DNA of 64,000 bases from Pandoraea anhela (GTDB lineage Bacteria; Pseudomonadota; Gammaproteobacteria; Burkholderiales; Burkholderiaceae): positions 285,966 through 349,965 of the forward strand of contig NZ_CABPSB010000004.1 in the NCBI RefSeq assembly GCF_902459655.1, in the 5' to 3' direction. The translations under genes and the position numbers were made by a program. Positions 1-64,000 of this stretch are shown piece by piece (positions within the stretch are counted from its first letter, which is position 1; the number at the start of each line of letters is the position of its first letter). The notes beneath the pieces are model-generated. The model ran no database searches. It saw only the letters and a program-made list of their open reading frames with translations, and was not told the DNA's origin.

Positions 1-560
1 TCCGTCGCCAGACCCACCGCAATCCCGGAGGCGCCGTTGAGCAATACGAACGGCAGACGTGCCGGCAACAAACGCGGCTCCTGCGTCGAACCGTCGTAGT
101 TCGGCACGAAGTCGACCGTGCCCGCATCGATTTCATCGAGCAGCAGCTTCGCAATCGGCGTAAGGCGCGCTTCCGTATATCGCATGGCCGCCGCGCCGTC
201 GCCGTCGCGCGAACCGAAGTTGCCCTGACCGTCGATGAGCGGATAGCGCATCGAGAAGTCCTGCGCGAGACGCACCAACGCGTCATAAGCCGACTGGTCG
301 CCGTGCGGGTGGAATTTACCGAGCACGTCGCCGACCACGCGCGCCGACTTCACCGGCTTGGCGTCGGACGCGAGGCCCATTTCGTTCATCGCGAACAGAA
401 TACGGCGCTGCACCGGCTTCTGGCCGTCGCAGACGTCCGGCAGGGCGCGGCCCTTGACCACACTGATCGCGTAGTCCAAATAAGCGCGCTCGGCATACGC
501 GCCAAGCGTTAGCGTGTCGTCATCCGACGGTTGCGTAAAGAGATCTTCTACTTGTTCCAT
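1..560 (-). CDS. parC: DNA topoisomerase IV subunit A (partial, N-terminal 186 codons)
   Basis: This is the start of the cleavage and rejoining subunit of topoisomerase IV, which unlinks daughter chromosomes together with ParE. The ATG is at 558-560 and the frame runs off the left edge of the window without a stop. The visible part carries the GyrA/ParC winged-helix core: a [17 protein letters not shown] block at residues 37-53, the HPHGD helix at 84-88, and the catalytic tyrosine Y128 in [10 protein letters not shown]. At the quinolone-determining positions (E. coli ParC S80 and E84) this protein has Gln89 and Asp93. It lies downstream of parE on the same strand, with a DUF4399 gene and a transglycosylase between them. 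It is distinguished from GyrA by the lack of a Ser at the HPHGD+1 position and by the nearby parE. Confidence 0.95.
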
Positions 561-764
561 AAAACCTGTGGGTTTGCTGCGAACGTTTGACGAGAGTTCG
601 GGTGGACGTTGACCGCGAGATCATACCAAGCTCGCCGGTACATTTCGGTAAAAACGCGTCTGAATGGCAAAGCGAGATGTGATTTTGGGATCGGCGGCAG
701 GCAAAACCGCCGGAATTCCGACCGTGTTTCGGAAGGTTCCGAGCGGTGGTATCACGCACTGCCG

Positions 765-792
765 CCCATCACCCCCTCACCCCCTCACCCCC
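765..792 (-). other. Potential G-quadruplex motif upstream of parC
   Basis: The plus strand has four C-runs (765-767, 772-776, 780-784, 788-792) separated by 3-4 bases. On the minus strand this reads as G5-TGA-G5-TGA-G5-TGAT-G3, which satisfies the usual G3+N1-7 rule. It lies in the 277-bp gap between the transglycosylase stop and the parC start, on the coding strand of parC. It would therefore be in the parC leader or in the intercistronic RNA. No other gene is seen in the gap. Confidence 0.55.
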
Positions 793-837
793 GTCACGCC
801 GTAACGGTGTCGCCGACCGACGATACCGAGGTCCGCT

Positions 838-1779
838 TCAGTCGGTGGCGGGAGGCGTCGACAACGCTGAGGGCGCCAGGTCACGTACCGACGCGTTCGG
901 CATGGTAGCAGGCACCACCGGCAGGCCCTCAGGGGCGCCCAGAATTACGTGGATGCGGCCGTCGCGGGAACCGTTCACGCGGGCATTACCGAGTTTCGCG
1001 TTGCCCGCTCGTACAAGGCGGTTCCCCGGCGTCGCGTCGCCCCCGTCGGGACTGAAACGCCGGTACAGCGCCAGGACTGCCGCAACGTAATCCCGCGTCT
1101 CGGCATAAGGGGGAATCTGGTCCGCATGTCGCGCCACGGCACCCTCACCCGCGTTGTACGAGGCCAGCACCAGTTCGAGACGGTCGGGATAGCGCGCTTG
1201 CAGGTCTCGCAAATAGCGTGCTCCTGTCAGCACATTGATTCGCGGATCAGTGAGCTTCTCTGCCACCGTGCGACGCGCGTCCGAGCGCAATCCGTAACGC
1301 TCGCCGGTCGCCGGCAACACCTGCATCAGACCGACGGCGCCTTTGGGCGACACTGCATCGCTGTCAAATCCCGACTCCGCCGCAATGACCGCCTTCAGCA
1401 AGGCCGCATCGACGTGAAATTTCTGTGCGGCCTGCGAAATCACGGGCGTCAGTTTTTTCAGATTGGGATGACGCGACAGGGCATCGTAAAGACGCGAGCG
1501 GTCGCTGCCGCTGACCGTGTCGCCTTGCGCTTGCGTACGCCAGTCGACACTGCCGTCGTGACCGACGACGAGCCGATAGCGCGCATCGAGTTTGCGCGCC
1601 GCGAGATGCGCCACACCGTTTTCGTCGACGTAACCGTAGAGTTCGGCGTGCGCGAGCGGCGTTGCGATAAGCAGCATGGCTGCCAACGCGGGACCTGCGA
1701 GTTGCCGCAGAGAGACTTTTTGGCGGCACGCACGCATGCGCGCCGCCATCGAAACTCGACTATTGCTGACCTTTGACAT
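838..1779 (-). CDS. Lytic transglycosylase (SLT family) with N-terminal DUF4124-like segment
   Basis: Predicted periplasmic murein-cleaving lytic transglycosylase of 313 aa. A hydrophobic signal segment spans about residues 27-46 (LAGPALAAMLLIATPLAHA). Next comes a short stretch resembling DUF4124 (ELYGYVDENGVAHLA), then an SLT/goose-lysozyme fold at about 110-240. The catalytic glutamate is E135 in AVIAAESGFD, followed by the family motifs SPKGAVGLMQVLP and ASYNAGEGAV. The ATG at 1779 overlaps the upstream DUF4399 gene by 20 bp. An in-frame ATG at 1749 would remove the overlap and still keep the signal peptide, so the start is uncertain. It sits inside a same-strand run from parE to parC and is probably cotranscribed with DUF4399. 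Confidence 0.85.
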   Translation of the reverse strand: MSKVSNSRVSMAARMRACRQKVSLRQLAGPALAAMLLIATPLAHAELYGYVDENGVAHLAARKLDARYRLVVGHDGSVDWRTQAQGDTVSGSDRSRLYDALSRHPNLKKLTPVISQAAQKFHVDAALLKAVIAAESGFDSDAVSPKGAVGLMQVLPATGERYGLRSDARRTVAEKLTDPRINVLTGARYLRDLQARYPDRLELVLASYNAGEGAVARHADQIPPYAETRDYVAAVLALYRRFSPDGGDATPGNRLVRAGNAKLGNARVNGSRDGRIHVILGAPEGLPVVPATMPNASVRDLAPSALSTPPATD

Positions 1780-2179
1780 GCACCTTGATCGTCTGGCTCA
1801 TGGCCGGACCGTACGACTGGTGCGCACCGTTGGCGAATTGCATCGTCAGCGTGTGATCGCCCGGCGTCAGATCGACGCTCGTCTCGGTCTGCCCTTTGCC
1901 GAAATGCAGGTGGGTCTCGTCGGTGGGAACGACCTGACCTGCCGGAACCGGATCGCCGTCGATGATGAGATGGTGATGGCCGGTTTCGGGCACCATTTCG
2001 CCCGCCGGTTTGATCGCCATGCCCGCGACGCCGAACTTGACCACCACCGGGTTCGAAACCGTCGCGCCATTGGCAGGCGAGACGAAGAAGACGCGCGGCT
2101 GGGCCGACTGTGCCAAGGCGGTAGCGCTTGCGCCAGCAAGCAGCATCGGCACGAAAATGCAACGCATAGAACGCAACAT
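1760..2179 (-). CDS. DUF4399 domain secreted protein
   Basis: Small exported protein of 139 aa. It has a Sec signal peptide (residues 1-24, ending ATALAQS) followed by a single DUF4399 domain. The diagnostic features are the FxxPxNGATVxxP start, the GHHHLIIDGDP histidine cluster around residues 67-77, and the THLHFGKGQTE and LTPGDHTLTMQF blocks. The family has no established biochemical role, and the conserved His-rich loop might bind a metal, which is inference. The gene lies between parE and the transglycosylase on the same strand and overlaps the latter slightly. It is assigned by motif pattern only. Confidence 0.8.
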   Translation of the reverse strand: MLRSMRCIFVPMLLAGASATALAQSAQPRVFFVSPANGATVSNPVVVKFGVAGMAIKPAGEMVPETGHHHLIIDGDPVPAGQVVPTDETHLHFGKGQTETSVDLTPGDHTLTMQFANGAHQSYGPAMSQTIKVHVKGQQ

Positions 2180-2296
2180 AACGCGACTCCCGGAGGGTGA
2201 AGGCTGGATTATCCCACTATGTGAGCACTCACGCTGGTTTGCTCGACGCGAGTGCGGCGAAAATGCTTTTTCCCACAGCCCCGATAAGCGCCAACA

Positions 2297-2311
2297 CCCC
2301 GCCGGGCGGGG
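2297..2311 (-). terminator. GC-rich hairpin after parE
   Basis: A perfect GC palindrome, CCCCGCC-G-GGCGGGG, sits 19 bp beyond the parE stop. On the minus strand it can be extended by GCGCC/GGCGC pairing outside the core. It lacks a clear U-run, so it may be a Rho-assisted terminator or an RNA-stability element rather than a classical intrinsic terminator. Confidence 0.35.
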
Positions 2312-2329
2312 CGCTGCGGCATTTTCCGC

Positions 2330-4309
2330 TCAGATGTCGGCTTCCACTTCATTGCCCTTGGCTTCGAGCCAGCTACGGCGCTGCGCCGCCTCGCCCTTGC
2401 CCATGAGCATGTTCATGCGGGTCACGGTCGCGTCGAAATCGAGGTGTCCCAATGCGACCGGGCTCAAACGACGCGTGTCGGGATTCATCGTCGTTTCCCA
2501 CAACTGCTCGGCGCTCATTTCGCCCAGCCCCTTGAAGCGGCTGATGGACCACGCGGATTCCCGTACGCCGTCCTTGCGCAGCTTGTCGAGAATCGCTTCG
2601 AGTTCGCCCTCGTCCAGCGCGTACAGCTTCTGCGCGGGCTTCTTGCCACGCGCCGGGGCATCGACACGATACAACGGCGGGCGCGCCACGAACACATGTC
2701 CCTTGGCGATCAGTTGCGGGAAATGGCGGAAGAACAATGTAAGGAGCAGCACCTGAATGTGCGAGCCGTCCACGTCGGCATCGGAGAGGATGCAGATCTT
2801 GCCGTAACGCAGATTCGACAAATCGGGGGTGTCGTTCGCGCCATGCGGATCCACACCGATCGCCACGGCGATATCGTGCACTTCGTTGTTCGCGAACAGA
2901 CGATCGCGTTCGGTCTCCCACGTGTTGAGGACCTTGCCGCGCAACGGCAGAATCGCCTGAAACTCCTTATCGCGCCCCATCTTCGCCGAACCGCCCGCTG
3001 AGTCGCCCTCGACCAGGAACAGTTCGTTGCGCGTGATGTCTTCCGTCTCGCAATCGGTCAGCTTGCCCGGCAGCACCGCCACGCCCGAGCTCTTTTTCTT
3101 CTCGATCTTCTGGCCGGCACGCGTGCGCGCCTGCGCCTGACGAATCACGAGTTCGGCCAGCTTCTTGCCATGCTCGACGTGATGATTGAGCCACAGTTCG
3201 AGCGCGGGGCGCGTGAACGACGACACGAGACGCACCGCGTCACGGCTGTTCAGACGCTCCTTGATCTGCCCCTGGAACTGCGGATCGAGCACCTTCGCCG
3301 ACAGGACGAACGACACGCGCGAGAATACATCTTCCGGCAACAGCTTCACGCCCTTGGGCTGAAGATTGTGCAACTCGATGAAGCCGCGCACCGCCTGGAA
3401 GAGCCCTTCGCGCAGCCCGGACTCGTGCGTGCCGCCGGCGGGCGTCGGAATCAGGTTGACATAGGATTCGCGCACTTGTGCGCCGTCTTCCGTCCATGCC
3501 ACCACCCATGCCGCGCCTTCGCCTTCGGCAAAGCTGTCTTCGCTGCCGTCCGCAAAACGTTCGCCTTCGAACAGCGGAATGAGCGGCTCGGCGCCGCCGA
3601 GCGACTCGACGAGGTAGCCACGCAGGCCATGCTCGTAGAACCACGTCTGCGCTTCGCCGTTCTTTTCCTGACGCAACGTCACACGCACGCCGGGCAGCAG
3701 CACGGCCTTCGAGCGCAGCAGACGTTGCAACTCACCCAGCGGTAGCGTCGGGCTGTCGAAATACTTCGCATCGGGCCACACGGTCACACGCGTGCCGCTC
3801 TTCTTTTCGCCGCGTTGCGCCGCGCGCGAGTGGAGCGCCACGTTGACGTTGCCGCCATCGGCGAATTCAAGCTCGGAGACCTGACCGTCGCGCCAGACCG
3901 TGACGGCCAACCGCGTCGCCAGCGCATTCGTCACCGACACCCCCACCCCGTGCAAGCCGCCCGAGAAGGTGTAAGCGCCGCCAGCAGCCTTGTCAAACTT
4001 GCCGCCCGCGTGCAGACGCGTGAACACGATTTCGACCACCGGCACGCCTTCTTCCGGGTGGATGCCGATAGGAATGCCGCGGCCGTCGTCCTCGACACTC
4101 ACCGAACCGTCCTTGTTCAGCGTGACGAGAATCTGCTTGCCGTAGCCGCCGAGCGCTTCGTCCGAAGCGTTGTCGATGACTTCCTGAATGATGTGCAGCG
4201 GATTTTCGGTGCGGGTGTACATGCCCGGGCGTTGCTTGACCGGCTCAAGGCCCTTCAGGACCTTGATGGACGCTTCGCTGTACTGGGCAGGCGTATTTTT
4301 TTTCGACAT
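2330..4309 (-). CDS. parE: DNA topoisomerase IV subunit B
   Basis: ATPase subunit of topoisomerase IV, 659 aa, full length for the family. The GHKL ATP-binding fold is at the N-terminus: the presumed general base E43 and Mg-binding N47 lie in IQEVIDNASDEA, followed by DDGRGIP at 74-80 and GGLHGVG at 117-123. The transducer domain follows to about residue 390. The TOPRIM metal-binding motifs are EGDSAGGSA (434-442) and DADVDGSH (510-517). The short C-terminus lacks the GyrB insert, which supports ParE rather than GyrB, as does the parC gene downstream. The start is ATG at 4309. Just upstream is an inverted pair of DnaA-box-like sequences, described separately. Confidence 0.96.
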   Translation of the reverse strand: MSKKNTPAQYSEASIKVLKGLEPVKQRPGMYTRTENPLHIIQEVIDNASDEALGGYGKQILVTLNKDGSVSVEDDGRGIPIGIHPEEGVPVVEIVFTRLHAGGKFDKAAGGAYTFSGGLHGVGVSVTNALATRLAVTVWRDGQVSELEFADGGNVNVALHSRAAQRGEKKSGTRVTVWPDAKYFDSPTLPLGELQRLLRSKAVLLPGVRVTLRQEKNGEAQTWFYEHGLRGYLVESLGGAEPLIPLFEGERFADGSEDSFAEGEGAAWVVAWTEDGAQVRESYVNLIPTPAGGTHESGLREGLFQAVRGFIELHNLQPKGVKLLPEDVFSRVSFVLSAKVLDPQFQGQIKERLNSRDAVRLVSSFTRPALELWLNHHVEHGKKLAELVIRQAQARTRAGQKIEKKKSSGVAVLPGKLTDCETEDITRNELFLVEGDSAGGSAKMGRDKEFQAILPLRGKVLNTWETERDRLFANNEVHDIAVAIGVDPHGANDTPDLSNLRYGKICILSDADVDGSHIQVLLLTLFFRHFPQLIAKGHVFVARPPLYRVDAPARGKKPAQKLYALDEGELEAILDKLRKDGVRESAWSISRFKGLGEMSAEQLWETTMNPDTRRLSPVALGHLDFDATVTRMNMLMGKGEAAQRRSWLEAKGNEVEADI

Positions 4310-4343
4310 AGCGTGACTGAATTGGGGTTCGATGCCCGGCGAT

Positions 4344-4367
4344 TATCCACATTTCCTGTGGACAACC
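4344..4367. promoter_or_regulatory. Inverted DnaA-box-like pair in front of parE
   Basis: TTATCCACA at 4344-4352 is an exact match to the DnaA-box consensus. TGTGGACAA at 4359-4367 is its inverted partner with one mismatch (TTGTCCACA on the other strand). The two are six bases apart and lie 35-58 bp upstream of the parE ATG. Function is inferred from the consensus only. Confidence 0.5.
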
Positions 4368-4575
4368 ACGGGGAAAACCCATTAACACATGGCAAAAGTG
4401 ACGCCGGATCAACGACTTGTGTTGCGGCGCCCACATAATGGGCACTCGGGGTTCGCGCAATGTCGGCCGACGGTTCGGCAAACACGACACCCCGGATGAA
4501 TCGCGGCCTATTGTACTGTCACTCGCGGCGCGCTCGAATGACATCGCCAACCGCCTCATGGCATCCAACGAAACG

Positions 4576-4593
4576 CGGCCGGAAAACCGGCCG
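4576..4593 (-). terminator. Hairpin downstream of the ABC-F gene
   Basis: A perfect 7-bp stem, CGGCCGG-AAAA-CCGGCCG, lies 38 bp past the stop of the Uup gene. In the minus-strand transcript it has a UUUU loop and is followed by only a short U-rich stretch (CGUUUCG). This makes it a weak intrinsic terminator candidate. The rest of the 4310-4631 gap holds the parE upstream region and no recognisable gene. Confidence 0.4.
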
Positions 4594-4631
4594 TCATTCC
4601 CGATGCCCGCGATGCGGCGGCTCGCGCGAAC

Positions 4632-6563
4632 TTACGCGCTCTCGCCGCGTTGCTTGGCTTCGAGCACTTCCCAGCGTTCGAGCGCTTCGAGCAATTCCAG
4701 TTCAATCGCTTCGAAACGTTCGGACAACGCCGCCCCTGCTGCCGGATCTTTCACAAAGATCGAACCGTCTTCGATCTTTGCCGCGGCGTCCTTCTGCTCG
4801 TTTTCCAGCGACGCGATGCGCTCTGGCAGTCCGTCGAGTTCGCGTTGCTCCTTGTAGCTGAGCTTAACTGTCCGGTTCGTGCCGCGCTTGGGCGCCCCTG
4901 CGGCTTCCTTCGGCGCATCGTCCACCGGCGCACGCTGCGCGGCGAGCGCCGCAGAACGCTCGCTCTGAACCTGCCAATCGGTAAAGCCACCCACGTATTC
5001 ACGCCAGTTGCCATGGCCCTCGGCGGCAATGACCGACGTCACCACATTGTCGAGGAACGTGCGGTCGTGGCTCACGAGGAACACGGTGCCGCTGTATTCC
5101 TCCAGCAGTTCTTCGAGCAGTTCGAGCGTCGGGATATCGAGGTCGTTGGTCGGTTCGTCTAGCACCAGCACATTCGCCGGACGCGCGAACAACCGGGCGA
5201 GCAACAGACGATTGCGCTCGCCGCCGGAGAGCGACTTCACCGGGGAGCGCGCACGCTCCGGGGAGAAAAGGAAGTCGCCGAGATAGCTCATGACGTGCTT
5301 GCGCGTGCCGTTGATCTCGATCCAGTCGCTGCCGGGGCTGATGGTGTCGAGCAGATTACGCTCCGGGTCGAGTTGGGCGCGCATCTGATCGAAATACGCC
5401 ACCTGAAGATTCGTGCCGACGCGGATCTGCCCGCTGTCCGGCGTGATCTCGCCGAGGATGAGCTTGAGCATCGTCGTCTTGCCCACCCCGTTGGGGCCGA
5501 CCAGGCCAACCTTGTCGCCCCGCATGAGCGTGGCCGAAAAGTCCCGAACGATAACGCGTCCACCGTAGGACTTCGTCACGTTGGTGAGTTCCGCCACGAT
5601 CTTGCCGGACTTCTCCGCCTGCGCCACGTCCATGCGCACGTTGCCCTGCTGCTCACGGCGTTCGGCGCGCTCGGTACGCATCGTTTTCAGGCGCTCGATA
5701 CGCGACACGCTACGCGTGCGTCGCGCCTCGACGCCTTTGCGAATCCACACCTCCTCCTGCGCAAGCAGTTTGTCGAACTTCGCGTTCTCCACCCGCTCGA
5801 TTTCCAACTGCTCAGCTTTACGTTCCTGGTACTGCGTGAAATTGCCGGGGTACGAGAGCAGACGTCCCCGGTCGAGTTCGACGATGCGTGTAGCGACGCG
5901 ATCGAGGAAGCTCCGGTCGTGGGTAATGAACAGCAGCGCGCCGCGATAGTTGACGAGCAACTCTTCAAGCCAGCGAATCGCGTCGAAATCGAGATGGTTC
6001 GTCGGCTCGTCGAGGAGCAGCACGTCGGGCTTGGCGACCCAGGCCTGCGCGAGCGAGACGCGCTTTTGCATCCCACCGGACAGCGCGCCCACGCGGGCAT
6101 GCCCGTCGAGTCCGAGTTGCGCAATCGTCGTCTCCACGCGTGTCTTGAGTTGCCAGGCGTCGGCCGCATCGAGCGACGACTGCAAGGTGTTCAGACGGGC
6201 GAGCAAGGCATCGTGCTCCGCCCCTTCCGGTGCGACTGCCAGCGCCTCGGCCGTGCGGTCGTATTCCGAGAGCAGTACGTGCGACTCCCCAAGACCGAGC
6301 GCGACGGCGTCGAACACGGACTGCTCGGGATCGAACTCCGGCTCCTGCTGAACATAGACGGTATGCAACCCGGCCTGACGCGCCACCAGACCGTCGTCGG
6401 GCGATGTAAGGCCGGCAACGATCTTGAGCAGCGACGACTTACCGGCGCCATTGCGGCCGATGAGCCCGACGCGCTCACCGGCTTCGAGCGAAAAATCGGC
6501 ATTGTCGAGCAATGCCAGGTGACCGAACGCCAGTTGGGCGCCGGTGATGGAGTACAAGGCCAT
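4632..6563 (-). CDS. uup: ABC-F family ATPase, Uup type
   Basis: Soluble ABC-F protein of 643 aa with two ATPase modules and no membrane segments. These proteins act on the ribosome, and Uup is also linked to DNA branched-intermediate tolerance in E. coli. Module 1 has Walker A GRNGAGKS (36-43), signature LSGGMQ (161-166) and Walker B LLLDEPTNHLD (182-192). The interdomain linker spans about 240-320 and is Arg/Glu-rich. Module 2 has Walker A GPNGVGKT (356-363), signature LSGGER and LVLDEPTNDLD. A C-terminal coiled coil after about residue 560 (SYKEQRELDGLPERIASLE) is the Uup hallmark. The frame is open upstream to 6845, but the conserved N-terminus MALYSITGAQLAFG fixes the start at the ATG at 6563. 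Confidence 0.92.
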   Translation of the reverse strand: MALYSITGAQLAFGHLALLDNADFSLEAGERVGLIGRNGAGKSSLLKIVAGLTSPDDGLVARQAGLHTVYVQQEPEFDPEQSVFDAVALGLGESHVLLSEYDRTAEALAVAPEGAEHDALLARLNTLQSSLDAADAWQLKTRVETTIAQLGLDGHARVGALSGGMQKRVSLAQAWVAKPDVLLLDEPTNHLDFDAIRWLEELLVNYRGALLFITHDRSFLDRVATRIVELDRGRLLSYPGNFTQYQERKAEQLEIERVENAKFDKLLAQEEVWIRKGVEARRTRSVSRIERLKTMRTERAERREQQGNVRMDVAQAEKSGKIVAELTNVTKSYGGRVIVRDFSATLMRGDKVGLVGPNGVGKTTMLKLILGEITPDSGQIRVGTNLQVAYFDQMRAQLDPERNLLDTISPGSDWIEINGTRKHVMSYLGDFLFSPERARSPVKSLSGGERNRLLLARLFARPANVLVLDEPTNDLDIPTLELLEELLEEYSGTVFLVSHDRTFLDNVVTSVIAAEGHGNWREYVGGFTDWQVQSERSAALAAQRAPVDDAPKEAAGAPKRGTNRTVKLSYKEQRELDGLPERIASLENEQKDAAAKIEDGSIFVKDPAAGAALSERFEAIELELLEALERWEVLEAKQRGESA

Positions 6564-6697
6564 GTGTCGGGAAAGTCTCTGGAACGCGTGAACCGCGATG
6601 GGAGATATTGTAGTGCCGGGCGCGATGCCCCGGCCGATAAAGCGTGATGCGCCACGAACCTGCGTTCGATGGCCGCAGCGGCGCACCCGCTGTCGGA

Positions 6698-7153
6698 TCA
6701 CGCCTGCCGGGCCACCGGGCGCACCATCTCGATATGCAAGATGCCATCCTCGTCGTACGGCTCGCTCGCTTTGACGAAACCGAACGCACCGTAGAATGCC
6801 TCCAGATGCGCTTGCGCGCCGATGCGCAAGGCCGCCGTTGGCCACTGCGCATCGGCAATCGCAACGGCCCGCGCGAGCAACTCGCGTCCGAGCCCCGTGC
6901 CGCGATGGGACGACGCCGTGATCACGCGTCCGATCGACGCTTCCTCATAGGCCAATCCCGGCGGCAAGAGGCGCAGATAGGCAGCGATCTGCTGTGCGTC
7001 CTGTGCAACAAGGTGAAGGCTGCGCGGATCGCGTCCGTCGATGTCCTGATACGGGCATTGCTGCTCGACCACGAAGACGGCGTTGCGTGCGGCCAGAATG
7101 CGATAAAGCAGCGCGCTGCCCAACTCGTCGAACGACTTGCACATCCATTCCAT
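6698..7153 (-). CDS. ElaA-like GNAT N-acetyltransferase
   Basis: Predicted acetyl-CoA-dependent N-acetyltransferase of 151 aa. It matches the ElaA group: an early VFVVEQQCPYQDIDG block, then the GNAT core IGRVITASSHRGTGLGRELLARA with the R/Q-x-x-G-x-G/A acetyl-CoA loop (HRGTGLG), and a C-terminal AQAHLEAFYGAFGF helix typical of ElaA. The frame is open upstream to 7231. The ATG at 7153 matches the family N-terminus and has a GGAG ribosome site 8 bases upstream, so it was chosen. The substrate is unknown. Its neighbours are unrelated housekeeping genes. Confidence 0.85.
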   Translation of the reverse strand: MEWMCKSFDELGSALLYRILAARNAVFVVEQQCPYQDIDGRDPRSLHLVAQDAQQIAAYLRLLPPGLAYEEASIGRVITASSHRGTGLGRELLARAVAIADAQWPTAALRIGAQAHLEAFYGAFGFVKASEPYDEDGILHIEMVRPVARQA

Positions 7154-7326
7154 TACCGACGCTCCAGCCTTTGCATTGAGAAAGGCGGGACTATAGCACC
7201 GTCGCAAAGCGACGATGCCAAGATCGCGCACATCGGATGGATGGGGGGAGAAAACGGGAAAGCGCGGCGAAACGGCTGGGAAAGCGCCGGGAAGCCGACG
7301 GAAAAGCCCGAGGAACGGCGTCTGAC

Positions 7327-7560
7327 TTACTGGTAGTAGACGATGCCTTGCTCGATGTCGGCACGGGCGTTGCGCTCGGCGTCGGCGAGGGCGTTTCCTT
7401 GCGTGGCGAAGCCGTAGGCCGTTTGCACCTGATAGGCGCCCACTTTTTCCAGGCCCTGCTGCGTCGGACGGTGAATCTCATAGAACGCGTCCCAACGGGC
7501 GTTGTCTCGCTCGATAGCGTGGACGCTGTACTGGAATTCCTGATATTGCGTTGTTTTCAT
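7327..7560 (-). CDS. Small conserved-looking protein of unknown function (77 aa)
   Basis: I do not recognise this protein. It is 77 aa, soluble, rich in Gln, Tyr and Ala, with no signal peptide or membrane segment. The sequence reads like a single compact domain (YQEFQYSVHAIERDN at the start, NARADIEQGIVYY at the end). The ATG at 7560 has a good AAGGA ribosome site, and the region upstream is AT-richer than its surroundings and carries two perfect dyads, so a real, regulated gene is likely. It is monocistronic, facing the ElaA gene on the same strand with about 170 bp between them. Confidence 0.65.
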   Translation of the reverse strand: MKTTQYQEFQYSVHAIERDNARWDAFYEIHRPTQQGLEKVGAYQVQTAYGFATQGNALADAERNARADIEQGIVYYQ

Positions 7561-8104
7561 TTTGTATCCTTCTTTACTGCAAAAAATTTGACTAATAACT
7601 ATCCCTCTCGAATCGGCTTACGGTGTTGAGAGTGCAAATTTGCACAAATGTTTCCGTGAAGTGCACGCAGCGTAGCTGTCAAATATGACAGTCGCACGAC
7701 AAAAAGGTGACTGACATACGACAACGAACGCGACGGAACGTTGCACACGGCGCAAGACCGTATGCGCACCGACGACGCGCAAAACCACGCGCCATTCGAG
7801 CGTTCTTTACGACTTCCTGTTTCGGGGAACGATGGTCGACCGTCTTTTCGTAACGGCGACTCGAACGTCTAAGCGTTCAGAGTGACATGCGTCGACACCT
7901 ATCGTGCGACACATCTGTAGTGATTTTCGTGCCACACGCTGGCCGACACCGGGCGGATTCGGCATCCGCCGGGCATTTTATGCCACGTGGACTGCGTCTA
8001 ACGCACCCGAAGTTGACGGGCGGATGAATGCAGTTGACGAATCATATCAGAAAAATGTCGGGGCTGCACCAAAGTGCGTCGCCCCGTCATGGGCCGGCCC
8101 GCGA
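7561..8104. other. 544-bp non-coding interval
   Basis: No supportable gene is seen here. The part nearest 7561-7700 is AT-rich and holds the two dyads listed separately. It probably acts as the control region of the 77-aa gene. The part from 7700 to 8104 has no recognisable motif. Short open frames here lack ribosome sites and family resemblance. Confidence 0.5.
7632..7691. promoter_or_regulatory. Two perfect dyads upstream of the 77-aa gene
   Basis: GTGCAAATTTGCAC (7632-7645) is a perfect 14-bp palindrome. CTGTCA-AATA-TGACAG (7676-7691) is a perfect 6-bp inverted repeat with a 4-base spacer. They lie 72-85 and 116-131 bp upstream of the 7560 ATG. The second site also fits CTGT-N8-ACAG formally, but it lacks the adjoining -10 element found at the two convincing LexA boxes in this window, so another regulator is as likely. 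Confidence 0.5.
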
Positions 8105-8620
8105 TCAGGGCGACGCCTGAGCGTCGTCCATTTGCCGCAGCACCCAGTACATGTACCCCGCGAACGCGCCGAAAATCACGTGGCCGGCTACCATCGCCCA
8201 CCCGCGCGACGCGATGAACCACGGGAACATCTGGGTCATCACATAGAAGTTCACGACATAGACGATCAAGCCGAAGATCCCGCCGGCAATCGACACGGTG
8301 ACGACGTCCGAATCGAGCCGGAACGGTGCGATGATCGCCCCCAGCACCACGCCCAGCACGACACCGATGGCCGCATGGACCATCAACGCCATGGCGACGA
8401 TGGACAGGTCGAACGTGGCGGGCTGCGACACAATCCCCGGACCCAGCACGATGGCTGCCACCATACGGGGCGGCACCCACGGGCTTTGGCCCGAGACGAG
8501 CAGCACCATGAGCATTTCGACGGCGGAAAAGAAGGCGCAGGCCACAAAGCCGGCGACAGCGGCAGCCGCCCAGTCCGGCGAGCGGTGCGTATAGCGATGC
8601 GAGCTGAGATGCAGTTCCAT
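8105..8620 (-). CDS. Conserved four-helix membrane protein
   Basis: Integral inner-membrane protein of 171 aa with about four hydrophobic segments: near residues 20-42, 55-98 (one long or two short helices), 108-132 and 142-160. No enzymatic motif is visible. I recognise a general Burkholderiales type of short membrane protein that is often given unreliable transporter names, and I would not assign a substrate. The ATG at 8620 is preceded by GAGGAAAT, a usable ribosome site. It is divergent from the small membrane protein at 8779. Confidence 0.75.
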   Translation of the reverse strand: MELHLSSHRYTHRSPDWAAAAVAGFVACAFFSAVEMLMVLLVSGQSPWVPPRMVAAIVLGPGIVSQPATFDLSIVAMALMVHAAIGVVLGVVLGAIIAPFRLDSDVVTVSIAGGIFGLIVYVVNFYVMTQMFPWFIASRGWAMVAGHVIFGAFAGYMYWVLRQMDDAQASP

Positions 8621-8778
8621 GATTTCCTCCGTTGAGGGACGCTCACAGAGCCGCCGGCACGACCGGCAGTGTTTCCAGCATAGGACACAATCCGGGAAAC
8701 ATGTCCGGGTGAGCCGGTCGTCTTCCTTATACTTGTCGGCAGGCCTCGCATTGGGCGGGCCGCTTAGGGAGATGTCTC

Positions 8779-8979
8779 ATGGGTAATACATCCGGCTTTC
8801 TCGCTTTGCTCGTCAGCATCGTGCTCATCGGCATACCGGTGTGGCGCATTCTTTCCCGGCTCGGCTTATCGCCCTGGTTCACCGTGCTGGCCTTCATCCC
8901 GATCGTCAACATCATTTCGCTCTGGCTGCTCTCGTACGCCAACTGGCCGGGCCAGGGCGCGCCGGTCCAGTCGAGCTGA
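8779..8979 (+). CDS. Small two-helix membrane protein (66 aa)
   Basis: A 66-aa protein made of two hydrophobic helices (about residues 8-22 and 34-53) joined by a short Arg-containing loop, ending in a polar tail. The start has an AGGGAG ribosome site 6 bases before the ATG. Its composition and the WFTVLAFIPIVNIISLWLLSYA stretch (given here as its key part, residues 33-54) resemble short membrane proteins whose role is unknown. It is a single-gene unit ahead of glnS. Confidence 0.6.
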   Translation: MGNTSGFLALLVSIVLIGIPVWRILSRLGLSPWFTVLAFIPIVNIISLWLLSYANWPGQGAPVQSS

Positions 8980-9016
8980 GTCTGCGAAATGAATCGACAC
9001 GGAGCGGCATGACCCG

Positions 9017-9053
9017 GCATGACGCGACATCATGGTGCGATGTCGCGTCATGC
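9017..9053. repeat. 15-bp perfect inverted repeat upstream of glnS
   Basis: GCATGACGCGACATC (9017-9031) and its exact complement GATGTCGCGTCATGC (9039-9053) flank a 7-base loop. It lies just after the 66-aa gene and about 100 bp before the glnS ATG. There is no U-run on either side, so it does not look like a standard intrinsic terminator. Confidence 0.6.
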
Positions 9054-9119
9054 GGTGGTCCTTTACGTGACGTCGCGTGGCGCCGAGATGACGCTCGCCC
9101 GTGGTGCAGTGCGGTACGG

Positions 9120-9125
9120 TAGAAT
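9120..9125 (+). promoter_or_regulatory. Candidate -10 element of glnS
   Basis: TAGAAT ends 29 bases before the glnS ATG and would give a leader of about 20-25 nt. I see no good -35 hexamer at the expected distance, so the call is tentative. Confidence 0.3.
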
Positions 9126-9154
9126 ATTCGCCAAACTCCAAACACTGGACAGGC

Positions 9155-10873
9155 ATGAGCACAGAGCTGAACGCGGCATCCAATTTCATCCGCAACATCA
9201 TTGACGAGGACAATCGTTCGGGCAAATGGGGCCAGCGCGTCGAAACGCGCTTCCCGCCGGAGCCGAACGGCTATCTGCACATCGGTCACGCCAAGGCCAT
9301 CTGCGTGAATTTCGGTATCGCGCGCGACTACGATGGCGTGTGCCATCTGCGCTTCGACGACACGAACCCCGAGAAGGAAGAAACCGAATACGTCGACTCG
9401 ATCATCGACATGGTCAAGTGGCTCGGCTTCAGCTATCAAACCCCGCAGAAGGAGCATCTTTACTTCGCGAGCGACTACTTCGAGCAACTGTATCAAGCCG
9501 CCGAGATTCTGATTCAGCGTGGCAAGGCTTACGTCGACAGTCAGAGCGCCGAAGACATGCGCGCCAATCGCGGCACGCTCGTCGAACCCGGCAAGGATTC
9601 GCCATTCCGCAGCCGCTCGGTCGAGGAGAACCTGGACCTGTTCCGCCGCATGCGCGCGGGCGAGTTTGCCGATGGCACGCATGTGCTGCGTGCGAAGATC
9701 GACATGGCGTCGCCCAACATCAACCTGCGCGACCCGGCCATCTATCGTATTCGTCACGCGCATCACCACCGAACGGGCGACGCCTGGTGCATCTACCCGA
9801 TGTACACGTACGCGCACCCGCTCGAAGATGCCATCGAGAACATCACCCACAGCTTGTGCACGCTGGAGTTCGAAGATCAGCGTCCGTTCTACGACTGGGT
9901 GCTCGGCGAGTTGGCTGACGCGGGCATGTTCACCCGCCCGACACCGCAGCAGATCGAATTCGCCCGTTTGCAATTGACGTACGCCATCACGAGCAAGCGC
10001 AAGCTGCGTCAGTTGGTCGACGAAAAGCACGTCGACGGTTGGGACGATCCCCGCATGCCGACGCTCGTCGGTCTGCGCCGTCGTGGCTTCTCCCCCGAGA
10101 GTCTGCAACTGTTCTGCGATCGCATCGGCGTGGCCAAGTCGGCGTCGTGGATCGACATGAGCATTCTCGAACAGGCACTGCGCGACGACCTCGACCCGAA
10201 GGCCCCGCGCGCCACTGCGGTGCTCGACCCGCTCAAACTCGTCATCGACAACTACCCCGAGGGCAAACAGGAGGACTGTCAGGCACCGGTGCATCCGCAC
10301 TTCCCTGAGCGCGGCATGCGTACGTTCCCGATCTCACGCGAGCTGTGGATCGAGCGCGAGGACTTCCAGGCCGAGCCGGTCAAGGGCTTCTTCCGTCTGT
10401 TCCCGGGCAACAAGGTGCGCCTGCGCTACGGGTATGTGGTGGAATGCACGGGCTTCGATACGGATGCCGACGGCAACGTGACGGCCGTGCACTGCAATTA
10501 CTTCGAAGACAGCCGTTCGGGTACGCCGGGCGCGGACAACTACAAGGTCAAGGGCAATATTCACTGGGTCAGTGCACCGCATGCGCTGGCTGCGGAAGTC
10601 CGCATCTATGACCGCCTGTTCCTCGATCCGAATCCGGATGCCGGCGACAAGAACTTCCTCGACGCCATCAATCCGAACGCCAAACGCGTGACGCAAGCCT
10701 ACGTCGAGCCGGGCATGCTGAACTTCGCTCCGGAAGATCGCGTGCAATTCGAGCGTCACGGGTACTTCGTCGCGGACCGTCACGATTCGGCGCCGGGGAA
10801 ACCTGTTTTCAACCGGATCGTCTCGCTCAAGGACAGTTGGGCGGTGAAGCCGGCCAAGGGCGGCGGCAAGTAA
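9155..10873 (+). CDS. glnS: Glutaminyl-tRNA synthetase
   Basis: Class I aminoacyl-tRNA synthetase charging tRNA-Gln, 572 aa. The HIGH motif is at 42-45 in PPEPNGYLHIGHAK. The KMSKS-type loop is degenerate (TSKRK, 279-283), as is usual for GlnRS. Downstream are the GlnRS-specific stretches THSLCTLEFEDQRPFYDW and a C-terminal anticodon-binding beta-barrel region from about 345. The frame opens at 9101, but MSTELNAASNFI is the natural start, with an AGGC/GGACAGG ribosome site. Having a GlnRS gene fits a betaproteobacterium that charges Gln directly. A strong intrinsic terminator follows. Confidence 0.97.
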   Translation: MSTELNAASNFIRNIIDEDNRSGKWGQRVETRFPPEPNGYLHIGHAKAICVNFGIARDYDGVCHLRFDDTNPEKEETEYVDSIIDMVKWLGFSYQTPQKEHLYFASDYFEQLYQAAEILIQRGKAYVDSQSAEDMRANRGTLVEPGKDSPFRSRSVEENLDLFRRMRAGEFADGTHVLRAKIDMASPNINLRDPAIYRIRHAHHHRTGDAWCIYPMYTYAHPLEDAIENITHSLCTLEFEDQRPFYDWVLGELADAGMFTRPTPQQIEFARLQLTYAITSKRKLRQLVDEKHVDGWDDPRMPTLVGLRRRGFSPESLQLFCDRIGVAKSASWIDMSILEQALRDDLDPKAPRATAVLDPLKLVIDNYPEGKQEDCQAPVHPHFPERGMRTFPISRELWIEREDFQAEPVKGFFRLFPGNKVRLRYGYVVECTGFDTDADGNVTAVHCNYFEDSRSGTPGADNYKVKGNIHWVSAPHALAAEVRIYDRLFLDPNPDAGDKNFLDAINPNAKRVTQAYVEPGMLNFAPEDRVQFERHGYFVADRHDSAPGKPVFNRIVSLKDSWAVKPAKGGGK

Positions 10874-10904
10874 GCCACCCCGGACATTCGATCCTCGCTG
10901 AATC

Positions 10905-10937
10905 AAACCCGCGCCCTCGTGCGCGGGTTTTGTTTTT
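10905..10937 (+). terminator. Intrinsic terminator of glnS
   Basis: A perfect 10-bp stem (AAACCCGCGC with GCGCGGGTTT) closes a 6-base loop and is followed by TGTTTTT. It begins 32 bp after the glnS stop. Confidence 0.85.
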
Positions 10938-11060
10938 CGGCAGTGCCGACACGTGGTATCGGCAATTCAAATACCGACTATAACGAGGCAACTCGCCCGG
11001 CAATGAGGGTTCGGCGTAAGCTCGCGGCCATCGCCCCTCGGATCATCGCAGCCCGACCCG

Positions 11061-12053
11061 ATGGAGGCCCAAGTCGCTATTGTCGGGTCTGCCCACCCTG
11101 TCGTCGTTCCGACCATGTCCGTGCCACGCTCGTCTTCCGTATCGACGCCGCCCACACCGGTCGCCTCGCCGTCGCCGGTCGGCAAGCAGCGCTGGCTGAT
11201 TGCCGAGCTGCGCGCGACGATGTCCAACTTTGCACAGATTTACTTTATGCCGTCGGCCGGCCTCGGCGCGTTGCTGTTGGCTGTGCTGGCACTGGCCGAC
11301 CTGCCGGCTGCCGTGACGGGGTGGGCCGCCAGCGCAGCCGCATCGGGTTTCGCCATCGCGTTACGCTTGCCGCGCGATCAACGCCGGGCGGGCCTGCTTG
11401 GCTATAACAGCGCACTGACGGGCATCGCGTTCGGCGCGTTATGGCAACCGGACGCCACCTTCGCCGCCTGGCTGACCGTGTGCAGCGGCATGACCGTCGT
11501 CGTGACCGCCATGCTTGCCCGACACCGGCTGCCCGCCCTGACGGGGCCCTTCGTGGCGGCCATGACGCTATCCTGGGCCGCGCAGCCCTGGCTTGCACTG
11601 ACGCCACGCATCGGTGCACTGTCGTGTGACGCCGCTACACCGGGCTTCGTCTTTTGTGCCGTGGGCCAGGTCGTCTTCATCGCGCCGCTGGTGTTAGGGC
11701 TGCTGACCTGGTACTTGCTGGCGCTCTGGGACTTGCGAGCCACGCTGTGGGCGTTAGCGGCAGCGGTCGCGGTCTGGATGATCTTCACGGCAATGTCGAA
11801 GCATTGGCCGCCCATGGCCATTCAGGCCGGCGGGGTCGGCGTCAACGCTTTCCTCGCCGCGCTTGGACTCGGGGTTTTCGGACATCCCCCTAAGCATCGC
11901 CTGACCGGCGCCATGCTGGCTGCGGCGATTTGCGTCATGCTGGGCACATGGTTGGCGCCGTTGGGCTGGCCCTATTTCACTTTGCCGTTCAACCTCGCCG
12001 TCTGGCTTGTGCTGAGTGTCGCTGCAATACGCAAGCGAGCGCGCAACGCCTAA
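11061..12053 (+). CDS. Urea transporter family protein
   Basis: Predicted inner-membrane urea channel of the UT family, 330 aa with about ten hydrophobic segments. The two-fold repeat of the family is visible: GYNSALTGIAFG and LPALTGPFV in the first half are mirrored by VGVNAFLAALGLGVF and LPFNLAVWL in the second half. The first 50 residues are polar and Ser/Pro-rich and may be partly untranslated: in-frame ATGs at 11115 and 11220 are alternatives and none has a clear ribosome site. No urease or amidase gene is nearby, so the physiological link is unknown. It stands alone between glnS and photolyase. Confidence 0.8.
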   Translation: MEAQVAIVGSAHPVVVPTMSVPRSSSVSTPPTPVASPSPVGKQRWLIAELRATMSNFAQIYFMPSAGLGALLLAVLALADLPAAVTGWAASAAASGFAIALRLPRDQRRAGLLGYNSALTGIAFGALWQPDATFAAWLTVCSGMTVVVTAMLARHRLPALTGPFVAAMTLSWAAQPWLALTPRIGALSCDAATPGFVFCAVGQVVFIAPLVLGLLTWYLLALWDLRATLWALAAAVAVWMIFTAMSKHWPPMAIQAGGVGVNAFLAALGLGVFGHPPKHRLTGAMLAAAICVMLGTWLAPLGWPYFTLPFNLAVWLVLSVAAIRKRARNA

Positions 12054-12084
12054 AAAAAATGCCCGGAACGCTGACGTTCCGGGC
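12052..12084 (-). terminator. Strong intrinsic terminator on the minus strand
   Basis: The stem GCCCGGAACG/CGTTCCGGGC (10 bp, CTGA loop, 12061-12084) is preceded on the plus strand by eight A residues. It is therefore a classical hairpin plus U8 terminator for minus-strand RNA. The nearest minus-strand gene, phr, ends 278 bp upstream in that direction. No supportable gene lies in 12085-12362, so this is either a long phr 3' region or the end of a small RNA. Confidence 0.75.
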
Positions 12085-12362
12085 ACTCGCTCAACGCGAA
12101 CCCCGTGGTTCGAAGCTGCCGTCTGTGCGGCCAAGGATTTTCTCCAGCTTCCCCGTGTGGTTTTGGCCTGCCCTTGCTCAATGCTGAGCATGTCGAGCAC
12201 ATCATCTGTTGTTTTATTGCTTCCTCCCACGTCCGCTAACGCCCCCCGACGTTGCGAACCGATATCGAAGCCCAGGCCTCTTGCGTGCCGTACCCCTATC
12301 AACGGCCGACGACGACAAAAGTTGACCGGGGTATACACGGATCCGGAAGCCCCCTGGGGGAC

Positions 12363-13859
12363 TCAGTCGTCACCGGATTCGCCGCCCGCCCCGGTCGACG
12401 CCGCAGGGGTTTTCACGACGGCGTACCGCGCCAGCGTCTCCTTGCGCGCGATATCGTGGGCAACGAGGGGCTGCGGATAGTCGCGCCCGAGCGTCACTTT
12501 GGCGTCCGCCAGCGCCTGCGCGTCGGCACGCCACGGCGCATGAATCGCCTTATCCGACAAATTGGCCAGTTCGGGAACGTATTTCCGGATGAAGCGGCCT
12601 TCCGGATCGAATTTTTCCGACTGCGTGATCGGATTGAAGATACGAAAATACGGTTGCGCATCGCAACCTGTGGACGCCGCCCACTGCCAGCCGCCATTGT
12701 TGGCCGCCAGGTCGAAATCGTTCAACTGACGGGCGAAATACGCTTCCCCGCGTCGCCAGTCGATTCCCAGATCTTTGACCAGAAAGCTGGCCGTGACCAT
12801 GCGCAACCGGTTGTGCATGTATCCGGTCTGGTTGATCTGGCGCATGGCGGCATCGACCAGCGGATACCCTGTGCGCCCTTCGCACCATGCCACAAAGAGG
12901 GCATCGGCGGCCTTGCCTGTGGCCCACTCGATCGCGTCGTAAGCCGGCTTGAATGCGTTGCCCACGACTTCGGGGTGATGGTGCAGGATCATGAAATAAA
13001 ACTCGCGCCAGATCAGCTCGTTGAGCCATGTCTTCGCGCCATTGCCGGCCTCACCGCCCTGCAGCATGGCCGCATGCGCCTCGCGCGCCAGCGTTCGGAT
13101 CGAGATCGTGCCGAAACGCAGATGTACCGACAGATAGCTCGGCCCTCGCACCGCCGGATAATCGCGCCGTTCGTGGTAATGCGGCATGCGGGGCAGAAAG
13201 TCGTCGAGCAACTGGCGTGCGCCCGACTCCCCCGCGCGAATCGCCATGCGGCGCGCCGCCGGTATGTCGAATCCCATCGATGCCAATGAAGGCATATCCC
13301 CCGCACCGCGCGATGGTTTTGCCAGCCGCTTGAGATCGGCCGGCCGACCGTGAGGCGCCAGATCGACGGGGCGGACCTGCTTGAGCCACGCGCGCGAATA
13401 CGGCGTGAAAACACTGTAGGGCTCACCCTGCGCCGTCAGAATCTCGTTCATCTCGAAGATCACCTGATCCTTGACCGTCTCGAACGCGATATCCGAATCC
13501 TCAAGCGAACGCGCGACAGCGCGGTCGCGGGCGACAGCCGCAGGCTCGTAATCGCGACCGGCAAACACCGCCTGCACACCGAGCGATTTGGCCAGCGCTG
13601 GGATTTCCCGCGTCGGATCGCCGTGCAGGACGATGAGGCCACCGCCGGCGTCCCCCAAGGTCTTCGCCAACTCGCCGACGCTGTCGTGAATGAATGCCAC
13701 ACGACGGTCGTCGCGCGACAAGGCTTCGAGGATCGTCGTATCGAAAACGAATGCGACATACACCTCGCCGCAGGTCGCAAGCGCTTGCGCCAGCGTCGCA
13801 TTGTCCGAGCAGCGCAGATCGCGCCGCAGCCATACCAACCCTTTTTGAAATTCGCTCAT
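12363..13859 (-). CDS. phrB: Deoxyribodipyrimidine photolyase (CPD photolyase, class I type)
   Basis: Light-dependent repair enzyme for cyclobutane pyrimidine dimers, 498 aa. It begins with a Rossmann-like antenna-binding domain (VWLRRDLRCSDN near the N-terminus, residues 1-140) and continues to the all-helical FAD domain. Diagnostic FAD and substrate motifs are SVHLRFGTISIR, WLNELIWREFYFMIL, YMHNRLRMVTASFLVKDL, and DFDLAANNGGWQWAASTGCDAQ (residue run within about 375-400). The NNGGWQW and TGCDAQP signatures are those of class I CPD photolyases rather than (6-4) enzymes. The start is ATG at 13859. It is a single-gene unit transcribed away from the lipoprotein gene at 13992. Confidence 0.94.
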   Translation of the reverse strand: MSEFQKGLVWLRRDLRCSDNATLAQALATCGEVYVAFVFDTTILEALSRDDRRVAFIHDSVGELAKTLGDAGGGLIVLHGDPTREIPALAKSLGVQAVFAGRDYEPAAVARDRAVARSLEDSDIAFETVKDQVIFEMNEILTAQGEPYSVFTPYSRAWLKQVRPVDLAPHGRPADLKRLAKPSRGAGDMPSLASMGFDIPAARRMAIRAGESGARQLLDDFLPRMPHYHERRDYPAVRGPSYLSVHLRFGTISIRTLAREAHAAMLQGGEAGNGAKTWLNELIWREFYFMILHHHPEVVGNAFKPAYDAIEWATGKAADALFVAWCEGRTGYPLVDAAMRQINQTGYMHNRLRMVTASFLVKDLGIDWRRGEAYFARQLNDFDLAANNGGWQWAASTGCDAQPYFRIFNPITQSEKFDPEGRFIRKYVPELANLSDKAIHAPWRADAQALADAKVTLGRDYPQPLVAHDIARKETLARYAVVKTPAASTGAGGESGDD

Positions 13860-13991
13860 GTCCGAATGGCGCGACCGAAGTGCGCCGCTGTCTGGTTAAG
13901 TCGCAGGTGTTTTGCAGAATCCGGGAGGAATCCGCCAGATCCCGTAACATAGCGAGATCGTGGACTTTACGCCATCGGCCTTGATTACCTC

Positions 13992-14447
13992 ATGACTCGG
14001 AAGTATCCGATTTCGGTCTGCCTGCGCCGCATCGCGCCGACCCTTTGCAGCGCGGCGGCCGTCATTATCCTCGCCGGCTGCGCCGCCCCATCGAAACCCC
14101 ACGGCGATTCAACGGCAGCGCGCCAGACGGCCCCGGACGCCGCCACGTTGCGCGAGCGTCATCTGGCCGCGGCCGACGCCGCTGCGGACCAATACCGCAC
14201 CTGCCTCTACGGCCACGTCGCGCGGTACATCCATCTCGTGCCGGACCCCGCCCGTCTGGCCGACGAAGCCGCCGCCGAATGCGCACCGATTACCGAGCGA
14301 TTTCGCCGCGAGCGTCAGGCAGCCATCGTGACGTACACCTCATCATCGGACGCCGCCCAGCAAGCCGACGCCGCCACCCTGACACTTCAGGCCGATGGAC
14401 TGCGCGTGGCCCGCGCACGCGCCACGGAGTTGCGCGCGCTTCAATGA
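13992..14447 (+). CDS. Putative lipoprotein of unknown function (151 aa)
   Basis: A 151-aa protein with a clear type II signal peptide: positively charged start MTRKYP, hydrophobic core SAAAVIILAG, and lipobox LAGC with the lipidated cysteine at C30. The mature part is Ala-rich, mostly helical, with two cysteines (CLYGHV and ECAPI) that could form a disulfide. I recognise no domain. It is divergent from phrB with about 130 bp between starts and is followed by a small terminator. Confidence 0.7.
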   Translation: MTRKYPISVCLRRIAPTLCSAAAVIILAGCAAPSKPHGDSTAARQTAPDAATLRERHLAAADAAADQYRTCLYGHVARYIHLVPDPARLADEAAAECAPITERFRRERQAAIVTYTSSSDAAQQADAATLTLQADGLRVARARATELRALQ

Positions 14448-14602
14448 AGTCAAGCACCAACTTCAATCGCACGCTTCAGTTACGTAGTGACCCGAACGTG
14501 CTTTCCCTAATCGGGCAAGCCCCGATTGGCGAAATACGGGCAGGTGACCAAAATGAAATCGCCCTCTTACGTCCTTTTGGGGGTACTGCGACAACGTCAT
14601 TT

Positions 14603-14624
14603 GCCCGCTTCGGCGGGCATTTTT
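14603..14624 (+). terminator. Terminator after the 151-aa lipoprotein gene
   Basis: The GCCCGC-TTCG-GCGGGC hairpin with a UUCG tetraloop is followed by ATTTTTC on the plus strand. It lies 155 bp after the lipoprotein stop. A second hairpin (AATCGGG-CAAG-CCCCGATT) precedes it near 14510. The interval 14448-14703 has no supportable gene. Confidence 0.6.
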
Positions 14625-14703
14625 CTTCGGCATCCACAAGAATTTGCCCAGGACGTTCAGGGTGAGGAGACTGCGATGTGCGTCTTCCGCAAAAGCGTCG
14701 AGG

Positions 14704-15213
14704 TCACTTGTCGTCGCGCACACGCGGCGCCGGCGCGTCCCCGTCCGGCGAGCGATTTTCCGACTCGTCGTGCCCCAACCATCGGTGTGCGAGCGACTCG
14801 AGACGCCCGCCGAGCGCCAGCACGATAAGCAGCAGGACCATGGCCACTAGCGCGATATGCCAGCGCCCGAGACCACAAATGATGCCGATCCCCGTCGTGC
14901 TCCAAAGCGCCGCCGCGGTCGTGAAACCATGGACCGACGCGCCGTGGCTGGGCCGGACGATGCACCCGGCACCGAGAAAGCCGATCCCGGCCACGATACC
15001 CTGCACGACCCGGCTTACCGACGATCCGTCATAGGGCAACGCCGTCCCCGGGAACGGTACGACGGCGAGCACGAACAAGGCCGATCCAAAGGACACGATG
15101 GCCAGTGTCCGCAAGCCGACGGACTTGTGATGCAGATTCCGGTTAAGTCCGACCAATCCGCCGAGTATCAGAGCAGCGGTGAGCCGCAACGTGACTTCGA
15201 TGATCTCTGCCAT
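14704..15213 (-). CDS. MgtC/SapB family membrane protein
   Basis: Inner-membrane protein of 169 aa with the MgtC/SapB domain. Four to five hydrophobic segments occupy residues 7-130. The family motifs are visible: GLVGLNRNLHHKSVGLRTLAIVS (only its central GLRTLA is diagnostic), GIGFLGAGCIV, and GFTTAAALWSTTGIGIICG. It has a polar C-terminal tail of about 30 residues instead of the ACT-like domain of true virulence MgtC. Members affect Mg2+ homeostasis or ATP synthase activity in other bacteria, and the role here is not known. It lies next to dinB on the same strand, 32 bp downstream of the dinB stop. Confidence 0.88.
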   Translation of the reverse strand: MAEIIEVTLRLTAALILGGLVGLNRNLHHKSVGLRTLAIVSFGSALFVLAVVPFPGTALPYDGSSVSRVVQGIVAGIGFLGAGCIVRPSHGASVHGFTTAAALWSTTGIGIICGLGRWHIALVAMVLLLIVLALGGRLESLAHRWLGHDESENRSPDGDAPAPRVRDDK

Positions 15214-15245
15214 CCCTCACCTCGCTTGTCTGCGCGATTCAAGAT

Positions 15246-16394
15246 TCAAGTCTGTGTCGTGGCATTATCGCTCGACGAAAGCGATGCGTGATCCGGCCGA
15301 TGCAGTGCGTCGTGCCCGTCGTCCCAATCGTCGAACAAGCGCAACTGGCGTGACGCCTGTGCTTCGAGCAGTCGCACCCCCACGCCCATCAATCGAACCG
15401 GACGACGTTTTCGCCCCACGGCCTCGGCCAGCAGCTCACGGCATTGCGCCGGGTCGACGCCAAGTGCGCCGGCCTCCGCCGTCGTGCGCGAAAAATCCGC
15501 GAAGCGAATCTTGACGAACACCTTGGCGATGGCCAATGGCTCGTTGCGACGCGCCCGACCGATCCGCTCGGTCAATTGACGAAGCAAAGGGTCGAGCGCC
15601 GCCTCACACTCCGCCAACGTTCGAAGATCACGCGTATAAGTCGTCTCGACGCTGATGGACTTGCGTTCGCGATCCGGGCTGACCTCACGCGTATCGATTC
15701 CGCGACAGCGCTCGAACAAGCGTTGGCCGAACACCCCGAAGCGTTCGGTCAGATCAGCCATCGAGTGGCTGCGCAAATCTGCGCAGGAATCCACGCCCAG
15801 CGCACGTAGTTTCTCGGCCGTGACCTTGCCAACCCCAAACAGCCGTTCGACGGGCAGCACGGCGACGAACGCATCGACTTGCGCAGGCTTTACGACAAAC
15901 ATGCCATCGGGCTTGCGCCAGTCGCTGGCGATCTTGGCGATGAACTTGTTGGGCGCCACGCCCGCCGACACCGTCAGTCCGACTTCCGATGCGACACGTG
16001 CCCGGATTTCTCGCGCAATCAGCGTAGCCGACCCACCGCAGTGCTCACTATCGGTGACATCCAGATACGCCTCGTCCAGCGACAACGGTTCGACCAGATC
16101 CGTATAATCGCGATAGATTGCCATGATCCGCTTCGATGCGTCCTGATAGCGCTGCATCGAGGGCGGAATGATGCGAAGCGCCGGGCAGAGTTTCAAGGCT
16201 TGTGCTGACGGCATGGCAGAGCGCACCCCGAAGGCTCGCGCCTCGTAATTGCATGTGGCCACGACACCGCGCTGATCCGGCTGGCCGCCCACGGCCAGCG
16301 GAATTCCGCGCAGCGACGGATCGTCACGCATCTCGACGGAAGCGTAAAAACAATCGGCGTCGCAATGAATAATCTTGCGCAGGGACTCTGTCAT
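15246..16394 (-). CDS. dinB: DNA polymerase IV (Y-family)
   Basis: Translesion DNA polymerase of 382 aa. The palm catalytic carboxylates are in IIHCDADCFYASVE (D12) and LSLDEAYLDVTD. A GVAPNKFIAKIASDWRKPDG block and the helix-hairpin-helix stretch LFGVGKVTAEKLRALG follow. The little-finger domain spans about 240-345. The frame is open to 16436, but that extension would encode the LexA box, so the ATG at 16394 (MTESLRK) was chosen. A LexA box sits 18 bp upstream of this ATG, which implies SOS induction. No beta-clamp motif of the simple QL-LF type was checked rigorously, although the C-terminal QLRLFDDW stretch is a good candidate for one. Confidence 0.95.
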   Translation of the reverse strand: MTESLRKIIHCDADCFYASVEMRDDPSLRGIPLAVGGQPDQRGVVATCNYEARAFGVRSAMPSAQALKLCPALRIIPPSMQRYQDASKRIMAIYRDYTDLVEPLSLDEAYLDVTDSEHCGGSATLIAREIRARVASEVGLTVSAGVAPNKFIAKIASDWRKPDGMFVVKPAQVDAFVAVLPVERLFGVGKVTAEKLRALGVDSCADLRSHSMADLTERFGVFGQRLFERCRGIDTREVSPDRERKSISVETTYTRDLRTLAECEAALDPLLRQLTERIGRARRNEPLAIAKVFVKIRFADFSRTTAEAGALGVDPAQCRELLAEAVGRKRRPVRLMGVGVRLLEAQASRQLRLFDDWDDGHDALHRPDHASLSSSDNATTQT

Positions 16395-16411
16395 GGTGGG
16401 CGGCGAAAATA

Positions 16412-16427
16412 CTGTGCAAATATACAG
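16412..16427 (-). promoter_or_regulatory. LexA box (SOS operator) of dinB
   Basis: On the minus strand the sequence is CTGTATATTTGCACAG, a perfect CTGT-N8-ACAG with an AT-rich core. It is followed directly by TATTTT, a plausible -10 element, and the dinB ATG begins 18 bases after the box. Repression by LexA is established for dinB homologues. Confidence 0.85.
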
Positions 16428-16501
16428 CATTCGCACATTTCATGCGCTTCATCGGTTACAGTTGTTCCGGCCATCGTATCGACGCACGGCTCGCCGACGA
16501 G

Positions 16502-17215
16502 TCACCGTACTGGCAAGAACTGAAGGAATTGCGCCCCTAACAAGTTCTGCACATAACCGATGCCGGCACGTCGATACTTCTCGTCGAGCATCTCCGCGAG
16601 GAGATCGAGCCGGCCGATGATCTTGCCGAACTCACGCTCGAAGCTGACATTGCGTACGTCACCGATCTCGTTGGCCAGCAGTAGCGGTTTGCCCGTCATG
16701 TCGCGACGACTCGCCAATAACCACGCCGCAATTTCCACATTGCGAGCTGCGTTGTAAATGCGTTGCGCGTCCAGCCCGTCACTCAGGTAGAACACCGTCG
16801 TTCCCCCATGCGCCGCGATGATCGTGTCGGCAAGACTGTAGACGAACGCAGCAACGCGATCTCCGCTGAACGTCGGGTCCAAAGACAGCGACAATGCCCT
16901 CACGTCCCGGAGATCCTTCAACTCTGCCAGCGTGCGACGTCCCTCGACGGCGGCACGCAACTGTGCGAGCGCATCGGCTTGCGTCGCCACACCACGCTTG
17001 CGCCACTCACGGGGATTTCGCTTATAGAGCTTGTCGGCCAGTAGAAACAAGCTCTCCAGGTTCGCGCGCATGCCCAGCGTGGCCATGCGATTGATATCCG
17101 TCTGCGCGAGATCTGCGGTCGTCATCGACGTCGAGCGCACCTTGCCGTGATCCACCGGGACGTCCTGATACGAGGCGCAGCCCGCACATATGACTGCCAT
17201 CATGGCAGCACTCAT
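16502..17215 (-). CDS. Putative lipoprotein of unknown function (237 aa)
   Basis: I do not recognise the family. The protein has a very short hydrophobic leader MSAAMMAVICAGC ending in a lipobox-like CAGC, then a 220-residue soluble helical region with basic patches (KLYKRNPREWRKRG) and a conserved-looking C-terminus. The frame is open to 17332, which would add a long Arg-rich leader. The ATG at 17215 was preferred because AGGAG lies 7 bases upstream. The leader lacks the usual N-terminal Lys/Arg, so a start between 17215 and 17332 (for example a GTG) remains possible. An 8-bp tandem repeat lies about 300 bp upstream. Confidence 0.65.
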   Translation of the reverse strand: MSAAMMAVICAGCASYQDVPVDHGKVRSTSMTTADLAQTDINRMATLGMRANLESLFLLADKLYKRNPREWRKRGVATQADALAQLRAAVEGRRTLAELKDLRDVRALSLSLDPTFSGDRVAAFVYSLADTIIAAHGGTTVFYLSDGLDAQRIYNAARNVEIAAWLLASRRDMTGKPLLLANEIGDVRNVSFEREFGKIIGRLDLLAEMLDEKYRRAGIGYVQNLLGAQFLQFLPVR

Positions 17216-17519
17216 GGCAACGCTCCTGGCGCCCCCCGTGGCAGCCCTCGTGACAACGACCGCTGCCCGCCACCGTCGCGCTGCGCGAACCGGCGATGGC
17301 CGTGGTGGGAGCGAAGCAAGCCTTCGATTCATAACGGTGCCGTCTTTGAGTCAGCAAAGACTCTACGCGATCAACGCCCTTCTTTCGCGTCTACGCCCGA
17401 CGAAAAATTGTGACATTCGGTAACGGATTATTATCAGGCGACCTGATCAACCCGTTACCCGTACCTTCACTCGCCATCGCGTGCTCTCCCGAGCCTATCG
17501 CCTGTGTGACCTCCTGCGC

Positions 17520-17572
17520 ATCTATGAATCTATGAATCTATGAATCTATGAATCTATGAATCTATGAATCTA
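17520..17572. repeat. 8-bp tandem repeat (ATCTATGA, six copies)
   Basis: Six perfect copies of ATCTATGA fill 17520-17567, followed by a partial seventh (ATCTA). The array lies in the 419-bp interval between the stop of the CoA-transferase gene (17635) and the start of the lipoprotein gene (17215), on the upstream side of the latter. Nothing else is recognised in that interval. Perfect short repeats of this kind change copy number by slippage. Confidence 0.9.
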
Positions 17573-17634
17573 GTGCAGCGAATGCCGTCAGAACCGCCCT
17601 CAGCCATCGCCCCAAGCGAGTCGGCGTCTTCGCA

Positions 17635-18717
17635 TCAGGGCAGCAACGCCTCTCGCGTTTGCGCAAACAGCGGATGCGCCATCGCCTCCTCAAGGCGCAG
17701 TACCGGTGTCACACAGCAATCGGCTTTGGCGAAACGCGCCGTCCAGTCCGCTTGCGAAGCGCTGGCGAACACGACCGCTAACTCAGCCTGAAGCGTTAAG
17801 GCGTCCTCGCCACCGATCGCTTGCCCGAGCGACCAGTGACGCGGTTTCCAATCGCTGCGTTCGAGTACATCGCACAACGTCTCCCAGAACTTCAGTTCAA
17901 GCGCGCCCACGGCCATATAGCGGCCGTCGAGCGTGCGATACACCTGATAGCACGGCACGCCGCCGTTCAACAAATCCCTGCCCGCGCGCGAAGCCTTGCC
18001 TCGACAGTGAAGCGCGACCGCAGGAACGAGGTTCGAACGAAACACTTCGTGCGTCATCGAGATATCGAGCCAGCGCCCGCGTCCGGTACGTTGCGCGGCG
18101 ACGAGCGCCGCCAGCACCGATTGCACGGCCGCTTGTGCGCCGCCGTACAGGTCTCCAATCTGAAAATTCGGCACGATGGGCGCATCCCTCGCGTCGCTGA
18201 GTTGATCGAGCACGCCCGCGTAGCCGATGTAGTTGATGTCGTGCCCGGCTGCTTGCGACATCGCCCCTTGCTGCCCGTAGCCCGAAATCGACGCCATCAC
18301 CAGCGAAGGCCGAATGCGCGCCAGTGTCTCGAAATCGAACCCCAATCGCGCCATGACGCCAGGCCGGAACCCTTCGATCAAGATGTCCGCATGGGCGACA
18401 TGATCCAGAAAAATCGCACGGTCGTCGGCCTGCTTGAGGTCGAGTCGCTCGACCGACTTGCCACGGTTGAGCAGTCGCCAGAATGCGCCAGGGGCAGACT
18501 CCCCTTCACGCAACATCATCTCGCGGGCATAGTCACCTGCGCCCTTGTCTTCGATCTTAATGACATGCGCCCCCATTTCCGCGAGACGCAATCCGGCCAG
18601 CGGGCCCGGCAAAAGGCGCGTCAGATCAAGGACGGTCACACCGGACAGCGGTCTGTCCGGTGCATCATGCGACGAAAACGATTCGCGGGCATTGGCGGCG
18701 TCGAGAGCTTCGGTCAT
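17635..18717 (-). CDS. Family III CoA-transferase / alpha-methylacyl-CoA racemase-like protein
   Basis: CaiB/BaiF-fold enzyme of 360 aa that would move CoA between carboxylic acids or racemise a 2-methylacyl-CoA. The N-terminal half has GVTVLDLTRLLPGPLAG (26-42) and the CoA-binding stretch DILIEGFRPGVMARLG. The GHDINYIGYAGVL block (158-170) strongly resembles AMACR-type racemases. The likely catalytic aspartate is D189 in QIGDLYGGA. The frame opens at 18807, but the ATG at 18717 (MTEALDAANARES) gives a normal start. It is the last gene of the cluster with the aconitase-like hydratase, 109 bp after the second CoA-transferase. The acyl substrate is unknown. Confidence 0.85.
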   Translation of the reverse strand: MTEALDAANARESFSSHDAPDRPLSGVTVLDLTRLLPGPLAGLRLAEMGAHVIKIEDKGAGDYAREMMLREGESAPGAFWRLLNRGKSVERLDLKQADDRAIFLDHVAHADILIEGFRPGVMARLGFDFETLARIRPSLVMASISGYGQQGAMSQAAGHDINYIGYAGVLDQLSDARDAPIVPNFQIGDLYGGAQAAVQSVLAALVAAQRTGRGRWLDISMTHEVFRSNLVPAVALHCRGKASRAGRDLLNGGVPCYQVYRTLDGRYMAVGALELKFWETLCDVLERSDWKPRHWSLGQAIGGEDALTLQAELAVVFASASQADWTARFAKADCCVTPVLRLEEAMAHPLFAQTREALLP

Positions 18718-18826
18718 GGCGTGGATGTGGTGACGGTGGATGTTCGTACCGTACCGCGCTCGTCCATGGCGCCGCAAGCAGACAACACGCCGAAGTCCTT
18801 CGGACAATGCCTAAAAACCGAGCCCT

Positions 18827-20110
18827 TCAGCGGCGACTGGCACCGTCTTGCCCAAAAACGGGACCGGCGGGGTCGCCCGCACCGGATACGTCGTCCGGCA
18901 TCGATCCGTCCGCCGGTCCCGCCACCACCCCCTCGCTCAACAGGCGCGCGATCTGGTTATCGAGATATCCCAGATCCCGCAGAATCTCATTCGTGTGTTC
19001 GCCTGACGCCGCTAATGGACGGCGCGCCGGCAGGCGTTGCCCTGCCATGGTGATCGGTAGCAACGGCACCTGCGTACGCTCGCCGTCGGGGGTCGTCAGA
19101 TCGCCCAGACCACCGCTCGCCAGCAAGTGGGGATCGTCGAACAATGCCTCCGGCTTCACGATCGGCGCAAACGGCAGCCCGTGGCGCTCGAACGCCGCAG
19201 CGAGGTAATCGGCGTCGAAACCCCGCATCATGTCGCGCAGCAACGGCAGCAACCAATCCCGGGCAAGCACCCGGTCGTTGTTCGTCGCGAGTCTCGGGTC
19301 GTCCGCAAGATCCTGACGGCCGAACACGTCGCAGAAAACGCGCCATTGACTATCGCTGACGACGGCCAGGAATATCTGGACACCATCGCGTGCGGCGAAC
19401 ACGTCGTAAACACCCCAGGCGGACACGCGCGCCGGCATCGGGTCGGGGGCGGTGCCGGTAACTGCGTACTGCTGCATGTGCTGCGCCGCAAGCAGAACGC
19501 AATTCTCGAAGAGCGCTCCCTGCACTTCCTGCCCTCTGCCCGTCGTCTTGCGTTCATAGAGCGCCGCCAATGCGGCGAGCGCGCCGAATACGCCGCCCAT
19601 GATGTCGTTGACCGATGTCCCCGCACGCAACGGTTGTCCAGGGGGGCCCGTCATATACGCAAGTCCCGCCATCATCTGCACGACTTCATCAAGTGCCGTA
19701 CGCGCCGCATAAGGACCGGGCAGAAAGCCTTTGAGCGAGACGTAGACGAGCGCCGGGTTCAACCGCGACACGGTCGCATAATCCAATCCGATCTGACGCA
19801 TGCGCCCGGGTTTGAAATTCTCCGTGAGTACATCCGCCGTACCGACCAGCCGCAGGATCAATTCCCGGCCCTCGGGGCGAGTGATGTCCACGGCGAGGCT
19901 ACGCTTATTGCGGTTGAACGTTCGAAAAAAACCCGCGCCGGTCCCTAGCAGACGCCGCGTGGCGTCGCCACCGACCGGCTCGACCTTGATGACGTCGGCA
20001 CCGAGATCGCCGAGCACCATACCGCACGCCGGCCCCATGACCATATGAGAAAACTCCACGACTCGAATGCCTTTCAACGGCATTGGCGCCGTGGGAGATG
20101 CGTCCTGCAT
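18827..20110 (-). CDS. Family III (CaiB/BaiF) CoA-transferase
   Basis: Class III acyl-CoA transferase of 427 aa. The family start GIRVVEFSHMVMGPACGMVLGDLGADVIKVEP (residues 14-45; the GP..G and DLGADVIKVE parts are diagnostic) is followed by FNRNKRSLAVDI, VLTENFKPGRMRQIGL and the catalytic aspartate D169 in TSVNDIMGG. The C-terminal third includes the conserved RHGLPFAPI segment. It starts 3 bp after the stop of the aconitase-like gene, so the two are translationally linked. The likely role is to activate or deactivate the acid handled by the hydratase; the actual substrate cannot be read from sequence. The last 30 residues are Gly/Pro-rich and look non-conserved. Confidence 0.87.
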   Translation of the reverse strand: MQDASPTAPMPLKGIRVVEFSHMVMGPACGMVLGDLGADVIKVEPVGGDATRRLLGTGAGFFRTFNRNKRSLAVDITRPEGRELILRLVGTADVLTENFKPGRMRQIGLDYATVSRLNPALVYVSLKGFLPGPYAARTALDEVVQMMAGLAYMTGPPGQPLRAGTSVNDIMGGVFGALAALAALYERKTTGRGQEVQGALFENCVLLAAQHMQQYAVTGTAPDPMPARVSAWGVYDVFAARDGVQIFLAVVSDSQWRVFCDVFGRQDLADDPRLATNNDRVLARDWLLPLLRDMMRGFDADYLAAAFERHGLPFAPIVKPEALFDDPHLLASGGLGDLTTPDGERTQVPLLPITMAGQRLPARRPLAASGEHTNEILRDLGYLDNQIARLLSEGVVAGPADGSMPDDVSGAGDPAGPVFGQDGASRR

Positions 20111-20113
20111 CGG

Positions 20114-22168
20114 CTAACCTCCGGGACCCGCTCGTGACGCCTCACCGCTGCGCCACGCCGGCGTGCAAGCCGTGTGCACGGTGCGCGCAGTGTGCGCCGT
20201 GTGAGAAGCGAATCCATCGCGTCGTAATTGATCGAAGCCGACGATATACCCCGCCAGGGCACTCGCCGCCACCGTGGCCGGACTGCCCAGCCACATTTGC
20301 CCCGGGCCTGAGCGTCCGGGGAAGTTCCGGTTCTGCGCACTGATGACGACGTCGTCCGATGCCGTCGAAACGCCGGGCCCCGCGTTGACACAGGCCCCGC
20401 AGCCCGGTGACAGCATCGTTACGCCTGCGGCCGTGAACACAGCTGCGTAGCCCTGCGCCTCGCACCATTGGCGAACGTCTTCGCTTCCATACTGCAAATA
20501 AAAGCGCACGCCATCGGCGACGCGGTGGCCTTGCGACAGTCCCCAGGCGAGCACGTCGTGGCACGCCCGCAGATCGTCGCGCTTGCTCCCGGTACACGAT
20601 CCGCCATAAGCGATATCGATCGGTACTGCCGCCGAGAGCTCGGCCAGCGCCACGCCGTTCCCCGGATCTCCGGGACTCGCCACCATCGCACCTAACTGCG
20701 CACAATCGATTTCAATCACATGCGCATACGACGCCTGCGTATCGCTCGTCATCCACGCCTCCAGCGTTACTTCGATTCCGCGTCGCTCCCGCAAATACCG
20801 TACGGTTTCGTCGTCGGGCACGATCAGCCCGGTCAGCCCTCCGATCTCGGCCACCATGTTGGTCAGCGTGGCGCGCTCGTCGGTCGACAAGTGTGCTACG
20901 GCCTCACCGGAGAATTCGATGATTTGCCCGATCGCGCGGCCATCGCGGATGTACGGCAAATGAAGCAGATGCAAGGCGAGATCCTTCGCACCCACGCCCG
21001 CCGGCAAGCGCGAGCGCAGATGGACAAGGCAGGTGCCGGGCACCGCAAGTCGCGCATCCCCGGTCAGCCAGGCATTCGCCATCTCCGTGGCGCCCACACC
21101 GAAAGCGAAAGCGCCGATGGCGCCGCAATGGGGCGTGTGAGAGTCCGTGCCGACAATGACTTGTCCCGGCAGCGCATAGCGCTCCAGCATCAGCGCATGG
21201 CATATCCCCTCCGAGCCGCCGCCTGCGGCGCGTCCATGAAGACGCAGACCGTATTGCGCGCAAAACTCGCGTTGGACCGTACCTAAACGCTGCGCCGCAT
21301 CCACGATCTGCGGTGAGCGGCTGCCATCTTCTGAAAGCGCGTCCAGATGTGTCAGATGATCCTCGAAGCACAGCACCGTGGCCGGCTCGTGCAATTCAGG
21401 GACGTCGCCGCCGAATGCGTGGCGCAGGAAGCTCACTGCCATCGGCGTGACGTATTCATGAGAAAAACGCCAGCTTGCGGGGACGAACACCGCATCTCCC
21501 GCCCTTACGCGGGCAACGCCCAACGCTTTCGCGACGATCTTTTCGCCGTAGGTCATGGCGCCCGCCGCATGCGCAGGCTGCGGCGGCGCGATATCGCCCG
21601 ACAACCGCCGTCGCGTATAACCGAACAGCCCGCCGCTGCGCACGACAGCCTCGCCCAACGGATCGCAATCCTCGAGAAATGCGTCGATCGGGATTGCCTC
21701 CCCGTTCTGCAACCGCTCCGCCAGCGTGAGATCGGTCGACATCAGCAGCCCCAGGTTCTGGCAATTTTGCGCATAAATGCGCTCGAAGCTTTCCGCAATC
21801 ACGATACGGATGCCTGCGCACCATTCGGCAAACGGACTCGCCTCTCGCGACGAGCCTTTGCCTCGCCGCAGCCCGGCCACCGACAACGCGAAGCCTCCTT
21901 CGCGCACCGCCTTCGGCTTGACGGGAAAAACGCCCGCCGGGTCTGCGGTGTCTTCGTTGCACCGTAAGCCCACGTAAGCGTAGTCGCCCAGCGACTCGTC
22001 GAACGCAAGACACGCGCGGGCGGGCGTGATTTCGTCGGTGGATATCTGGTCGCGCAGCGCGCCGGCCTCTGCCCGCGTCAATACTTCGCCGGCCAGTTGG
22101 CGGTCAATCGCCTCGGCCCGGTCGCTCAACCACAGCACCCGACCATTCAATTGCACGGTGGCTTGCAT
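20114..22168 (-). CDS. Aconitase/isopropylmalate-isomerase-like hydratase, single chain with N-terminal swivel domain
   Basis: Fe-S hydro-lyase of the aconitase superfamily, 684 aa. The LeuD-like swivel domain comes first: the ISTDEITPA stretch (42-50) and the substrate-loop motif GKGSSREA (103-110) followed by IRIVIAESFERIYAQN. The LeuC-like core follows from about 205: the VGTDSHTPHCGAIGAFAFGVGATE block around 339-362, and the three cluster ligands C525 (GGSCTGSK), C590 and C593 (GCGACV). Usual aconitases have the swivel domain at the C-terminus, so the order is reversed. The start at 22168 has a GAGGAG ribosome site; an upstream ATG-like start adds nine residues only. It is operonic with two CoA-transferases, so a C4-C6 hydroxy or unsaturated dicarboxylate is a reasonable substrate guess. 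Confidence 0.85.
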   Translation of the reverse strand: MQATVQLNGRVLWLSDRAEAIDRQLAGEVLTRAEAGALRDQISTDEITPARACLAFDESLGDYAYVGLRCNEDTADPAGVFPVKPKAVREGGFALSVAGLRRGKGSSREASPFAEWCAGIRIVIAESFERIYAQNCQNLGLLMSTDLTLAERLQNGEAIPIDAFLEDCDPLGEAVVRSGGLFGYTRRRLSGDIAPPQPAHAAGAMTYGEKIVAKALGVARVRAGDAVFVPASWRFSHEYVTPMAVSFLRHAFGGDVPELHEPATVLCFEDHLTHLDALSEDGSRSPQIVDAAQRLGTVQREFCAQYGLRLHGRAAGGGSEGICHALMLERYALPGQVIVGTDSHTPHCGAIGAFAFGVGATEMANAWLTGDARLAVPGTCLVHLRSRLPAGVGAKDLALHLLHLPYIRDGRAIGQIIEFSGEAVAHLSTDERATLTNMVAEIGGLTGLIVPDDETVRYLRERRGIEVTLEAWMTSDTQASYAHVIEIDCAQLGAMVASPGDPGNGVALAELSAAVPIDIAYGGSCTGSKRDDLRACHDVLAWGLSQGHRVADGVRFYLQYGSEDVRQWCEAQGYAAVFTAAGVTMLSPGCGACVNAGPGVSTASDDVVISAQNRNFPGRSGPGQMWLGSPATVAASALAGYIVGFDQLRRDGFASHTAHTARTVHTACTPAWRSGEASRAGPGG

Positions 22169-22296
22169 GAGATCGCTCCTCGAATGTTCCCGCATGGGTT
22201 CACCCGTTGGAATTGCAAGTTACGTGCCGACGCCGCAGGCGACAGCGAGGGAAAAGTAAAGTCATGATGTCCAAACGCTCGTTCGTCAGACAACAC

Positions 22297-23373
22297 TCAG
22301 GGGTATTGGCGATTCGCCTGCGTGGCAAACGTATTCGTCCACGTGTCGCCCAACCGGATCTGCGACCGTTGAACCTCGGGTGAGAAGGCGCTCAGCGCCC
22401 TGAGCGCCGTCGCCGGCCCATCGGCCGGCATCATGCCGTCGGGGGAGAAGGCCTCACGACAATTGGCGAACGCCTTGAGATAGAGCACCTTGTTGCCGAG
22501 CAGATAAGGCTCGGGCACCGTCTTGAGCAATTGCGCTGCCGATGCATGTTGCAGCCACTTGTCGGCCCGCACGATCGCGTTCGCTAATGCCTGTACCGTT
22601 CTCGGATTTTTCTGAATGAAGTTTTGGGGTGCATACATCACGGCCGCAGGCATCGGACCACCGAACATTGCGCGGGTGCCTGCCTGCGTACGTGTATCGA
22701 TCAGCACCTTCACGTCGCCCGACTCCTGCAACAACGTCATCATCGGATCCACATTGGAAACCGCGTCGATTTCTCCGCTGCGCGTCGCGGCTACGACGGT
22801 CGCACTGCTCCCCACGCCAACGATCGATACATCGGTCGGTTTCAGTCCGACTTTCGTCAGTGCAACGCTCACCAGCATGTGCGTACTGGACCCCGGCGCG
22901 CTCACTCCGACACGCATGCCCTTCAAATCTTTGACCGACGTCACTTCGTTGGCCCTGCGCTTGACGACGCCAAGCACGAGTTGCGGCGCTGCCCCAAGCA
23001 CGACGAACGACTGGTAGGTCAGTCCCTTGGTCTGCATGAGCAACGTATGCTCGAACGCACCGGTCCCCACATCGGCGCTGCCGCCAACGACGGCCTGCAA
23101 CGCCTTCGAGCCGCCCGCGAAGTCCTCGATGGTGACATCAAGCCCCTCGTCCGCGAAGTAGCCGAGTCGCTCTGCGATGGTGAGGGGCAAGTAGTAGAGG
23201 CCGGGCTTACCGCCCACGGCGATGGTGATCTTCGGCTTTTCGAGCGGCTGGGCCGGTGCAGCGGACGCCCCGGCGCTCAGGCTGAGAGCGATAAAGCCCA
23301 ACGCCATCAGCGTAAGCACGAGAATCAGACGTCCCACGGCTTCGCGCACGCGGCGCGCTTCGGCATGTGTCAT
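22297..23373 (-). CDS. ABC-transporter periplasmic substrate-binding protein (NMT1/SsuA-like)
   Basis: Exported substrate-binding protein of 358 aa. The N-terminus has a signal segment (LILVLTLMALGFIALSLSAG, then ASAAPAQP). The mature part follows the NMT1/SsuA/NrtA pattern: VGGKPGLYYLPLTIAERLGYFADEGLDV in outline (key parts YYLPLTIAERLGYF), GSKALQAVVGGSADVGTGAF, and DLKGMRVGVSAPGSSTHML. Such proteins bind sulfonates, nitrate, pyrimidine precursors or aromatic acids; the ligand here is unknown. No permease or ATPase gene is beside it, so it is an orphan. The ATG at 23373 has a near-perfect GGGAGGAG ribosome site and excludes a longer frame. It precedes the hydratase gene by 128 bp on the same strand. 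Confidence 0.86.
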   Translation of the reverse strand: MTHAEARRVREAVGRLILVLTLMALGFIALSLSAGASAAPAQPLEKPKITIAVGGKPGLYYLPLTIAERLGYFADEGLDVTIEDFAGGSKALQAVVGGSADVGTGAFEHTLLMQTKGLTYQSFVVLGAAPQLVLGVVKRRANEVTSVKDLKGMRVGVSAPGSSTHMLVSVALTKVGLKPTDVSIVGVGSSATVVAATRSGEIDAVSNVDPMMTLLQESGDVKVLIDTRTQAGTRAMFGGPMPAAVMYAPQNFIQKNPRTVQALANAIVRADKWLQHASAAQLLKTVPEPYLLGNKVLYLKAFANCREAFSPDGMMPADGPATALRALSAFSPEVQRSQIRLGDTWTNTFATQANRQYP

Positions 23374-23565
23374 CGCGTGTCTCCTCCCGCATAAGGCGGG
23401 ATACAGGCGCGCCCCGGCTCGTCGGCCGGAATCGCTATCGGCTCCCAGAGCATCCGCCGCCCGCGACACCTCGACAAGAGGTGTTTCGGCATGCCAGACG
23501 TCGCGGTTCACGATGGCTGTTCTTCGGTAGACGCGTTGCGCGGATGCCGATACGGGATGATCCCG

Positions 23566-24525
23566 TCATGCGTCATTCGTCTCAGGTCCTGGATTGCCTT
23601 GATTCCCGTGCCCCCCCGCAACGTTTCGCGCACACAAGTGATCGACCAGCATGCGAGACGCAACAGGTAGGGCGTCGTACCGGCGAACACAGACGACGAG
23701 GCGTCGCTCTGCCCATGGGTCGGTCAACGGCACCATGCGCAACGCCTCGCCGTCCGTTACCTGGGAGTAGATGCCCACCGCTTCCCGGGGCGCGATGGCC
23801 AGCCCGAGTTGGGCCCGCACCATGCGGCACACCGCCTCGAACGTCGAGACATGGATACGAAACTTGACGGTTTTTCCCTGCTCGGCGGCCAGACGCCGAA
23901 ACACGGTGTACATGGCGCTGTCCGGATGAACGCCGATCTGGTCGAAATCCAGCGTTTCGATGAACGACAGCTGCGGTGCGCACGCAAGCGGATGGTCCCG
24001 GTGCAGCACCGTCACGATCTGGTCGTGGCGATAGGGAAAGACCTCGACGTCGCGGGTGTCGACGGCATCCCAGCAAATGCCGATATCCGTGGCGCCGTCC
24101 GCCACGCCGCGTACGACCTGCACGCTGGTGTGCTCCTCGAGATCGACCTTCACCCCTTCGTGCCGACGCAGGAAAGCGCCGAGTTCGTCTGGCAACGTTT
24201 CGACGATCGAGGAAACGTTGGCGAAGATGCGGATATGGCCCCGTACGCCGCTGGTGTATTCCGACAGGTCGCCCTGCATCTTCTCGAGGCTGCGCAGCAC
24301 ATTGCGTGCGTGATGCAGCAACGCTTCGCCCGCCGGGGTAGCCCTGACGCCCCACTTATGGCGCTGCAAGAGCGCCGAGCCGACCAGCGATTCGAGGTCG
24401 TTGATCCGCTTGCTGACGGCAGAAGGCGCGATGAACTCGCGCTCAGCCGCACGGGCAATGCTGCTTTCTTCGCAAACCGCGACGAACAACCGTAACGAAA
24501 CGAGATCGATCCGCCATAGCGCCAT
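23566..24525 (-). CDS. LysR-family transcriptional regulator
   Basis: LysR-type regulator of 319 aa. The N-terminal winged helix-turn-helix (residues 1-60) reads DLVSLRLFVAVCEESS then AREFIAPSAVSKRINDLE in outline, followed by a linker helix and a periplasmic-binding-protein-like effector domain from about residue 92. ATG 24525 has GGAG six bases upstream and gives the canonical N-terminus; the frame is open further to 24630 without similarity. It lies at the head of the same-strand run SBP-hydratase-CoA-transferases and is the obvious candidate regulator of that cluster, with its effector perhaps an intermediate of the pathway. That link is inferred from position. Confidence 0.9.
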   Translation of the reverse strand: MALWRIDLVSLRLFVAVCEESSIARAAEREFIAPSAVSKRINDLESLVGSALLQRHKWGVRATPAGEALLHHARNVLRSLEKMQGDLSEYTSGVRGHIRIFANVSSIVETLPDELGAFLRRHEGVKVDLEEHTSVQVVRGVADGATDIGICWDAVDTRDVEVFPYRHDQIVTVLHRDHPLACAPQLSFIETLDFDQIGVHPDSAMYTVFRRLAAEQGKTVKFRIHVSTFEAVCRMVRAQLGLAIAPREAVGIYSQVTDGEALRMVPLTDPWAERRLVVCVRRYDALPVASRMLVDHLCARNVAGGHGNQGNPGPETNDA

Positions 24526-25100
24526 GCCCGTCTCCAGAAGGCACTGCATTGACAGCGATTTTGCGGCGCATGTGGCAAAAACGCCACTCGGGGCCACCCC
24601 TGAAGACGCACGAAAACAACAGCCGATCAACGCGCCGTGTGTGTGATCCGAAACGAATCACAGGCCACGCTCCGGCAATCGGGAAGCCATGACCTTAGAG
24701 GGAGGTGTGGGGAAGCAACGACCGGAGCGCCCCAGTGACACGGAACCGACGCCGTCTCGACAGGTTGCACGCTCCCATCGGACGTCCTGCGTCCGGTGAA
24801 ATGTCCTTGCGCCGATCCCTCCCAGGACAACCGCCTAACGCATCGCCCCCATCAGCAGAACGGCACTCCAGCCGCCGTCAGCCGTGTTGCGCGGTGCCTC
24901 AGGCGGCGGTGCCGTCGCCAAGGCCATGAACAGCCAACATTTGCAAATGACGATCGCAATCATTTTGTTGACGCTCAATCATCCCGGCATGGTCGCCGGG
25001 TCTGATTTGACTATAGTGCGACGCTATCGACGCGGCAACTGTGAAACGTTTCTAGATTTAACAAACGGCGCCAAGACGGAGCCGGTGGCCGGCCTCTACC
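24526..25100. other. 575-bp interval without a recognised gene
   Basis: It lies between the LysR start and the stop of the iron permease gene, both on the minus strand. It should contain the LysR promoter and the permease 3' end. I found no hairpin with a U-run, no repeat and no convincing small gene; the open frames here have no ribosome site and low-complexity Arg/Pro-rich translations. Confidence 0.5.
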
Positions 25101-26888
25101 TTACTGACGGCGGGCGATCGCGCGGGCCAGCACCAGCACAGGCAGCAACCCGACGAGTACCAGCGTCAGGGCCGGCACCGCCGCCTCGGCCAAACGCTCA
25201 TCGGCAGCGAGGTGGCTGGTAATCACAGCGAGCGTATCCATATTGAATGGCCGCAAGGCGAGCGTGGCGGGCAGCTCCTTCATGACGTCGACGAACACAA
25301 GCAACGCTGCCGTCAAGACGCTTCCCCGCAACAACGGCAAGTGGACACGACGCAACATCGACCACCCACCTACCCCCAGGCTGCGGGCGCTGGCGTCGAG
25401 ATTCGGGGCGATTCTGGCAAAACCCGCATCCACGCTTTGAAGCGCGGCCGGTAGAAACCGCACGAGGTACGCGTAGATCAATACGCCGCCGGTCCCGGCG
25501 AGCACAAGACCGTTCGCGCCGAAAAAATTCCCCAGCCAGGTGTCCAGATGCAAGACCGGCGTGAGGATGCCTAACGCGATGACCGCCCCCGGAATCGCGT
25601 ACCCAACGCCGACGAGCCTCACGGCGATACGTGTGATGCGTCCCGGTGCGAGTCGCTGCGCATAGCCGAGCACGAGCGCGAACACGCATGCCACGAGCGC
25701 GGCCACTGCCGCGAGGCGCACCGTGTTGTAGACCCATTCGCCATAACGTGGCCACGGCACCTGATCCAGCTCGGAAACGGCCAACCGCAACATAATCAGC
25801 GCCGGCAGCGCGAAGCCGATGACGAGCGGCAGCGCACAACCGATGGTGGCAAGCCCGCCACGCAGGCCTCTGAGATGTGTGCGGCGTGCCGTCGTCGGCG
25901 CCCGTCCCGGCGCACCGTAATAACGCAGCCGCGCACGGCTGCGTGCTTCCGCGATCAGCAGGACGAGCACGGCAACCAAGAGACAGGCGGACAACTGTGC
26001 AGCCGCCACACGGTCGCCCATCGAGAGCCAGGCGCGATAGATGCCCGTCGTAAACGTCGGCACGCCGAAGTACGCAACGGCACCGTAATCCGCCAGGGTC
26101 TCCATGAGGACGAGGGCCACGCCCGCCACCAATGCCGGACGCGCAAGCGGCAAGGCCACGCGCACCAACGCTTGCAACGGCGTACAACCCAACGTACGCG
26201 CGGCTTCGAAGAAGCGCTGACTGTGCTCCGTGAATGCCGTACGCGCCAGCAGATAGACGTAGGGATAGAAAGCCCCGGCGAAAACCCACGCCGCGCCATA
26301 CCAGGAGCGGATTTCCGGGAACCAGACGAGCCGGTCGGCTCCCAGTAACCGGCGCAATGCCGTTTGAACCGGCCCGGCAAACTGAAGGAAGTCGGTATAT
26401 GCGTAGGCAGTGACGTAGGCCGGCATCGCCAGCGGCAGGATCAACGCCCATTCCAGCACGCGCCGGCCGGGAAAAATGTAGTGCACGACCAGCCATGCGC
26501 TTCCCACGCCCATCACCAGTACGCCGCAACTGACTGCCAGCGAGATGCGGAGCGAATTCAGCGCATACTCCGGCAACACGGTGTCGAGCATGTGGGCGAG
26601 GACCGCGCGCGTGTCCGCATCTCCGGCCCCGAGCGCCGCCAGGATGCCGAACATCGGCACGAGCACGACGAACGCCGGGATCCATGCCACAAGCCGCCAA
26701 CCGGCGACGCCGCGGACATGTCGGCGACGATGGCGTGGCGAACCCGGCGACTGGCGGCTCGCAGGCGTCTGCCCACCGGTCGGCGCGACGGTCGTGTGGG
26801 CGGAAGATACGCCAACAGGTGTGGCGTCAGTCAGCATTTCAACGGGCGCAGACGCTGCGGCGGCGCGGGGCGGGGGCGTCGATGACAT
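25101..26888 (-). CDS. Iron(III)-type ABC transporter permease, FbpB-like
   Basis: Inner-membrane permease of 595 aa with about twelve hydrophobic segments in two fused BPD-transporter halves (about 100-300 and 350-580), as in FbpB/SfuB. Both halves carry the EAA-type loop: EAARTLGCTPLQALVRVALPLARPAL in outline (EAA..G...AL.RV.LPL) in the first and DASARSLGVGGWSMLRRVHLPLLR in the second. The first 65 residues are polar and Thr/Pro-rich and are not part of the fold. The ATG at 26888 was chosen; a TTG six bases upstream is in frame. It is divergent from the matching ATPase gene. No periplasmic binding protein is adjacent, so the substrate (ferric iron, thiamine or a related ligand) is inferred. 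Confidence 0.85.
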   Translation of the reverse strand: MSSTPPPRAAAASAPVEMLTDATPVGVSSAHTTVAPTGGQTPASRQSPGSPRHRRRHVRGVAGWRLVAWIPAFVVLVPMFGILAALGAGDADTRAVLAHMLDTVLPEYALNSLRISLAVSCGVLVMGVGSAWLVVHYIFPGRRVLEWALILPLAMPAYVTAYAYTDFLQFAGPVQTALRRLLGADRLVWFPEIRSWYGAAWVFAGAFYPYVYLLARTAFTEHSQRFFEAARTLGCTPLQALVRVALPLARPALVAGVALVLMETLADYGAVAYFGVPTFTTGIYRAWLSMGDRVAAAQLSACLLVAVLVLLIAEARSRARLRYYGAPGRAPTTARRTHLRGLRGGLATIGCALPLVIGFALPALIMLRLAVSELDQVPWPRYGEWVYNTVRLAAVAALVACVFALVLGYAQRLAPGRITRIAVRLVGVGYAIPGAVIALGILTPVLHLDTWLGNFFGANGLVLAGTGGVLIYAYLVRFLPAALQSVDAGFARIAPNLDASARSLGVGGWSMLRRVHLPLLRGSVLTAALLVFVDVMKELPATLALRPFNMDTLAVITSHLAADERLAEAAVPALTLVLVGLLPVLVLARAIARRQ

Positions 26889-26982
26889 CGGCAAATCGTG
26901 ATCGGAAGCGGTAAAGGAATTTATCGGAATCTATTGGGCGGCCTCGATGGCTAGCGGGGCAATCGAGATACATCGGGAAATC

Positions 26983-27054
26983 ATCAGGAGACGAATCAGG
27001 AGACGAATCAGGAGTCGAACCCGGAGTCGAACCCGGAGCAGAATCCGGACGACC
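26983..27054. repeat. Degenerate 12-bp tandem repeat in the permease leader region
   Basis: Six consecutive 12-bp units run from ATCAGGAGACGA (two perfect copies) through ATCAGGAGTCGA and ACCCGGAGTCGA to more diverged copies. The array lies 95-166 bp upstream of the permease ATG. In one minus-strand frame it would encode Pro-Asp/Gly-Ser repeats, but that frame has no good start. Confidence 0.7.
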
Positions 27055-27186
27055 TCGTACAACTCTATGCATACGCTAACGGCAGACATCGTAAGACCGC
27101 GTGCCATGACCGCCTGAAATACCATCTATGACGCACATTGCGTATCGCAGAGGGGAACCGGAAGACACGCTCCGGTCTAAAGCGTT

Positions 27187-27205
27187 GTAAATTATACGCA
27201 TTCCC
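27187..27205. promoter_or_regulatory. Candidate Fur box between the divergent iron-transport genes
   Basis: GTAAATTATACGCATTCCC matches 12 of 19 positions of the classical Fur consensus and lies in the shared control region, 112 bp before the ATPase ATG and about 300 bp before the permease ATG. The gene types make iron control plausible, but the match is only moderate. Confidence 0.35.
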
Positions 27206-27316
27206 ATCCGCATCTCCGACGCAGCGACCCACGGAAAGTGCCCGCAGGCTGAGTAAGCAGCGCGCCTCGCCCTCTTTCCCGTTCCCGCTGCCTCTTCACC
27301 AATACTTCTCACACCG

Positions 27317-28426
27317 ATGCCCCTGCCCTATCTGTTGCTCGACCATATCTCCGTCAATTACGACACCGCAGGACACGTTCATACGGCAGTACGCGATCTG
27401 TCACTGTCCCTTGCTCGCGGGGAGATAGGTTGCCTGCTGGGCCCGTCGGGGTGCGGCAAGACGACAGTGCTCCGTGCCGTCTGCGGCTTCGAACCGCTGG
27501 TCGGCGGGAGAATCGTGCTTGACGGCCACGAGGTCGCCAATGCGCAGAGCAGCGAGCCGCCTGAGCGCCGCCATGTGGGCGTCGTGTTTCAGGACTATGC
27601 GCTGTTCCCTCATCTGAACGTTGCCCAGAACATCGGTTTCGGTCTGGGCCGCATGCCACGCGGAGAACGTCAGGTGCGTGTCGAGACGCTCGCCGAGCGT
27701 GTCGGTCTGGCGGGCGCGCTTCGGAAGTATCCGCATGAGCTATCGGGCGGACAGCAGCAACGCGTGGCGCTCGCCCGTGCGCTGGCGCCCTCCCCGGCCC
27801 TGCTGCTGCTGGACGAGCCCTTTTCGAACCTCGACCTCGATCTGCGCGAACGGCTGGCCGTCGAGGTCCGGGAAATCATTCGCGCGAGTGGCGCCACGGC
27901 GATTCTCGTCACGCACGATCAACACGAGGCGTTCGCCATGGCCGACCGCATCGGCGTGATGCATGCAGGCGCGATCGCACAGTGGTCGCCCGCGCGCGAC
28001 CTCTGGCGTACGCCCGCCAATCGCGTCGTCGCCGACTTCATCGGACGCGGTGCACTGATTCCCGGGACTTTCCGCGGCAATGCGCAAGGCGGTGGCATTT
28101 CGATAGAACTCGGGGAAATTTCCGTATCGTCGACCCTGGCCGACAAGCTGCTGCGCAACGCCGCCAGGGACGCCTATCCGGTAAGCGTCGATGTTCTGCT
28201 TCGGGCAGATGACCTCTCGCACGACCCGGCCAGCCCGTTTGAAGCCACCCTGGTAAGGCGCGCGTTTCGCGGGGCCGACCAGTTGTATACGCTGCGTCTG
28301 GCGTCGGGTGCGGAAGTCGTTGCCCGCGTGGACGGCGAACTGACGCACGAGGCCGGCGATCGCGTGGGATTGCGGCTGGCGGTGCAACATCCGGTAGCGT
28401 TCGCCGCGAGTTCGACCACCGCCTGA
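27317..28426 (+). CDS. Iron(III)-type ABC transporter ATPase, FbpC-like
   Basis: ABC ATPase of 369 aa with Walker [10 protein letters not shown] (42-50), Q-loop [13 protein letters not shown], signature LSGGQQQR near residue 142, Walker [13 protein letters not shown] and the switch histidine in [14 protein letters not shown]. The [14 protein letters not shown] region and an additional C-terminal TOBE-like domain (about 245-365) are typical of FbpC/PotA-type ATPases. It is divergent from the FbpB-like permease and almost certainly energises it. The start ATG has no strong ribosome site. A binding-protein gene would be expected elsewhere in the genome. Confidence 0.9.
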
Positions 28427-28484
28427 TACCGGCAAGGACGCCGTCACTCAGAGGCTGGTAAAATCCGCCAAAACGGATGGGCCT

Positions 28485-29279
28485 ATGAAACAGTACCTCG
28501 ACTTCATGCGCCATGTACTCGAACATGGCACAGACAAGACTGACCGCACCGGCACGGGCACGCGCTCGGTGTTCGGCTACCAGATGCGCTTCGACTTGCA
28601 GGCAGGATTCCCGCTCGTCACCACGAAAAAAGTGCACATCAAGTCCATCGTGCACGAACTCCTCTGGTTCTTGCGGGGCAGCACCAACGTGCGCTCTCTG
28701 CAGGAAAACGGCGTATCTATCTGGAACGAATGGGCCGATGCCGAAGGCGAACTCGGTCCTGTCTACGGCGCGCAGTGGCGCTCGTGGCCGACCCCTGACG
28801 GCGGACATATCGACCAGATCACGCAGGTCGTGGACCAGATTCGCTCGACGCCCGATTCGCGCCGTCTGATCGTCTCCGCCTGGAATGTCGGCGAGATCCC
28901 TCGCATGGCATTGCCGCCGTGTCACGCCTTCTTTCAGTTCTACGTTGCGGACGGCAAACTTTCCTGCCAGCTCTACCAACGTAGTGCCGACATTTTCCTC
29001 GGTGTGCCTTTCAACATCGCCAGCTACGCGTTGTTGACACACATGATGGCGCAACAAACCGGACTGGAAGTCGGCGACTTCATCTGGACGGGTGGCGACT
29101 GCCACCTGTACAACAATCACCTCGACCAGGTGCGCACGCAGCTCGAACGCGAGCCGTTCCCGCTGCCGAAGCTCGAGATCGCGCGTAAGCCCGACTCGAT
29201 CTTCGACTACCACTTCGAGGATTTCCATATCACCGGATACGAAGCGCATCCGCACATCAAGGCACCGGTGGCCGTATGA
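28485..29279 (+). CDS. thyA: Thymidylate synthase
   Basis: Converts dUMP to dTMP using methylene-tetrahydrofolate; 264 aa, exactly the length of E. coli ThyA. The nucleophile is C146 in [10 protein letters not shown]. The dUMP and folate contacts RTGTGTRS (21-28), WFLRGSTN (61-68), [16 protein letters not shown] and HLYNNH are all present. The start follows GGATGGG. The gene overlaps folA by four bases (ATGA), so dTMP synthesis and recycling of the dihydrofolate it makes are coupled in one operon. A TAAAAT element at 28459-28464 may be its -10 box. Confidence 0.98.
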
Positions 29280-29764
29280 CGATTCTGACGCTGGTCGTCG
29301 CCCGCGCCGAGAACGGCGTGATCGGGCGTGACAATCAATTGCCATGGCGTTTGCCGGAAGACCTCGCGCACTTCAAACGTACGACGCTCGGCAAGCCCGT
29401 GGTCATGGGACGCAAGACGTACGACTCGATCGGCCGCCCCTTGCCGGGACGGCGTAACATCGTCGTATCGCGCAATCCGGATCTGAAGATCGGCGGTTGC
29501 GAAGTCGCCGGCTCGCTGGTGGATGCCATGCGTTTGTGTGTTGGCGTCGAGGAGATCTGCCTGATTGGCGGCGCGCAGTTGTATGCGGAGTCGCTGGCGA
29601 GTGCCGACAAGGTCATCGTGACGGAAATCGCCAAGGCATTCGAGGGGGATGCGCACTTCCCGGATCTGCCTGCTGCGCAATGGCGTGAGACGGCACGCGA
29701 AACGCATCACTCACCGGCGCCGAACGATTTCGACTATTCGTTCGTAACGTACGAACGCATCTGA
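29276..29764 (+). CDS. folA: Dihydrofolate reductase
   Basis: NADPH-dependent reductase regenerating tetrahydrofolate, 162 aa. The family start is [30 protein letters not shown] in outline (IGRDNQLPW and LPEDLAHFK are diagnostic), with the acidic active-site residue in PEDL. Other motifs are [25 protein letters not shown] in outline and [11 protein letters not shown]. Its ATG overlaps the thyA stop. The cluster order thyA-folA is common in proteobacteria. Confidence 0.97.
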
Positions 29765-29793
29765 TATCCCCCGTTCAGGCGTATGGGCGAGGC

Positions 29794-31242
29794 TCAGACG
29801 CCAAGGTTCTCGCGCGGCACGTCGGTTGCCGCGCCGCCTTCCCTACCAAGGTCCGCCACCTGCGCGGGCGCGCCCTTCGCCACGTGCACCCGATCGCGTC
29901 CCAGACGCTTCGCCGCGTATAGCGCTTCGTCCGCCAGTGCGACCAAACGCTCCGGCGTATCGCGCAGGTTCCCCTGCTGCGGTACGTGCGTTGCGCATCC
30001 TACGCTAACCGTCACCACACCCTGCGGCCCCGAGCCGGGGATGGCCAACGCCCGCACGCTCTCGATCACACGCGTAGCCACGAAATGTGCGCCCTTTTCG
30101 TGGGTTTCCGGCAACACGATCACAAACTCCTCGCCGCCATATCGGGCCACGAGATCGGTCGGACGATGCGTTGCCCGCATCAACGCACGGGCGACGAGCT
30201 CAAGGCATTGATCGCCTACGGGGTGGCCGTACTCGTCGTTGTAGCGCTTGAAGTGATCCACATCGACCATCAGCAGCGAAAGCGGATGACCGGCGCGGCG
30301 CGCCTGCTCGAAGTCCCCCGGAAAACGGTCGTTGAAATAGCGGCGATTGTGGATACCGGTCAGTGCATCGCGATTGCTGTACTCGATCAGACGAAGGTGC
30401 GCGCGCGTCAGCTCTCGATACAGGCGCGTCACCTCCCACACCAGCACGCAAACCAGCAGTCCCGGGGCCGACATACTGAAAAAGCGGGCGAGATACCACC
30501 CTAGCGAGAATCGGACCGTGCTCATCAGACTGAGCACCGTGTCGGTCACACAAGCCAGCACGGCCAGCGCCACCCAGAGGTCGAGAACGGTACGTAACCG
30601 TCCAACGCCCAACACGACGACGAGGGCCACCAGATTCAACACGAGAAGGACGATGCCGGTTCCCCCCGAGGAGAACTCGCCGGGCGCCGTGGCCGGCGTC
30701 AAAGCGGGCGGCAGTTTGAGCGTCAATGCCGTTAAACACAGCAGCACCGCCACCGCGATCGGCAGGCCAACGTAAAGGCCGAGACCCCGGCCGATGGGGG
30801 ACAGTTGCGTTACGGCCGTGGGGCTGAACAGGCGCCGTGCGAGCATCGCGAGCAGGACGAGCGTCGGAAATCCCGCATGCCAGAAAACCCAGATCCAGCC
30901 GGACGTCGTCGGATGTGCCCCGAACAGTCCGGTCGGCGCGAAAAGTCCGGGAAACGTCAGCAACTGCATGGCGACGGTGAGCGCGGTAAAAGCATAGGCG
31001 CCGGCCAGCAAACCGAACACCGGCAATCGGCTGACCTGAAACTGGGCGGAGAGCAAAAACGATGCGATCGTTGCCGTTGTGAAAACGGTGAGTCCGCACA
31101 TCGGCAGGAATGGCGCGACAGCCGGCAACATGGCCGTCGCCTGCGGCGCCGCCAATAGCAGGGCGGCCAGCACGACGATCGCCAGACAGCCGGCAAAAGC
31201 CCGCTGTCCGCGCGAAGCATGCTCCATCAGAAAGCCGTCCAT
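29794..31242 (-). CDS. Membrane-bound diguanylate cyclase (GGDEF)
   Basis: Predicted c-di-GMP synthase of 482 aa. The N-terminal 290 residues form about seven or eight transmembrane helices resembling a MASE4-type sensor module. The C-terminal GGDEF domain (about 295-460) has DALTGIHNRRYFND, LLMVDVDHFKRYND and the active-site signature RYGGEEF. RPTD, five residues before GGEEF, is a complete RxxD inhibitory I-site, so product inhibition is expected. The start ATG at 31242 has AAGGG upstream. It is transcribed convergently with thyA-folA. The last 25 residues are not conserved. Confidence 0.88.
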   Translation of the reverse strand: MDGFLMEHASRGQRAFAGCLAIVVLAALLLAAPQATAMLPAVAPFLPMCGLTVFTTATIASFLLSAQFQVSRLPVFGLLAGAYAFTALTVAMQLLTFPGLFAPTGLFGAHPTTSGWIWVFWHAGFPTLVLLAMLARRLFSPTAVTQLSPIGRGLGLYVGLPIAVAVLLCLTALTLKLPPALTPATAPGEFSSGGTGIVLLVLNLVALVVVLGVGRLRTVLDLWVALAVLACVTDTVLSLMSTVRFSLGWYLARFFSMSAPGLLVCVLVWEVTRLYRELTRAHLRLIEYSNRDALTGIHNRRYFNDRFPGDFEQARRAGHPLSLLMVDVDHFKRYNDEYGHPVGDQCLELVARALMRATHRPTDLVARYGGEEFVIVLPETHEKGAHFVATRVIESVRALAIPGSGPQGVVTVSVGCATHVPQQGNLRDTPERLVALADEALYAAKRLGRDRVHVAKGAPAQVADLGREGGAATDVPRENLGV

Positions 31243-31544
31243 GAAATCCCTTCCCCTCTATCGAGCGCGATATCGATTCGACGAAGTCTCGTTGGCAGCC
31301 TCGCCGCAAACGCCGGCGGCGACCGGATAAGCCGCAGCATGCACCAATTCCGACGGCCTGCCAACGTGTCTGCCGTTGGCCGATACCGACAAAAACGGCA
31401 TCGACCAGCTATCGTCAAATAGCCCGTCGACGCCGTGGACGTCCCGTCGCAGCCTTCGTTCGGCAAGTGGCGCGCCTTCGTTACCGTCGAGACGCTCGAT
31501 ACTGCGGCGCCCGGACACGACTTACACTCACCGGTGTACCGGGC
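31243..31544. other. 302-bp interval between the cyclase start and livF stop
   Basis: It holds the upstream region of the diguanylate cyclase gene and the 3' end of the liv operon. A short hairpin, CCAACG-7-CGTTGG, lies around 31359-31377. No gene or U-tailed terminator is seen. Confidence 0.45.
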
Positions 31545-32254
<710 letters not shown>

Positions 32255-32258
<4 letters not shown>

Positions 32259-33058
32259 GCCTTGTCCTCCGCGCCAGCCGCCAAGGCGGGCGCATCGTCG
32301 TCGTCATCGTCCCGGCCCAGATAGGCTTCGATGACCTGCGGGTTGTGCTTGATCTCGTCAGGCTTGCCCTCGGCAATGATGCGGCCGAAGTTCAGCACGG
32401 CAATGCGCTCGCACAAGCCCATCACGAAGCGCATGTCGTGCTCGATCATGAAGATCGTGTAACCGCGCGCCTTGATGTTCTCGATTTCGCTCATCAGATC
32501 GACCTTCTCGCCCGTGTTCATGCCGGCGACCGGCTCGTCGAGCAGCAGCAGCTTGGGCTCGGTCGCCAGTGCGCGCGCCAGTTCGAGCTTGCGCTGATCG
32601 CCGTACGAGAGGTTATCGGCAATGTCGTACGCCTTATGGTCGAGCTTGACCCACGACAGCAGCTCGTGGGCACGCTCGCGAGAGCGCTTCTCCATGTCGC
32701 GAAAACCCGGCAGCGACAGCAGCAGCCCCGCCGGGCCATACGAGAGATGGCGGTGCATCCCGACCACGACGTTCTCGATCAGCGTCATCTCCTTGAAGAT
32801 GCGGATGTTCTGGAACGTACGCGCGATGCCTCGCTGCGTAATCCGGTGGGGCTTCTCGCCCGGCAGGCTTTCACCGTCGAACGTGATGCTGCCGCCCGTG
32901 GGCTGCAACAAGCCGGTGATCAGGTTGAAGACGGTCGTCTTACCGGCGCCGTTCGGTCCGATCAGACCGAAGATCGTGCCTTGCGGCACTTCGATGTTCA
33001 CGTCCTGCAGCACGTGAAGGCCGCCGAATCGCTTGGAAATATTGGAAAGCTTAAGCAT
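32255..33058 (-). CDS. livG: Branched-chain amino-acid ABC transporter ATPase LivG
   Basis: Second ATPase of the Liv system, 267 aa. Walker A is GPNGAGKTT (34-42), with RTFQNIRIFKEMT, signature NLSYGDQRKLELARALA and Walker B KLLLLDEPVAGMN. The LSYGDQ signature and PVAGMN are characteristic of LivG. The tail of 20 residues is acidic then Ala-rich (DDDDDDAPALAAGAEDKA). It starts 18 bp after the livM stop. Confidence 0.95.
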
Positions 33059-33076
33059 GTCGTGTTCCCCGTCCGC

Positions 33077-33952
33077 TTACGTGGAAGACGCCGAACGCGC
33101 CTTACCGGCACGGAACCACCGGCGAAAACGCATCGGATCCCAGATGCCCTTGGGCAGGAACAGCACGATCAACACCAGAATCAGGCCGTTGACCACGAGG
33201 CGGAAGTCGTTGAACGCCCGCAGCAACTCCGGCAACAACGTAAGAATCGTGCTGCCCAGCACCGGGCCCACGAGACCGTTGATACCGCCGAGAATCGCCA
33301 TCGTCAGAATTTCGACGCCACGGTCGAACCCGAATTCGTTCGGTCCGATAAAGAACGTCAAATGCGCGTTGAGCGCGCCGGCCAGCCCCGCCAGCACCGC
33401 CCCCAGCACGAATGCCAGCATCTTGTAGCCCGTGACGTTGATGCCCATGAGCCCTGCCGCCGTCTCGTCTTCCTTGATCGCCTCGAACGCACGCCCCACC
33501 TTCGAGCGACGAATCCGCCACAGCACGGCAAGCGTGATCACGACCGCACCCGCCACGTGCCACCATTGCGTGAGCTGCGGAATGCCGTTCAGTCCGAGCG
33601 CACCGCCCGTCAAATCTTCGGTATTGAGGATGAGCACGCGCACGACTTCACCGAAGCCGAGCGTTGCCATGGCCAGATACACCCCCGACAGACGCAGTGT
33701 CGGCTTGCCGATGATGAACGCAATCAGCGCGGGCGCCGCCATGCCGCCTGCAAGCGATACGGCAAACGGCGTCTCGTAATTCATTGTCAGCAACGCTGCA
33801 GTGTACGCCCCGATGCCCATGAACGCCGCGTTCGCCATCGCCAGCATGCCGCACGAAAGCGTGAGGTAAATCGACAGGGCCAGCAGCGCATTCGTGCCGA
33901 GAGTCAGCACGAGATTGCTGTAAACCGCCCAGAAATTATTGAACCAGTCCAT
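33077..33952 (-). CDS. livM: Branched-chain amino-acid ABC transporter permease LivM
   Basis: Inner-membrane permease of 291 aa, without the extra N-terminal domain of E. coli LivM. About nine hydrophobic helices are visible. Conserved LivM parts include GMLAMANAAFMGIGAYTAALL in outline, LRLSGVYLAMATLGFGEVVRV, GGALGLNGIP, and the EAA-like loop AFEAIKEDETAAGLMGINVTGYK in outline. It lies between livH and livG with short spacing. Confidence 0.93.
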   Translation of the reverse strand: MDWFNNFWAVYSNLVLTLGTNALLALSIYLTLSCGMLAMANAAFMGIGAYTAALLTMNYETPFAVSLAGGMAAPALIAFIIGKPTLRLSGVYLAMATLGFGEVVRVLILNTEDLTGGALGLNGIPQLTQWWHVAGAVVITLAVLWRIRRSKVGRAFEAIKEDETAAGLMGINVTGYKMLAFVLGAVLAGLAGALNAHLTFFIGPNEFGFDRGVEILTMAILGGINGLVGPVLGSTILTLLPELLRAFNDFRLVVNGLILVLIVLFLPKGIWDPMRFRRWFRAGKARSASST

Positions 33953-33965
33953 TGCGCCCCCGTGA

Positions 33966-34847
33966 TTACGCTTTGCGTTCGAGCACTTTGCCGAACAACC
34001 CCTGCGGACGCACCAGCAGGATCAGGAACAGAAGGCCGAACGCCACGGCGTCGCGCATGTTCGAGCCGATATACGCCACCGACAACACTTCGGCGAAGCC
34101 GAGGAACAAGCCGCCGATCATCGCGCCACGAATGTCGCCCATGCCGCCCAGAATGATCACGGCAATGCCCTTGTGCAGCATCGGCTGCCCCATGAGCGGG
34201 AACACGGCGTTGGAGTAAAGGCCGATCAGCACGCCAGCCATGCCGCCCAGCCCTGCCGCGGCGAATGACGTCGCCAGGAAAAGACCTTCGACGTTGATGC
34301 CCAGCAGGTACGCCGCCTTCGGCGACTCGGCAATCGCGCGCAGAGCGCGCCCCAATTGCGTCTTCTTAATCGTGGTAATGAGCACGGCCATGAGCGCAAA
34401 CGAGATGAAGATGATCGCCAGCTCGAGCACCGTCATATGAACGCCGGCCACCGTGAGCGTGTCCTGCGGGACGACGTCGTACGGAAAACGCAGGTTTTCC
34501 GCACCGAAGATGCCCTGCACACCGTTGTTGAGCAGAATGCCCACACCGATGGTCGCGATCATCGGGATCAGGTGAGGTGCACCGCGTTTGCGCAACGGTT
34601 TGAGCACCAGCACGTCGATGAGCAGGCCCAGCAGGCCGGCGACGACGACGGCCGTGACGATGGCCGCCCACAGCGGCAGATGCAGACGCACGACGGCTTG
34701 CAGCGCCGCATAGGCGCCGACCATGAAGACCGCGCCGTGCGAAAGGTTGATGACGCCGAGGATGCCGAACACGAGTGTGAACCCGAGCGCGAACAAGGCG
34801 TACACGCACCCGAGGGAGAGCGCGTTGACGAGTTGCTGTTCCAGCAT
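33966..34847 (-). CDS. livH: Branched-chain amino-acid ABC transporter permease LivH
   Basis: Inner-membrane permease of 293 aa with about eight helices. Diagnostic LivH motifs are GFTLVFGILGVINLSHGAVFM in outline (NLSHGA), LIPMIATIGVGILLNN, and the coupling loop GRALRAIAESPKAAYLLGIN. It is separated from livM by 13 bp and from livK by 130 bp, a gap that may hold processing or attenuation signals but no gene. Confidence 0.94.
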   Translation of the reverse strand: MLEQQLVNALSLGCVYALFALGFTLVFGILGVINLSHGAVFMVGAYAALQAVVRLHLPLWAAIVTAVVVAGLLGLLIDVLVLKPLRKRGAPHLIPMIATIGVGILLNNGVQGIFGAENLRFPYDVVPQDTLTVAGVHMTVLELAIIFISFALMAVLITTIKKTQLGRALRAIAESPKAAYLLGINVEGLFLATSFAAAGLGGMAGVLIGLYSNAVFPLMGQPMLHKGIAVIILGGMGDIRGAMIGGLFLGFAEVLSVAYIGSNMRDAVAFGLLFLILLVRPQGLFGKVLERKA

Positions 34848-34977
34848 GGTGTGTATTCCAGCCTGAGGGACGGAAGCGCGCGTCGTGAGGGGGTGCGACG
34901 TGCGCCAGAAACGCCGATGGGCGTAGCGCCTTGCGGCCCTACGCCCATGCGGACTTCTTCAAGTACTGCCGGGCTAC

Positions 34978-36129
34978 TTACTTCTCGATGACGTACTTGC
35001 CACCCTTCGTCACACTGACGATCGGTGCTTGCTGTGCGTCGTAGCCGGCCGGCTTGCCGTTCTTGTCCGTTGCCTGACGGAAGGCGAACTTGCCCGTCGC
35101 GCCTTCATGCGTGACCTTCGGCAGTGCATCGCGCAACGCCTTGCGGTCGGCGATGAGATTGCCCGAAATCTTCACGTTCTTGATCGCGTCTGCGGCAATG
35201 TACATGGCGTCGTACGACTGCGCCGCGAACTGGTCCGGCGCCACGTTGTACTTCGCCTTGTAAGCGGCGATGAACTTCGTATTGGCCGGCGTGTTGTTCT
35301 CGATCGACCACGGGCTACCCACCCACAGGCCGTCCGAGCTGCCCTTGGCAAGATCGAAGATCTTGACCGAATTCATCCCGTTGCCGCCGATGAACGGCAC
35401 GTTGATGCCTAGTTGGCGGGCCTGCACCATGATCGGAGCACCTTCGGCGATCAGCGCCGACAGCACGATGGCGTCCGGGTTGGTGGCCTTGATTTTCGTG
35501 AGCTGCGCCTTGAAGTCCACATCGCCCTTGGCGAACGTCTCGGTCGTCGTCACCGGGATCTTCAGGTCTTCGAGCGCCTTCTTGAAGTTGTCGTAACCGC
35601 TCTTGGTGAAGACATCGTCGTTGCCGTACAGCACAGCCACCTTCTTGATGCCCGTGTGCTTTGCCGCCACCTTGATGGTCTCCGGCAGCACGTCGGCTTC
35701 GGTCACCGAGTTACGGAAAATATAGTCGCCGATCGAGGTAATGCCGTCCGCCGTATTCGACGTGCCGAAAGCGACCGTCTTGCCGGCTTGTGCAATCGGG
35801 TCGGCAGCCTGTGCCGAATTCGACAGCGTCGGACCGAACACCATGAGCACCTTGTCCTGGAAGATCAGCTTCTTGAAAACGTTGATCGCCTCTTCCTTCT
35901 TGCCCTGCTCGTCTTCCACCTGAAGCACGAGCTTATTGCCGTTGATGCCGCCGGCAGCGTTGATTTCGTCAGCGGCGAGCTGGAAACCGTTCTTGATCGC
36001 GATACCGTACTGCGCCGCGCCGCCCGACAGTGCCTCGGCCACACCGATCTTCAGATCGGCTGCATGGGCCGCAGCCACCATCCCCGTAGCGACAAGTGCG
36101 CTCAGCAACTTGGTCATGGTGCTTTTCAT
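34978..36129 (-). CDS. livK: Branched-chain amino-acid periplasmic binding protein
   Basis: Exported Leu/Ile/Val-binding-type protein of 383 aa. The signal peptide is residues 1-23 (TKLLSALVATGMVAAAHA, then ADLKIGV). The mature chain has the type I periplasmic fold: GGAAQYGIAIKNGFQLAADEINAAGGINGNKL in outline, FGPTLSNSAQAADPIA, VAVLYGNDDVFTKSGYDNFKKALE in outline, and GLWVGSPW. The ribosome site GGAGGAAGAGG is strong, fitting the high expression expected of a binding protein made first in the livKHMGF operon. The exact ligand within this broad family (branched-chain or other amino acids, or amides) is not certain. Confidence 0.9.
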   Translation of the reverse strand: MKSTMTKLLSALVATGMVAAAHAADLKIGVAEALSGGAAQYGIAIKNGFQLAADEINAAGGINGNKLVLQVEDEQGKKEEAINVFKKLIFQDKVLMVFGPTLSNSAQAADPIAQAGKTVAFGTSNTADGITSIGDYIFRNSVTEADVLPETIKVAAKHTGIKKVAVLYGNDDVFTKSGYDNFKKALEDLKIPVTTTETFAKGDVDFKAQLTKIKATNPDAIVLSALIAEGAPIMVQARQLGINVPFIGGNGMNSVKIFDLAKGSSDGLWVGSPWSIENNTPANTKFIAAYKAKYNVAPDQFAAQSYDAMYIAADAIKNVKISGNLIADRKALRDALPKVTHEGATGKFAFRQATDKNGKPAGYDAQQAPIVSVTKGGKYVIEK

Positions 36130-36213
36130 GAGTCCTCTTCCTCCAATACCTAGTCTCTAGTTATGAGAAGGCGCGCCTTATGAGCGCGCCCATTACCCTA
36201 ACTACCGTGTCCG

Positions 36214-36235
36214 TTCTTAAGCCACGGCTTAAGAA
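36214..36235. promoter_or_regulatory. Perfect 22-bp dyad upstream of the liv operon
   Basis: TTCTTAAGCC and GGCTTAAGAA flank a 2-base centre (AC), a perfect 10-bp inverted repeat 85 bp upstream of the livK ATG. A second, GC-rich inverted repeat (GGCGCGC-7-GCGCGCC, 36170-36190) lies between it and the gene. The first has no U-run on either strand and looks like an operator. Confidence 0.55.
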
Positions 36236-36347
36236 AACTCCTAAGGATATCGCAAACTGCCTGCAACGGGCACGACAATTGAGCATTTGCCCCGCAATGG
36301 CGCACAAATGCAACGTGTTTGTGGCGCCATAACGGGTTTTCGCAGCA

Positions 36348-37706
36348 TCAATGACCGGCAACGGTCATTTGTTCAATCAGGATTGACCCGACCTCCTTCG
36401 TGCCGCGCACGAGCGTGTCCGCCCCGATCGCCACGATCTGTCGGAACATGTCGTTCAGATTCCCCGCCAGCGTGATTTCTTCGACCGGATACTGAATTTC
36501 GCCATTCTCGACCCAGAAGCCGGACGCGCCGCGCGAGTAATCGCCGGTCACATAATTCACGCCCTGCCCCATCAGTTCGGTCACCAGCAGACCGGTGCCG
36601 AGCTTGCGCAACATGGCGCGGAAGTCGTCGGTCGGTGCCGTGAGCTTGCTGTACATCCGCAGATTGTGCGAACCACCGGCGTTGCCGGTCGTTTGCATCC
36701 CCAACTTGCGAGCCGAATAGGTCGACAGGAAGTAGCCTTGCACCACGCCATCACTGACCACATCGCGAGCGCGCGTCTTCACGCCCTCCTCGTCATAAGG
36801 TGCGCTGCCCATCGCGCGCGGCACGTGCGGATCTTCGTGAATGCCAACGTGATCGGCAAATACCGGTTTGCCCAGCGTATCGACGAGGAAGGTCGCCTTG
36901 CGGTACAGCGCGCCGCCACTCACGCCCTGCACGAATGCCCCCAGCAAACCGGCGGCCAGCGGGGCCTCGAAGAGCACCGCACACTTACGCGTGGAAAGCT
37001 TGCGGGCGTGCAGGCGCGCCAGCGCACGCTCGGCCGCATACCGGCCGACCGCCTCGGGCGAGGCCAGATCGCCCGCAGCGCGCTTGGACGTATACCAGTC
37101 GTCGCGCTGCATGTGGCTGCCGCTGCCGGCAATCGGCGACACCGACAGGTAATGCCGCGAATACGGGTAGCCCGAAAGGAAACCGCGTGTCGTGCCGAGC
37201 ATGAACTGAGAGTGCTGGGCCGATACGGCCGCGCCCTCGGAATTCCGGATGATGGGACTCACGTCGAGCGCCGCCTTCTCCGCGCGACGCGCCAGCTCGA
37301 CCGCCTCGTCTGCCGTAATGCTCCACGGGTGGAACAGCGACAGATCCTGCGGGTGCATTTCGAGGAGTTCGGACTCGGCAAGTCCCGCGCAATCGTCTTC
37401 CGCAGTGAAACGGGCAATGTTGTACGCCGCGTCGACCGTGTCGTGCAGCGCCTTGCGCGAGAAGTCGGACGTACTCGCGTTGCCGCGACGCTGACCGATG
37501 AAAACGGTCACGCCGACCAGCTTGTCGCGGTTACGCTCGATGGTCTCGACCTTGCCGCGCCGCACCGAGACCGACAGACCGTCGCCCTCGGAGATTTCGG
37601 CTGCGGCGTCGGTTGCGCCGAGCGAACGGGCGTACTGCAAGACGTCGCCGACGATTTCCTTGAGTTGATCCTGGGTATGCGTGAAGTGCTGGGTCGCTTG
37701 GGACAT
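36348..37706 (-). CDS. pmbA: PmbA/TldD-family metalloprotease component
   Basis: PmbA (TldE), 452 aa, partner of TldD in the periodically studied TldD-PmbA protease that matures small peptides such as microcin B17 and degrades CcdA. PmbA itself lacks the zinc-binding HExxxH of TldD, and none is present here. Family regions include AAAEISEGDGLSVSVRRGKVETIE in outline, VFIGQRRGNASTSDFS, and the C-terminal GQGVNYVTGDYSRGASGFWVENGEI in outline (the GASGFWVENG block is diagnostic). The start is ATG 37706. It is divergent from darP, a conserved arrangement in betaproteobacteria. Confidence 0.94.
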   Translation of the reverse strand: MSQATQHFTHTQDQLKEIVGDVLQYARSLGATDAAAEISEGDGLSVSVRRGKVETIERNRDKLVGVTVFIGQRRGNASTSDFSRKALHDTVDAAYNIARFTAEDDCAGLAESELLEMHPQDLSLFHPWSITADEAVELARRAEKAALDVSPIIRNSEGAAVSAQHSQFMLGTTRGFLSGYPYSRHYLSVSPIAGSGSHMQRDDWYTSKRAAGDLASPEAVGRYAAERALARLHARKLSTRKCAVLFEAPLAAGLLGAFVQGVSGGALYRKATFLVDTLGKPVFADHVGIHEDPHVPRAMGSAPYDEEGVKTRARDVVSDGVVQGYFLSTYSARKLGMQTTGNAGGSHNLRMYSKLTAPTDDFRAMLRKLGTGLLVTELMGQGVNYVTGDYSRGASGFWVENGEIQYPVEEITLAGNLNDMFRQIVAIGADTLVRGTKEVGSILIEQMTVAGH

Positions 37707-37784
37707 CGGCGCGATTCGGTCAGTGGCTGAATAGGAACCGCCATCTTAGCGCGAGTTGCGCGCCATCGTGCGTACCCCGGCAAC

Positions 37785-37813
37785 TATTTGGACGCCTCGC
37801 GCCGCGTTACAAT
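37785..37813 (+). promoter_or_regulatory. Candidate promoter of darP giving a leaderless mRNA
   Basis: TATTTG (37785-37790) and TACAAT (37808-37813) are 17 bp apart. Transcription would start about 7 bases after TACAAT, at or next to the darP ATG at 37821. No ribosome site exists in the few bases before this ATG. Confidence 0.4.
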
Positions 37814-37820
37814 AGCGCCT

Positions 37821-38426
37821 ATGACGCACATTCAACGCTTTAACCGTATCGCCCACAGCGAGCTTTCCGACGAAGGCCCGAGCAAATCCCAGCGCAAGCG
37901 CGAGTCGCATGCCCTTCAGGATCTGGGCGAAGAACTGGTCAACCTGGCCAAGGACGCGCTCGCCCGCGTGCCAATGCCCGAAAACCTCGAACGCGCCGTC
38001 CGCGACTGCCGCACGATCACCGCGCACGAAGGCCGCCGCCGTCAATTGCAGTACGTGGGCAAACAAATGCGCACGCTCGACGAATCGGAAATCGAGGCCA
38101 TTCAACGCGCGCTGGACGTCATCAAGGGCGTCTCGAAGGCGGAAACCGCCAAGCTGCACGCCCTGGAGCGCTGGCGCGAGCGCCTGATGGCCAAGGACGA
38201 GGCGCTCACCGAGTTGCTCGCCCAATATCCGGGCGCCGACGCTCAGCAACTGCGCACGCTGATTCGCAACGCCCGCCGCGAGCAGGCCGCGCAGAAGCCG
38301 CCCAAGGCGTTCCGCGAACTCTTCCAGGTACTCAAGGACCTGCTTGGCACAGGTCCGGCGGCGGCCGAAACTTCGGACGACGCCGATAACGATCTGCCGG
38401 AATTCCCAACGCGTGAGGATTATTGA
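37821..38426 (+). CDS. darP: Ribosome biogenesis factor DarP (YjgA)
   Basis: DUF615 protein of 201 aa that assists late assembly of the large ribosomal subunit in E. coli. The family start SKSQRKRESHALQDLGEELVNL in outline is followed by a helical protein with ITAHEGRRRQLQYVGKQMRTLDE in outline and the C-terminal ALKPP-like block EQAAQKPPKAFRELFQVLKDL in outline. The frame opens at a TTG at 37788, but the ATG at 37821 is the natural start. The mog gene overlaps its stop (TGATG). It is divergent from pmbA. Confidence 0.93.
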   Translation: MTHIQRFNRIAHSELSDEGPSKSQRKRESHALQDLGEELVNLAKDALARVPMPENLERAVRDCRTITAHEGRRRQLQYVGKQMRTLDESEIEAIQRALDVIKGVSKAETAKLHALERWRERLMAKDEALTELLAQYPGADAQQLRTLIRNARREQAAQKPPKAFRELFQVLKDLLGTGPAAAETSDDADNDLPEFPTREDY

Positions 38427-39046
38427 TGGTGACGCGCTCTCATCCGGACGAACTTCGCGTAGGGCTCGTGTCGATCAGCGACCGGGCCAGCCAGGGCACC
38501 TATGAGGACCAGGGCATTCCGGCGCTTCAGGCGTGGCTGGGCAGTGCCCTCACGTCGCCGTGGGTGGCGCATACGCGTCTGATTCCCGATGTCGCCGACG
38601 GCATCACCGCGACGTTGATCGAACTGATCGACACGTTGCAGTGCGATCTGGTGCTGACGACCGGCGGCACAGGCCCGGCGCGCCGCGACGTCACGCCCGA
38701 AGCCACGCTGCGTGCAGGCACCAGGGAAATGCCGGGGTTCGGCGAGCAGATGCGCCAGATCAGCCTGCGCTTCGTGCCGACGGCGATTCTGTCGCGTCAG
38801 GTCGCCGTCATTCGCGAGACCGCAGATCATGCAGCGCTTATCATCAATTTGCCCGGTCAGCCCAAGTCCATCAAGGAAACCCTCGAAGGATTGCGGGATG
38901 ACGACGGCCAATCGGTGGTGCCAGGCATCTTTGCTGCGGTGCCATACTGCATCGATCTGATCGGTGGCCCTTACATCGAAACCGACGAAGCCGTCTGCAA
39001 GGCGTTCCGCCCGAAGAGCGCGATTCGCGCGCCGAAGTCCGCCTGA
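38426..39046 (+). CDS. mog: Molybdopterin adenylyltransferase
   Basis: Mog/MogA activates molybdopterin by adenylylation before molybdate insertion, 206 aa. The MoCF fold motif TTGGTGPARRDVTPEA (78-93) is the signature, and GLVSISDRAS near residue 13 and INLPGQPKSIKETLE near 145 are conserved. Its ATG overlaps the darP stop by one base (TGATG), so the two are translationally coupled; a TTG three bases upstream is a weaker alternative. The C-terminal tail of about 15 residues is basic and variable. Confidence 0.92.
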   Translation: MVTRSHPDELRVGLVSISDRASQGTYEDQGIPALQAWLGSALTSPWVAHTRLIPDVADGITATLIELIDTLQCDLVLTTGGTGPARRDVTPEATLRAGTREMPGFGEQMRQISLRFVPTAILSRQVAVIRETADHAALIINLPGQPKSIKETLEGLRDDDGQSVVPGIFAAVPYCIDLIGGPYIETDEAVCKAFRPKSAIRAPKSA

Positions 39047-39086
39047 CCGGCATCCGCCGTCCTCTTCATAGCGAGCACACAAAGCA

Positions 39087-39112
39087 AAACGCCAGCGAAT
39101 ACGCTGGCGTTT
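39087..39112. terminator. Bidirectional terminator between mog and orn
   Basis: A perfect 11-bp stem, AAACGCCAGCG/CGCTGGCGTTT with an AATA loop, sits between the convergent mog and orn genes, 40 bp after one stop and 20 bp after the other. A short A/T-rich edge is present on both sides. Confidence 0.8.
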
Positions 39113-39132
39113 CAGTACCCGTCGACGGCAAC

Positions 39133-39750
39133 TCAGGCCGTTGCGCCCGGCACTGCCGTCTTCAGGAAGTGCTCACGGTAGTACACCAGTTCGTCGATCG
39201 ATTCGTGGATATCGGCCAGCGCCGTATGGGCGGCCCGCTTGGTAAAACCCTTGTACACCGTGGGCTCCCAGCGACGGCACAGTTCCTTGAGCGTGCTCAC
39301 GTCCAGATTCCGATAATGGAAGAATGCTTCGAGTTCGGGCATGTAGCGCGCCATGAAACGGCGATCCTGGCAAATCGAATTGCCGCACATCGGCGACTTG
39401 TTGGGCGGCACGTACTGGCTCAGGAACTCGATCAGTTGCGCCTGCGCAGACGCCTCGTCCACGGTCGACGCCTTGACGCGATCGATCAGACCCGAGCGGC
39501 CGTGCGTCGATTTGTTCCAGTCGTCCATGCCGTCGAGCACCGCGTCGGACTGGTGAATGGCGAACACCGGGCCTTCGATGCGACGCGTTAGCGCCGAGTC
39601 CGTGACGACGACCGCCACTTCGATAATTCGGTCGCTGTCCGGCTGCAAACCGGTCATCTCCATGTCGAGCCAGACCAAATTAAATTCGGCGCGTGCAAGC
39701 GTCGTCTGGGCGTCGGCAGGCGTGGGATTTTGGGATGGGAGGGAAGACAT
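39133..39750 (-). CDS. orn: Oligoribonuclease
   Basis: DEDDh 3'-5' exoribonuclease that finishes RNA decay by degrading oligonucleotides of 2-5 nt, including pGpG from c-di-GMP; 205 aa. Catalytic acids D29 and E31 are in [11 protein letters not shown], with [24 protein letters not shown] in outline and the final [21 protein letters not shown] in outline (H and D of DEDDh). The frame opens at 39996, but ATG 39750 gives a normal-length start. It is divergent from the M48 protease gene and convergent with mog. Confidence 0.95.
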
Positions 39751-39816
39751 GATCGGAAGACTCTGGAAAACGCATCGGTGGGCGACCGGTACGGCGCCTC
39801 GCCGGTCGAAAGAACT

Positions 39817-39822
39817 TATAAT
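39817..39822 (+). promoter_or_regulatory. -10 element for the M48-protease/rsgA operon
   Basis: A perfect TATAAT ends 30 bases before the ATG at 39853. No convincing -35 was found at 16-18 bp, so only the -10 is called. Confidence 0.45.
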
Positions 39823-39852
39823 TCTCGCATACTTCGGATTCTCATCAAGCGC

Positions 39853-41100
39853 ATGTTCACTTATCTCTTCGTGATCTTCCTGCTGGCGATGGTCATGACC
39901 AAGCTCTGGCTGGCCGCCCGTCAGGTCCGCCATGTCGTTGCCCATCGGGCTGCCGTACCCGAGCGCTTCGCCGACACGATCACGCTGACCGATCATCAGC
40001 GCGCCGCCGATTACACGGTGGCTCGCACCCGTCTCGGCATGGCCGAAATCTTCGCGCAGGCCGTGCTGCTGGTCGCCTTTACGCTACTCGGCGGGTTGAA
40101 CGTACTGCATATTGGTATCGCCGAGTGGCTCGGCGAAGGCTACGTCGGGCAGATCGCGCTGATCGCGGCGGTCTTGCTGATTTCCGGCATCGTCGATCTG
40201 CCGTTCACTTATGTCCGGCAGTTCGTCATCGAGCAACGTTTCGGCTTCAACCGGATGTCGCTCGGGCTGTTTATCGACGACATGGTGAAAGGCACCGCCG
40301 TCGGCGTCGTCCTCGGATTGCCGTTGCTGTTCGTCGTGCTGTGGCTCATGGACCGCGCCGGGCCGCTCTGGTGGATTTACACGTGGGTCGTCTGGGTGGC
40401 GTTCAATCTGTTCGTGCAATTCATCTTTCCCCATGTCATCGCCCCGATGTTCAACAAGTTCGAACCGCTCTCGGATGCCTCGCTTGCGCAGCGCATCGAA
40501 GGGTTGATGCAACGCTGCGGATTTGCAGCGCGCGGTTTGTTCGTGATGGACGGCTCGAAGCGCTCCGCGCACGGCAATGCTTACTTCAGCGGCTTTGGTC
40601 GCGCCAAGCGCATCGTATTCTTCGATACGCTGATCGAACGTCTCTCACCCGCCGAGATCGAGGCAGTCCTGGCCCACGAACTGGGGCACTTCAAGCGCCG
40701 CCATATCACCAAGCGGCTGGTCGTCGCGTTCGCATTGTCGCTCGCCTTCCTCGCGCTGCTGGGCTGGCTCACCGGACGAACCTGGTTTTACACGGAGCTG
40801 GGAGTCATGCCGTCGATGACGGGCAGCAATAATGCACTCGCATTGGTGCTTTTCTTCCTCGTACTGCCGGTGTTCGGATTCTTCGCCAGCCCGCTTGGCA
40901 GTCTGACCTCGCGCAAACACGAGTTCGAAGCCGACGCGTTCGCTGCCAGCCAGACACAGGCGAGCGATCTGGTGAACGCACTGGTAAAGCTCTATCAGGA
41001 CAATGCCTCGACGTTGACGCCCGACCCCGTCTACACAGCGTTCTACTACTCGCATCCCCCCGCTTCCCAGCGCATCGACCGACTGCTGGGGCACGCATGA
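39853..41100 (+). CDS. M48-family membrane metalloprotease (Ste24/CAAX-protease type)
   Basis: Integral-membrane zinc protease of 415 aa. It has the Ste24 layout: a multi-helix N-terminal half, then zinc motif HELGH (H275, E276, H279) in [14 protein letters not shown] and the third ligand region [12 protein letters not shown]. The [30 protein letters not shown] stretch (key parts [10 protein letters not shown] and RIVFFDTL) is typical of the Ste24/YhfN group rather than HtpX, which is shorter. Likely role is membrane-protein quality control; no CAAX prenylation is known in these bacteria. Its stop overlaps the rsgA start (ATGA). Confidence 0.9.
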
Positions 41101-42038
41101 AGCGCGGCGGAAAAGGTAAGGCATCGCCGGTCGAGACACCAGTGCAGGAACGACGCCACGGTCGCGTCACGGCGGCCCATGGCCGCCATTACGTTGTCGA
41201 AGCCGACGACGGTGAAACGGTGCTGTGTTTCCCCCGAGGCAAGAAGAGCGAGATCGCCGTTGGCGACGAAGTTGCCTGGGCACGCACCGGGGATCAGGGC
41301 GTGATTGAAGAGATTCTGCCCCGTCGCAATCTGCTCTATCGCTCGGACCAGTTCAAAAGTAAGCTTTTCGCCGCCAACATCGACCAATTGGTGATCATGT
41401 TGGCCACCGAGCCGTACTTCAGCGAAGATTTGCTCGGTCGTGCGCTTGTCGCTGCGGAAGCGAACGAGCTTCGGCCGTTGATCGTACTCAATAAGACCGA
41501 CGTAGCCGACGCGTTGCCGGCAGCTCGCGAGCGGCTCGCGCCATATCGCGCATTGGGCTACGAAGTGCTGGAGCTATCGGTACGCGCGGACCCGGAGGCA
41601 GCCAAGACACAATTGTTGCCGCGTCTGGCACATCAGGCATCACTGCTGCTCGGGCAATCCGGCATGGGGAAATCGAGCCTCGTGAATCTGGTCGTGCCCA
41701 ATGCGGATGCGGCAACACGCGAAATCTCGACCGTCCTGAATTCAGGCAAACACACCACGACGTTTACGCGCATCTTCCATTTGCCCGAAGGCGGACTGCT
41801 CATCGATTCGCCGGGCTTCCAGGAGTTCGGCCTGCATCACCTCAAGGAAGGCGCTCTCGAGCGCGCATTTCCAGAGTTTCGCCCCTTGCTCACAGGTTGC
41901 CGGTTCTACAATTGCCACCATCTGAAGGAGCCGGGCTGCGCGATTCTCGAGGCAGTAGCCGATGGCCGAATCTCATCACAGCGTCATGCCCTTTACGCTC
42001 AGCTCGTCCACGAATCCGAACAGCAGATTCCCTACTGA
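41097..42038 (+). CDS. rsgA: Small ribosomal subunit biogenesis GTPase RsgA
   Basis: Circularly permuted GTPase that acts in late 30S maturation, 313 aa. An N-terminal OB fold (about 15-80) is followed by the G domain in permuted order: NKTD (132-135), then G1 GQSGMGKSS (186-194), then [10 protein letters not shown] (the G3 DxPG). The C-terminal zinc motif is C-x5-C-x-H-x5-C in [15 protein letters not shown]. The ATG overlaps the protease stop by four bases. A strong palindromic terminator follows 25 bp after its stop. Confidence 0.95.
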
Positions 42039-42062
42039 TCCGCAACGGCAGTGACTTCGAGA

Positions 42063-42096
42063 AAAGAAAAACCCCGCATATGCGGGGTTTTTCTTT
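42063..42096. terminator. Bidirectional terminator after rsgA
   Basis: A perfect palindrome (AAAGAAAAACCCCGCA-TA-TGCGGGGTTTTTCTTT) has an A/U tail on both sides. It sits between the convergent rsgA and cobD-like genes and should serve both. Confidence 0.9.
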
Positions 42097-42118
42097 AGTG
42101 AACTCGCGCTATCCGGTG

Positions 42119-43057
42119 TCAGCCAAGCCACACAGCCAACGTCAACAGCAACAGCAGCAGCATCCACAGCAGAACGGCGCGCCACACCAACCCCACGGCA
42201 GCCTGCAACGTACGCGGCGTGCATTCGCTGCCGACCGGCAGCACGGCATCGTCCCCTTGATTGAGCGCATCGACGCTGGAGACTTCCGCCAGTGGCCCGG
42301 TGAGCCTTGCCCCGAGGGCGCCACTCCCCGCCGCCAGCAAAATCCCCTCATTTTCGTTCGGCCACTGCTTGGCGTAATGGCGCCATGCGTAGATCGCATC
42401 TTCAAAATTGCCGACGATCGCAAAGCCGATGGCAGTCAGGCGGGCCGGCACCCAGTCGATCACGTAGAAAGCCTTGCGTGCAAACGCACCGAACGCCGGG
42501 CTTCGGTCCGGTGCAGGTTCGGTCCAACGACGGGAGAGATACTCGGCCAGACGATACAACACCGCACCCGCGGGTCCAATCGGCATGAGAAACCAGAAGA
42601 ACACGCCGAACACATGACGGTGCGAAGCAATCACGGCATGCAGCAGCGTATGGCGCACGATCTCGTCCACCGGCATATCGACGGTATCGATCCCGATCCA
42701 CTGACGCAGGATTTCTCGCGCTTCGTTAACGTTATCGTTGTTCAGCGCGACATGAATGTCGGTGAAATAGTGGCTGAACTGCCGGAAACCCATCGTCAGG
42801 TAGACGATGAGGACGTTCCAGGCAAATCCAAGGAAAATGTTGACCCGCATCAGCAGGTAGTAGACGACGCCAACGACCAGCACGAACGGCACGACGACCA
42901 CCAGCCACGCGAGCACACCGTGACGCGGCTGACCGGCGTCGAACGACTGCGAAGTATGGGTCGCGTGGGAGCGAATCAGGTTGTAGATCGGGTTTTGCGT
43001 GGAGAGGGCACGCACCTGCTCGAGGATCAGCGCGAGGAGTACCGAGAAGAATGTCAT
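42119..43057 (-). CDS. CobD/CbiB-family membrane protein
   Basis: Membrane protein of 312 aa with about five hydrophobic stretches. I assign the CobD/CbiB fold from SVLLALILEQVRAL at the N-terminus, the repeated aromatic-rich helices, FYVIDWVPARLTAIGFAIVGNFEDAI in outline (the DWxPARLTA block is diagnostic of CbiB-type cobinamide-phosphate synthases) and the downstream polar segment. Betaproteobacteria have such proteins away from cobalamin operons, so a direct B12 role is uncertain; AmpE-like functions are another possibility. The ATG at 43057 was chosen over a longer frame to 43144. Confidence 0.8.
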   Translation of the reverse strand: MTFFSVLLALILEQVRALSTQNPIYNLIRSHATHTSQSFDAGQPRHGVLAWLVVVVPFVLVVGVVYYLLMRVNIFLGFAWNVLIVYLTMGFRQFSHYFTDIHVALNNDNVNEAREILRQWIGIDTVDMPVDEIVRHTLLHAVIASHRHVFGVFFWFLMPIGPAGAVLYRLAEYLSRRWTEPAPDRSPAFGAFARKAFYVIDWVPARLTAIGFAIVGNFEDAIYAWRHYAKQWPNENEGILLAAGSGALGARLTGPLAEVSSVDALNQGDDAVLPVGSECTPRTLQAAVGLVWRAVLLWMLLLLLLTLAVWLG

Positions 43058-43192
43058 GCGTGCGATCAGATCACCAGACGGAATGGTGTAACGATAGCAC
43101 AGCTTCTCGCAAAAGCCCGCCCCGTGCGCCTCTGCGACGCACACACTTCATCTCACGAGCAGACAATTCGCACGCGCGGATCCGGTTGCGCG

Positions 43193-43879
43193 TCAGGCCC
43201 GCAGGAGTTGGTAGAAATTCCGTAGCATGCCCGCCGTCGCACCCCAGATGAAATACTCGCCCCCGGCGGGCTTCGGATAAGGCATGGCGTAGAACCGGCG
43301 CTCACCGACCTGATAGTTGAAGACACGAATCTGGTGATGCACGGGATTCATCAGAAAATCCAGCGGCACCTCGAAGATCTCGTCCACCTCGCCGGTGTCG
43401 GCGACCAGATCGAACGGGGGCGTCACCAGCCCCACAACAGGCGCTACGCGAAAGCCTGTGCCCGTCACATAGTCGGGCAAACTTCCGATCACCTCTACCG
43501 CCCCGGCATCCAGTCCGATTTCCTCGCGCGACTCGCGCAGGGCGGTCGCAATCGGCGTCGGATCGTCCGGTTCGCGACTTCCTCCGGGAAAACTCACTTG
43601 CCCGGCATGCGTACTCAGATGCTGTGTGCGCTTCGTCAGCAACACAGTAGTCCCATGGGGACGCATGACCAAAGGCACGAGAACCGCCGCCGCGCGTGGC
43701 GTAAACAGCGCGGGGGAAACGGCCTCGACGACGCCGGACTCAGGCATCCAGATCGGCGGGCTGGCCAGCCGGTCCCGTATCGCCGAGGGAGTCAACCGCT
43801 CTGCCGGCACCGCAGGCTCGCCCTCACCTGTCGAGACGATGGGCAATGCTTCCGGATGCAGGATGAGAGGTGGGGCCAC
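43193..43879 (-). CDS. Nudix hydrolase, probable CoA pyrophosphatase
   Basis: Nudix protein of 228 aa. The Nudix box is in PGGSREPDDPTPIATALRESREEIGLD in outline (REExxEExG-like REESREEIG), preceded by the UPF0035-type block VLLTKRTQHLSTHAGQVSFPGGS in outline, which is the signature of NudL/Nudt7 CoA-diphosphatases. Its likely role is turnover of CoA derivatives. The start codon is GTG at 43879 with AAAGG upstream. The gene lies between the CobD-like gene and rplS on the same strand, separated from rplS by a terminator. Confidence 0.85.
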   Translation of the reverse strand: MAPPLILHPEALPIVSTGEGEPAVPAERLTPSAIRDRLASPPIWMPESGVVEAVSPALFTPRAAAVLVPLVMRPHGTTVLLTKRTQHLSTHAGQVSFPGGSREPDDPTPIATALRESREEIGLDAGAVEVIGSLPDYVTGTGFRVAPVVGLVTPPFDLVADTGEVDEIFEVPLDFLMNPVHHQIRVFNYQVGERRFYAMPYPKPAGGEYFIWGATAGMLRNFYQLLRA

Positions 43880-44030
43880 GTAGACCTTTGAGAGATGGAT
43901 GACTTCGCTATTTTAGCGAGGAAGCTGAAATCACGTGAACGCAAAGAAAATGCCATTCGTATGGCAATTCGACGCCTAGCGACGTGATGCTGCAGCGCCG
44001 CATCGGCACGCATGCGGCATCGCGCAACGA

Positions 44031-44056
44031 AAAAAGCACCCCAAGGGGTGCTTTTT
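44031..44056 (-). terminator. Terminator of the rpsP-rimM-trmD-rplS operon
   Basis: AAAAAGCACCCC-AA-GGGGTGCTTTTT is a perfect 12-bp stem with U-rich flanks, 26 bp past the rplS stop. It would end the ribosomal-protein operon and can also work on the plus strand. Confidence 0.85.
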
Positions 44057-44081
44057 CCATGCGGCTTTTGCTGCGTCCGAC

Positions 44082-44468
44082 TTACTCGGCAGCGACGGTC
44101 TTGCTCTTGAACGAGAGCTTTTCCTTGATACGTGCCGACTTGCCCGAACGCTCGCGCAGGTAGTACAGCTTGGCGCGACGAACGTCACCACGACGCTTGA
44201 CTTCGATGCTGGCGATCAGCGGCGAGTACGTCTGGAACGTACGCTCAACGCCTTCACCCGAAGAGATCTTGCGAACGATGAAGCCCGAGTTCAGGCCACG
44301 GTTACGCTTGGCGATCACGACGCCTTCGTAAGCCTGAACGCGCTTGCGGTTACCTTCAACCACGTTCACGTTGACGATCACGGTGTCGCCCGGGGCGAAA
44401 TCGGGGATCGTCTTGTTCGCGGTCAGACGCGCGATTTCTTCTTGCTCGATCTTAGCGATCAGATTCAT
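44082..44468 (-). CDS. rplS: 50S ribosomal protein L19
   Basis: Ribosomal protein of 128 aa at the 30S-50S interface. The [25 protein letters not shown] family pattern is evident ([19 protein letters not shown], then [18 protein letters not shown]). The C-terminal [19 protein letters not shown] is typical. Last gene of the operon with rpsP, rimM and trmD. The ribosome site GGAGTGG lies a few bases before the ATG. Confidence 0.98.
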
Positions 44469-44570
44469 TTACCACTCCTTGTGCCATCGTATCGGCGTTA
44501 TATACCGGCGAACCGGCCCCGACAGAGGATGGGGTCAAACCGAATGCCGTCCCCATGACGACATCCGAGC

Positions 44571-45341
44571 CTACTTGGCCGACGTATCGACCTGCAGGCT
44601 TGCCAGCCATGCCTCATCGGCACGGCTGAGCATTCCGTTCGCACGCGCGCTCTCGATCAGATCGGGCCGCTTGCGCCAGGTATTGGTCAGCGCCTCGCGA
44701 CGCCGCCACTTTTCAATCTCTGCGTGATGCCCGCCCAACAGCACATCGGGCACGCGTACCCCTTCATATTCTTCGGGCCGCGTGTAATGCGGACAATCGA
44801 GCAACCCGTTGACGAAACTATCCTGCTCCGCCGACTGCTCATCGTTCAACGCACCCGGCAACAACCGGATCAGCGAATCCATGAGTGCCATGGCGGGCAA
44901 CTCTCCGCCCGACAGCACGAAATCGCCGACACTGACCTCTTCGTCCACCACGCGATCGATCAAACGCTGATCGATCGCTTCGTAACGACCACACAGCAGA
45001 ATCAGGCCTTGCTCCTGCTCTCTCAGTTCCACAACCCGGCGGTGCGTCAGCGGCTTGCCCTGCGGCGACATCAGCAATACTCGGCCGCGTGGTACGCCAG
45101 CTTCCGCCTGCGCCGCCTTCGCGGCAGCGATCGCATCATCGAGCGGTTTGGCAAGCATTACCATGCCCGGACCGCCGCCATAAGGGCGATCGTCGATCGT
45201 GCGGTAGTTGTTATGCGTGAAATCACGTGGATTCCAAAACCGCAAACCGTAGCGCGACTGCTTGAGCGCCCGGCTGGTGACGCCCCAGTCGGTCAGTGCC
45301 CGAAACATCTCGGGAAAGAGCGTGACGACGTCAAACTGCAT
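44571..45341 (-). CDS. trmD: tRNA (guanine-37-N1)-methyltransferase
   Basis: Trefoil-knot methyltransferase that modifies G37 in tRNAs, 256 aa. The start [13 protein letters not shown] is the canonical N-terminus, so the ATG at 45341 was taken rather than the in-frame TTG three bases before it. Knot motifs are [18 protein letters not shown] in outline, [15 protein letters not shown] and [19 protein letters not shown]. The SAM-binding GRYEGxDxR and SGGE regions are intact. It is the third gene of rpsP-rimM-trmD-rplS. Confidence 0.97.
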
Positions 45342-45401
45342 CAAACCGGTTCCGTCCAGAGGTGCCCGAACGCCATCGCGACCGGGCGGTCAATCGGATT
45401 C

Positions 45402-46043
45402 TCAGTAATCGAGACCCCAGTCGGCCACAATACGCCCCGCCTTGACATCGACGGTCTGAATATATTGGCCGACGAACGGAATCAACCGTTCAGCGGTCTT
45501 GGCCGGCTTGTCGTCCTCGGCGGGCACGTCATACGCTACACGCAACACGGTGTGCACGCCGTTGTCGAGCAAACCGACGACCTTACCAAGCCGTTCGTCC
45601 TGCAAATTCGTTACCTGGGCACCGATCAGGTCCACCCAGTAAAACTCGTCCTCACCCGCCGAGGGGAACGCGCTACGCGGCACCCAGACCTGAAGTCCTT
45701 TGAGCGCCTCGGCCGCCGTCCGGTTTTCGCTGCCGCGCAGTTGCGCGACCACGGTCCCGGAATGGGCTCGACTGTAAAGCACATTCGCCTTGGTGAAATC
45801 GGACGCCCCCGGGCGACGGAAATACCAGCAATCTGCGGACAAAAGACTTTCGCCCTCGCCCGTATGCGGCTGCACCTTGATCCAGCCGCGAATCCCGTAG
45901 GCATCGCCGATGTAACCGAGCTCGACGAGATCGTCGGGCACTTCGGCCACCGGGGCGAGCACCTGCTCTGCGCGCATGCCGGAGGCGCGACGCGCTTCAG
46001 CACCGATCTTCAACGGTACCCGCTCACGTGCGGAACGAACCAT
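45402..46043 (-). CDS. rimM: 16S rRNA processing protein RimM
   Basis: Assembly factor that binds ribosomal protein S19 during 30S maturation, 213 aa. The N-terminal RimM beta-barrel starts at PDDLVELGYIGDAYGIRGWIKVQP in outline (the GYIGDAYGIRGW pattern). The C-terminal PRC-barrel includes EDEFYWVDLIGAQV and GLLDNGVHTVLRV. The frame opens to 46106; ATG 46043 was selected as it has a reasonable ribosome site, although an ATG at 45977 nearer to the conserved part cannot be excluded. Confidence 0.94.
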   Translation of the reverse strand: MVRSARERVPLKIGAEARRASGMRAEQVLAPVAEVPDDLVELGYIGDAYGIRGWIKVQPHTGEGESLLSADCWYFRRPGASDFTKANVLYSRAHSGTVVAQLRGSENRTAAEALKGLQVWVPRSAFPSAGEDEFYWVDLIGAQVTNLQDERLGKVVGLLDNGVHTVLRVAYDVPAEDDKPAKTAERLIPFVGQYIQTVDVKAGRIVADWGLDY

Positions 46044-46070
46044 GCCAATCCAACCTTGTGACGAACACAC

Positions 46071-46110
46071 GGCGGTGCCTGCTCTGAATTGCTCCAGAGC
46101 AGGCACCGCC
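46071..46110. repeat. 16-bp perfect inverted repeat between rpsP and rimM
   Basis: GGCGGTGCCTGCTCTG (46071-46086) and CAGAGCAGGCACCGCC (46095-46110) form a perfect 16-bp stem with an 8-base loop in the 128-bp gap between rpsP and rimM. It lacks a U-run in the operon direction, so it is more likely an attenuating or RNA-processing/stabilising hairpin than a full terminator. Confidence 0.75.
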
Positions 46111-46171
46111 GTTTAATTCTCATGCCATCGGCAAACCGACAGCAATGCGTACAGCTCAACTATCTGAAAGC

Positions 46172-46423
46172 TTAGGCAGCAGCCTTGGCGCCTTGCTTGA
46201 TCAGACGAGCCACGGTCGGCGACAGTTGTGCGCCAACGCCTTGCCAGTACGTCAGACGGTCCTGAGCAATGCGCAGACCTTCCGTGCCTTCGGCAGCGAC
46301 CGGGTTGTAGAAGCCAATACGCTCGATGAAGCGGCCATCGCGGCGGTTACGCGAGTCGGTTGCAACGATGTTGTAGAACGGGCGCTTCTTCGCGCCGCCG
46401 CGAGCCAGGCGGATAACGACCAT
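46172..46423 (-). CDS. rpsP: 30S ribosomal protein S16
   Basis: Ribosomal protein of 83 aa needed for 30S assembly. The start [20 protein letters not shown] in outline is the S16 signature, followed by [19 protein letters not shown] and the [13 protein letters not shown] block. The frame opens to 46501, but ATG 46423 has AAGGA 7 bases upstream and is the family start. First gene of the operon with rimM, trmD and rplS; a promoter is visible just upstream. Confidence 0.98.
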
Positions 46424-46468
46424 ATTAAATCCTTGTGAATCCAGAAGTGTTCGGACAGAAAACGCGTG

Positions 46469-46497
46469 ATTATAGCGCAAAACCCTCGTCAAAACAA
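46469..46497 (-). promoter_or_regulatory. Promoter of the rpsP operon
   Basis: On the minus strand TTGTTT (46492-46497) and a perfect TATAAT (46469-46474) are separated by exactly 17 bp. Transcription would start near 46462, about 40 nt before the rpsP ATG. Confidence 0.65.
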
Positions 46498-46623
46498 ACA
46501 CTTCGCCAAATGGAGATGGATGCCGACCGGCCGCGCCCGAATTGGGCGTCCTGCGCGGCGTCGCCGCGCCCCGGCGAGCACTGGTCTACAATGCACGCAT
46601 CCTTTGCGCGAAGCGAGTCCTGC

Positions 46624-47751
46624 ATGCGACGATTTCCGGACGGATGGCAAGCCTTTCTGGGTGCGATACTCTTCTGCGCCGCTCAATTTGCCACTGCGCG
46701 AGATGCCCTTCCGATAGAACGCCTGGCGCTGCCACCCGGCTTTTATGTCGAAGTGCTGTCCGATCAGGTCCCCGGCGCCCGGGGCATGGTGTTGGGGCCG
46801 CGAGGAACCCTGTTCGTGGGCAGTCGGGCACAGGGTAGCGTCTACGCGATTACCCTCGACCCATCTCGCGCCTATGCGGCCAAAGTCCGCACAGTGGCCT
46901 CGGGATTGAACATGCCGGTGGGCGTCGCAATGCGCAACGGCGCCCTCTACATTTCAGCCGTCTCGCGCATCGTCAAACTCGACGATATCGAAAGCCACCT
47001 GGAGAATCCGGGCAAACCCATCGTTGTTTACGACAAGCTCCCGACCGAAAGCCATCACGGCTGGCGATATATTGCCTTCGGCCCCGATCAGCGTCTGTAT
47101 GTCGGCGTGGGCGCGCCGTGCAACGTCTGCAAGCGTGACGAAAATCGTTACGCAATAATCGGCAGCATGAAACCCGACGGCACGGATTGGCGCGTCATGG
47201 CCCGCGGGGTGCGCAACACGGTAGGTTTCGACTGGCAACCGGGAACCAACGCGCTTTGGTTTACGGACAACGGGCGCGATCTGCTCGGTGACGACGTGCC
47301 CGACGACGAACTCAATCGGCTCACCAGCGCTGGCGAGCATTTCGGCTTTCCGTATTGCCACGCGGGCGACGTTTCAGACCCTGACTTCGGTCGGGAGAGG
47401 GCCTGCCGCGCCTCGACACCTCCGAAGGCGAAGCTTGGCGCACATGTTGCTGCACTCGGCATGCACTTCTATATAGGTAAACAATTTCCCGAGGCGTACC
47501 GCGGCAGCATCTTCATTGCCGAGCATGGATCCTGGAACCGAAGCCGTAAGGTCGGATACCGCGTGATGCGCATCGTGCTCGACCCCAAAGGCAACGTTGC
47601 CAAGCAGGAAGTCTTCGCCCAGGGCTGGCTGGGTGAGGACGAAACCGTCTGGGGACGTCCCGTCGATCTGCTCACGCTACCCGACGGGTCATTGTTGATC
47701 AGCGACGACCACGCGGGTGCCATTTATCGCATCACCTATCGCAAGCCCTAA
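46624..47751 (+). CDS. Periplasmic PQQ-dependent sugar dehydrogenase-like / sorbosone dehydrogenase-like protein
   Basis: Exported six-bladed beta-propeller protein of 375 aa. A signal peptide (residues 1-24, WQAFLGAILFCAAQFATA) precedes PGFYVEVLSDQVPGARGM in outline. The YliI/GDH-B-type motifs are VASGLNMPVGVAMRNGALYIS in outline, TESHHGWRYIAFGPDQRLYVGVGAPCNVC in outline, and AEHGSWNRSRKVGYRVMRI. A CxxC pair lies in GAPCNVCKRDEN. Catalytic activity and the substrate are not proved by these motifs. The frame opens to 46435; the ATG at 46624 gives the signal peptide. Confidence 0.83.
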   Translation: MRRFPDGWQAFLGAILFCAAQFATARDALPIERLALPPGFYVEVLSDQVPGARGMVLGPRGTLFVGSRAQGSVYAITLDPSRAYAAKVRTVASGLNMPVGVAMRNGALYISAVSRIVKLDDIESHLENPGKPIVVYDKLPTESHHGWRYIAFGPDQRLYVGVGAPCNVCKRDENRYAIIGSMKPDGTDWRVMARGVRNTVGFDWQPGTNALWFTDNGRDLLGDDVPDDELNRLTSAGEHFGFPYCHAGDVSDPDFGRERACRASTPPKAKLGAHVAALGMHFYIGKQFPEAYRGSIFIAEHGSWNRSRKVGYRVMRIVLDPKGNVAKQEVFAQGWLGEDETVWGRPVDLLTLPDGSLLISDDHAGAIYRITYRKP

Positions 47752-47952
47752 ATCCATCTGACATCACCTCATGCCGCCCAATGACAGTCGACGATCTTGC
47801 TCCACCGTTTTCCCGGACCGCCGCAAGGAACTGTCGCTTCACATGTCCGGTCAACCTTTCATGGCACTCACGGCACCGTTAGAACCCCTCCCCCGTTCAA
47901 CGCGACATTCCCGCCGTCCCTGCCCTCTCCGACACTTCGCCCAGACAAGATC

Positions 47953-48762
47953 ATGACTCAACGCCGACTCTCGCTCCTGCCGTCTTCCTTCGCCGCCTAC
48001 CTGGCGACACTTCTGGTACCCGCCGCCCTGCTGGCGGGATGCGCCGCGCCTTCGGGCGGTGGTGCCAATCCGTCGTCCGACGCCACCGGCAATGCCGCCG
48101 CAGCAACGGCGCCGGCCGACATTCTCGGCACATGGCAACTGGTGAAATGGGAGGGTGCCAACGACGCGCCAAGCATGCCGGAGGGACGCACGATCAATCT
48201 CACCTTTAACGACAAAGGCGCGTTTTCCGGCACCGGCGGCTGCAATCGCATCTTCGGTCAATACACGATTGGGCCGGGCAAGGGGCAAGTCACCATTCAA
48301 GCACCTGCCGCGACACGTATGGCCTGCCCCGATTCGATGGCGTTCGAATCGCGCTATCTGAAGACACTCCCGAGCGTGACCCGCTTTGAACGCCGGGACA
48401 CACAACTGACGCTGAGCACGCCGAACGGCGAAACGCTGACCTACGCGTCGCAAACACTGCTCAATCGTCCCGTCGCGAACACTGGCAATAGGACAACCGA
48501 AGATCGGGTTCTCGACATCGACTCGCAAATGGCGGATTGCGTGGGTGTGGCGCCGCGGAAATGCCTGCGTGTGCGCGCTGCCGACGACTCCGGTAAATCG
48601 CAGTGGGAGCTGTGGTATGCCCACATCGATGGCTTCGACTGGAAGCCGGGCGTAGAATACCGCGTGAAAATCCATGGCGAGCCCGTCGCCAATCCGCCCG
48701 CCGACGCTTCGAGCATGCGCTGGACGCTCGTCGAAGTCATTCGCGAAACGCCTGCCCGATAA
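47953..48762 (+). CDS. META-domain lipoprotein with DUF4377
   Basis: Lipoprotein of 269 aa. The lipobox LLAGC (cysteine near residue 29) follows a basic leader MTQRR and a hydrophobic core. The first domain (about 55-165) is a META/HslJ-like fold: ILGTWQLVKWEG, INLTFNDKGAFSGTGGCNRIFGQYTI in outline (GxGGCNR is diagnostic). The second (about 185-265) matches DUF4377: DCVGVAPRKCLRVRAADDS, WELWYAHIDGFDWKPGVEYRVKI in outline. HslJ-type proteins relate to novobiocin or heat response in E. coli; the role here is unknown. It is the first of three closely spaced plus-strand genes. Confidence 0.8.
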   Translation: MTQRRLSLLPSSFAAYLATLLVPAALLAGCAAPSGGGANPSSDATGNAAAATAPADILGTWQLVKWEGANDAPSMPEGRTINLTFNDKGAFSGTGGCNRIFGQYTIGPGKGQVTIQAPAATRMACPDSMAFESRYLKTLPSVTRFERRDTQLTLSTPNGETLTYASQTLLNRPVANTGNRTTEDRVLDIDSQMADCVGVAPRKCLRVRAADDSGKSQWELWYAHIDGFDWKPGVEYRVKIHGEPVANPPADASSMRWTLVEVIRETPAR

Positions 48763-48771
48763 CCATGCCAA

Positions 48772-49221
48772 ATGAACGCAGTCGCCTATAAATCCAAGAC
48801 CCTGACCGCCGGACTCGCCATGCTGTTCGGCACACTCGGCCTGCACCGCTTCTATCTGTACGGTGTTCGCGATCGCTTCGGCTGGGCCCATATCGTGGGC
48901 TCGGCATGCGGCGTGGCCGGCTGGGGACTCCTGGTGACCAGCGAACTGCACTCTCTCGCGGGATGGGTCCTCACGATCATCGGCGCCGTCTCGCTGTTTT
49001 CGGCATTCCTTGCGGCCATCGTCTACGGCCTGCGTCCCGATGAGCGGTGGAACGCACAATTCAACGCTGACGTCGCGAACAAGTCGCGCTCGGGCTGGAT
49101 TGCCGTGATCATCGTCAGCGTATCGTTGTTTGTGGGCGCCATGCTGATGATGGTCGGCTTTGCCGTGGCATTCCAGACGTACTTCGAAATCCACGACACG
49201 CCGAACCGCCTGTCGCAGTAA
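48772..49221 (+). CDS. TM2-domain membrane protein
   Basis: Membrane protein of 149 aa. The TM2 signature (a paired helix with a G-x-x-G-x-H-R-F-Y-L motif) is at residues 17-31: LFGTLGLHRFYLYG. Four hydrophobic stretches are visible, the last after the basic loop NKSRSGWIAVIIV. TM2 proteins have no uniform function. The ATG begins ten bases after the previous stop, so cotranscription is likely. Confidence 0.78.
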   Translation: MNAVAYKSKTLTAGLAMLFGTLGLHRFYLYGVRDRFGWAHIVGSACGVAGWGLLVTSELHSLAGWVLTIIGAVSLFSAFLAAIVYGLRPDERWNAQFNADVANKSRSGWIAVIIVSVSLFVGAMLMMVGFAVAFQTYFEIHDTPNRLSQ

Positions 49222-49233
49222 TCCCCGACTGCA

Positions 49234-50166
49234 ATGCTCAACGCTCTTTCTCCCAGCATCCGGCCAACGCTCGGTTTCATCGGCGCAGGGCGCGTGGCCC
49301 GGGCGCTGGCGAGCGCAGCGACCCGCGCGGGATACGAAGTCACCGTCGTTGCAAGCCGGAATATCGACAAAGCGCGACACATCGCCGCGACATTGCCGGA
49401 TTGCGCGGCATGGCATGTCATGCAATCCGACGACATGAACGCCGTCTTCTCGAAAGCGGATCTTGTTTTCCTCACCGTGCCGGACGATGCCATCGCCGCC
49501 TGCGCGGCACACCTGACGCCTCAAAAGGGGCAGGCGCTGGTTCATTGCAGTGGAGCATCCGAGGTCGGGCTTCTTGCCCCCTCGACACGGAACGGCGGGC
49601 AGATCGGCGGCTTTCATCCGCTGTTTCTCTTCGCCGGGCTCGACGACGATGCGACCCGGTTGTCCGGCTGCGCGATCACGATTGAAGCCGAAGCGCCGCT
49701 GAACGAAATCCTTGAGCGTTTCGCCGGCGACATAGGGTGCCGCGCGCTGTCGATACCGCCGGGCGAGCGCATGCGGTATCACGCGGGCGCCAATTACGCC
49801 GCCAGCTTTCTGCTGTGTCTGCTCGACGAGGCAACGCACCTCTGGCAAGCCATCGGCATGAATGAGGCTGACGCCCGTGACGCCATGTGGCCGCTCGTCA
49901 TGGGCACGCTCGACGCGGCTCGAGAACGCGGGCTCTCTGGCGCGCTTGCCGGCCCGGTCTCGCGCGGGGACGCAGGCATCGTCCAGCGTCACACGGCGGC
50001 CCTTGCGGCAATGGGCGGCAACCACGCGACGCTCTATTCGCTGCTGACCTTGCGCGCGATTCATCTGGCGCGCCAGCGCCCCAACGCCGATGTCGCGGCG
50101 CTGGACACCATCGCTCGAACGATCGCTCCCTACGTGCCTCCAGCCACCCCCGAAGGCAACGCATAA
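49234..50166 (+). CDS. NAD(P)-binding oxidoreductase with DUF2520 (pyrroline-5-carboxylate-reductase-like)
   Basis: Protein of 310 aa. An N-terminal Rossmann fold has the dinucleotide loop GFIGAGRVARALASAATRAGYEV in outline (GAGRVA at 17-22). The C-terminal half matches DUF2520 (HPLFLFAGLDDDA, YHAGANYAASFLLCLLDEA in outline). The overall architecture follows F420-type/P5C-reductase-like enzymes, but the substrate is unknown; ketopantoate- and P5C-reductase-like roles are only analogies. It begins 12 bp after the TM2 gene. Confidence 0.82.
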   Translation: MLNALSPSIRPTLGFIGAGRVARALASAATRAGYEVTVVASRNIDKARHIAATLPDCAAWHVMQSDDMNAVFSKADLVFLTVPDDAIAACAAHLTPQKGQALVHCSGASEVGLLAPSTRNGGQIGGFHPLFLFAGLDDDATRLSGCAITIEAEAPLNEILERFAGDIGCRALSIPPGERMRYHAGANYAASFLLCLLDEATHLWQAIGMNEADARDAMWPLVMGTLDAARERGLSGALAGPVSRGDAGIVQRHTAALAAMGGNHATLYSLLTLRAIHLARQRPNADVAALDTIARTIAPYVPPATPEGNA

Positions 50167-50309
50167 GGTCAACCACGACTCGCAACATTTCCAGTACGCT
50201 GCTACCGCCCTTAGCGGCAGGCGGGCAATGTTGCCCAATTCACGACTCGCATCGCTCGAACCACGCGAACCACGCTCACGACCCATCTTTGGTCTCCTTC
50301 GTCGAAATA

Positions 50310-50325
50310 CTGTATAAAAACACAG
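50310..50325 (+). promoter_or_regulatory. LexA box (SOS operator) before the radical SAM gene
   Basis: CTGTATAAAAACACAG is a perfect CTGT-N8-ACAG with AT-rich centre, and its flanks extend the match to TACTGT...ACAGTA. A perfect TATAAT (50326-50331) follows immediately, the same layout as at the dinB LexA box. The radical SAM ATG (50394) is 68 bases further on. There is no other promoter candidate here that I can see, so SOS control of that gene is likely. Confidence 0.8.
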
Positions 50326-50393
50326 TATAATGACAAGCGTTCCCTGTGCCCACACAACGCTCGTGTCGGGCATGGATATTCAGGAGACGAGTC

Positions 50394-51563
50394 ATGGCAT
50401 CTTCATTTGTACCGCCCCCGTCCCGTAAGGGCCGGGGCGCTGTCGCCAATCTCGAATCTCGTTTCTCGGAGTACCGTCGCGAAAGCGACGAGAACCGCCA
50501 TGAATCGGACGCGGCCCAAGAATGCGAGGTCAAATTCGTCACACAGGTCGCACTGGAGAACGCACGAACGATCATCTCCCGGAATACCTCTCCGGACATT
50601 CCGTTCGACCGCTCGATCAACCCCTATCGGGGATGCGAGCATGGTTGTACTTATTGTTTTGCCCGCCCGACGCACGCCTACCTCGGGCTCTCCCCAGGCC
50701 TGGACTTCGAAACCCACCTGTACGCGAAGCACAACGCGGCAGAACGCCTCGACGCAGAATTGCGCAAACGGGGCTACCAACCGGCCCTGCTCGCCCTCGG
50801 CGCCAATACCGATCCCTATCAGCCGATCGAGCGGGAATATCGCATTACGCGGAGCGTGCTCGAAGTGCTGGAGCGCTTCGGGCATCCTGTCGGCATCACC
50901 ACCAAATCCGCCCTTGTCACGCGCGACATCGACATCCTGTCATGCATGGCTCAGCGTGGGCTGGTGCGTGTTTTTATCTCTGTGGGAACGCTCGACGCAG
51001 AAATCGCCCGCAAGATGGAGCCTCGCGCAAACACGCCTCCGAAGCGTATCGAAGCGATACGCAAGCTGACAGACGCCGGCATCCCCACGGGGGTCGTCGT
51101 CGCGCCGATCGTGCCCGCACTCACCGATTTCGATATCGAGCGAGTGCTGACGACGGCAGCGGATGCCGGCGCAACCTACGCCGCCTACGTGATGCTGCGA
51201 TTACCAAGAGAGGTGCACGACATTTTCGTCGACTGGCTGGAGGCGAACTATCCGATGCGAGCCCGTCATGTCATGAGTTTGATCGAGCAGGTTCGCGACG
51301 GAAAACACAATAGCGCAGCGTTCGGCACCCGAATGCGCGGCACCGGCTTGCATGCAGAACTGATCCGGCAGCGATTTCATCTGGCAGCCCGCAAGTTGGG
51401 GCTTAACCAAGCCCGACCGCCCTTGAGAAACGATCAATTCCGCGTGCCGGACGCGGCGCCCGCCGGCAACGGGCCTGCAACGACGCATGGCCGGGCGCAG
51501 CACGACAGGACGACCGGCACTGAGTTCACGGGGAAATTCGATCCGCAGATGCCGCTATTTTGA
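50394..51563 (+). CDS. Radical SAM protein, PA0069/SplB-like
   Basis: Radical S-adenosylmethionine enzyme of 389 aa. The cluster motif CxxxCxxC is C81-C85-C88 in CEHGCTYCFA. Before it, PFDRSINPYRG is typical of the PA0069/Rv2578c family (a SplB-like relative of spore photoproduct lyase). The remainder is a TIM-barrel-like domain (TKSALVTRDIDIL, PIVPALTDFDIE) with a variable C-terminal tail. The ATG at 50394 has AGGAG eight bases upstream. Its LexA box suggests a DNA-damage function, but the reaction is unknown. It is not necessarily a photoproduct lyase. Confidence 0.87.
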   Translation: MASSFVPPPSRKGRGAVANLESRFSEYRRESDENRHESDAAQECEVKFVTQVALENARTIISRNTSPDIPFDRSINPYRGCEHGCTYCFARPTHAYLGLSPGLDFETHLYAKHNAAERLDAELRKRGYQPALLALGANTDPYQPIEREYRITRSVLEVLERFGHPVGITTKSALVTRDIDILSCMAQRGLVRVFISVGTLDAEIARKMEPRANTPPKRIEAIRKLTDAGIPTGVVVAPIVPALTDFDIERVLTTAADAGATYAAYVMLRLPREVHDIFVDWLEANYPMRARHVMSLIEQVRDGKHNSAAFGTRMRGTGLHAELIRQRFHLAARKLGLNQARPPLRNDQFRVPDAAPAGNGPATTHGRAQHDRTTGTEFTGKFDPQMPLF

Positions 51564-51653
51564 GTTGCTGGATCGGGGACCGTCGCCACCGCGCCGAGGC
51601 CTATGAGCCTTCAACGCGCCAGAATGCGCCGCCACGCCGGACGCGCCCGCACA

Positions 51654-52142
51654 TCACTCTTCGACGTGGACGGTCAGCGTTTCCTTGATTTCTTCCATTA
51701 CGACGTAGCTTTTCGACTGCACGGCCCCCGGCAGTTGCAGCAGGATATCGCCCAGCAACTTGCGGTACTCCGACATCTCGCGAATTCGTGCCTTGATCAG
51801 GTAATCGAAGTCGCCGGAAATCAGGTGACACTCCATCACTTCGGGGATCCGCAGCACTTCGCGGCGGAACTGATCGAACATGTTGCCGGATTTGTGATCG
51901 AGCGTGATTTCGACGAACACGAGCAACGCCGCGCCCAGCGCCGCCGGATTTACCCGGGCGAAGTACCCCATGATCACCCCATCGCGCTCCATGCGTTTCA
52001 CACGTTCGATGCAAGGTGTGATCGACAGGCCGACCTGCTCGGACAGGTCTTTCATGGACATGCGCCCGTCCTGCTGGAGCAACGTCAGGATGCGGCGATC
52101 GAGACGATCCAGCGTCCGGACCGATTGCTGCTGCACTCTCAT
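51654..52142 (-). CDS. Lrp/AsnC-family transcriptional regulator
   Basis: Feast/famine regulator of 162 aa. An N-terminal winged helix-turn-helix (residues 13-60, LDRLDRRILTLLQQDGRMSM then LSITPCIERVKRME) is followed by the RAM ligand-binding domain (PEVMECHLISGDFDYLIKARI in outline; the GDxDYLxK segment is diagnostic). It is divergent from dadA with a 104-bp shared control region, the standard position for a regulator of alanine catabolism. Homologous Lrp-type activators of dadA are known (for example DadR), so it likely responds to alanine. Confidence 0.9.
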   Translation of the reverse strand: MRVQQQSVRTLDRLDRRILTLLQQDGRMSMKDLSEQVGLSITPCIERVKRMERDGVIMGYFARVNPAALGAALLVFVEITLDHKSGNMFDQFRREVLRIPEVMECHLISGDFDYLIKARIREMSEYRKLLGDILLQLPGAVQSKSYVVMEEIKETLTVHVEE

Positions 52143-52246
52143 GATTTTTTCCTGAATTCAGCCTATATACATTAACTAAACCTACGAATCCGAGAATAGC
52201 ATGCGAATTATTACTGCATAACCATGGTTTTACAGGAGTCAAGGCA

Positions 52247-53533
52247 ATGAAGGTCATCGTTCTCGGCAGCGGCGTCATCGGCGTTACCAGCGCCTATTAC
52301 CTGGCGAAGGCCGGGCACGACGTCACGGTGCTCGATCGCCAAGCTGGCCCGGCGCTCGAAACCAGCTTCGGCAACGCCGGCCAGATTTCGCCCGGATATG
52401 CGTCGCCGTGGGCTGCCCCGGGGATTCCGACGAAAGCCGTCAAGTGGCTGTTCCAGAAACACGCCCCGCTCGCCATCCGCCCGGACGGCACGCTTACGCA
52501 GCTCAAGTGGCTCTACCAAATGCTGCGTAACTGCACGCCCGAGCGTTACGCGGTCAACAAGGAACGGATGGTGCGGATCGCGGAGTACAGCCGCGATTGT
52601 TTCCGTGAACTGCGTGCGGAGACCGGCATCGCTTACGAAGGCCGCCAGGCGGGTACCCTTCAACTTTTCCGAACGGAAGAGCAACTGGCGAACGCCGCAC
52701 GCGACATCGCAGTGCTCGAGGAGGCCGGCGTGCCGTTCGAACTGCTCGACCGCAACGCTCTTGCCAATGCGGAACCCGCACTGGCCGCCGTTTCGCACAA
52801 GCTGACCGGCGGGCTGCGTCTGCCGAACGACGAAACGGGCGACTGCCAGATGTTCACGACGCGTCTGGCCGCAATGGCCGAAGCGCTCGGCGTGAAATTC
52901 CGCTACGACATGGCGATCGATGGGCTGCACGTCGCCGGCGACAAGATCGAGGGCGTCGTTTGCGCAGGAACGTTGCAGCGTGCAGACGCCTACGTCGTCG
53001 CACTCGGCTCGTACTCCACACCGTTCCTTCGCGGCATCGTTGACATTCCGGTGTATCCGCTCAAGGGCTACTCGATTACCGTACCGATCGTCGACGAATC
53101 GCGCGCGCCGGCCTCGACAATTCTCGACGAGACCTACAAGATCGCCGTGACGCGATTCGAAAACCGTATCCGTGTCGGCGGCATGGCGGAAGTCGTCGGC
53201 TACAACAAGGCGCTGAATCCGGCGCGTCGCGCAACGTTGGAAATGGTCGTCAACGATCTTTACCCGGGCGCGGGCAACACTGCCGAAGCATCGTTCTGGA
53301 CCGGACTGCGCCCGATGACGCCGGACGGTACGCCGATCGTGGGCGCCACTGCCCTGCGCAACCTGTTCCTGAACACAGGGCACGGCACGCTCGGCTGGAC
53401 GATGTCCTGCGGGTCGGGCCAATTGCTCGCCGACCTGATGTCAGGACGCCGGCCTGCGATTCTGGCCGACGACCTGTCCGTGGCGCGCTACAGCGGTGCC
53501 CCCAACGCACAGGGCGAACCGGCCTTCGCCTGA
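52247..53533 (+). CDS. dadA: D-amino-acid dehydrogenase
   Basis: FAD-dependent membrane-associated dehydrogenase of 428 aa that oxidises D-alanine and other D-amino acids to keto acids. The FAD-binding motif GSGVIG is at 7-12 in [18 protein letters not shown]. Other DadA motifs are [17 protein letters not shown], and the C-terminal [16 protein letters not shown] and [20 protein letters not shown] in outline. The start has CAGGAG. It is adjacent to ald, so the cell can use both alanine enantiomers. A terminator follows directly. Confidence 0.96.
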
Positions 53534-53540
53534 TCTTCGA

Positions 53541-53565
53541 AACGGCACCTTCGGGTGCCGTTTTT
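53541..53565 (+). terminator. Terminator of dadA
   Basis: The AACGGCACC-TTCG-GGTGCCGTT stem with a UUCG tetraloop and a TTTTTG tail sits 8 bp after the dadA stop. It may be bypassed or attenuate into ald. Confidence 0.85.
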
Positions 53566-53629
53566 GTTTGGGCCCTCGCTATTGTCGTCATCGCTTTTCG
53601 CTGTGCCATCACAACAAAGGAGACGCATC

Positions 53630-54763
53630 ATGAAGATCGGTGTACCCAAGGAGATCAAGAACCACGAATATCGCGTAGGCATGACGCCCGCAGCCGTACG
53701 CGAAGTGGTAGCCCGCGGGCACGAGGTATGGATCGAGACGCAAGCCGGTGAAGGCATCGGCATGGACGACACGGTGTACGCTGCCGCCGGCGCCCGCATC
53801 GCGGCCAATGCCGTCGACGTGTTCGACCGCGCCGAGCTGATCGTCAAGGTCAAAGAGCCTCAGGCCATTGAACGTGCCAGATTGCGGCCCCACCACACCC
53901 TATTCACCTATCTGCACCTTGCGCCCGACCCCGATCAGACCCGGGATTTGATCAAAAGCGGCGCCACGTGCATTGCGTACGAAACCGTCACGTCCGCGAA
54001 CGGCGGCCTGCCGCTGCTGGCGCCGATGTCCGAAGTCGCCGGACGCATGTCGATTCAGGCCGGCGCGACCGCACTGGAAAAGACCCACGGCGGATTGGGC
54101 CTGCTGCTCTCCGGCGTGCCCGGGGTGGAAGCCGGCAAAGTCGTGATTTTGGGCGGGGGTGTCGTCGGTACCAATGCAGCAACAGTGGCGGTCGGCATTG
54201 GCGCGCAGGTCACCGTCATCGATAAGTCGGTCGATGCCTTGCGTCGCATCAGCGCTCAGTTCGGTGGACGCGTGCAGACCGTCTATTCGACACAGCATGC
54301 CATCGAGACACATCTGCGCGAAGCCGATCTGGTGATTGGTGGCGTGCTCATTCCAGGTGCGGCCGCGCCGAAGCTCATCACTCGCGCGATGCTCGGCCTG
54401 ATGCGCAAGGGGGCGGTGATCGTCGATGTCGCCATCGATCAGGGAGGGTGCTGCGAGACCTCCCGTCCGACCACCCATGCCGATCCTGTTTACGTAGTCG
54501 CCGGCGTCGTGCATTACTGCGTTGCCAACATGCCCGGCGGCGTGCCCCGCACCTCGACCTTCGCACTGAACAATGTGACGCTGCCGTTCATTCTGCAACT
54601 GGCCGACCATGGTGCGCTGGCCGCGATGCGAGCCGACTCGCATCTGCTCGCCGGCCTCAATGTGGCGCGCGGCATGGTGACGAATCGTGGTGTGGCCGAC
54701 GCCCTCGGACTGGTCTATCACGATCCCCACGCCGTACTCGCCCAACTACCGGCAGCCGCCTGA
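53630..54763 (+). CDS. ald: Alanine dehydrogenase
   Basis: NAD-dependent enzyme of 377 aa interconverting L-alanine and pyruvate plus ammonia. The start [17 protein letters not shown], the KVKEPQ (69-75 region) substrate site, LFTYLHLA, the NAD-binding [20 protein letters not shown] (within about 174-195), and [13 protein letters not shown] are canonical. The ATG has AAAGGAG seven bases upstream; the longer open frame to 53555 was ignored. With dadA and the Lrp regulator it forms an alanine catabolism locus. Confidence 0.96.
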
Positions 54764-55085
54764 TCGGACGACGTCGATAAGCAACCGCCGGGGTGTGCTG
54801 GCCTTCCCCTCACACAGCATCGCCCCGGCGCATGCGCCCGAGACTCATCCGGAATCGTCTGGAATCGTCCGAACGCTTCCGAAAACGCCCGGCCCGGACA
54901 AATGCCTTGCCGCTCACCTCCCAGCCAGCCAGGGCCTCGCGGCGCCTCGGGCTTTGGACATGGGCGCACTCACTTCGTTATACTTGCCCCATCTCGACGG
55001 CGCCCGCCGACCACCCGGTACACAGGGCACGCGCAGCCATGTCGCACCCGCTCTGCGCCGAGCCGTCAATGTCCATGAGCAAGTG
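54764..55085. other. 322-bp intergenic region before ubiG
   Basis: It holds no supportable gene. A possible promoter element TATACT lies at 54979-54984, with TTGGAC 19 bp upstream. A micro-frame ending AAGTGATG abuts the ubiG ATG (the stop TGA overlaps it), but I could not assign it a role. Confidence 0.45.
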
Positions 55086-55781
55086 ATGAACGCCGACCCG
55101 CAAGAACTCAATAAATTCAGTGAACTGGCCCACCGCTGGTGGGATCCGCACAGCGAATTCAAACCGCTGCACGAGATCAACCCGCTGCGCCTCGACTGGA
55201 TCGAGCAGCACGTGCCGCTGCAAGGCAAGCGCGTGCTGGATATCGGCTGCGGCGGCGGCATCCTGTCCGAATCGATGGCGCGTCAGGGGGCTCGGGTCAA
55301 GGGCATCGACTTGTCGAAAAAAGCCCTCGGCGTGGCCGATCTGCACAGTCTGGAAGCCGGACTCAACATCGAGTACGAAGAAATTTCGGCCGAAGCCCTG
55401 GCCGCGCGTGACGCCGGCACCTACGACGTGGTGACATGCATGGAGATGCTCGAGCACGTGCCGTCGCCGGCATCGATCGTCGCGGCCTGCGCCACGCTCG
55501 TCAAACCGGGCGGTCACGTGTTCTTCTCCACGCTGAACCGCAATCCGAAGGCCTGGCTGCTGGCCGTCGTCGGCGCAGAGTACTTGCTACGCATGCTGCC
55601 GCGCGGCACCCATGACTATGCGAAGTTCATTCGCCCATCGGAGCTGGCCTCGTTTGCGCGCGCGAGTGGCCTGACGGTACGCGACCTGCGCGGAATGACC
55701 TATAACCCGATCAGCAAGCGTTACTCGATCAATCGCGACACCGATGTCAACTACATGATCGCGTGCACGCGCGATGCCTGA
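55086..55781 (+). CDS. ubiG: Ubiquinone biosynthesis O-methyltransferase UbiG
   Basis: SAM-dependent O-methyltransferase for the two O-methylations in ubiquinone synthesis, 231 aa. The SAM motif is [13 protein letters not shown] (50-62; DIGCGGG 52-58), preceded by [24 protein letters not shown] in outline (the KFxxLAxxWWDPxGEF pattern) and followed by [11 protein letters not shown]. The start ATG is at 55086. Its stop overlaps the gph start, so the two genes are coupled. Confidence 0.96.
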
Positions 55782-56508
55782 TATGTTCGAGCCCCCCGCC
55801 CGCGTCTCCCCTTCTCCCGACAACACCTTGTCGACGCAACTGCATGGCAACATCCGTGCCGTTCTGTTCGATCTGGACGGCACGCTCGCCGACACCGCGC
55901 CCGACCTCGTCGCTGCGGTCAACAAGGTGCGTACCGATCGCGGCCTGCCGCCGGGGCCGTACGAAACCCTGCGGTTGCAGGCGTCGCATGGCGCACGTGG
56001 ACTGATTGGCAGTGCGTTCGGTGTCACACCGGACGATGCGGCATTTGCGTCGCTCAGAGACGCGTTTCTCGCTAATTACGAAGCCGCGTTGTGTGTACAC
56101 AGCCATTTGTTCGACGGTATTCCGGCACTGCTCGCGGCGCTGGCCGAGCGCGGCATGCCGTGGGGCATCGTGACCAATAAGGCAGCTCGCCTGACCCATC
56201 CGCTCGTCAAACTGTTGGGCCTGTCGGAGGGCGCCGCTTGTGTGGTATCCGGGGACACCACGCCCCATAGCAAGCCGCACCCCGCGCCATTGTTATATGC
56301 CGCCGAGTGCATCGGTATTGCGCCTTCACAGATCGTGTACGTCGGTGACGATCTGCGTGACGTGCAGGCTGGCAAGGCCGCAGGTATGGCCACGGTGGCT
56401 GCGGCGTACGGTTATTGCGGCGACTCGCTCGCACCTGCACAGTGGCAGGCAGACGCTGTCGTCGAACGCGCGGGCGCGATCGCCCCGCTGGTGATGTCGC
56501 CGGCATAA
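55774..56508 (+). CDS. gph: Phosphoglycolate phosphatase (HAD family)
   Basis: HAD hydrolase of 244 aa that removes 2-phosphoglycolate formed in DNA repair and photorespiration-like reactions. Motif I is [10 protein letters not shown], nucleophile D33, acid D35. Motif II/III regions are [21 protein letters not shown] and [16 protein letters not shown]. The first 25 residues are an unconserved leader; the ATG at 55774 overlaps ubiG and another ATG follows at 55783. The ubiG-gph pair is common in betaproteobacteria. Confidence 0.93.
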
Positions 56509-56625
56509 CCCGCCGGATCATCGCTCGCCAGGGCCGGGCCGCCACGCGGGGCCACGGCTTTGGGAATGTGCCGCCGCGCTTCAGTGGCGCTGCGTATGCT
56601 TCACGGGCTACTTACGGGAGACCGC

Positions 56626-59600
56626 ATGGCCGAGCAAGCGAACGATCGCAAACCAACAACGGAATCATCCGCAGGCGGGAACCGTCTGCAACAGGGTCTC
56701 GCCCGCGCCCAAGCGCTCGGGCGCGACCCTGGCGTGCGTCGTCGCGCGCGCAAAACCGGCCTTTGGGCCGCCGGCGTCATCGCCGTTTTCGGTGTCGTCG
56801 GCTACTTCACCGTACCGGCGGTGCTCAAGCATTACGCGGTAGACAAGCTCTCGGCTTACCTCGAACGGCCGGTCAGCGTGGGTGACGTCAGTTTCAATCC
56901 CTATACGCTTCGCCTCGACCTCCACAAGGTGCACATCGGCGACAAGACGCCGGGTCAGCCGTTCGTGGATATCGGCGAGCTGCGCCTGAATGCGTCGTGG
57001 AGCTCACTGTTTCGCTTCGCGCCGGTGATCGGCGAGTTGTACGTCGACACCCCCGTCGTCAACATCGTGCGTACCGCGCCGCAGCGCTTCAATTTCTCGG
57101 ACATCATCGATCGGGCGACGTCGGGACCGCCCTCGCCCGAGCCGTCCAAGCCGGCACGTTTCGCGCTGAACAACCTACAGATCAAGAACGGCACGATTCG
57201 CTTCGACGACAGCTTCCAGAACGAAAAGCATGTGGTCGACAATTTGCAAGTCGGCGTGCCCTTCATTGCGAACCTTCCGTCCGACGTCGACATCTTCGTG
57301 CAGCCGCTGCTGCAAGCGTCCATCGACGGCGCACCGCTGCACCTCTCGGGTCAGACCAAACCGTTCGCCGATTCACTTGAATCGACCGTGGACATCAAGC
57401 TCGACCGGCTCGACGTGCCCAAGTACCTCGGGTATTCGCCGGTCACATTCCCCGCGCAAATCAAGAGCGGCGCCGTCAGCACCGATCTGAAGTTGCGATT
57501 CACGCGCGACAAGGACGGTAATCACGTGCGGCTCACGGGCACCGCCGGGTTGGCGGACGCCGTGGTCAACGAAGCTGACGGCTCACCGCTTGTTGCGGTC
57601 AAGCAGGTCGACGTGAAACTTGGCAAGGTCGAACCACTGAACAATGTCTATCACATCGACAGCGTGCGGATCGACGGACTCGATCAGCAAGTCACGATGG
57701 AGAAGGACGGCTCGATCAACGTTGTGAAGGCGCTCTTGCCACAGCGGCCGGTGCTCAAGGCGGTGGGTAAGGCCGTCGACGAGGCTGCGGCATCGCCCCG
57801 GGCAAGCGAGGCGGCCAAGTCGGCGCCGAAAGTCGCTGCCGAGCAAACGGCTCGACCGGCCACGCCCGCCTCGGCAGCCGAAGCCGCACAGGCAAAGGCG
57901 GAAGCGGCAGCGCAGTCTTCGCCACTCGACCTGTTGGTCGGCGAAGTCGCGCTGGTCAATAGCAAACTGCGGTTCACGGACGAACGTGGTGCAAAACCCG
58001 CAAGCGTCTCGCTCGAGAACATCCAGATCGGTGTGAAGCAGTTTTCGACGCTGGGCAAAGACCCTGCTACCTACGATGCGTCGCTCGGCATCCAGAGCGG
58101 CGGCTCGCTCAAGGCTCACGGCCAGTTCAGCCTGCCCGCGCACAACGCGAGCGGTGAACTCGATGCGCAATCGATCGCCCTCGCCCCCTTGCTGCCGTTC
58201 GCGCAAGGCGCGCTATCCGGCGAGTTGAAGAGCGGCACGGTAGGTGCGCAGGCGAAGTTCAGCGCGGCATTCGCGCCGGACAAGCAACCTAACGTTCAGA
58301 TCGAACCGGCCACGGCCACGCTGGAAAAGATCGAATGGCTCACGGGCCAAAAGGGCGACGCACCGCTCAAGCTCGCAAAGGCGCAGGCAAAACTGTCGCA
58401 CTTCGATCTCGGCGCCCGCCGGGCAATCGTCGATGAAGTGAGCGTTAGCGGACTCGATGTCGCTGCGCGCCGTGATAAGGACGGCAAGATCAATCTCCTC
58501 GCCCTGACGGGCGACGGGCGACCCAAGGCCGCTGTCGGTAATGCCAGTGGGAACGGGGTCAACGCGCGCGTCGGCACCGAACGCGGACGCCGTACGTCGC
58601 CCAAGGCTTCGTCGGCATCGAACACGCAGACCACGGGTAGCCAATGGCAGTGGAAGGTCGGCAAGGTCAACGTGGAGAACGCGAGCATCGGGTTCGAGGA
58701 CCGGGCCGTCAAAGGCCGTCCGATCAATGCGAAATTCGCACCGCTCAATATCAAGGTGCAGGGCGCATCGCAGGACATGAGCAAGCCGTTGCAGTTGGAG
58801 ATCAACGGCACGCTCAACAAGAAAGGCTCGCTCAACGCTGCGGGGAATATTACGCCACAGCCCTTGTCCGGCGACCTTCAGGTCAAGACACAGCAACTCG
58901 ACCTGGCCGCCTTCGATTCCTACATGAGCGACGAACTGAACGCGAGCATTGCCAGCGCCCTGCTGTCGAGCAACGGTCGCGCGACCTTCGTCATGAAGGG
59001 CGACACACCGCAAGCGACGTATCGGGGTGACGCCACGCTCGGCAACGTCCGTCTGCTCGACAAAGTCACGACCGACGATTTCGTGCGGTGGAATGCGCTG
59101 TCCCTGCAGCAGATCAATCTGGCTGTCGGCAGCGGCAAGCCGAACGTACAGTTGGGCAGCATCGCCCTCTCGCGCTTCTACGCGCGTCTGATCATCAACG
59201 CCAACGGTCGCCTGAATCTGGCCGATGTCGTCGGCAATAAGGAAGCGCCCCGCTCCCTCACGCGAGCGAACGAGGGCATTCCGCTTGATGCGGCGTCCGC
59301 AGCCAAACCACCGCTAGATGCGGCCGCATCCGCCGTTGAGGCCGGGCAACCGACCGACGTCGAGAAGCAGGAACCGTCACCGGGCCAGACGACCGTCGAG
59401 CGCGGTCCGGGTTACGGCACCGGCAAGGCGCTACCTGCGGACGTCCACATCGGACGTATTACGCTGCAAGGCGGCAACGTCAATTTCACGGACAACTTCG
59501 TCAAGCCGAACTACACCGCCAATCTCACCGACATCGGCGGGCGCATCGGCGCCTTCGGTACGGCCACGAAGGAGCCCGCGGAGGTCGCACTGCAAGGCAA

Positions 59601-60624
59601 GGTCAACCGCAATGCGCCGATCAACATCAACGGCAAGATCAATCCGCTCGCGCCGATGGCGTTCGTGGATCTCGGAGCCAAGGCCGATGGCATCGAACTC
59701 ACCAATCTCACGCCTTACTCGACGAAGTACGCGGGCTACCCCATCGAAAAGGGCAAGCTCACGGTCGACGTGCATTACCTGCTCGATCAGGCGAAGCTGA
59801 CGGCGAACAACCACATCTTCATCGATCAGTTGACGTTCGGCGACCGGGTGGAGAGCCCGACGGCGACCAACCTCCCGGTGCGTCTGGCCGTGTCGCTGCT
59901 GAAGAATTCACGTGGCGAGATCGATGTGGACATTCCGATTTCCGGTTCCCTGGACGATCCGCAGTTCAGTCTCGGCGGCGTGATCTTCCGGGCGTTCGTC
60001 AATCTGATCGTCAAGGCGGTGACGGCACCGTTCAGCTTGCTGGCCTCCGCATTTGGCGGGGGCGATCAGGAGTTGGGCTACGTTGAATTCGCGCCCGGCA
60101 GCGCTCGTCTGACGCCGGAGGACGAGAAGCGTCTGGAGACGCTGGTGAAGGCGCTGAACGATCGTGAAGCGCTCAAGCTGGACATTGTCGGCCGCGTGGA
60201 TCCGGCCAAGGACACCGACGGCCTGCGCAGCGTCGCCGTCGAGCGTGCGATCAAGGCGCAGAAGGTCAAGGCATTGGTCGGCAAGGGGGAAAGCGTCGAT
60301 GTCGACAACGTGCAGGTAACGCCGGAAGAGCGCAGCAAGTATCTGACCGCGGCCTACAAGGCGGCGGACTTTGCAAAGCCGCGCAATATGATCGGCTTCA
60401 CCAAGTCGTTGCCGGATGACGAAATGGAAAAGCTCATGGAGACGAACGTCAAGGTGGACGACGACGATCTGCGTGCGCTGGCGGAACGGCGTGCTCAGCG
60501 CGTCAGGTCGTGGCTCGACGGCAAAATCGCGTCCGACCGGCTGTTTGTGGTGGCGCCGAAGCTCAATGCGGATGGCATTCAGGACAAGGGCGCCACGACG
60601 CGTGTGGACTTCGCACTGAAGTGA
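56626..60624 (+). CDS. Large AsmA-like DUF748 envelope protein
   Basis: Very large protein of 1332 aa. After a basic cytoplasmic leader there is one transmembrane helix near residues 43-61 (AAGVIAVFGVVGYFTVPAVL in outline), then repeated DUF748/AsmA-like beta segments that recall the bridge-like lipid-transport or outer-membrane-biogenesis proteins. An Ala-rich linker occupies about 385-430 and another Ser/Pro-rich one about 890-930. The C-terminal 190 residues resemble an OmpA-like fold (VEFAPGSARLTPEDEKRLETL), which could bind peptidoglycan. The ATG at 56626 has GGGAG upstream. Exact function unknown; a role linking inner membrane to the envelope is inference. Confidence 0.88.
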   Translation: MAEQANDRKPTTESSAGGNRLQQGLARAQALGRDPGVRRRARKTGLWAAGVIAVFGVVGYFTVPAVLKHYAVDKLSAYLERPVSVGDVSFNPYTLRLDLHKVHIGDKTPGQPFVDIGELRLNASWSSLFRFAPVIGELYVDTPVVNIVRTAPQRFNFSDIIDRATSGPPSPEPSKPARFALNNLQIKNGTIRFDDSFQNEKHVVDNLQVGVPFIANLPSDVDIFVQPLLQASIDGAPLHLSGQTKPFADSLESTVDIKLDRLDVPKYLGYSPVTFPAQIKSGAVSTDLKLRFTRDKDGNHVRLTGTAGLADAVVNEADGSPLVAVKQVDVKLGKVEPLNNVYHIDSVRIDGLDQQVTMEKDGSINVVKALLPQRPVLKAVGKAVDEAAASPRASEAAKSAPKVAAEQTARPATPASAAEAAQAKAEAAAQSSPLDLLVGEVALVNSKLRFTDERGAKPASVSLENIQIGVKQFSTLGKDPATYDASLGIQSGGSLKAHGQFSLPAHNASGELDAQSIALAPLLPFAQGALSGELKSGTVGAQAKFSAAFAPDKQPNVQIEPATATLEKIEWLTGQKGDAPLKLAKAQAKLSHFDLGARRAIVDEVSVSGLDVAARRDKDGKINLLALTGDGRPKAAVGNASGNGVNARVGTERGRRTSPKASSASNTQTTGSQWQWKVGKVNVENASIGFEDRAVKGRPINAKFAPLNIKVQGASQDMSKPLQLEINGTLNKKGSLNAAGNITPQPLSGDLQVKTQQLDLAAFDSYMSDELNASIASALLSSNGRATFVMKGDTPQATYRGDATLGNVRLLDKVTTDDFVRWNALSLQQINLAVGSGKPNVQLGSIALSRFYARLIINANGRLNLADVVGNKEAPRSLTRANEGIPLDAASAAKPPLDAAASAVEAGQPTDVEKQEPSPGQTTVERGPGYGTGKALPADVHIGRITLQGGNVNFTDNFVKPNYTANLTDIGGRIGAFGTATKEPAEVALQGKVNRNAPININGKINPLAPMAFVDLGAKADGIELTNLTPYSTKYAGYPIEKGKLTVDVHYLLDQAKLTANNHIFIDQLTFGDRVESPTATNLPVRLAVSLLKNSRGEIDVDIPISGSLDDPQFSLGGVIFRAFVNLIVKAVTAPFSLLASAFGGGDQELGYVEFAPGSARLTPEDEKRLETLVKALNDREALKLDIVGRVDPAKDTDGLRSVAVERAIKAQKVKALVGKGESVDVDNVQVTPEERSKYLTAAYKAADFAKPRNMIGFTKSLPDDEMEKLMETNVKVDDDDLRALAERRAQRVRSWLDGKIASDRLFVVAPKLNADGIQDKGATTRVDFALK

Positions 60625-60654
60625 GGCATTTGTGTCATAATTCACACCTCCACA

Positions 60655-61025
60655 GGGGCCGACATGGTTTCGACGTGGGTAGCGAAGCGACTCAGGGCAT
60701 ACCGAGGACCCGTCACCTCGTTAATCAATGGGAAAAACGTAACTGCAAACGACGAAACGTTCGCACTGGCAGCCTAAGGGCCGCCGTCCTCTGCCTAGTT
60801 CACTGACGGACTAGCGTCGCAAGACCGGTAGCAATACCGCCAGAGGTCATATACGTCAGTTAAGCCTTGGTGGCGTCACGACGCCAAGGTCGAAAACTTA
60901 GTGAATCGCTGTTGCGTAGCGTGTTCGTCCGCGACAAGACAGTTAAATCAAATGACAGAACTAAGTATGTAGAACTGGTCGTAGAGTACTTGCGGACGCG
61001 GGTTCGATCCCCGCCGGCTCCACCA
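60655..61025 (+). ncRNA. ssrA: Transfer-messenger RNA (tmRNA)
   Basis: Rescue RNA for stalled ribosomes. The 5' end GGGGCCGAC pairs with the 3' GGCTCC before ACCA, forming the tRNA-like acceptor; the T-arm GGTTCGATCC is visible near the 3' end. The internal reading frame (60745-60777) encodes ANDETFALAA followed by TAA, a typical degradation tag ending in ALAA. A CATAAT element at 60636-60641 is a candidate -10. Its 3' end is a well-known attachment site for integrative elements, and a decayed integrase lies just downstream. Confidence 0.97.
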
Positions 61026-61058
61026 AACACCATTACACAGTAGTTCGCAGTTTTCCTT

Positions 61059-61097
61059 AAAACCCCGACGAGGCTTGCTCTGTCGGGGTTTTTCTTT
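61059..61097 (+). terminator. Terminator after ssrA
   Basis: AAAACCCCGAC and GTCGGGGTTTT form an 11-bp stem around a 12-base loop, followed by TTCTTTT. It lies about 34 bp downstream of the tmRNA 3' end. Confidence 0.85.
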
Positions 61098-61203
61098 TCC
61101 TCAATCGGTTATACTCGTTCGCAATTTTCCGGTGGTCCGTGGTGGTATATGTGGTGGCATCCGCCGTACCATCGGAATCCGATACCACCAACACGATCCT
61201 CTC

Positions 61204-62400
61204 ATGCCGCTTACCGACATAGCCGTCCGCAAGGCCACGCCGGCAGACAAGCAATACCGCCTCGGCGACGCCGCTGGCATGTATCTCGAAGTCCAGCCGA
61301 GCGGCGCGAAGTACTGGCGTCTGCGGTACCGCTTCGAAGGAAAGCAGAAGACGCTAGCGCTGGGCGTGTATCCGGCCGTCAGTTTGAGACGTGCACGAGA
61401 ATCCCGGGACGCGGCCCGGACGCTACTCGTCAAAGGCGTTGACCCTGGCGCTTCTCGTGTCGCCGTGAAGGCCAATCGCGAGCATCTTCGTCAAACTCGT
61501 TCGAGAGCATTGCCAGAGAGTGGCATCGTAAGTTCTCGGCGGATCTGTCGGAGTCACATGCCGCGCGCAACCTACGCCGTCTAGAGGCCCACGTCTTCCC
61601 GTACTTTGGACAATCACCCGTTGCTGACGTCGTTGCTCCGGCTATTCTCGAAGCCCTCCAACGCGTGGAAGCCCGCAGCAATCTTGAGACAGCGCACCGG
61701 CTGCACTCGATTATCGGGCAGGCGTTCAGATATGCGATTGCCACCGGTCGAGCCTCTCGTGACCCAAGCGCCGACCTATGCAGTGCGATCCTGCGTAAGC
61801 CGGTTCGTCACTATGCCGCGATCATTGACCCGGAGCACCTTGGAAAGACACTTCCGATCATTCATGCATATGACGGAAATTCCGTAGTAACGGCCAGGTT
61901 GAAGCTGGCACCGTATCTGTTCCAGCGACCTGTCGAGCAGCGACTGGCGCCCTGGTCAGAATTTGATCTTGATGGCGCAACGTGGCAAATACCGCCGCAC
62001 AGGATGAAACGCACGAAAGACGAATAGGCAAATGGGGCCGCTCATATCGTACCGCTCGCGCGTCAGGTGGCGGATATTCTTAGTGACCTTCCCCGGCTGA
62101 CGAGGACAAGTCGGCACGTGTTCCCAAGTGTGCGCGGCGGTGTGTGTGCCATCAGCGACGGGACACCCTCCACGGCACTTAGGCTCATGGGCTTTACTTC
62201 GAAGACTGTGACACCTCACGGCTGGCGTGTGACCGGCAGAACTCTGTCAGTCGAGGTACTTAGACTTCCGGCAGAAGTCGTAGAAATGCAACTAGCCCCA
62301 CTGTTAAGGACTCACTCGGCAGGGCATACAACCGCACGTAATGGCATCGACAAGCGATGCAGGCATGGGCAGACCTCGATAGCCCGAGAATGGGTAGCTT
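61204..62400 (+). pseudogene. Decayed P4-type tyrosine integrase
   Basis: Remnant of a site-specific integrase downstream of ssrA. Part 1 (61204 to about 61485) has the DUF4102 N-terminus: MPLTDIAVRKATPADKQYRLGDAAGMYLEV in outline. A frame change near 61480-61495 moves to another frame carrying SFESIAREWHRKF through RLAPWSEFDLDG and MKRTKDE, ended by TAG near 62026. A third section in a different frame (PHIVPLARQVADILSDL, HVFPSVRGGVCAIS) follows and loses the catalytic histidine-arginine region in the RxxH-equivalent stretch HGWRVTGRT. The gene is broken by at least one frameshift and one stop. The coordinates of the end are approximate. Confidence 0.82.
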
Positions 62401-62444
62401 ATAATTCAGCCATCAAAAAGGCAAGCTATCAACTACTCAAACAT

Positions 62445-63581
62445 ATGAAAAATAAAGACATACCGGGGCTTACAGGGCTGCGCGGCGTTGCCGCTCTCCT
62501 GATCCTCTTTCATCACATCGTTCTGTTAATGCTCCCGCTTAAAAACAGTCCAATCGGCCCTGCAGCGGACAAATCCGGGCTACTCGGGATGAGCCTGTTT
62601 TTTGTACTTAGCGGCTTCGTCATCCACTACAACTATGCCGATCGCATAGCAGGAGGGATGCAAGGCATTGTGCAATTCCTTGTGGCTCGTTTTGCGCGAC
62701 TATTCCCGCTGCTCATCGTCTTTGTGTTGGCGAATTTCGCTTATAACTTGACAGTGTCACCTAACTATTGGGACACCATCGGTTACTACCTGACGATGAC
62801 GCAATCTTGGGTCTATGGCATCCGGCACAGCGATAACATTTCTTTCTCACAGCTTTATGCGAACAACGCTTGGTCTATCAGCACGGAAGCTTTAATGTAC
62901 CTAATGTTCATCCCGGTGGTTTTCATGTCCGGAATGGGAAAGGCCAGCTTCAAGCGCGGCATGGTCTTCCTGGCGATCGCAATTATAGGCCGTATCGTGT
63001 TCATCCAATTCAGCCTGACTATCGGCGGCAGAGCGCTAGAGGCGACTTACGGAAAGTCCGATTTCCCTGCTGAGCAGTGGCTGATTTATCTGAGCCCATA
63101 TGGGCGATTCTTCGAGTTTCTTGCCGGCGTCGCTTTGTCGGAGATTTGGGGCTCAAGGCGCGTGCGTTCGCGCACTATCGTAAATGCTACCGGAGCCATC
63201 GGAGCTGCCTATATCGTTGGCTCTCTGCTCTACGGGACGTTCATTTTCTCCAAGATGTTCTATGCAACAAACGTTCACATCGGCTACATCATCGCAGTGC
63301 CAGCGCTGATTTTCTGGATTTGCGAACGGGGAGATGTTCTAATCGGAATGGCAGCAGAAAAAATTGGCGAGATGAGCTATTCGATTTACATCATGCATAG
63401 TCCGCTAATCGTACTGCTGAGAGTAGAGCCCGGGAAATGGAGCAGCGCAGAGATGATTACTAACACAACCATCTGTGTACTCCTGACATTTTCGTTCTCG
63501 TGGCTATCCTATCGGTACATCGAACGCCCCGGGCAGCGGGCTATAAAGAGGATGGTACCCTCGTCACCTTTCGCGCTCTAA
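62445..63581 (+). CDS. Acyltransferase 3 family membrane protein (OafA/YrhL type)
   Basis: Integral-membrane acyltransferase of 378 aa with about ten hydrophobic helices. The family start IPGLTGLRGVAALLILFHHIV in outline has R13 and the catalytic-type histidines H23/H24; the later helix LSGFVIHYNY, NNAWSISTEALMYLMF in outline and the C-terminal MSYSIYIMHSPLIVLL are typical. Such enzymes O-acylate polysaccharides or peptidoglycan. It uses more A/T than its neighbours and follows the integrase remnant, so it is likely cargo of the lost element. The open frame continues upstream into the integrase to 62067, but ATG 62445 is the natural start. Confidence 0.85.
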   Translation: MKNKDIPGLTGLRGVAALLILFHHIVLLMLPLKNSPIGPAADKSGLLGMSLFFVLSGFVIHYNYADRIAGGMQGIVQFLVARFARLFPLLIVFVLANFAYNLTVSPNYWDTIGYYLTMTQSWVYGIRHSDNISFSQLYANNAWSISTEALMYLMFIPVVFMSGMGKASFKRGMVFLAIAIIGRIVFIQFSLTIGGRALEATYGKSDFPAEQWLIYLSPYGRFFEFLAGVALSEIWGSRRVRSRTIVNATGAIGAAYIVGSLLYGTFIFSKMFYATNVHIGYIIAVPALIFWICERGDVLIGMAAEKIGEMSYSIYIMHSPLIVLLRVEPGKWSSAEMITNTTICVLLTFSFSWLSYRYIERPGQRAIKRMVPSSPFAL

Positions 63582-63662
63582 CCTCAGTTGTAATAGCGAC
63601 GTCTCCCCCGATTTGAGTAGCGCGACGATTTAAAGTCCAATCACTTAGTCAGGAGATTGGAC

Positions 63663-63776
63663 ATGAAAAATCGATTCACCGACGAGCAAATCATCGGCTT
63701 CCTGCGCGAAGCCGATGCCGGGATGGCGATCAAGGCGCTGTGCCGTCAGCACGGCTTTTCCGAGGCGATGTATTGA
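63663..63776 (+). pseudogene. Truncated IS3-family transposase orfA
   Basis: The first 37 codons of an IS3 OrfA (MKNRFTDEQIIGFLREADAG then IKALCRQHGFSEA) break off at MY and a stop where the family normally continues with a YxxWR helix. The element's upstream sequence from about 63595 (around GTCTCCCCCGATTTGAGTAG) may be its left end, but I could not define its inverted repeat. It is cut by a second insertion. Confidence 0.8.
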
Positions 63777-64000
63777 CCCAGTGAAAACCTGCTCAAGTCA
63801 TAATCGAGGAAAAGACGATGAGCAAGGCGATGGAAGAAGACATCAAGCGTTGGACAGCGAAGCGCAAAAGTGCGCTGGTGCTGGACATCATTCAGGGCAA
63901 GACGACGGTGGCCGAGGCCAGCCGTTCATACGACCTATCCCCCTCAGAAGTTGAGGGCTGGGTCGAGGACGGCAAGCGTGGAATGGAAAACGCGCTACGG
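63777..64000 (+). mobile_element. Left part of a second insertion element interrupting the first
   Basis: Foreign sequence starts where the first orfA is lost, near TGACCCAGTGAAAACC. The gene within it begins at 63818 and runs off the right edge of the window. The inverted repeats and full extent cannot be seen. Confidence 0.5.
63818..64000 (+). CDS. Transposase OrfA-like protein (partial, runs off window)
   Basis: The 61 visible codons begin MSKAMEEDIKRWTAKRKSAL, then DIIQGKTTVAEASRSYDLSPSEVEGW, an HTH of the IS3-family OrfA / DUF1153-like type. AGGA lies eight bases before the ATG. It has no stop in the window, so it continues to the right. The gene would be cotranscribed with an orfB beyond the edge, unseen here. 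Confidence 0.78.
   Translation, partial: MSKAMEEDIKRWTAKRKSALVLDIIQGKTTVAEASRSYDLSPSEVEGWVEDGKRGMENALR

Follow-up and report, generated by a model that had tools for sequence, protein, structure and literature searches.

The stretch of Pandoraea anhela DNA analysed here (64,000 nucleotides, hereafter the window) contains a radical SAM gene of the PA0069 family that is preceded by a predicted LexA operator and flanked by a DUF2520-type gene upstream and a convergent Lrp-type regulator gene downstream (Table 1). The operator, whose sequence context is AATACTGTATAAAAACACAGTATAAT, is placed between a −35-like and a −10-like hexamer and overlaps the predicted promoter. Together, the two hexamers agree with a sigma-70-like promoter at 10 of 12 positions, which is a match to consensus and not proof of function. 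Because this promoter brackets the operator, bound LexA would cover it. The ATG of the radical SAM gene lies 68 nt past the end of the box. The upstream gene ends 227 nt ahead of the radical SAM gene and the downstream gene is convergent; transcription of the radical SAM gene on its own is therefore probable. A reading made from the letters of the DNA alone (the sequence-only reading) had described an exact CTGT-N8-ACAG, TATAAT directly after it and a start codon 68 nt on, and each of these features was borne out. It had also pointed to a dinB operator of the same design in the window; this operator was recovered, reading CTGTATATTTGCACAG on the minus strand with TATTTT directly after it and the dinB ATG 17 nt away.

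Table 1. Features of the locus, with the dinB operator of the window and, in the last two lines, the frames beside a further LexA-type box of the same genome
Feature	Position	Strand	Basis and remarks
Upstream neighbour, DUF2520-type by homologue	49234..50166	+	Clusters with L157, which matches DUF2520
−35-like hexamer TCGAAA	50302..50307	+	Consensus scan; 18-nt spacer to the −10-like hexamer
Predicted LexA operator CTGTATAAAAACACAG	50310..50325		Top-scoring LexA site of the window; best-conserved 24-mers in 24 same-genus upstream regions
−10-like hexamer TATAAT	50326..50331	+	Consensus scan; abuts the operator
Shine-Dalgarno-like AGGAG	50382..50386	+	Well conserved in the genus alignment
PA0069-family radical SAM gene	50394..51563	+	389 aa; C81-x3-C85-x2-C88; NF033668, PF04055, family alignment
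Downstream neighbour, Lrp-type regulator, convergent	51654..52142	−	Lrp, 216.5 bits, just under the cut-off of 233
dinB LexA operator	16412..16427		dinB recognised by Pfam IMS; serves as internal control within the window
DUF2471-like frame (positions in L012)	869–1510	−	Flanks the L012 box
GST-like frame (positions in L012)	1474–2346	+	Flanks the L012 box

The operator against chance and the SOS set of the genome

The CTGT-N8-ACAG core occurs four times in the window, against a mean of 0.48 in shuffled sequence, and at least four occurrences were seen in 0 of 100 shuffles. Across the whole genome (6.05 Mb), there are 40 such cores and 55 matches to the reversed pattern, so that the core is not enriched and by itself proves little. 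An extended matrix of 24 columns was therefore trained on 45 distinct operators of the PA0069-family gene from family, order and class orthologues in other genera, with the genus of the window and dinB excluded. With this matrix, the site at 50310 obtained the top score of the window (36.2), followed by the dinB operator at 16412 (33.6), both well apart from the next best score of 6.5 and from the ceiling of 11.7 reached in 50 first-order shuffles of the window. The remaining two core matches, at 7676 and at 53363 (inside a dadA-like gene), scored 4.0 and −1.0. The top ranks of the 50310 site and the dinB operator also uphold the use of dinB as an internal control in the sequence-only reading.

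The genome encodes LexA and carries the same motif on known SOS genes: exact LexA-type boxes precede imuA, uvrA, dinB and, as a tandem pair, lexA, and the recA box, CTGGTTTTTTATACAG, has one core mismatch. A further LexA-type box of this genome, CTGTATAAAATCACAG, is located at 1501 of locus L012, between the DUF2471-like and GST-like frames.

Conservation of the operator and its relation to LexA

Upstream regions were compared in five samples, each drawn from a larger group. The family is carried by 24 of the 25 genomes searched in the genus (the window's own included), all of which were used, together with all 5 carriers found in the taxonomic family outside the genus. Of the 66 carriers that passed the cut-off in the order, 64 were used (without G514 and G080, the latter truncated at a contig end); the class is represented by 83 of 88 (without G215, G223, G241, G522 and G606) and other classes of the same phylum by 79 of 102, drawn for the most part from the highest scores. 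In a single case within the genus, the 1.2-Mb genome G003 gave no hit for the radical SAM family, and two stop codons fall within its match to the LexA DNA-binding domain.

Scanning orthologue upstream regions for the LexA motif was the check proposed with the sequence-only reading. Between −250 and +30 of the start, a strict CTGT-N8-ACAG was present in 23/24 genus, 4/5 family, 17/64 order, 25/83 class and 0/79 other-class orthologues, and the reversed control pattern gave a single hit, in the other-class sample. A matrix scan at a 99% shuffle threshold, trained on the strict hits so that only its non-strict hits are independent, found the box in 24/24, 4/5, 31/64, 29/83 and 2/79, respectively; G590 is the one family genome that lacks it. 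The pattern GTTC-N7-GTTC, the alphaproteobacterial LexA-type motif, shows the opposite distribution: 71/79 in the other classes versus 0/24, 0/5, 1/64 and 1/83 in genus, family, order and class (reversed control: 4/79 in the other classes, one each in order and class, none in genus and family). Two of the 83 class orthologues, L089 and L295, have TTAG-N6-TACTA boxes, the xanthomonad-type LexA motif. At order level, L022, L048, L054, L057 and L061 carry CTGG-N8-CCAG near the gene start instead of CTGT-N8-ACAG, perhaps reflecting a shifted LexA specificity.

Conservation in the genus is concentrated on the operator. In the alignment of the 24 upstream regions, mean conservation reaches 0.948 at 50308–50331, against 0.670 in the leader and 0.560 in the sequence upstream of the site. 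The divergent loci L016–L018, with 64–69% protein identity, keep the box beside a different upstream sequence, L018 with a core mismatch. A scan of public genomes, for which the search interval was widened slightly and the alphaproteobacterial pattern loosened, covered the best 80 of 558 confirmed loci; among these 80, CTGT-N8-ACAG precedes the gene in 15/15 Pandoraea loci (82–90% identity) and 7/7 Pseudomonas loci. The other 58 of these best 80 have the alphaproteobacterial-type motif in 47 cases and neither motif in 11, among them a Cupriavidus locus (L191) and two from Methylophilus. Since named alphaproteobacterial loci share the same motif, we take most of the 79 other-class genomes to be Alphaproteobacteria. 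Under the title Candidatus Marinimicrobia, four loci (L168, L170, L182 and L189) encode a protein 55–56% identical to that of the window and have a GTTC-N7-GTTC box; these bins may be mislabelled.

The presence of the box was then set against that of LexA. For 144 of the 147 orthologues from the order and the class, the genome was searched for the LexA DNA-binding domain, and a match at E up to 1e-20 was called canonical. The box was found in 55/95 genomes with a canonical LexA, 3/27 with a divergent one and 0/22 with none, an association with a Fisher p of 2.5e-10 when relatedness is ignored. Across 299 Pseudomonadota genomes, a LexA-domain match (E 0.001) is present in 149/153 carriers of the family versus 93/146 others, the latter including six genomes whose only family matches are weak or partial.

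By the matrix, the box is absent from 33/64 order and 54/83 class orthologues, and 40 of the 95 canonical-LexA genomes lack it. An open frame of at least 90 codons (a frame, not a proven gene) terminates within −97 to +26 relative to the start in 30 of the 40; transcription in those genomes may therefore begin further upstream. When longer flanks (up to about 1.5 kb, some less) were scanned at 18 box-less loci, a strong CTGT-type box was found upstream only in L266, at −456. Another of the 18, L076, box-less by the CTGT type, lies behind a GAAC-N7-GAAC box. At the other box-less loci, regulation may have been lost, may have moved or may operate through a different motif. The comparative evidence strongly supports the LexA control that the sequence-only reading had proposed for this gene, the box being kept across the genus, in 4/5 family genomes and at some of the order and class loci.

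Identity of the protein and its genomic context

The window protein is a member of the PA0069 family by score, with 499.2 bits against NF033668 (NCBIfam; cut-off 360), and it matches PF04055 at 65.1 bits (cut-off 29.5). The next nearest models, those of the Rv2578c family (NF038135 and NF038136), give 228 bits, below their cut-off of 430, and PF20903 gives 19.1 against a cut-off of 27. The spore photoproduct lyase (SPL) model TIGR04070 yields 22 bits against a cut-off of 400, and none of the 299 Pseudomonadota genomes contains an SPL over that cut-off.

In an alignment of 45 family members, only three cysteines are invariant. They form the C-x3-C-x2-C motif, present in 45/45, which the sequence-only reading had correctly placed at C81, C85 and C88. 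B. subtilis SPL has four conserved cysteines (C91, C95, C98 and C141) and uses C141 together with Tyr99, according to the part of the source drawn on here (PMC3742179). As comparators we used the SPL-like proteins L379–L381, which score 282, 282 and 254 bits, below the SPL cut-off, and stand in for B. subtilis SPL itself. Their fourth shared cysteine, which presumably corresponds to C141 of B. subtilis SPL, aligns with position 137 of the PA0069 family, where cysteine occurs in 0/45 members. A T-D-P motif beside this position aligns between the two groups. At the position of Tyr99 in B. subtilis SPL, directly behind the third cluster cysteine, 29/45 members, including the window protein, have Phe and 16/45 have Tyr; at column 130, 14/45 have a cysteine. 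On the model score and the missing cysteine, we rejected an identity as SPL. The label 'SplB-like' in the sequence-only reading is thus misleading, and a photolyase label for the PA0069-family gene is not supported.

The best match in a profile search of the PDB was the peptide-maturation enzyme SkfB, limited to a short stretch (E 3.3e-4); globin-coupled diguanylate cyclases and NifB followed over partial stretches (E 0.02–0.08), and no SPL appeared up to E 1. A single-sequence search gave only three plectin chains (E 0.35–0.43).

Two order-level genes of the family, in L266 (minus strand, 160–2268) and L267 (plus strand, 582–2747), carry an in-frame insert that looks intein-like by eye. It is located directly ahead of the third cysteine of the C-x3-C-x2-C motif, such that this cluster cysteine would also be the residue following the intein.

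In genome G238, from the same class as the window, a LexA-like frame, a Y-family polymerase gene and a PA0069-family gene are arranged head to tail (L378, 1249–4189), with a gap of 3 nt and then an apparent overlap that depends on the choice of start codon. They lie behind a GAAC-N7-GAAC box of the alphaproteobacterial type, GAACAAAATGAGAAC, 18 nt ahead of the first start, where 0.175 sites are expected in 6 kb. The three genes form an apparent operon with the PA0069-family gene third. A polymerase neighbour is a single case among the 195 loci searched. In a survey of neighbouring frames of at least 100 codons, no cluster other than the gene's own frames recurred in more than 25 of 80 loci. 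Co-occurrence with ImuA was uninformative, as 296 of 299 genomes match at E 0.001 and 60 over the cut-off.

A tyrosine-recombinase gene abuts the radical SAM gene in L051 (377–1480) and in L266 (2285–2677, minus strand; N-terminal domain only). Among plasmid records, relatives were found in 77 of 72,556, all below 60% identity and 26 of them covering 80% of the query or more; alphaproteobacterial genera account for 24 of the 25 listed, and Bacteroides and Parabacteroides also recur often in the tally. Phage records gave partial matches only (14 of 50,697), none over 80% of the query. These plasmid and phage searches gave no indication that the radical SAM gene came from a phage or a plasmid, and no PADLOC anti-phage defence family matched.

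Proposed role, competing readings and known systems

In the model that we favour, LexA on its operator would fill the space between the −35-like and −10-like hexamers and block RNA polymerase; the sites, their position and their conservation are observed, and repression is what they suggest. RecA on single-stranded DNA would then trigger self-cleavage of LexA, such that the gene would be transcribed with lexA, recA, imuA, dinB and uvrA. As in the radical SAM superfamily generally, a [4Fe-4S] cluster on C81, C85 and C88 would cleave SAM to give a 5′-deoxyadenosyl radical. The product would most likely act on damaged or aberrant nucleic acid, in repair or in conditioning lesions beside translesion polymerases. 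We infer a role on DNA from the regulation and from the single G238 operon; LexA-type control and an operon with LexA-like and Y-family polymerase genes are consistent with lesion handling. Because the SPL cysteine position is absent from the alignment, the enzyme would work without the cysteine-based hydrogen return of SPL.

The operator might instead be a chance match or the site of another regulator, leaving the gene outside LexA control. The lack of core enrichment in the genome and the two core matches of the window that score like chance point in that direction; against it stand the extended motif score, the conservation confined to the operator, the switching of motifs between groups and the dependence of the box on LexA. 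Taken together, these make such a coincidence scarcely credible and LexA control of the gene nearly certain on comparative grounds. That the gene is under LexA control and that its product acts on nucleic-acid damage is, as a joint claim, likely.

The main rival is an SOS-induced radical SAM enzyme whose substrate is RNA, a protein or a peptide and not a DNA lesion. Radical SAM enzymes with such substrates are common, the best PDB profile match is to SkfB, and the length limit of the neighbour survey means that a small peptide partner could be missed. The retention of SOS control under at least two unrelated LexA motifs and the lack of a recurrent neighbour cluster count against this possibility, which we consider unlikely. 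A further reading, in which the protein is an SPL-type DNA photoproduct repair enzyme and the locus an instance of the SOS-controlled 'photoreactivation' proposed for splB in 2012, draws on the shared superfamily and cysteine spacing, the weak TIGR04070 and sub-cut-off PF20903 matches, the aligned T-D-P motif and the name splB given to such a gene in the relevant part of PMC3323433. The cysteine at column 130 would allow some members a cysteine elsewhere in the site. This reading is nevertheless very improbable, given a score far under the SPL cut-off, the lack of any over-cut-off SPL in the 299 genomes, position 137 without a cysteine in any aligned member and, more equivocally, Phe at the Tyr99 position in most of them. 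Returning to the favoured model, we propose tentatively, at somewhat less than even confidence, that the PA0069 proteins form a distinct type of radical-SAM enzyme for DNA damage that acts independently of light, is widely kept as an SOS component of Pseudomonadota beside translesion polymerases and lacks the thiyl-radical step of SPL.

LexA control of such a gene is known in kind, and the window gene adds one more case. Control has been kept while the operator motif changed, which marks the gene as a genuine component of the damage response, not a peculiarity of a single genome. PA0069 itself is said to have been placed in the P. aeruginosa LexA regulon by Cirz et al. in 2006. Our literature search found no paper joining LexA with PA0069, and none joining Rv2578c with LexA. 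Within the literature searched, what appears new is the tally of operators under LexA motifs unrelated to one another, the boxes at Pseudomonas loci, the xanthomonad-type boxes in two genomes, the dependence of the box on the presence of LexA, the polymerase operon of G238 and the evidence that the gene is not an SPL.

Several reports, as represented by the portions used here, touch on related genes. SplB is described as SOS-regulated in several species (PMC8565304), SplB-like proteins have been linked with ImuB-C operons (PMC3765255), and SOS boxes at 'radical SAM proteins' are mentioned without detail (PMC6595937). The Bacteroidetes network of PMC8565304 resembles the present case in placing a COG1533 gene under SOS-type repressors, and differs in its non-canonical LexA proteins and other operator motifs. 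The 'radical SAM' of PMC5554334 is NirJ, and the corresponding portions of PMC9578287, PMC12796719, PMC8944484, PMC13114513 and PMC6120978 contained nothing on a gene of this family.

Among known families, NF033668 includes the window protein by score and assigns no function to it. SPL shares the radical SAM superfamily and the C-x3-C-x2-C spacing, and the PA0069 members differ in having no aligned fourth cysteine. The Rv2578c family has an intein-form NCBIfam model, and intein-like inserts occur here in L266 and L267. The closest precedent is the work of Sanchez-Alberola et al. in 2012 (PMC3323433), which, in the sections considered, predicts LexA control of splB in alpha- and betaproteobacteria, reports that this regulation was not observed in gammaproteobacteria and describes the product as a predicted photolyase homologous to spore photoproduct lyase. 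From name and description we infer that this splB is the PA0069-family gene, and both studies argue SOS membership from sites under divergent motifs. They differ in that CTGT-N8-ACAG precedes all seven Pseudomonas loci among the best 80 of 558 examined here and in that the protein is not an SPL. Because the family is without the SPL-type fourth cysteine, a photolyase-like annotation points experiments at the wrong lesion; if the PA0069 proteins do form a distinct radical-SAM DNA-damage family, the published photoproduct-lyase reading would be a misassignment.
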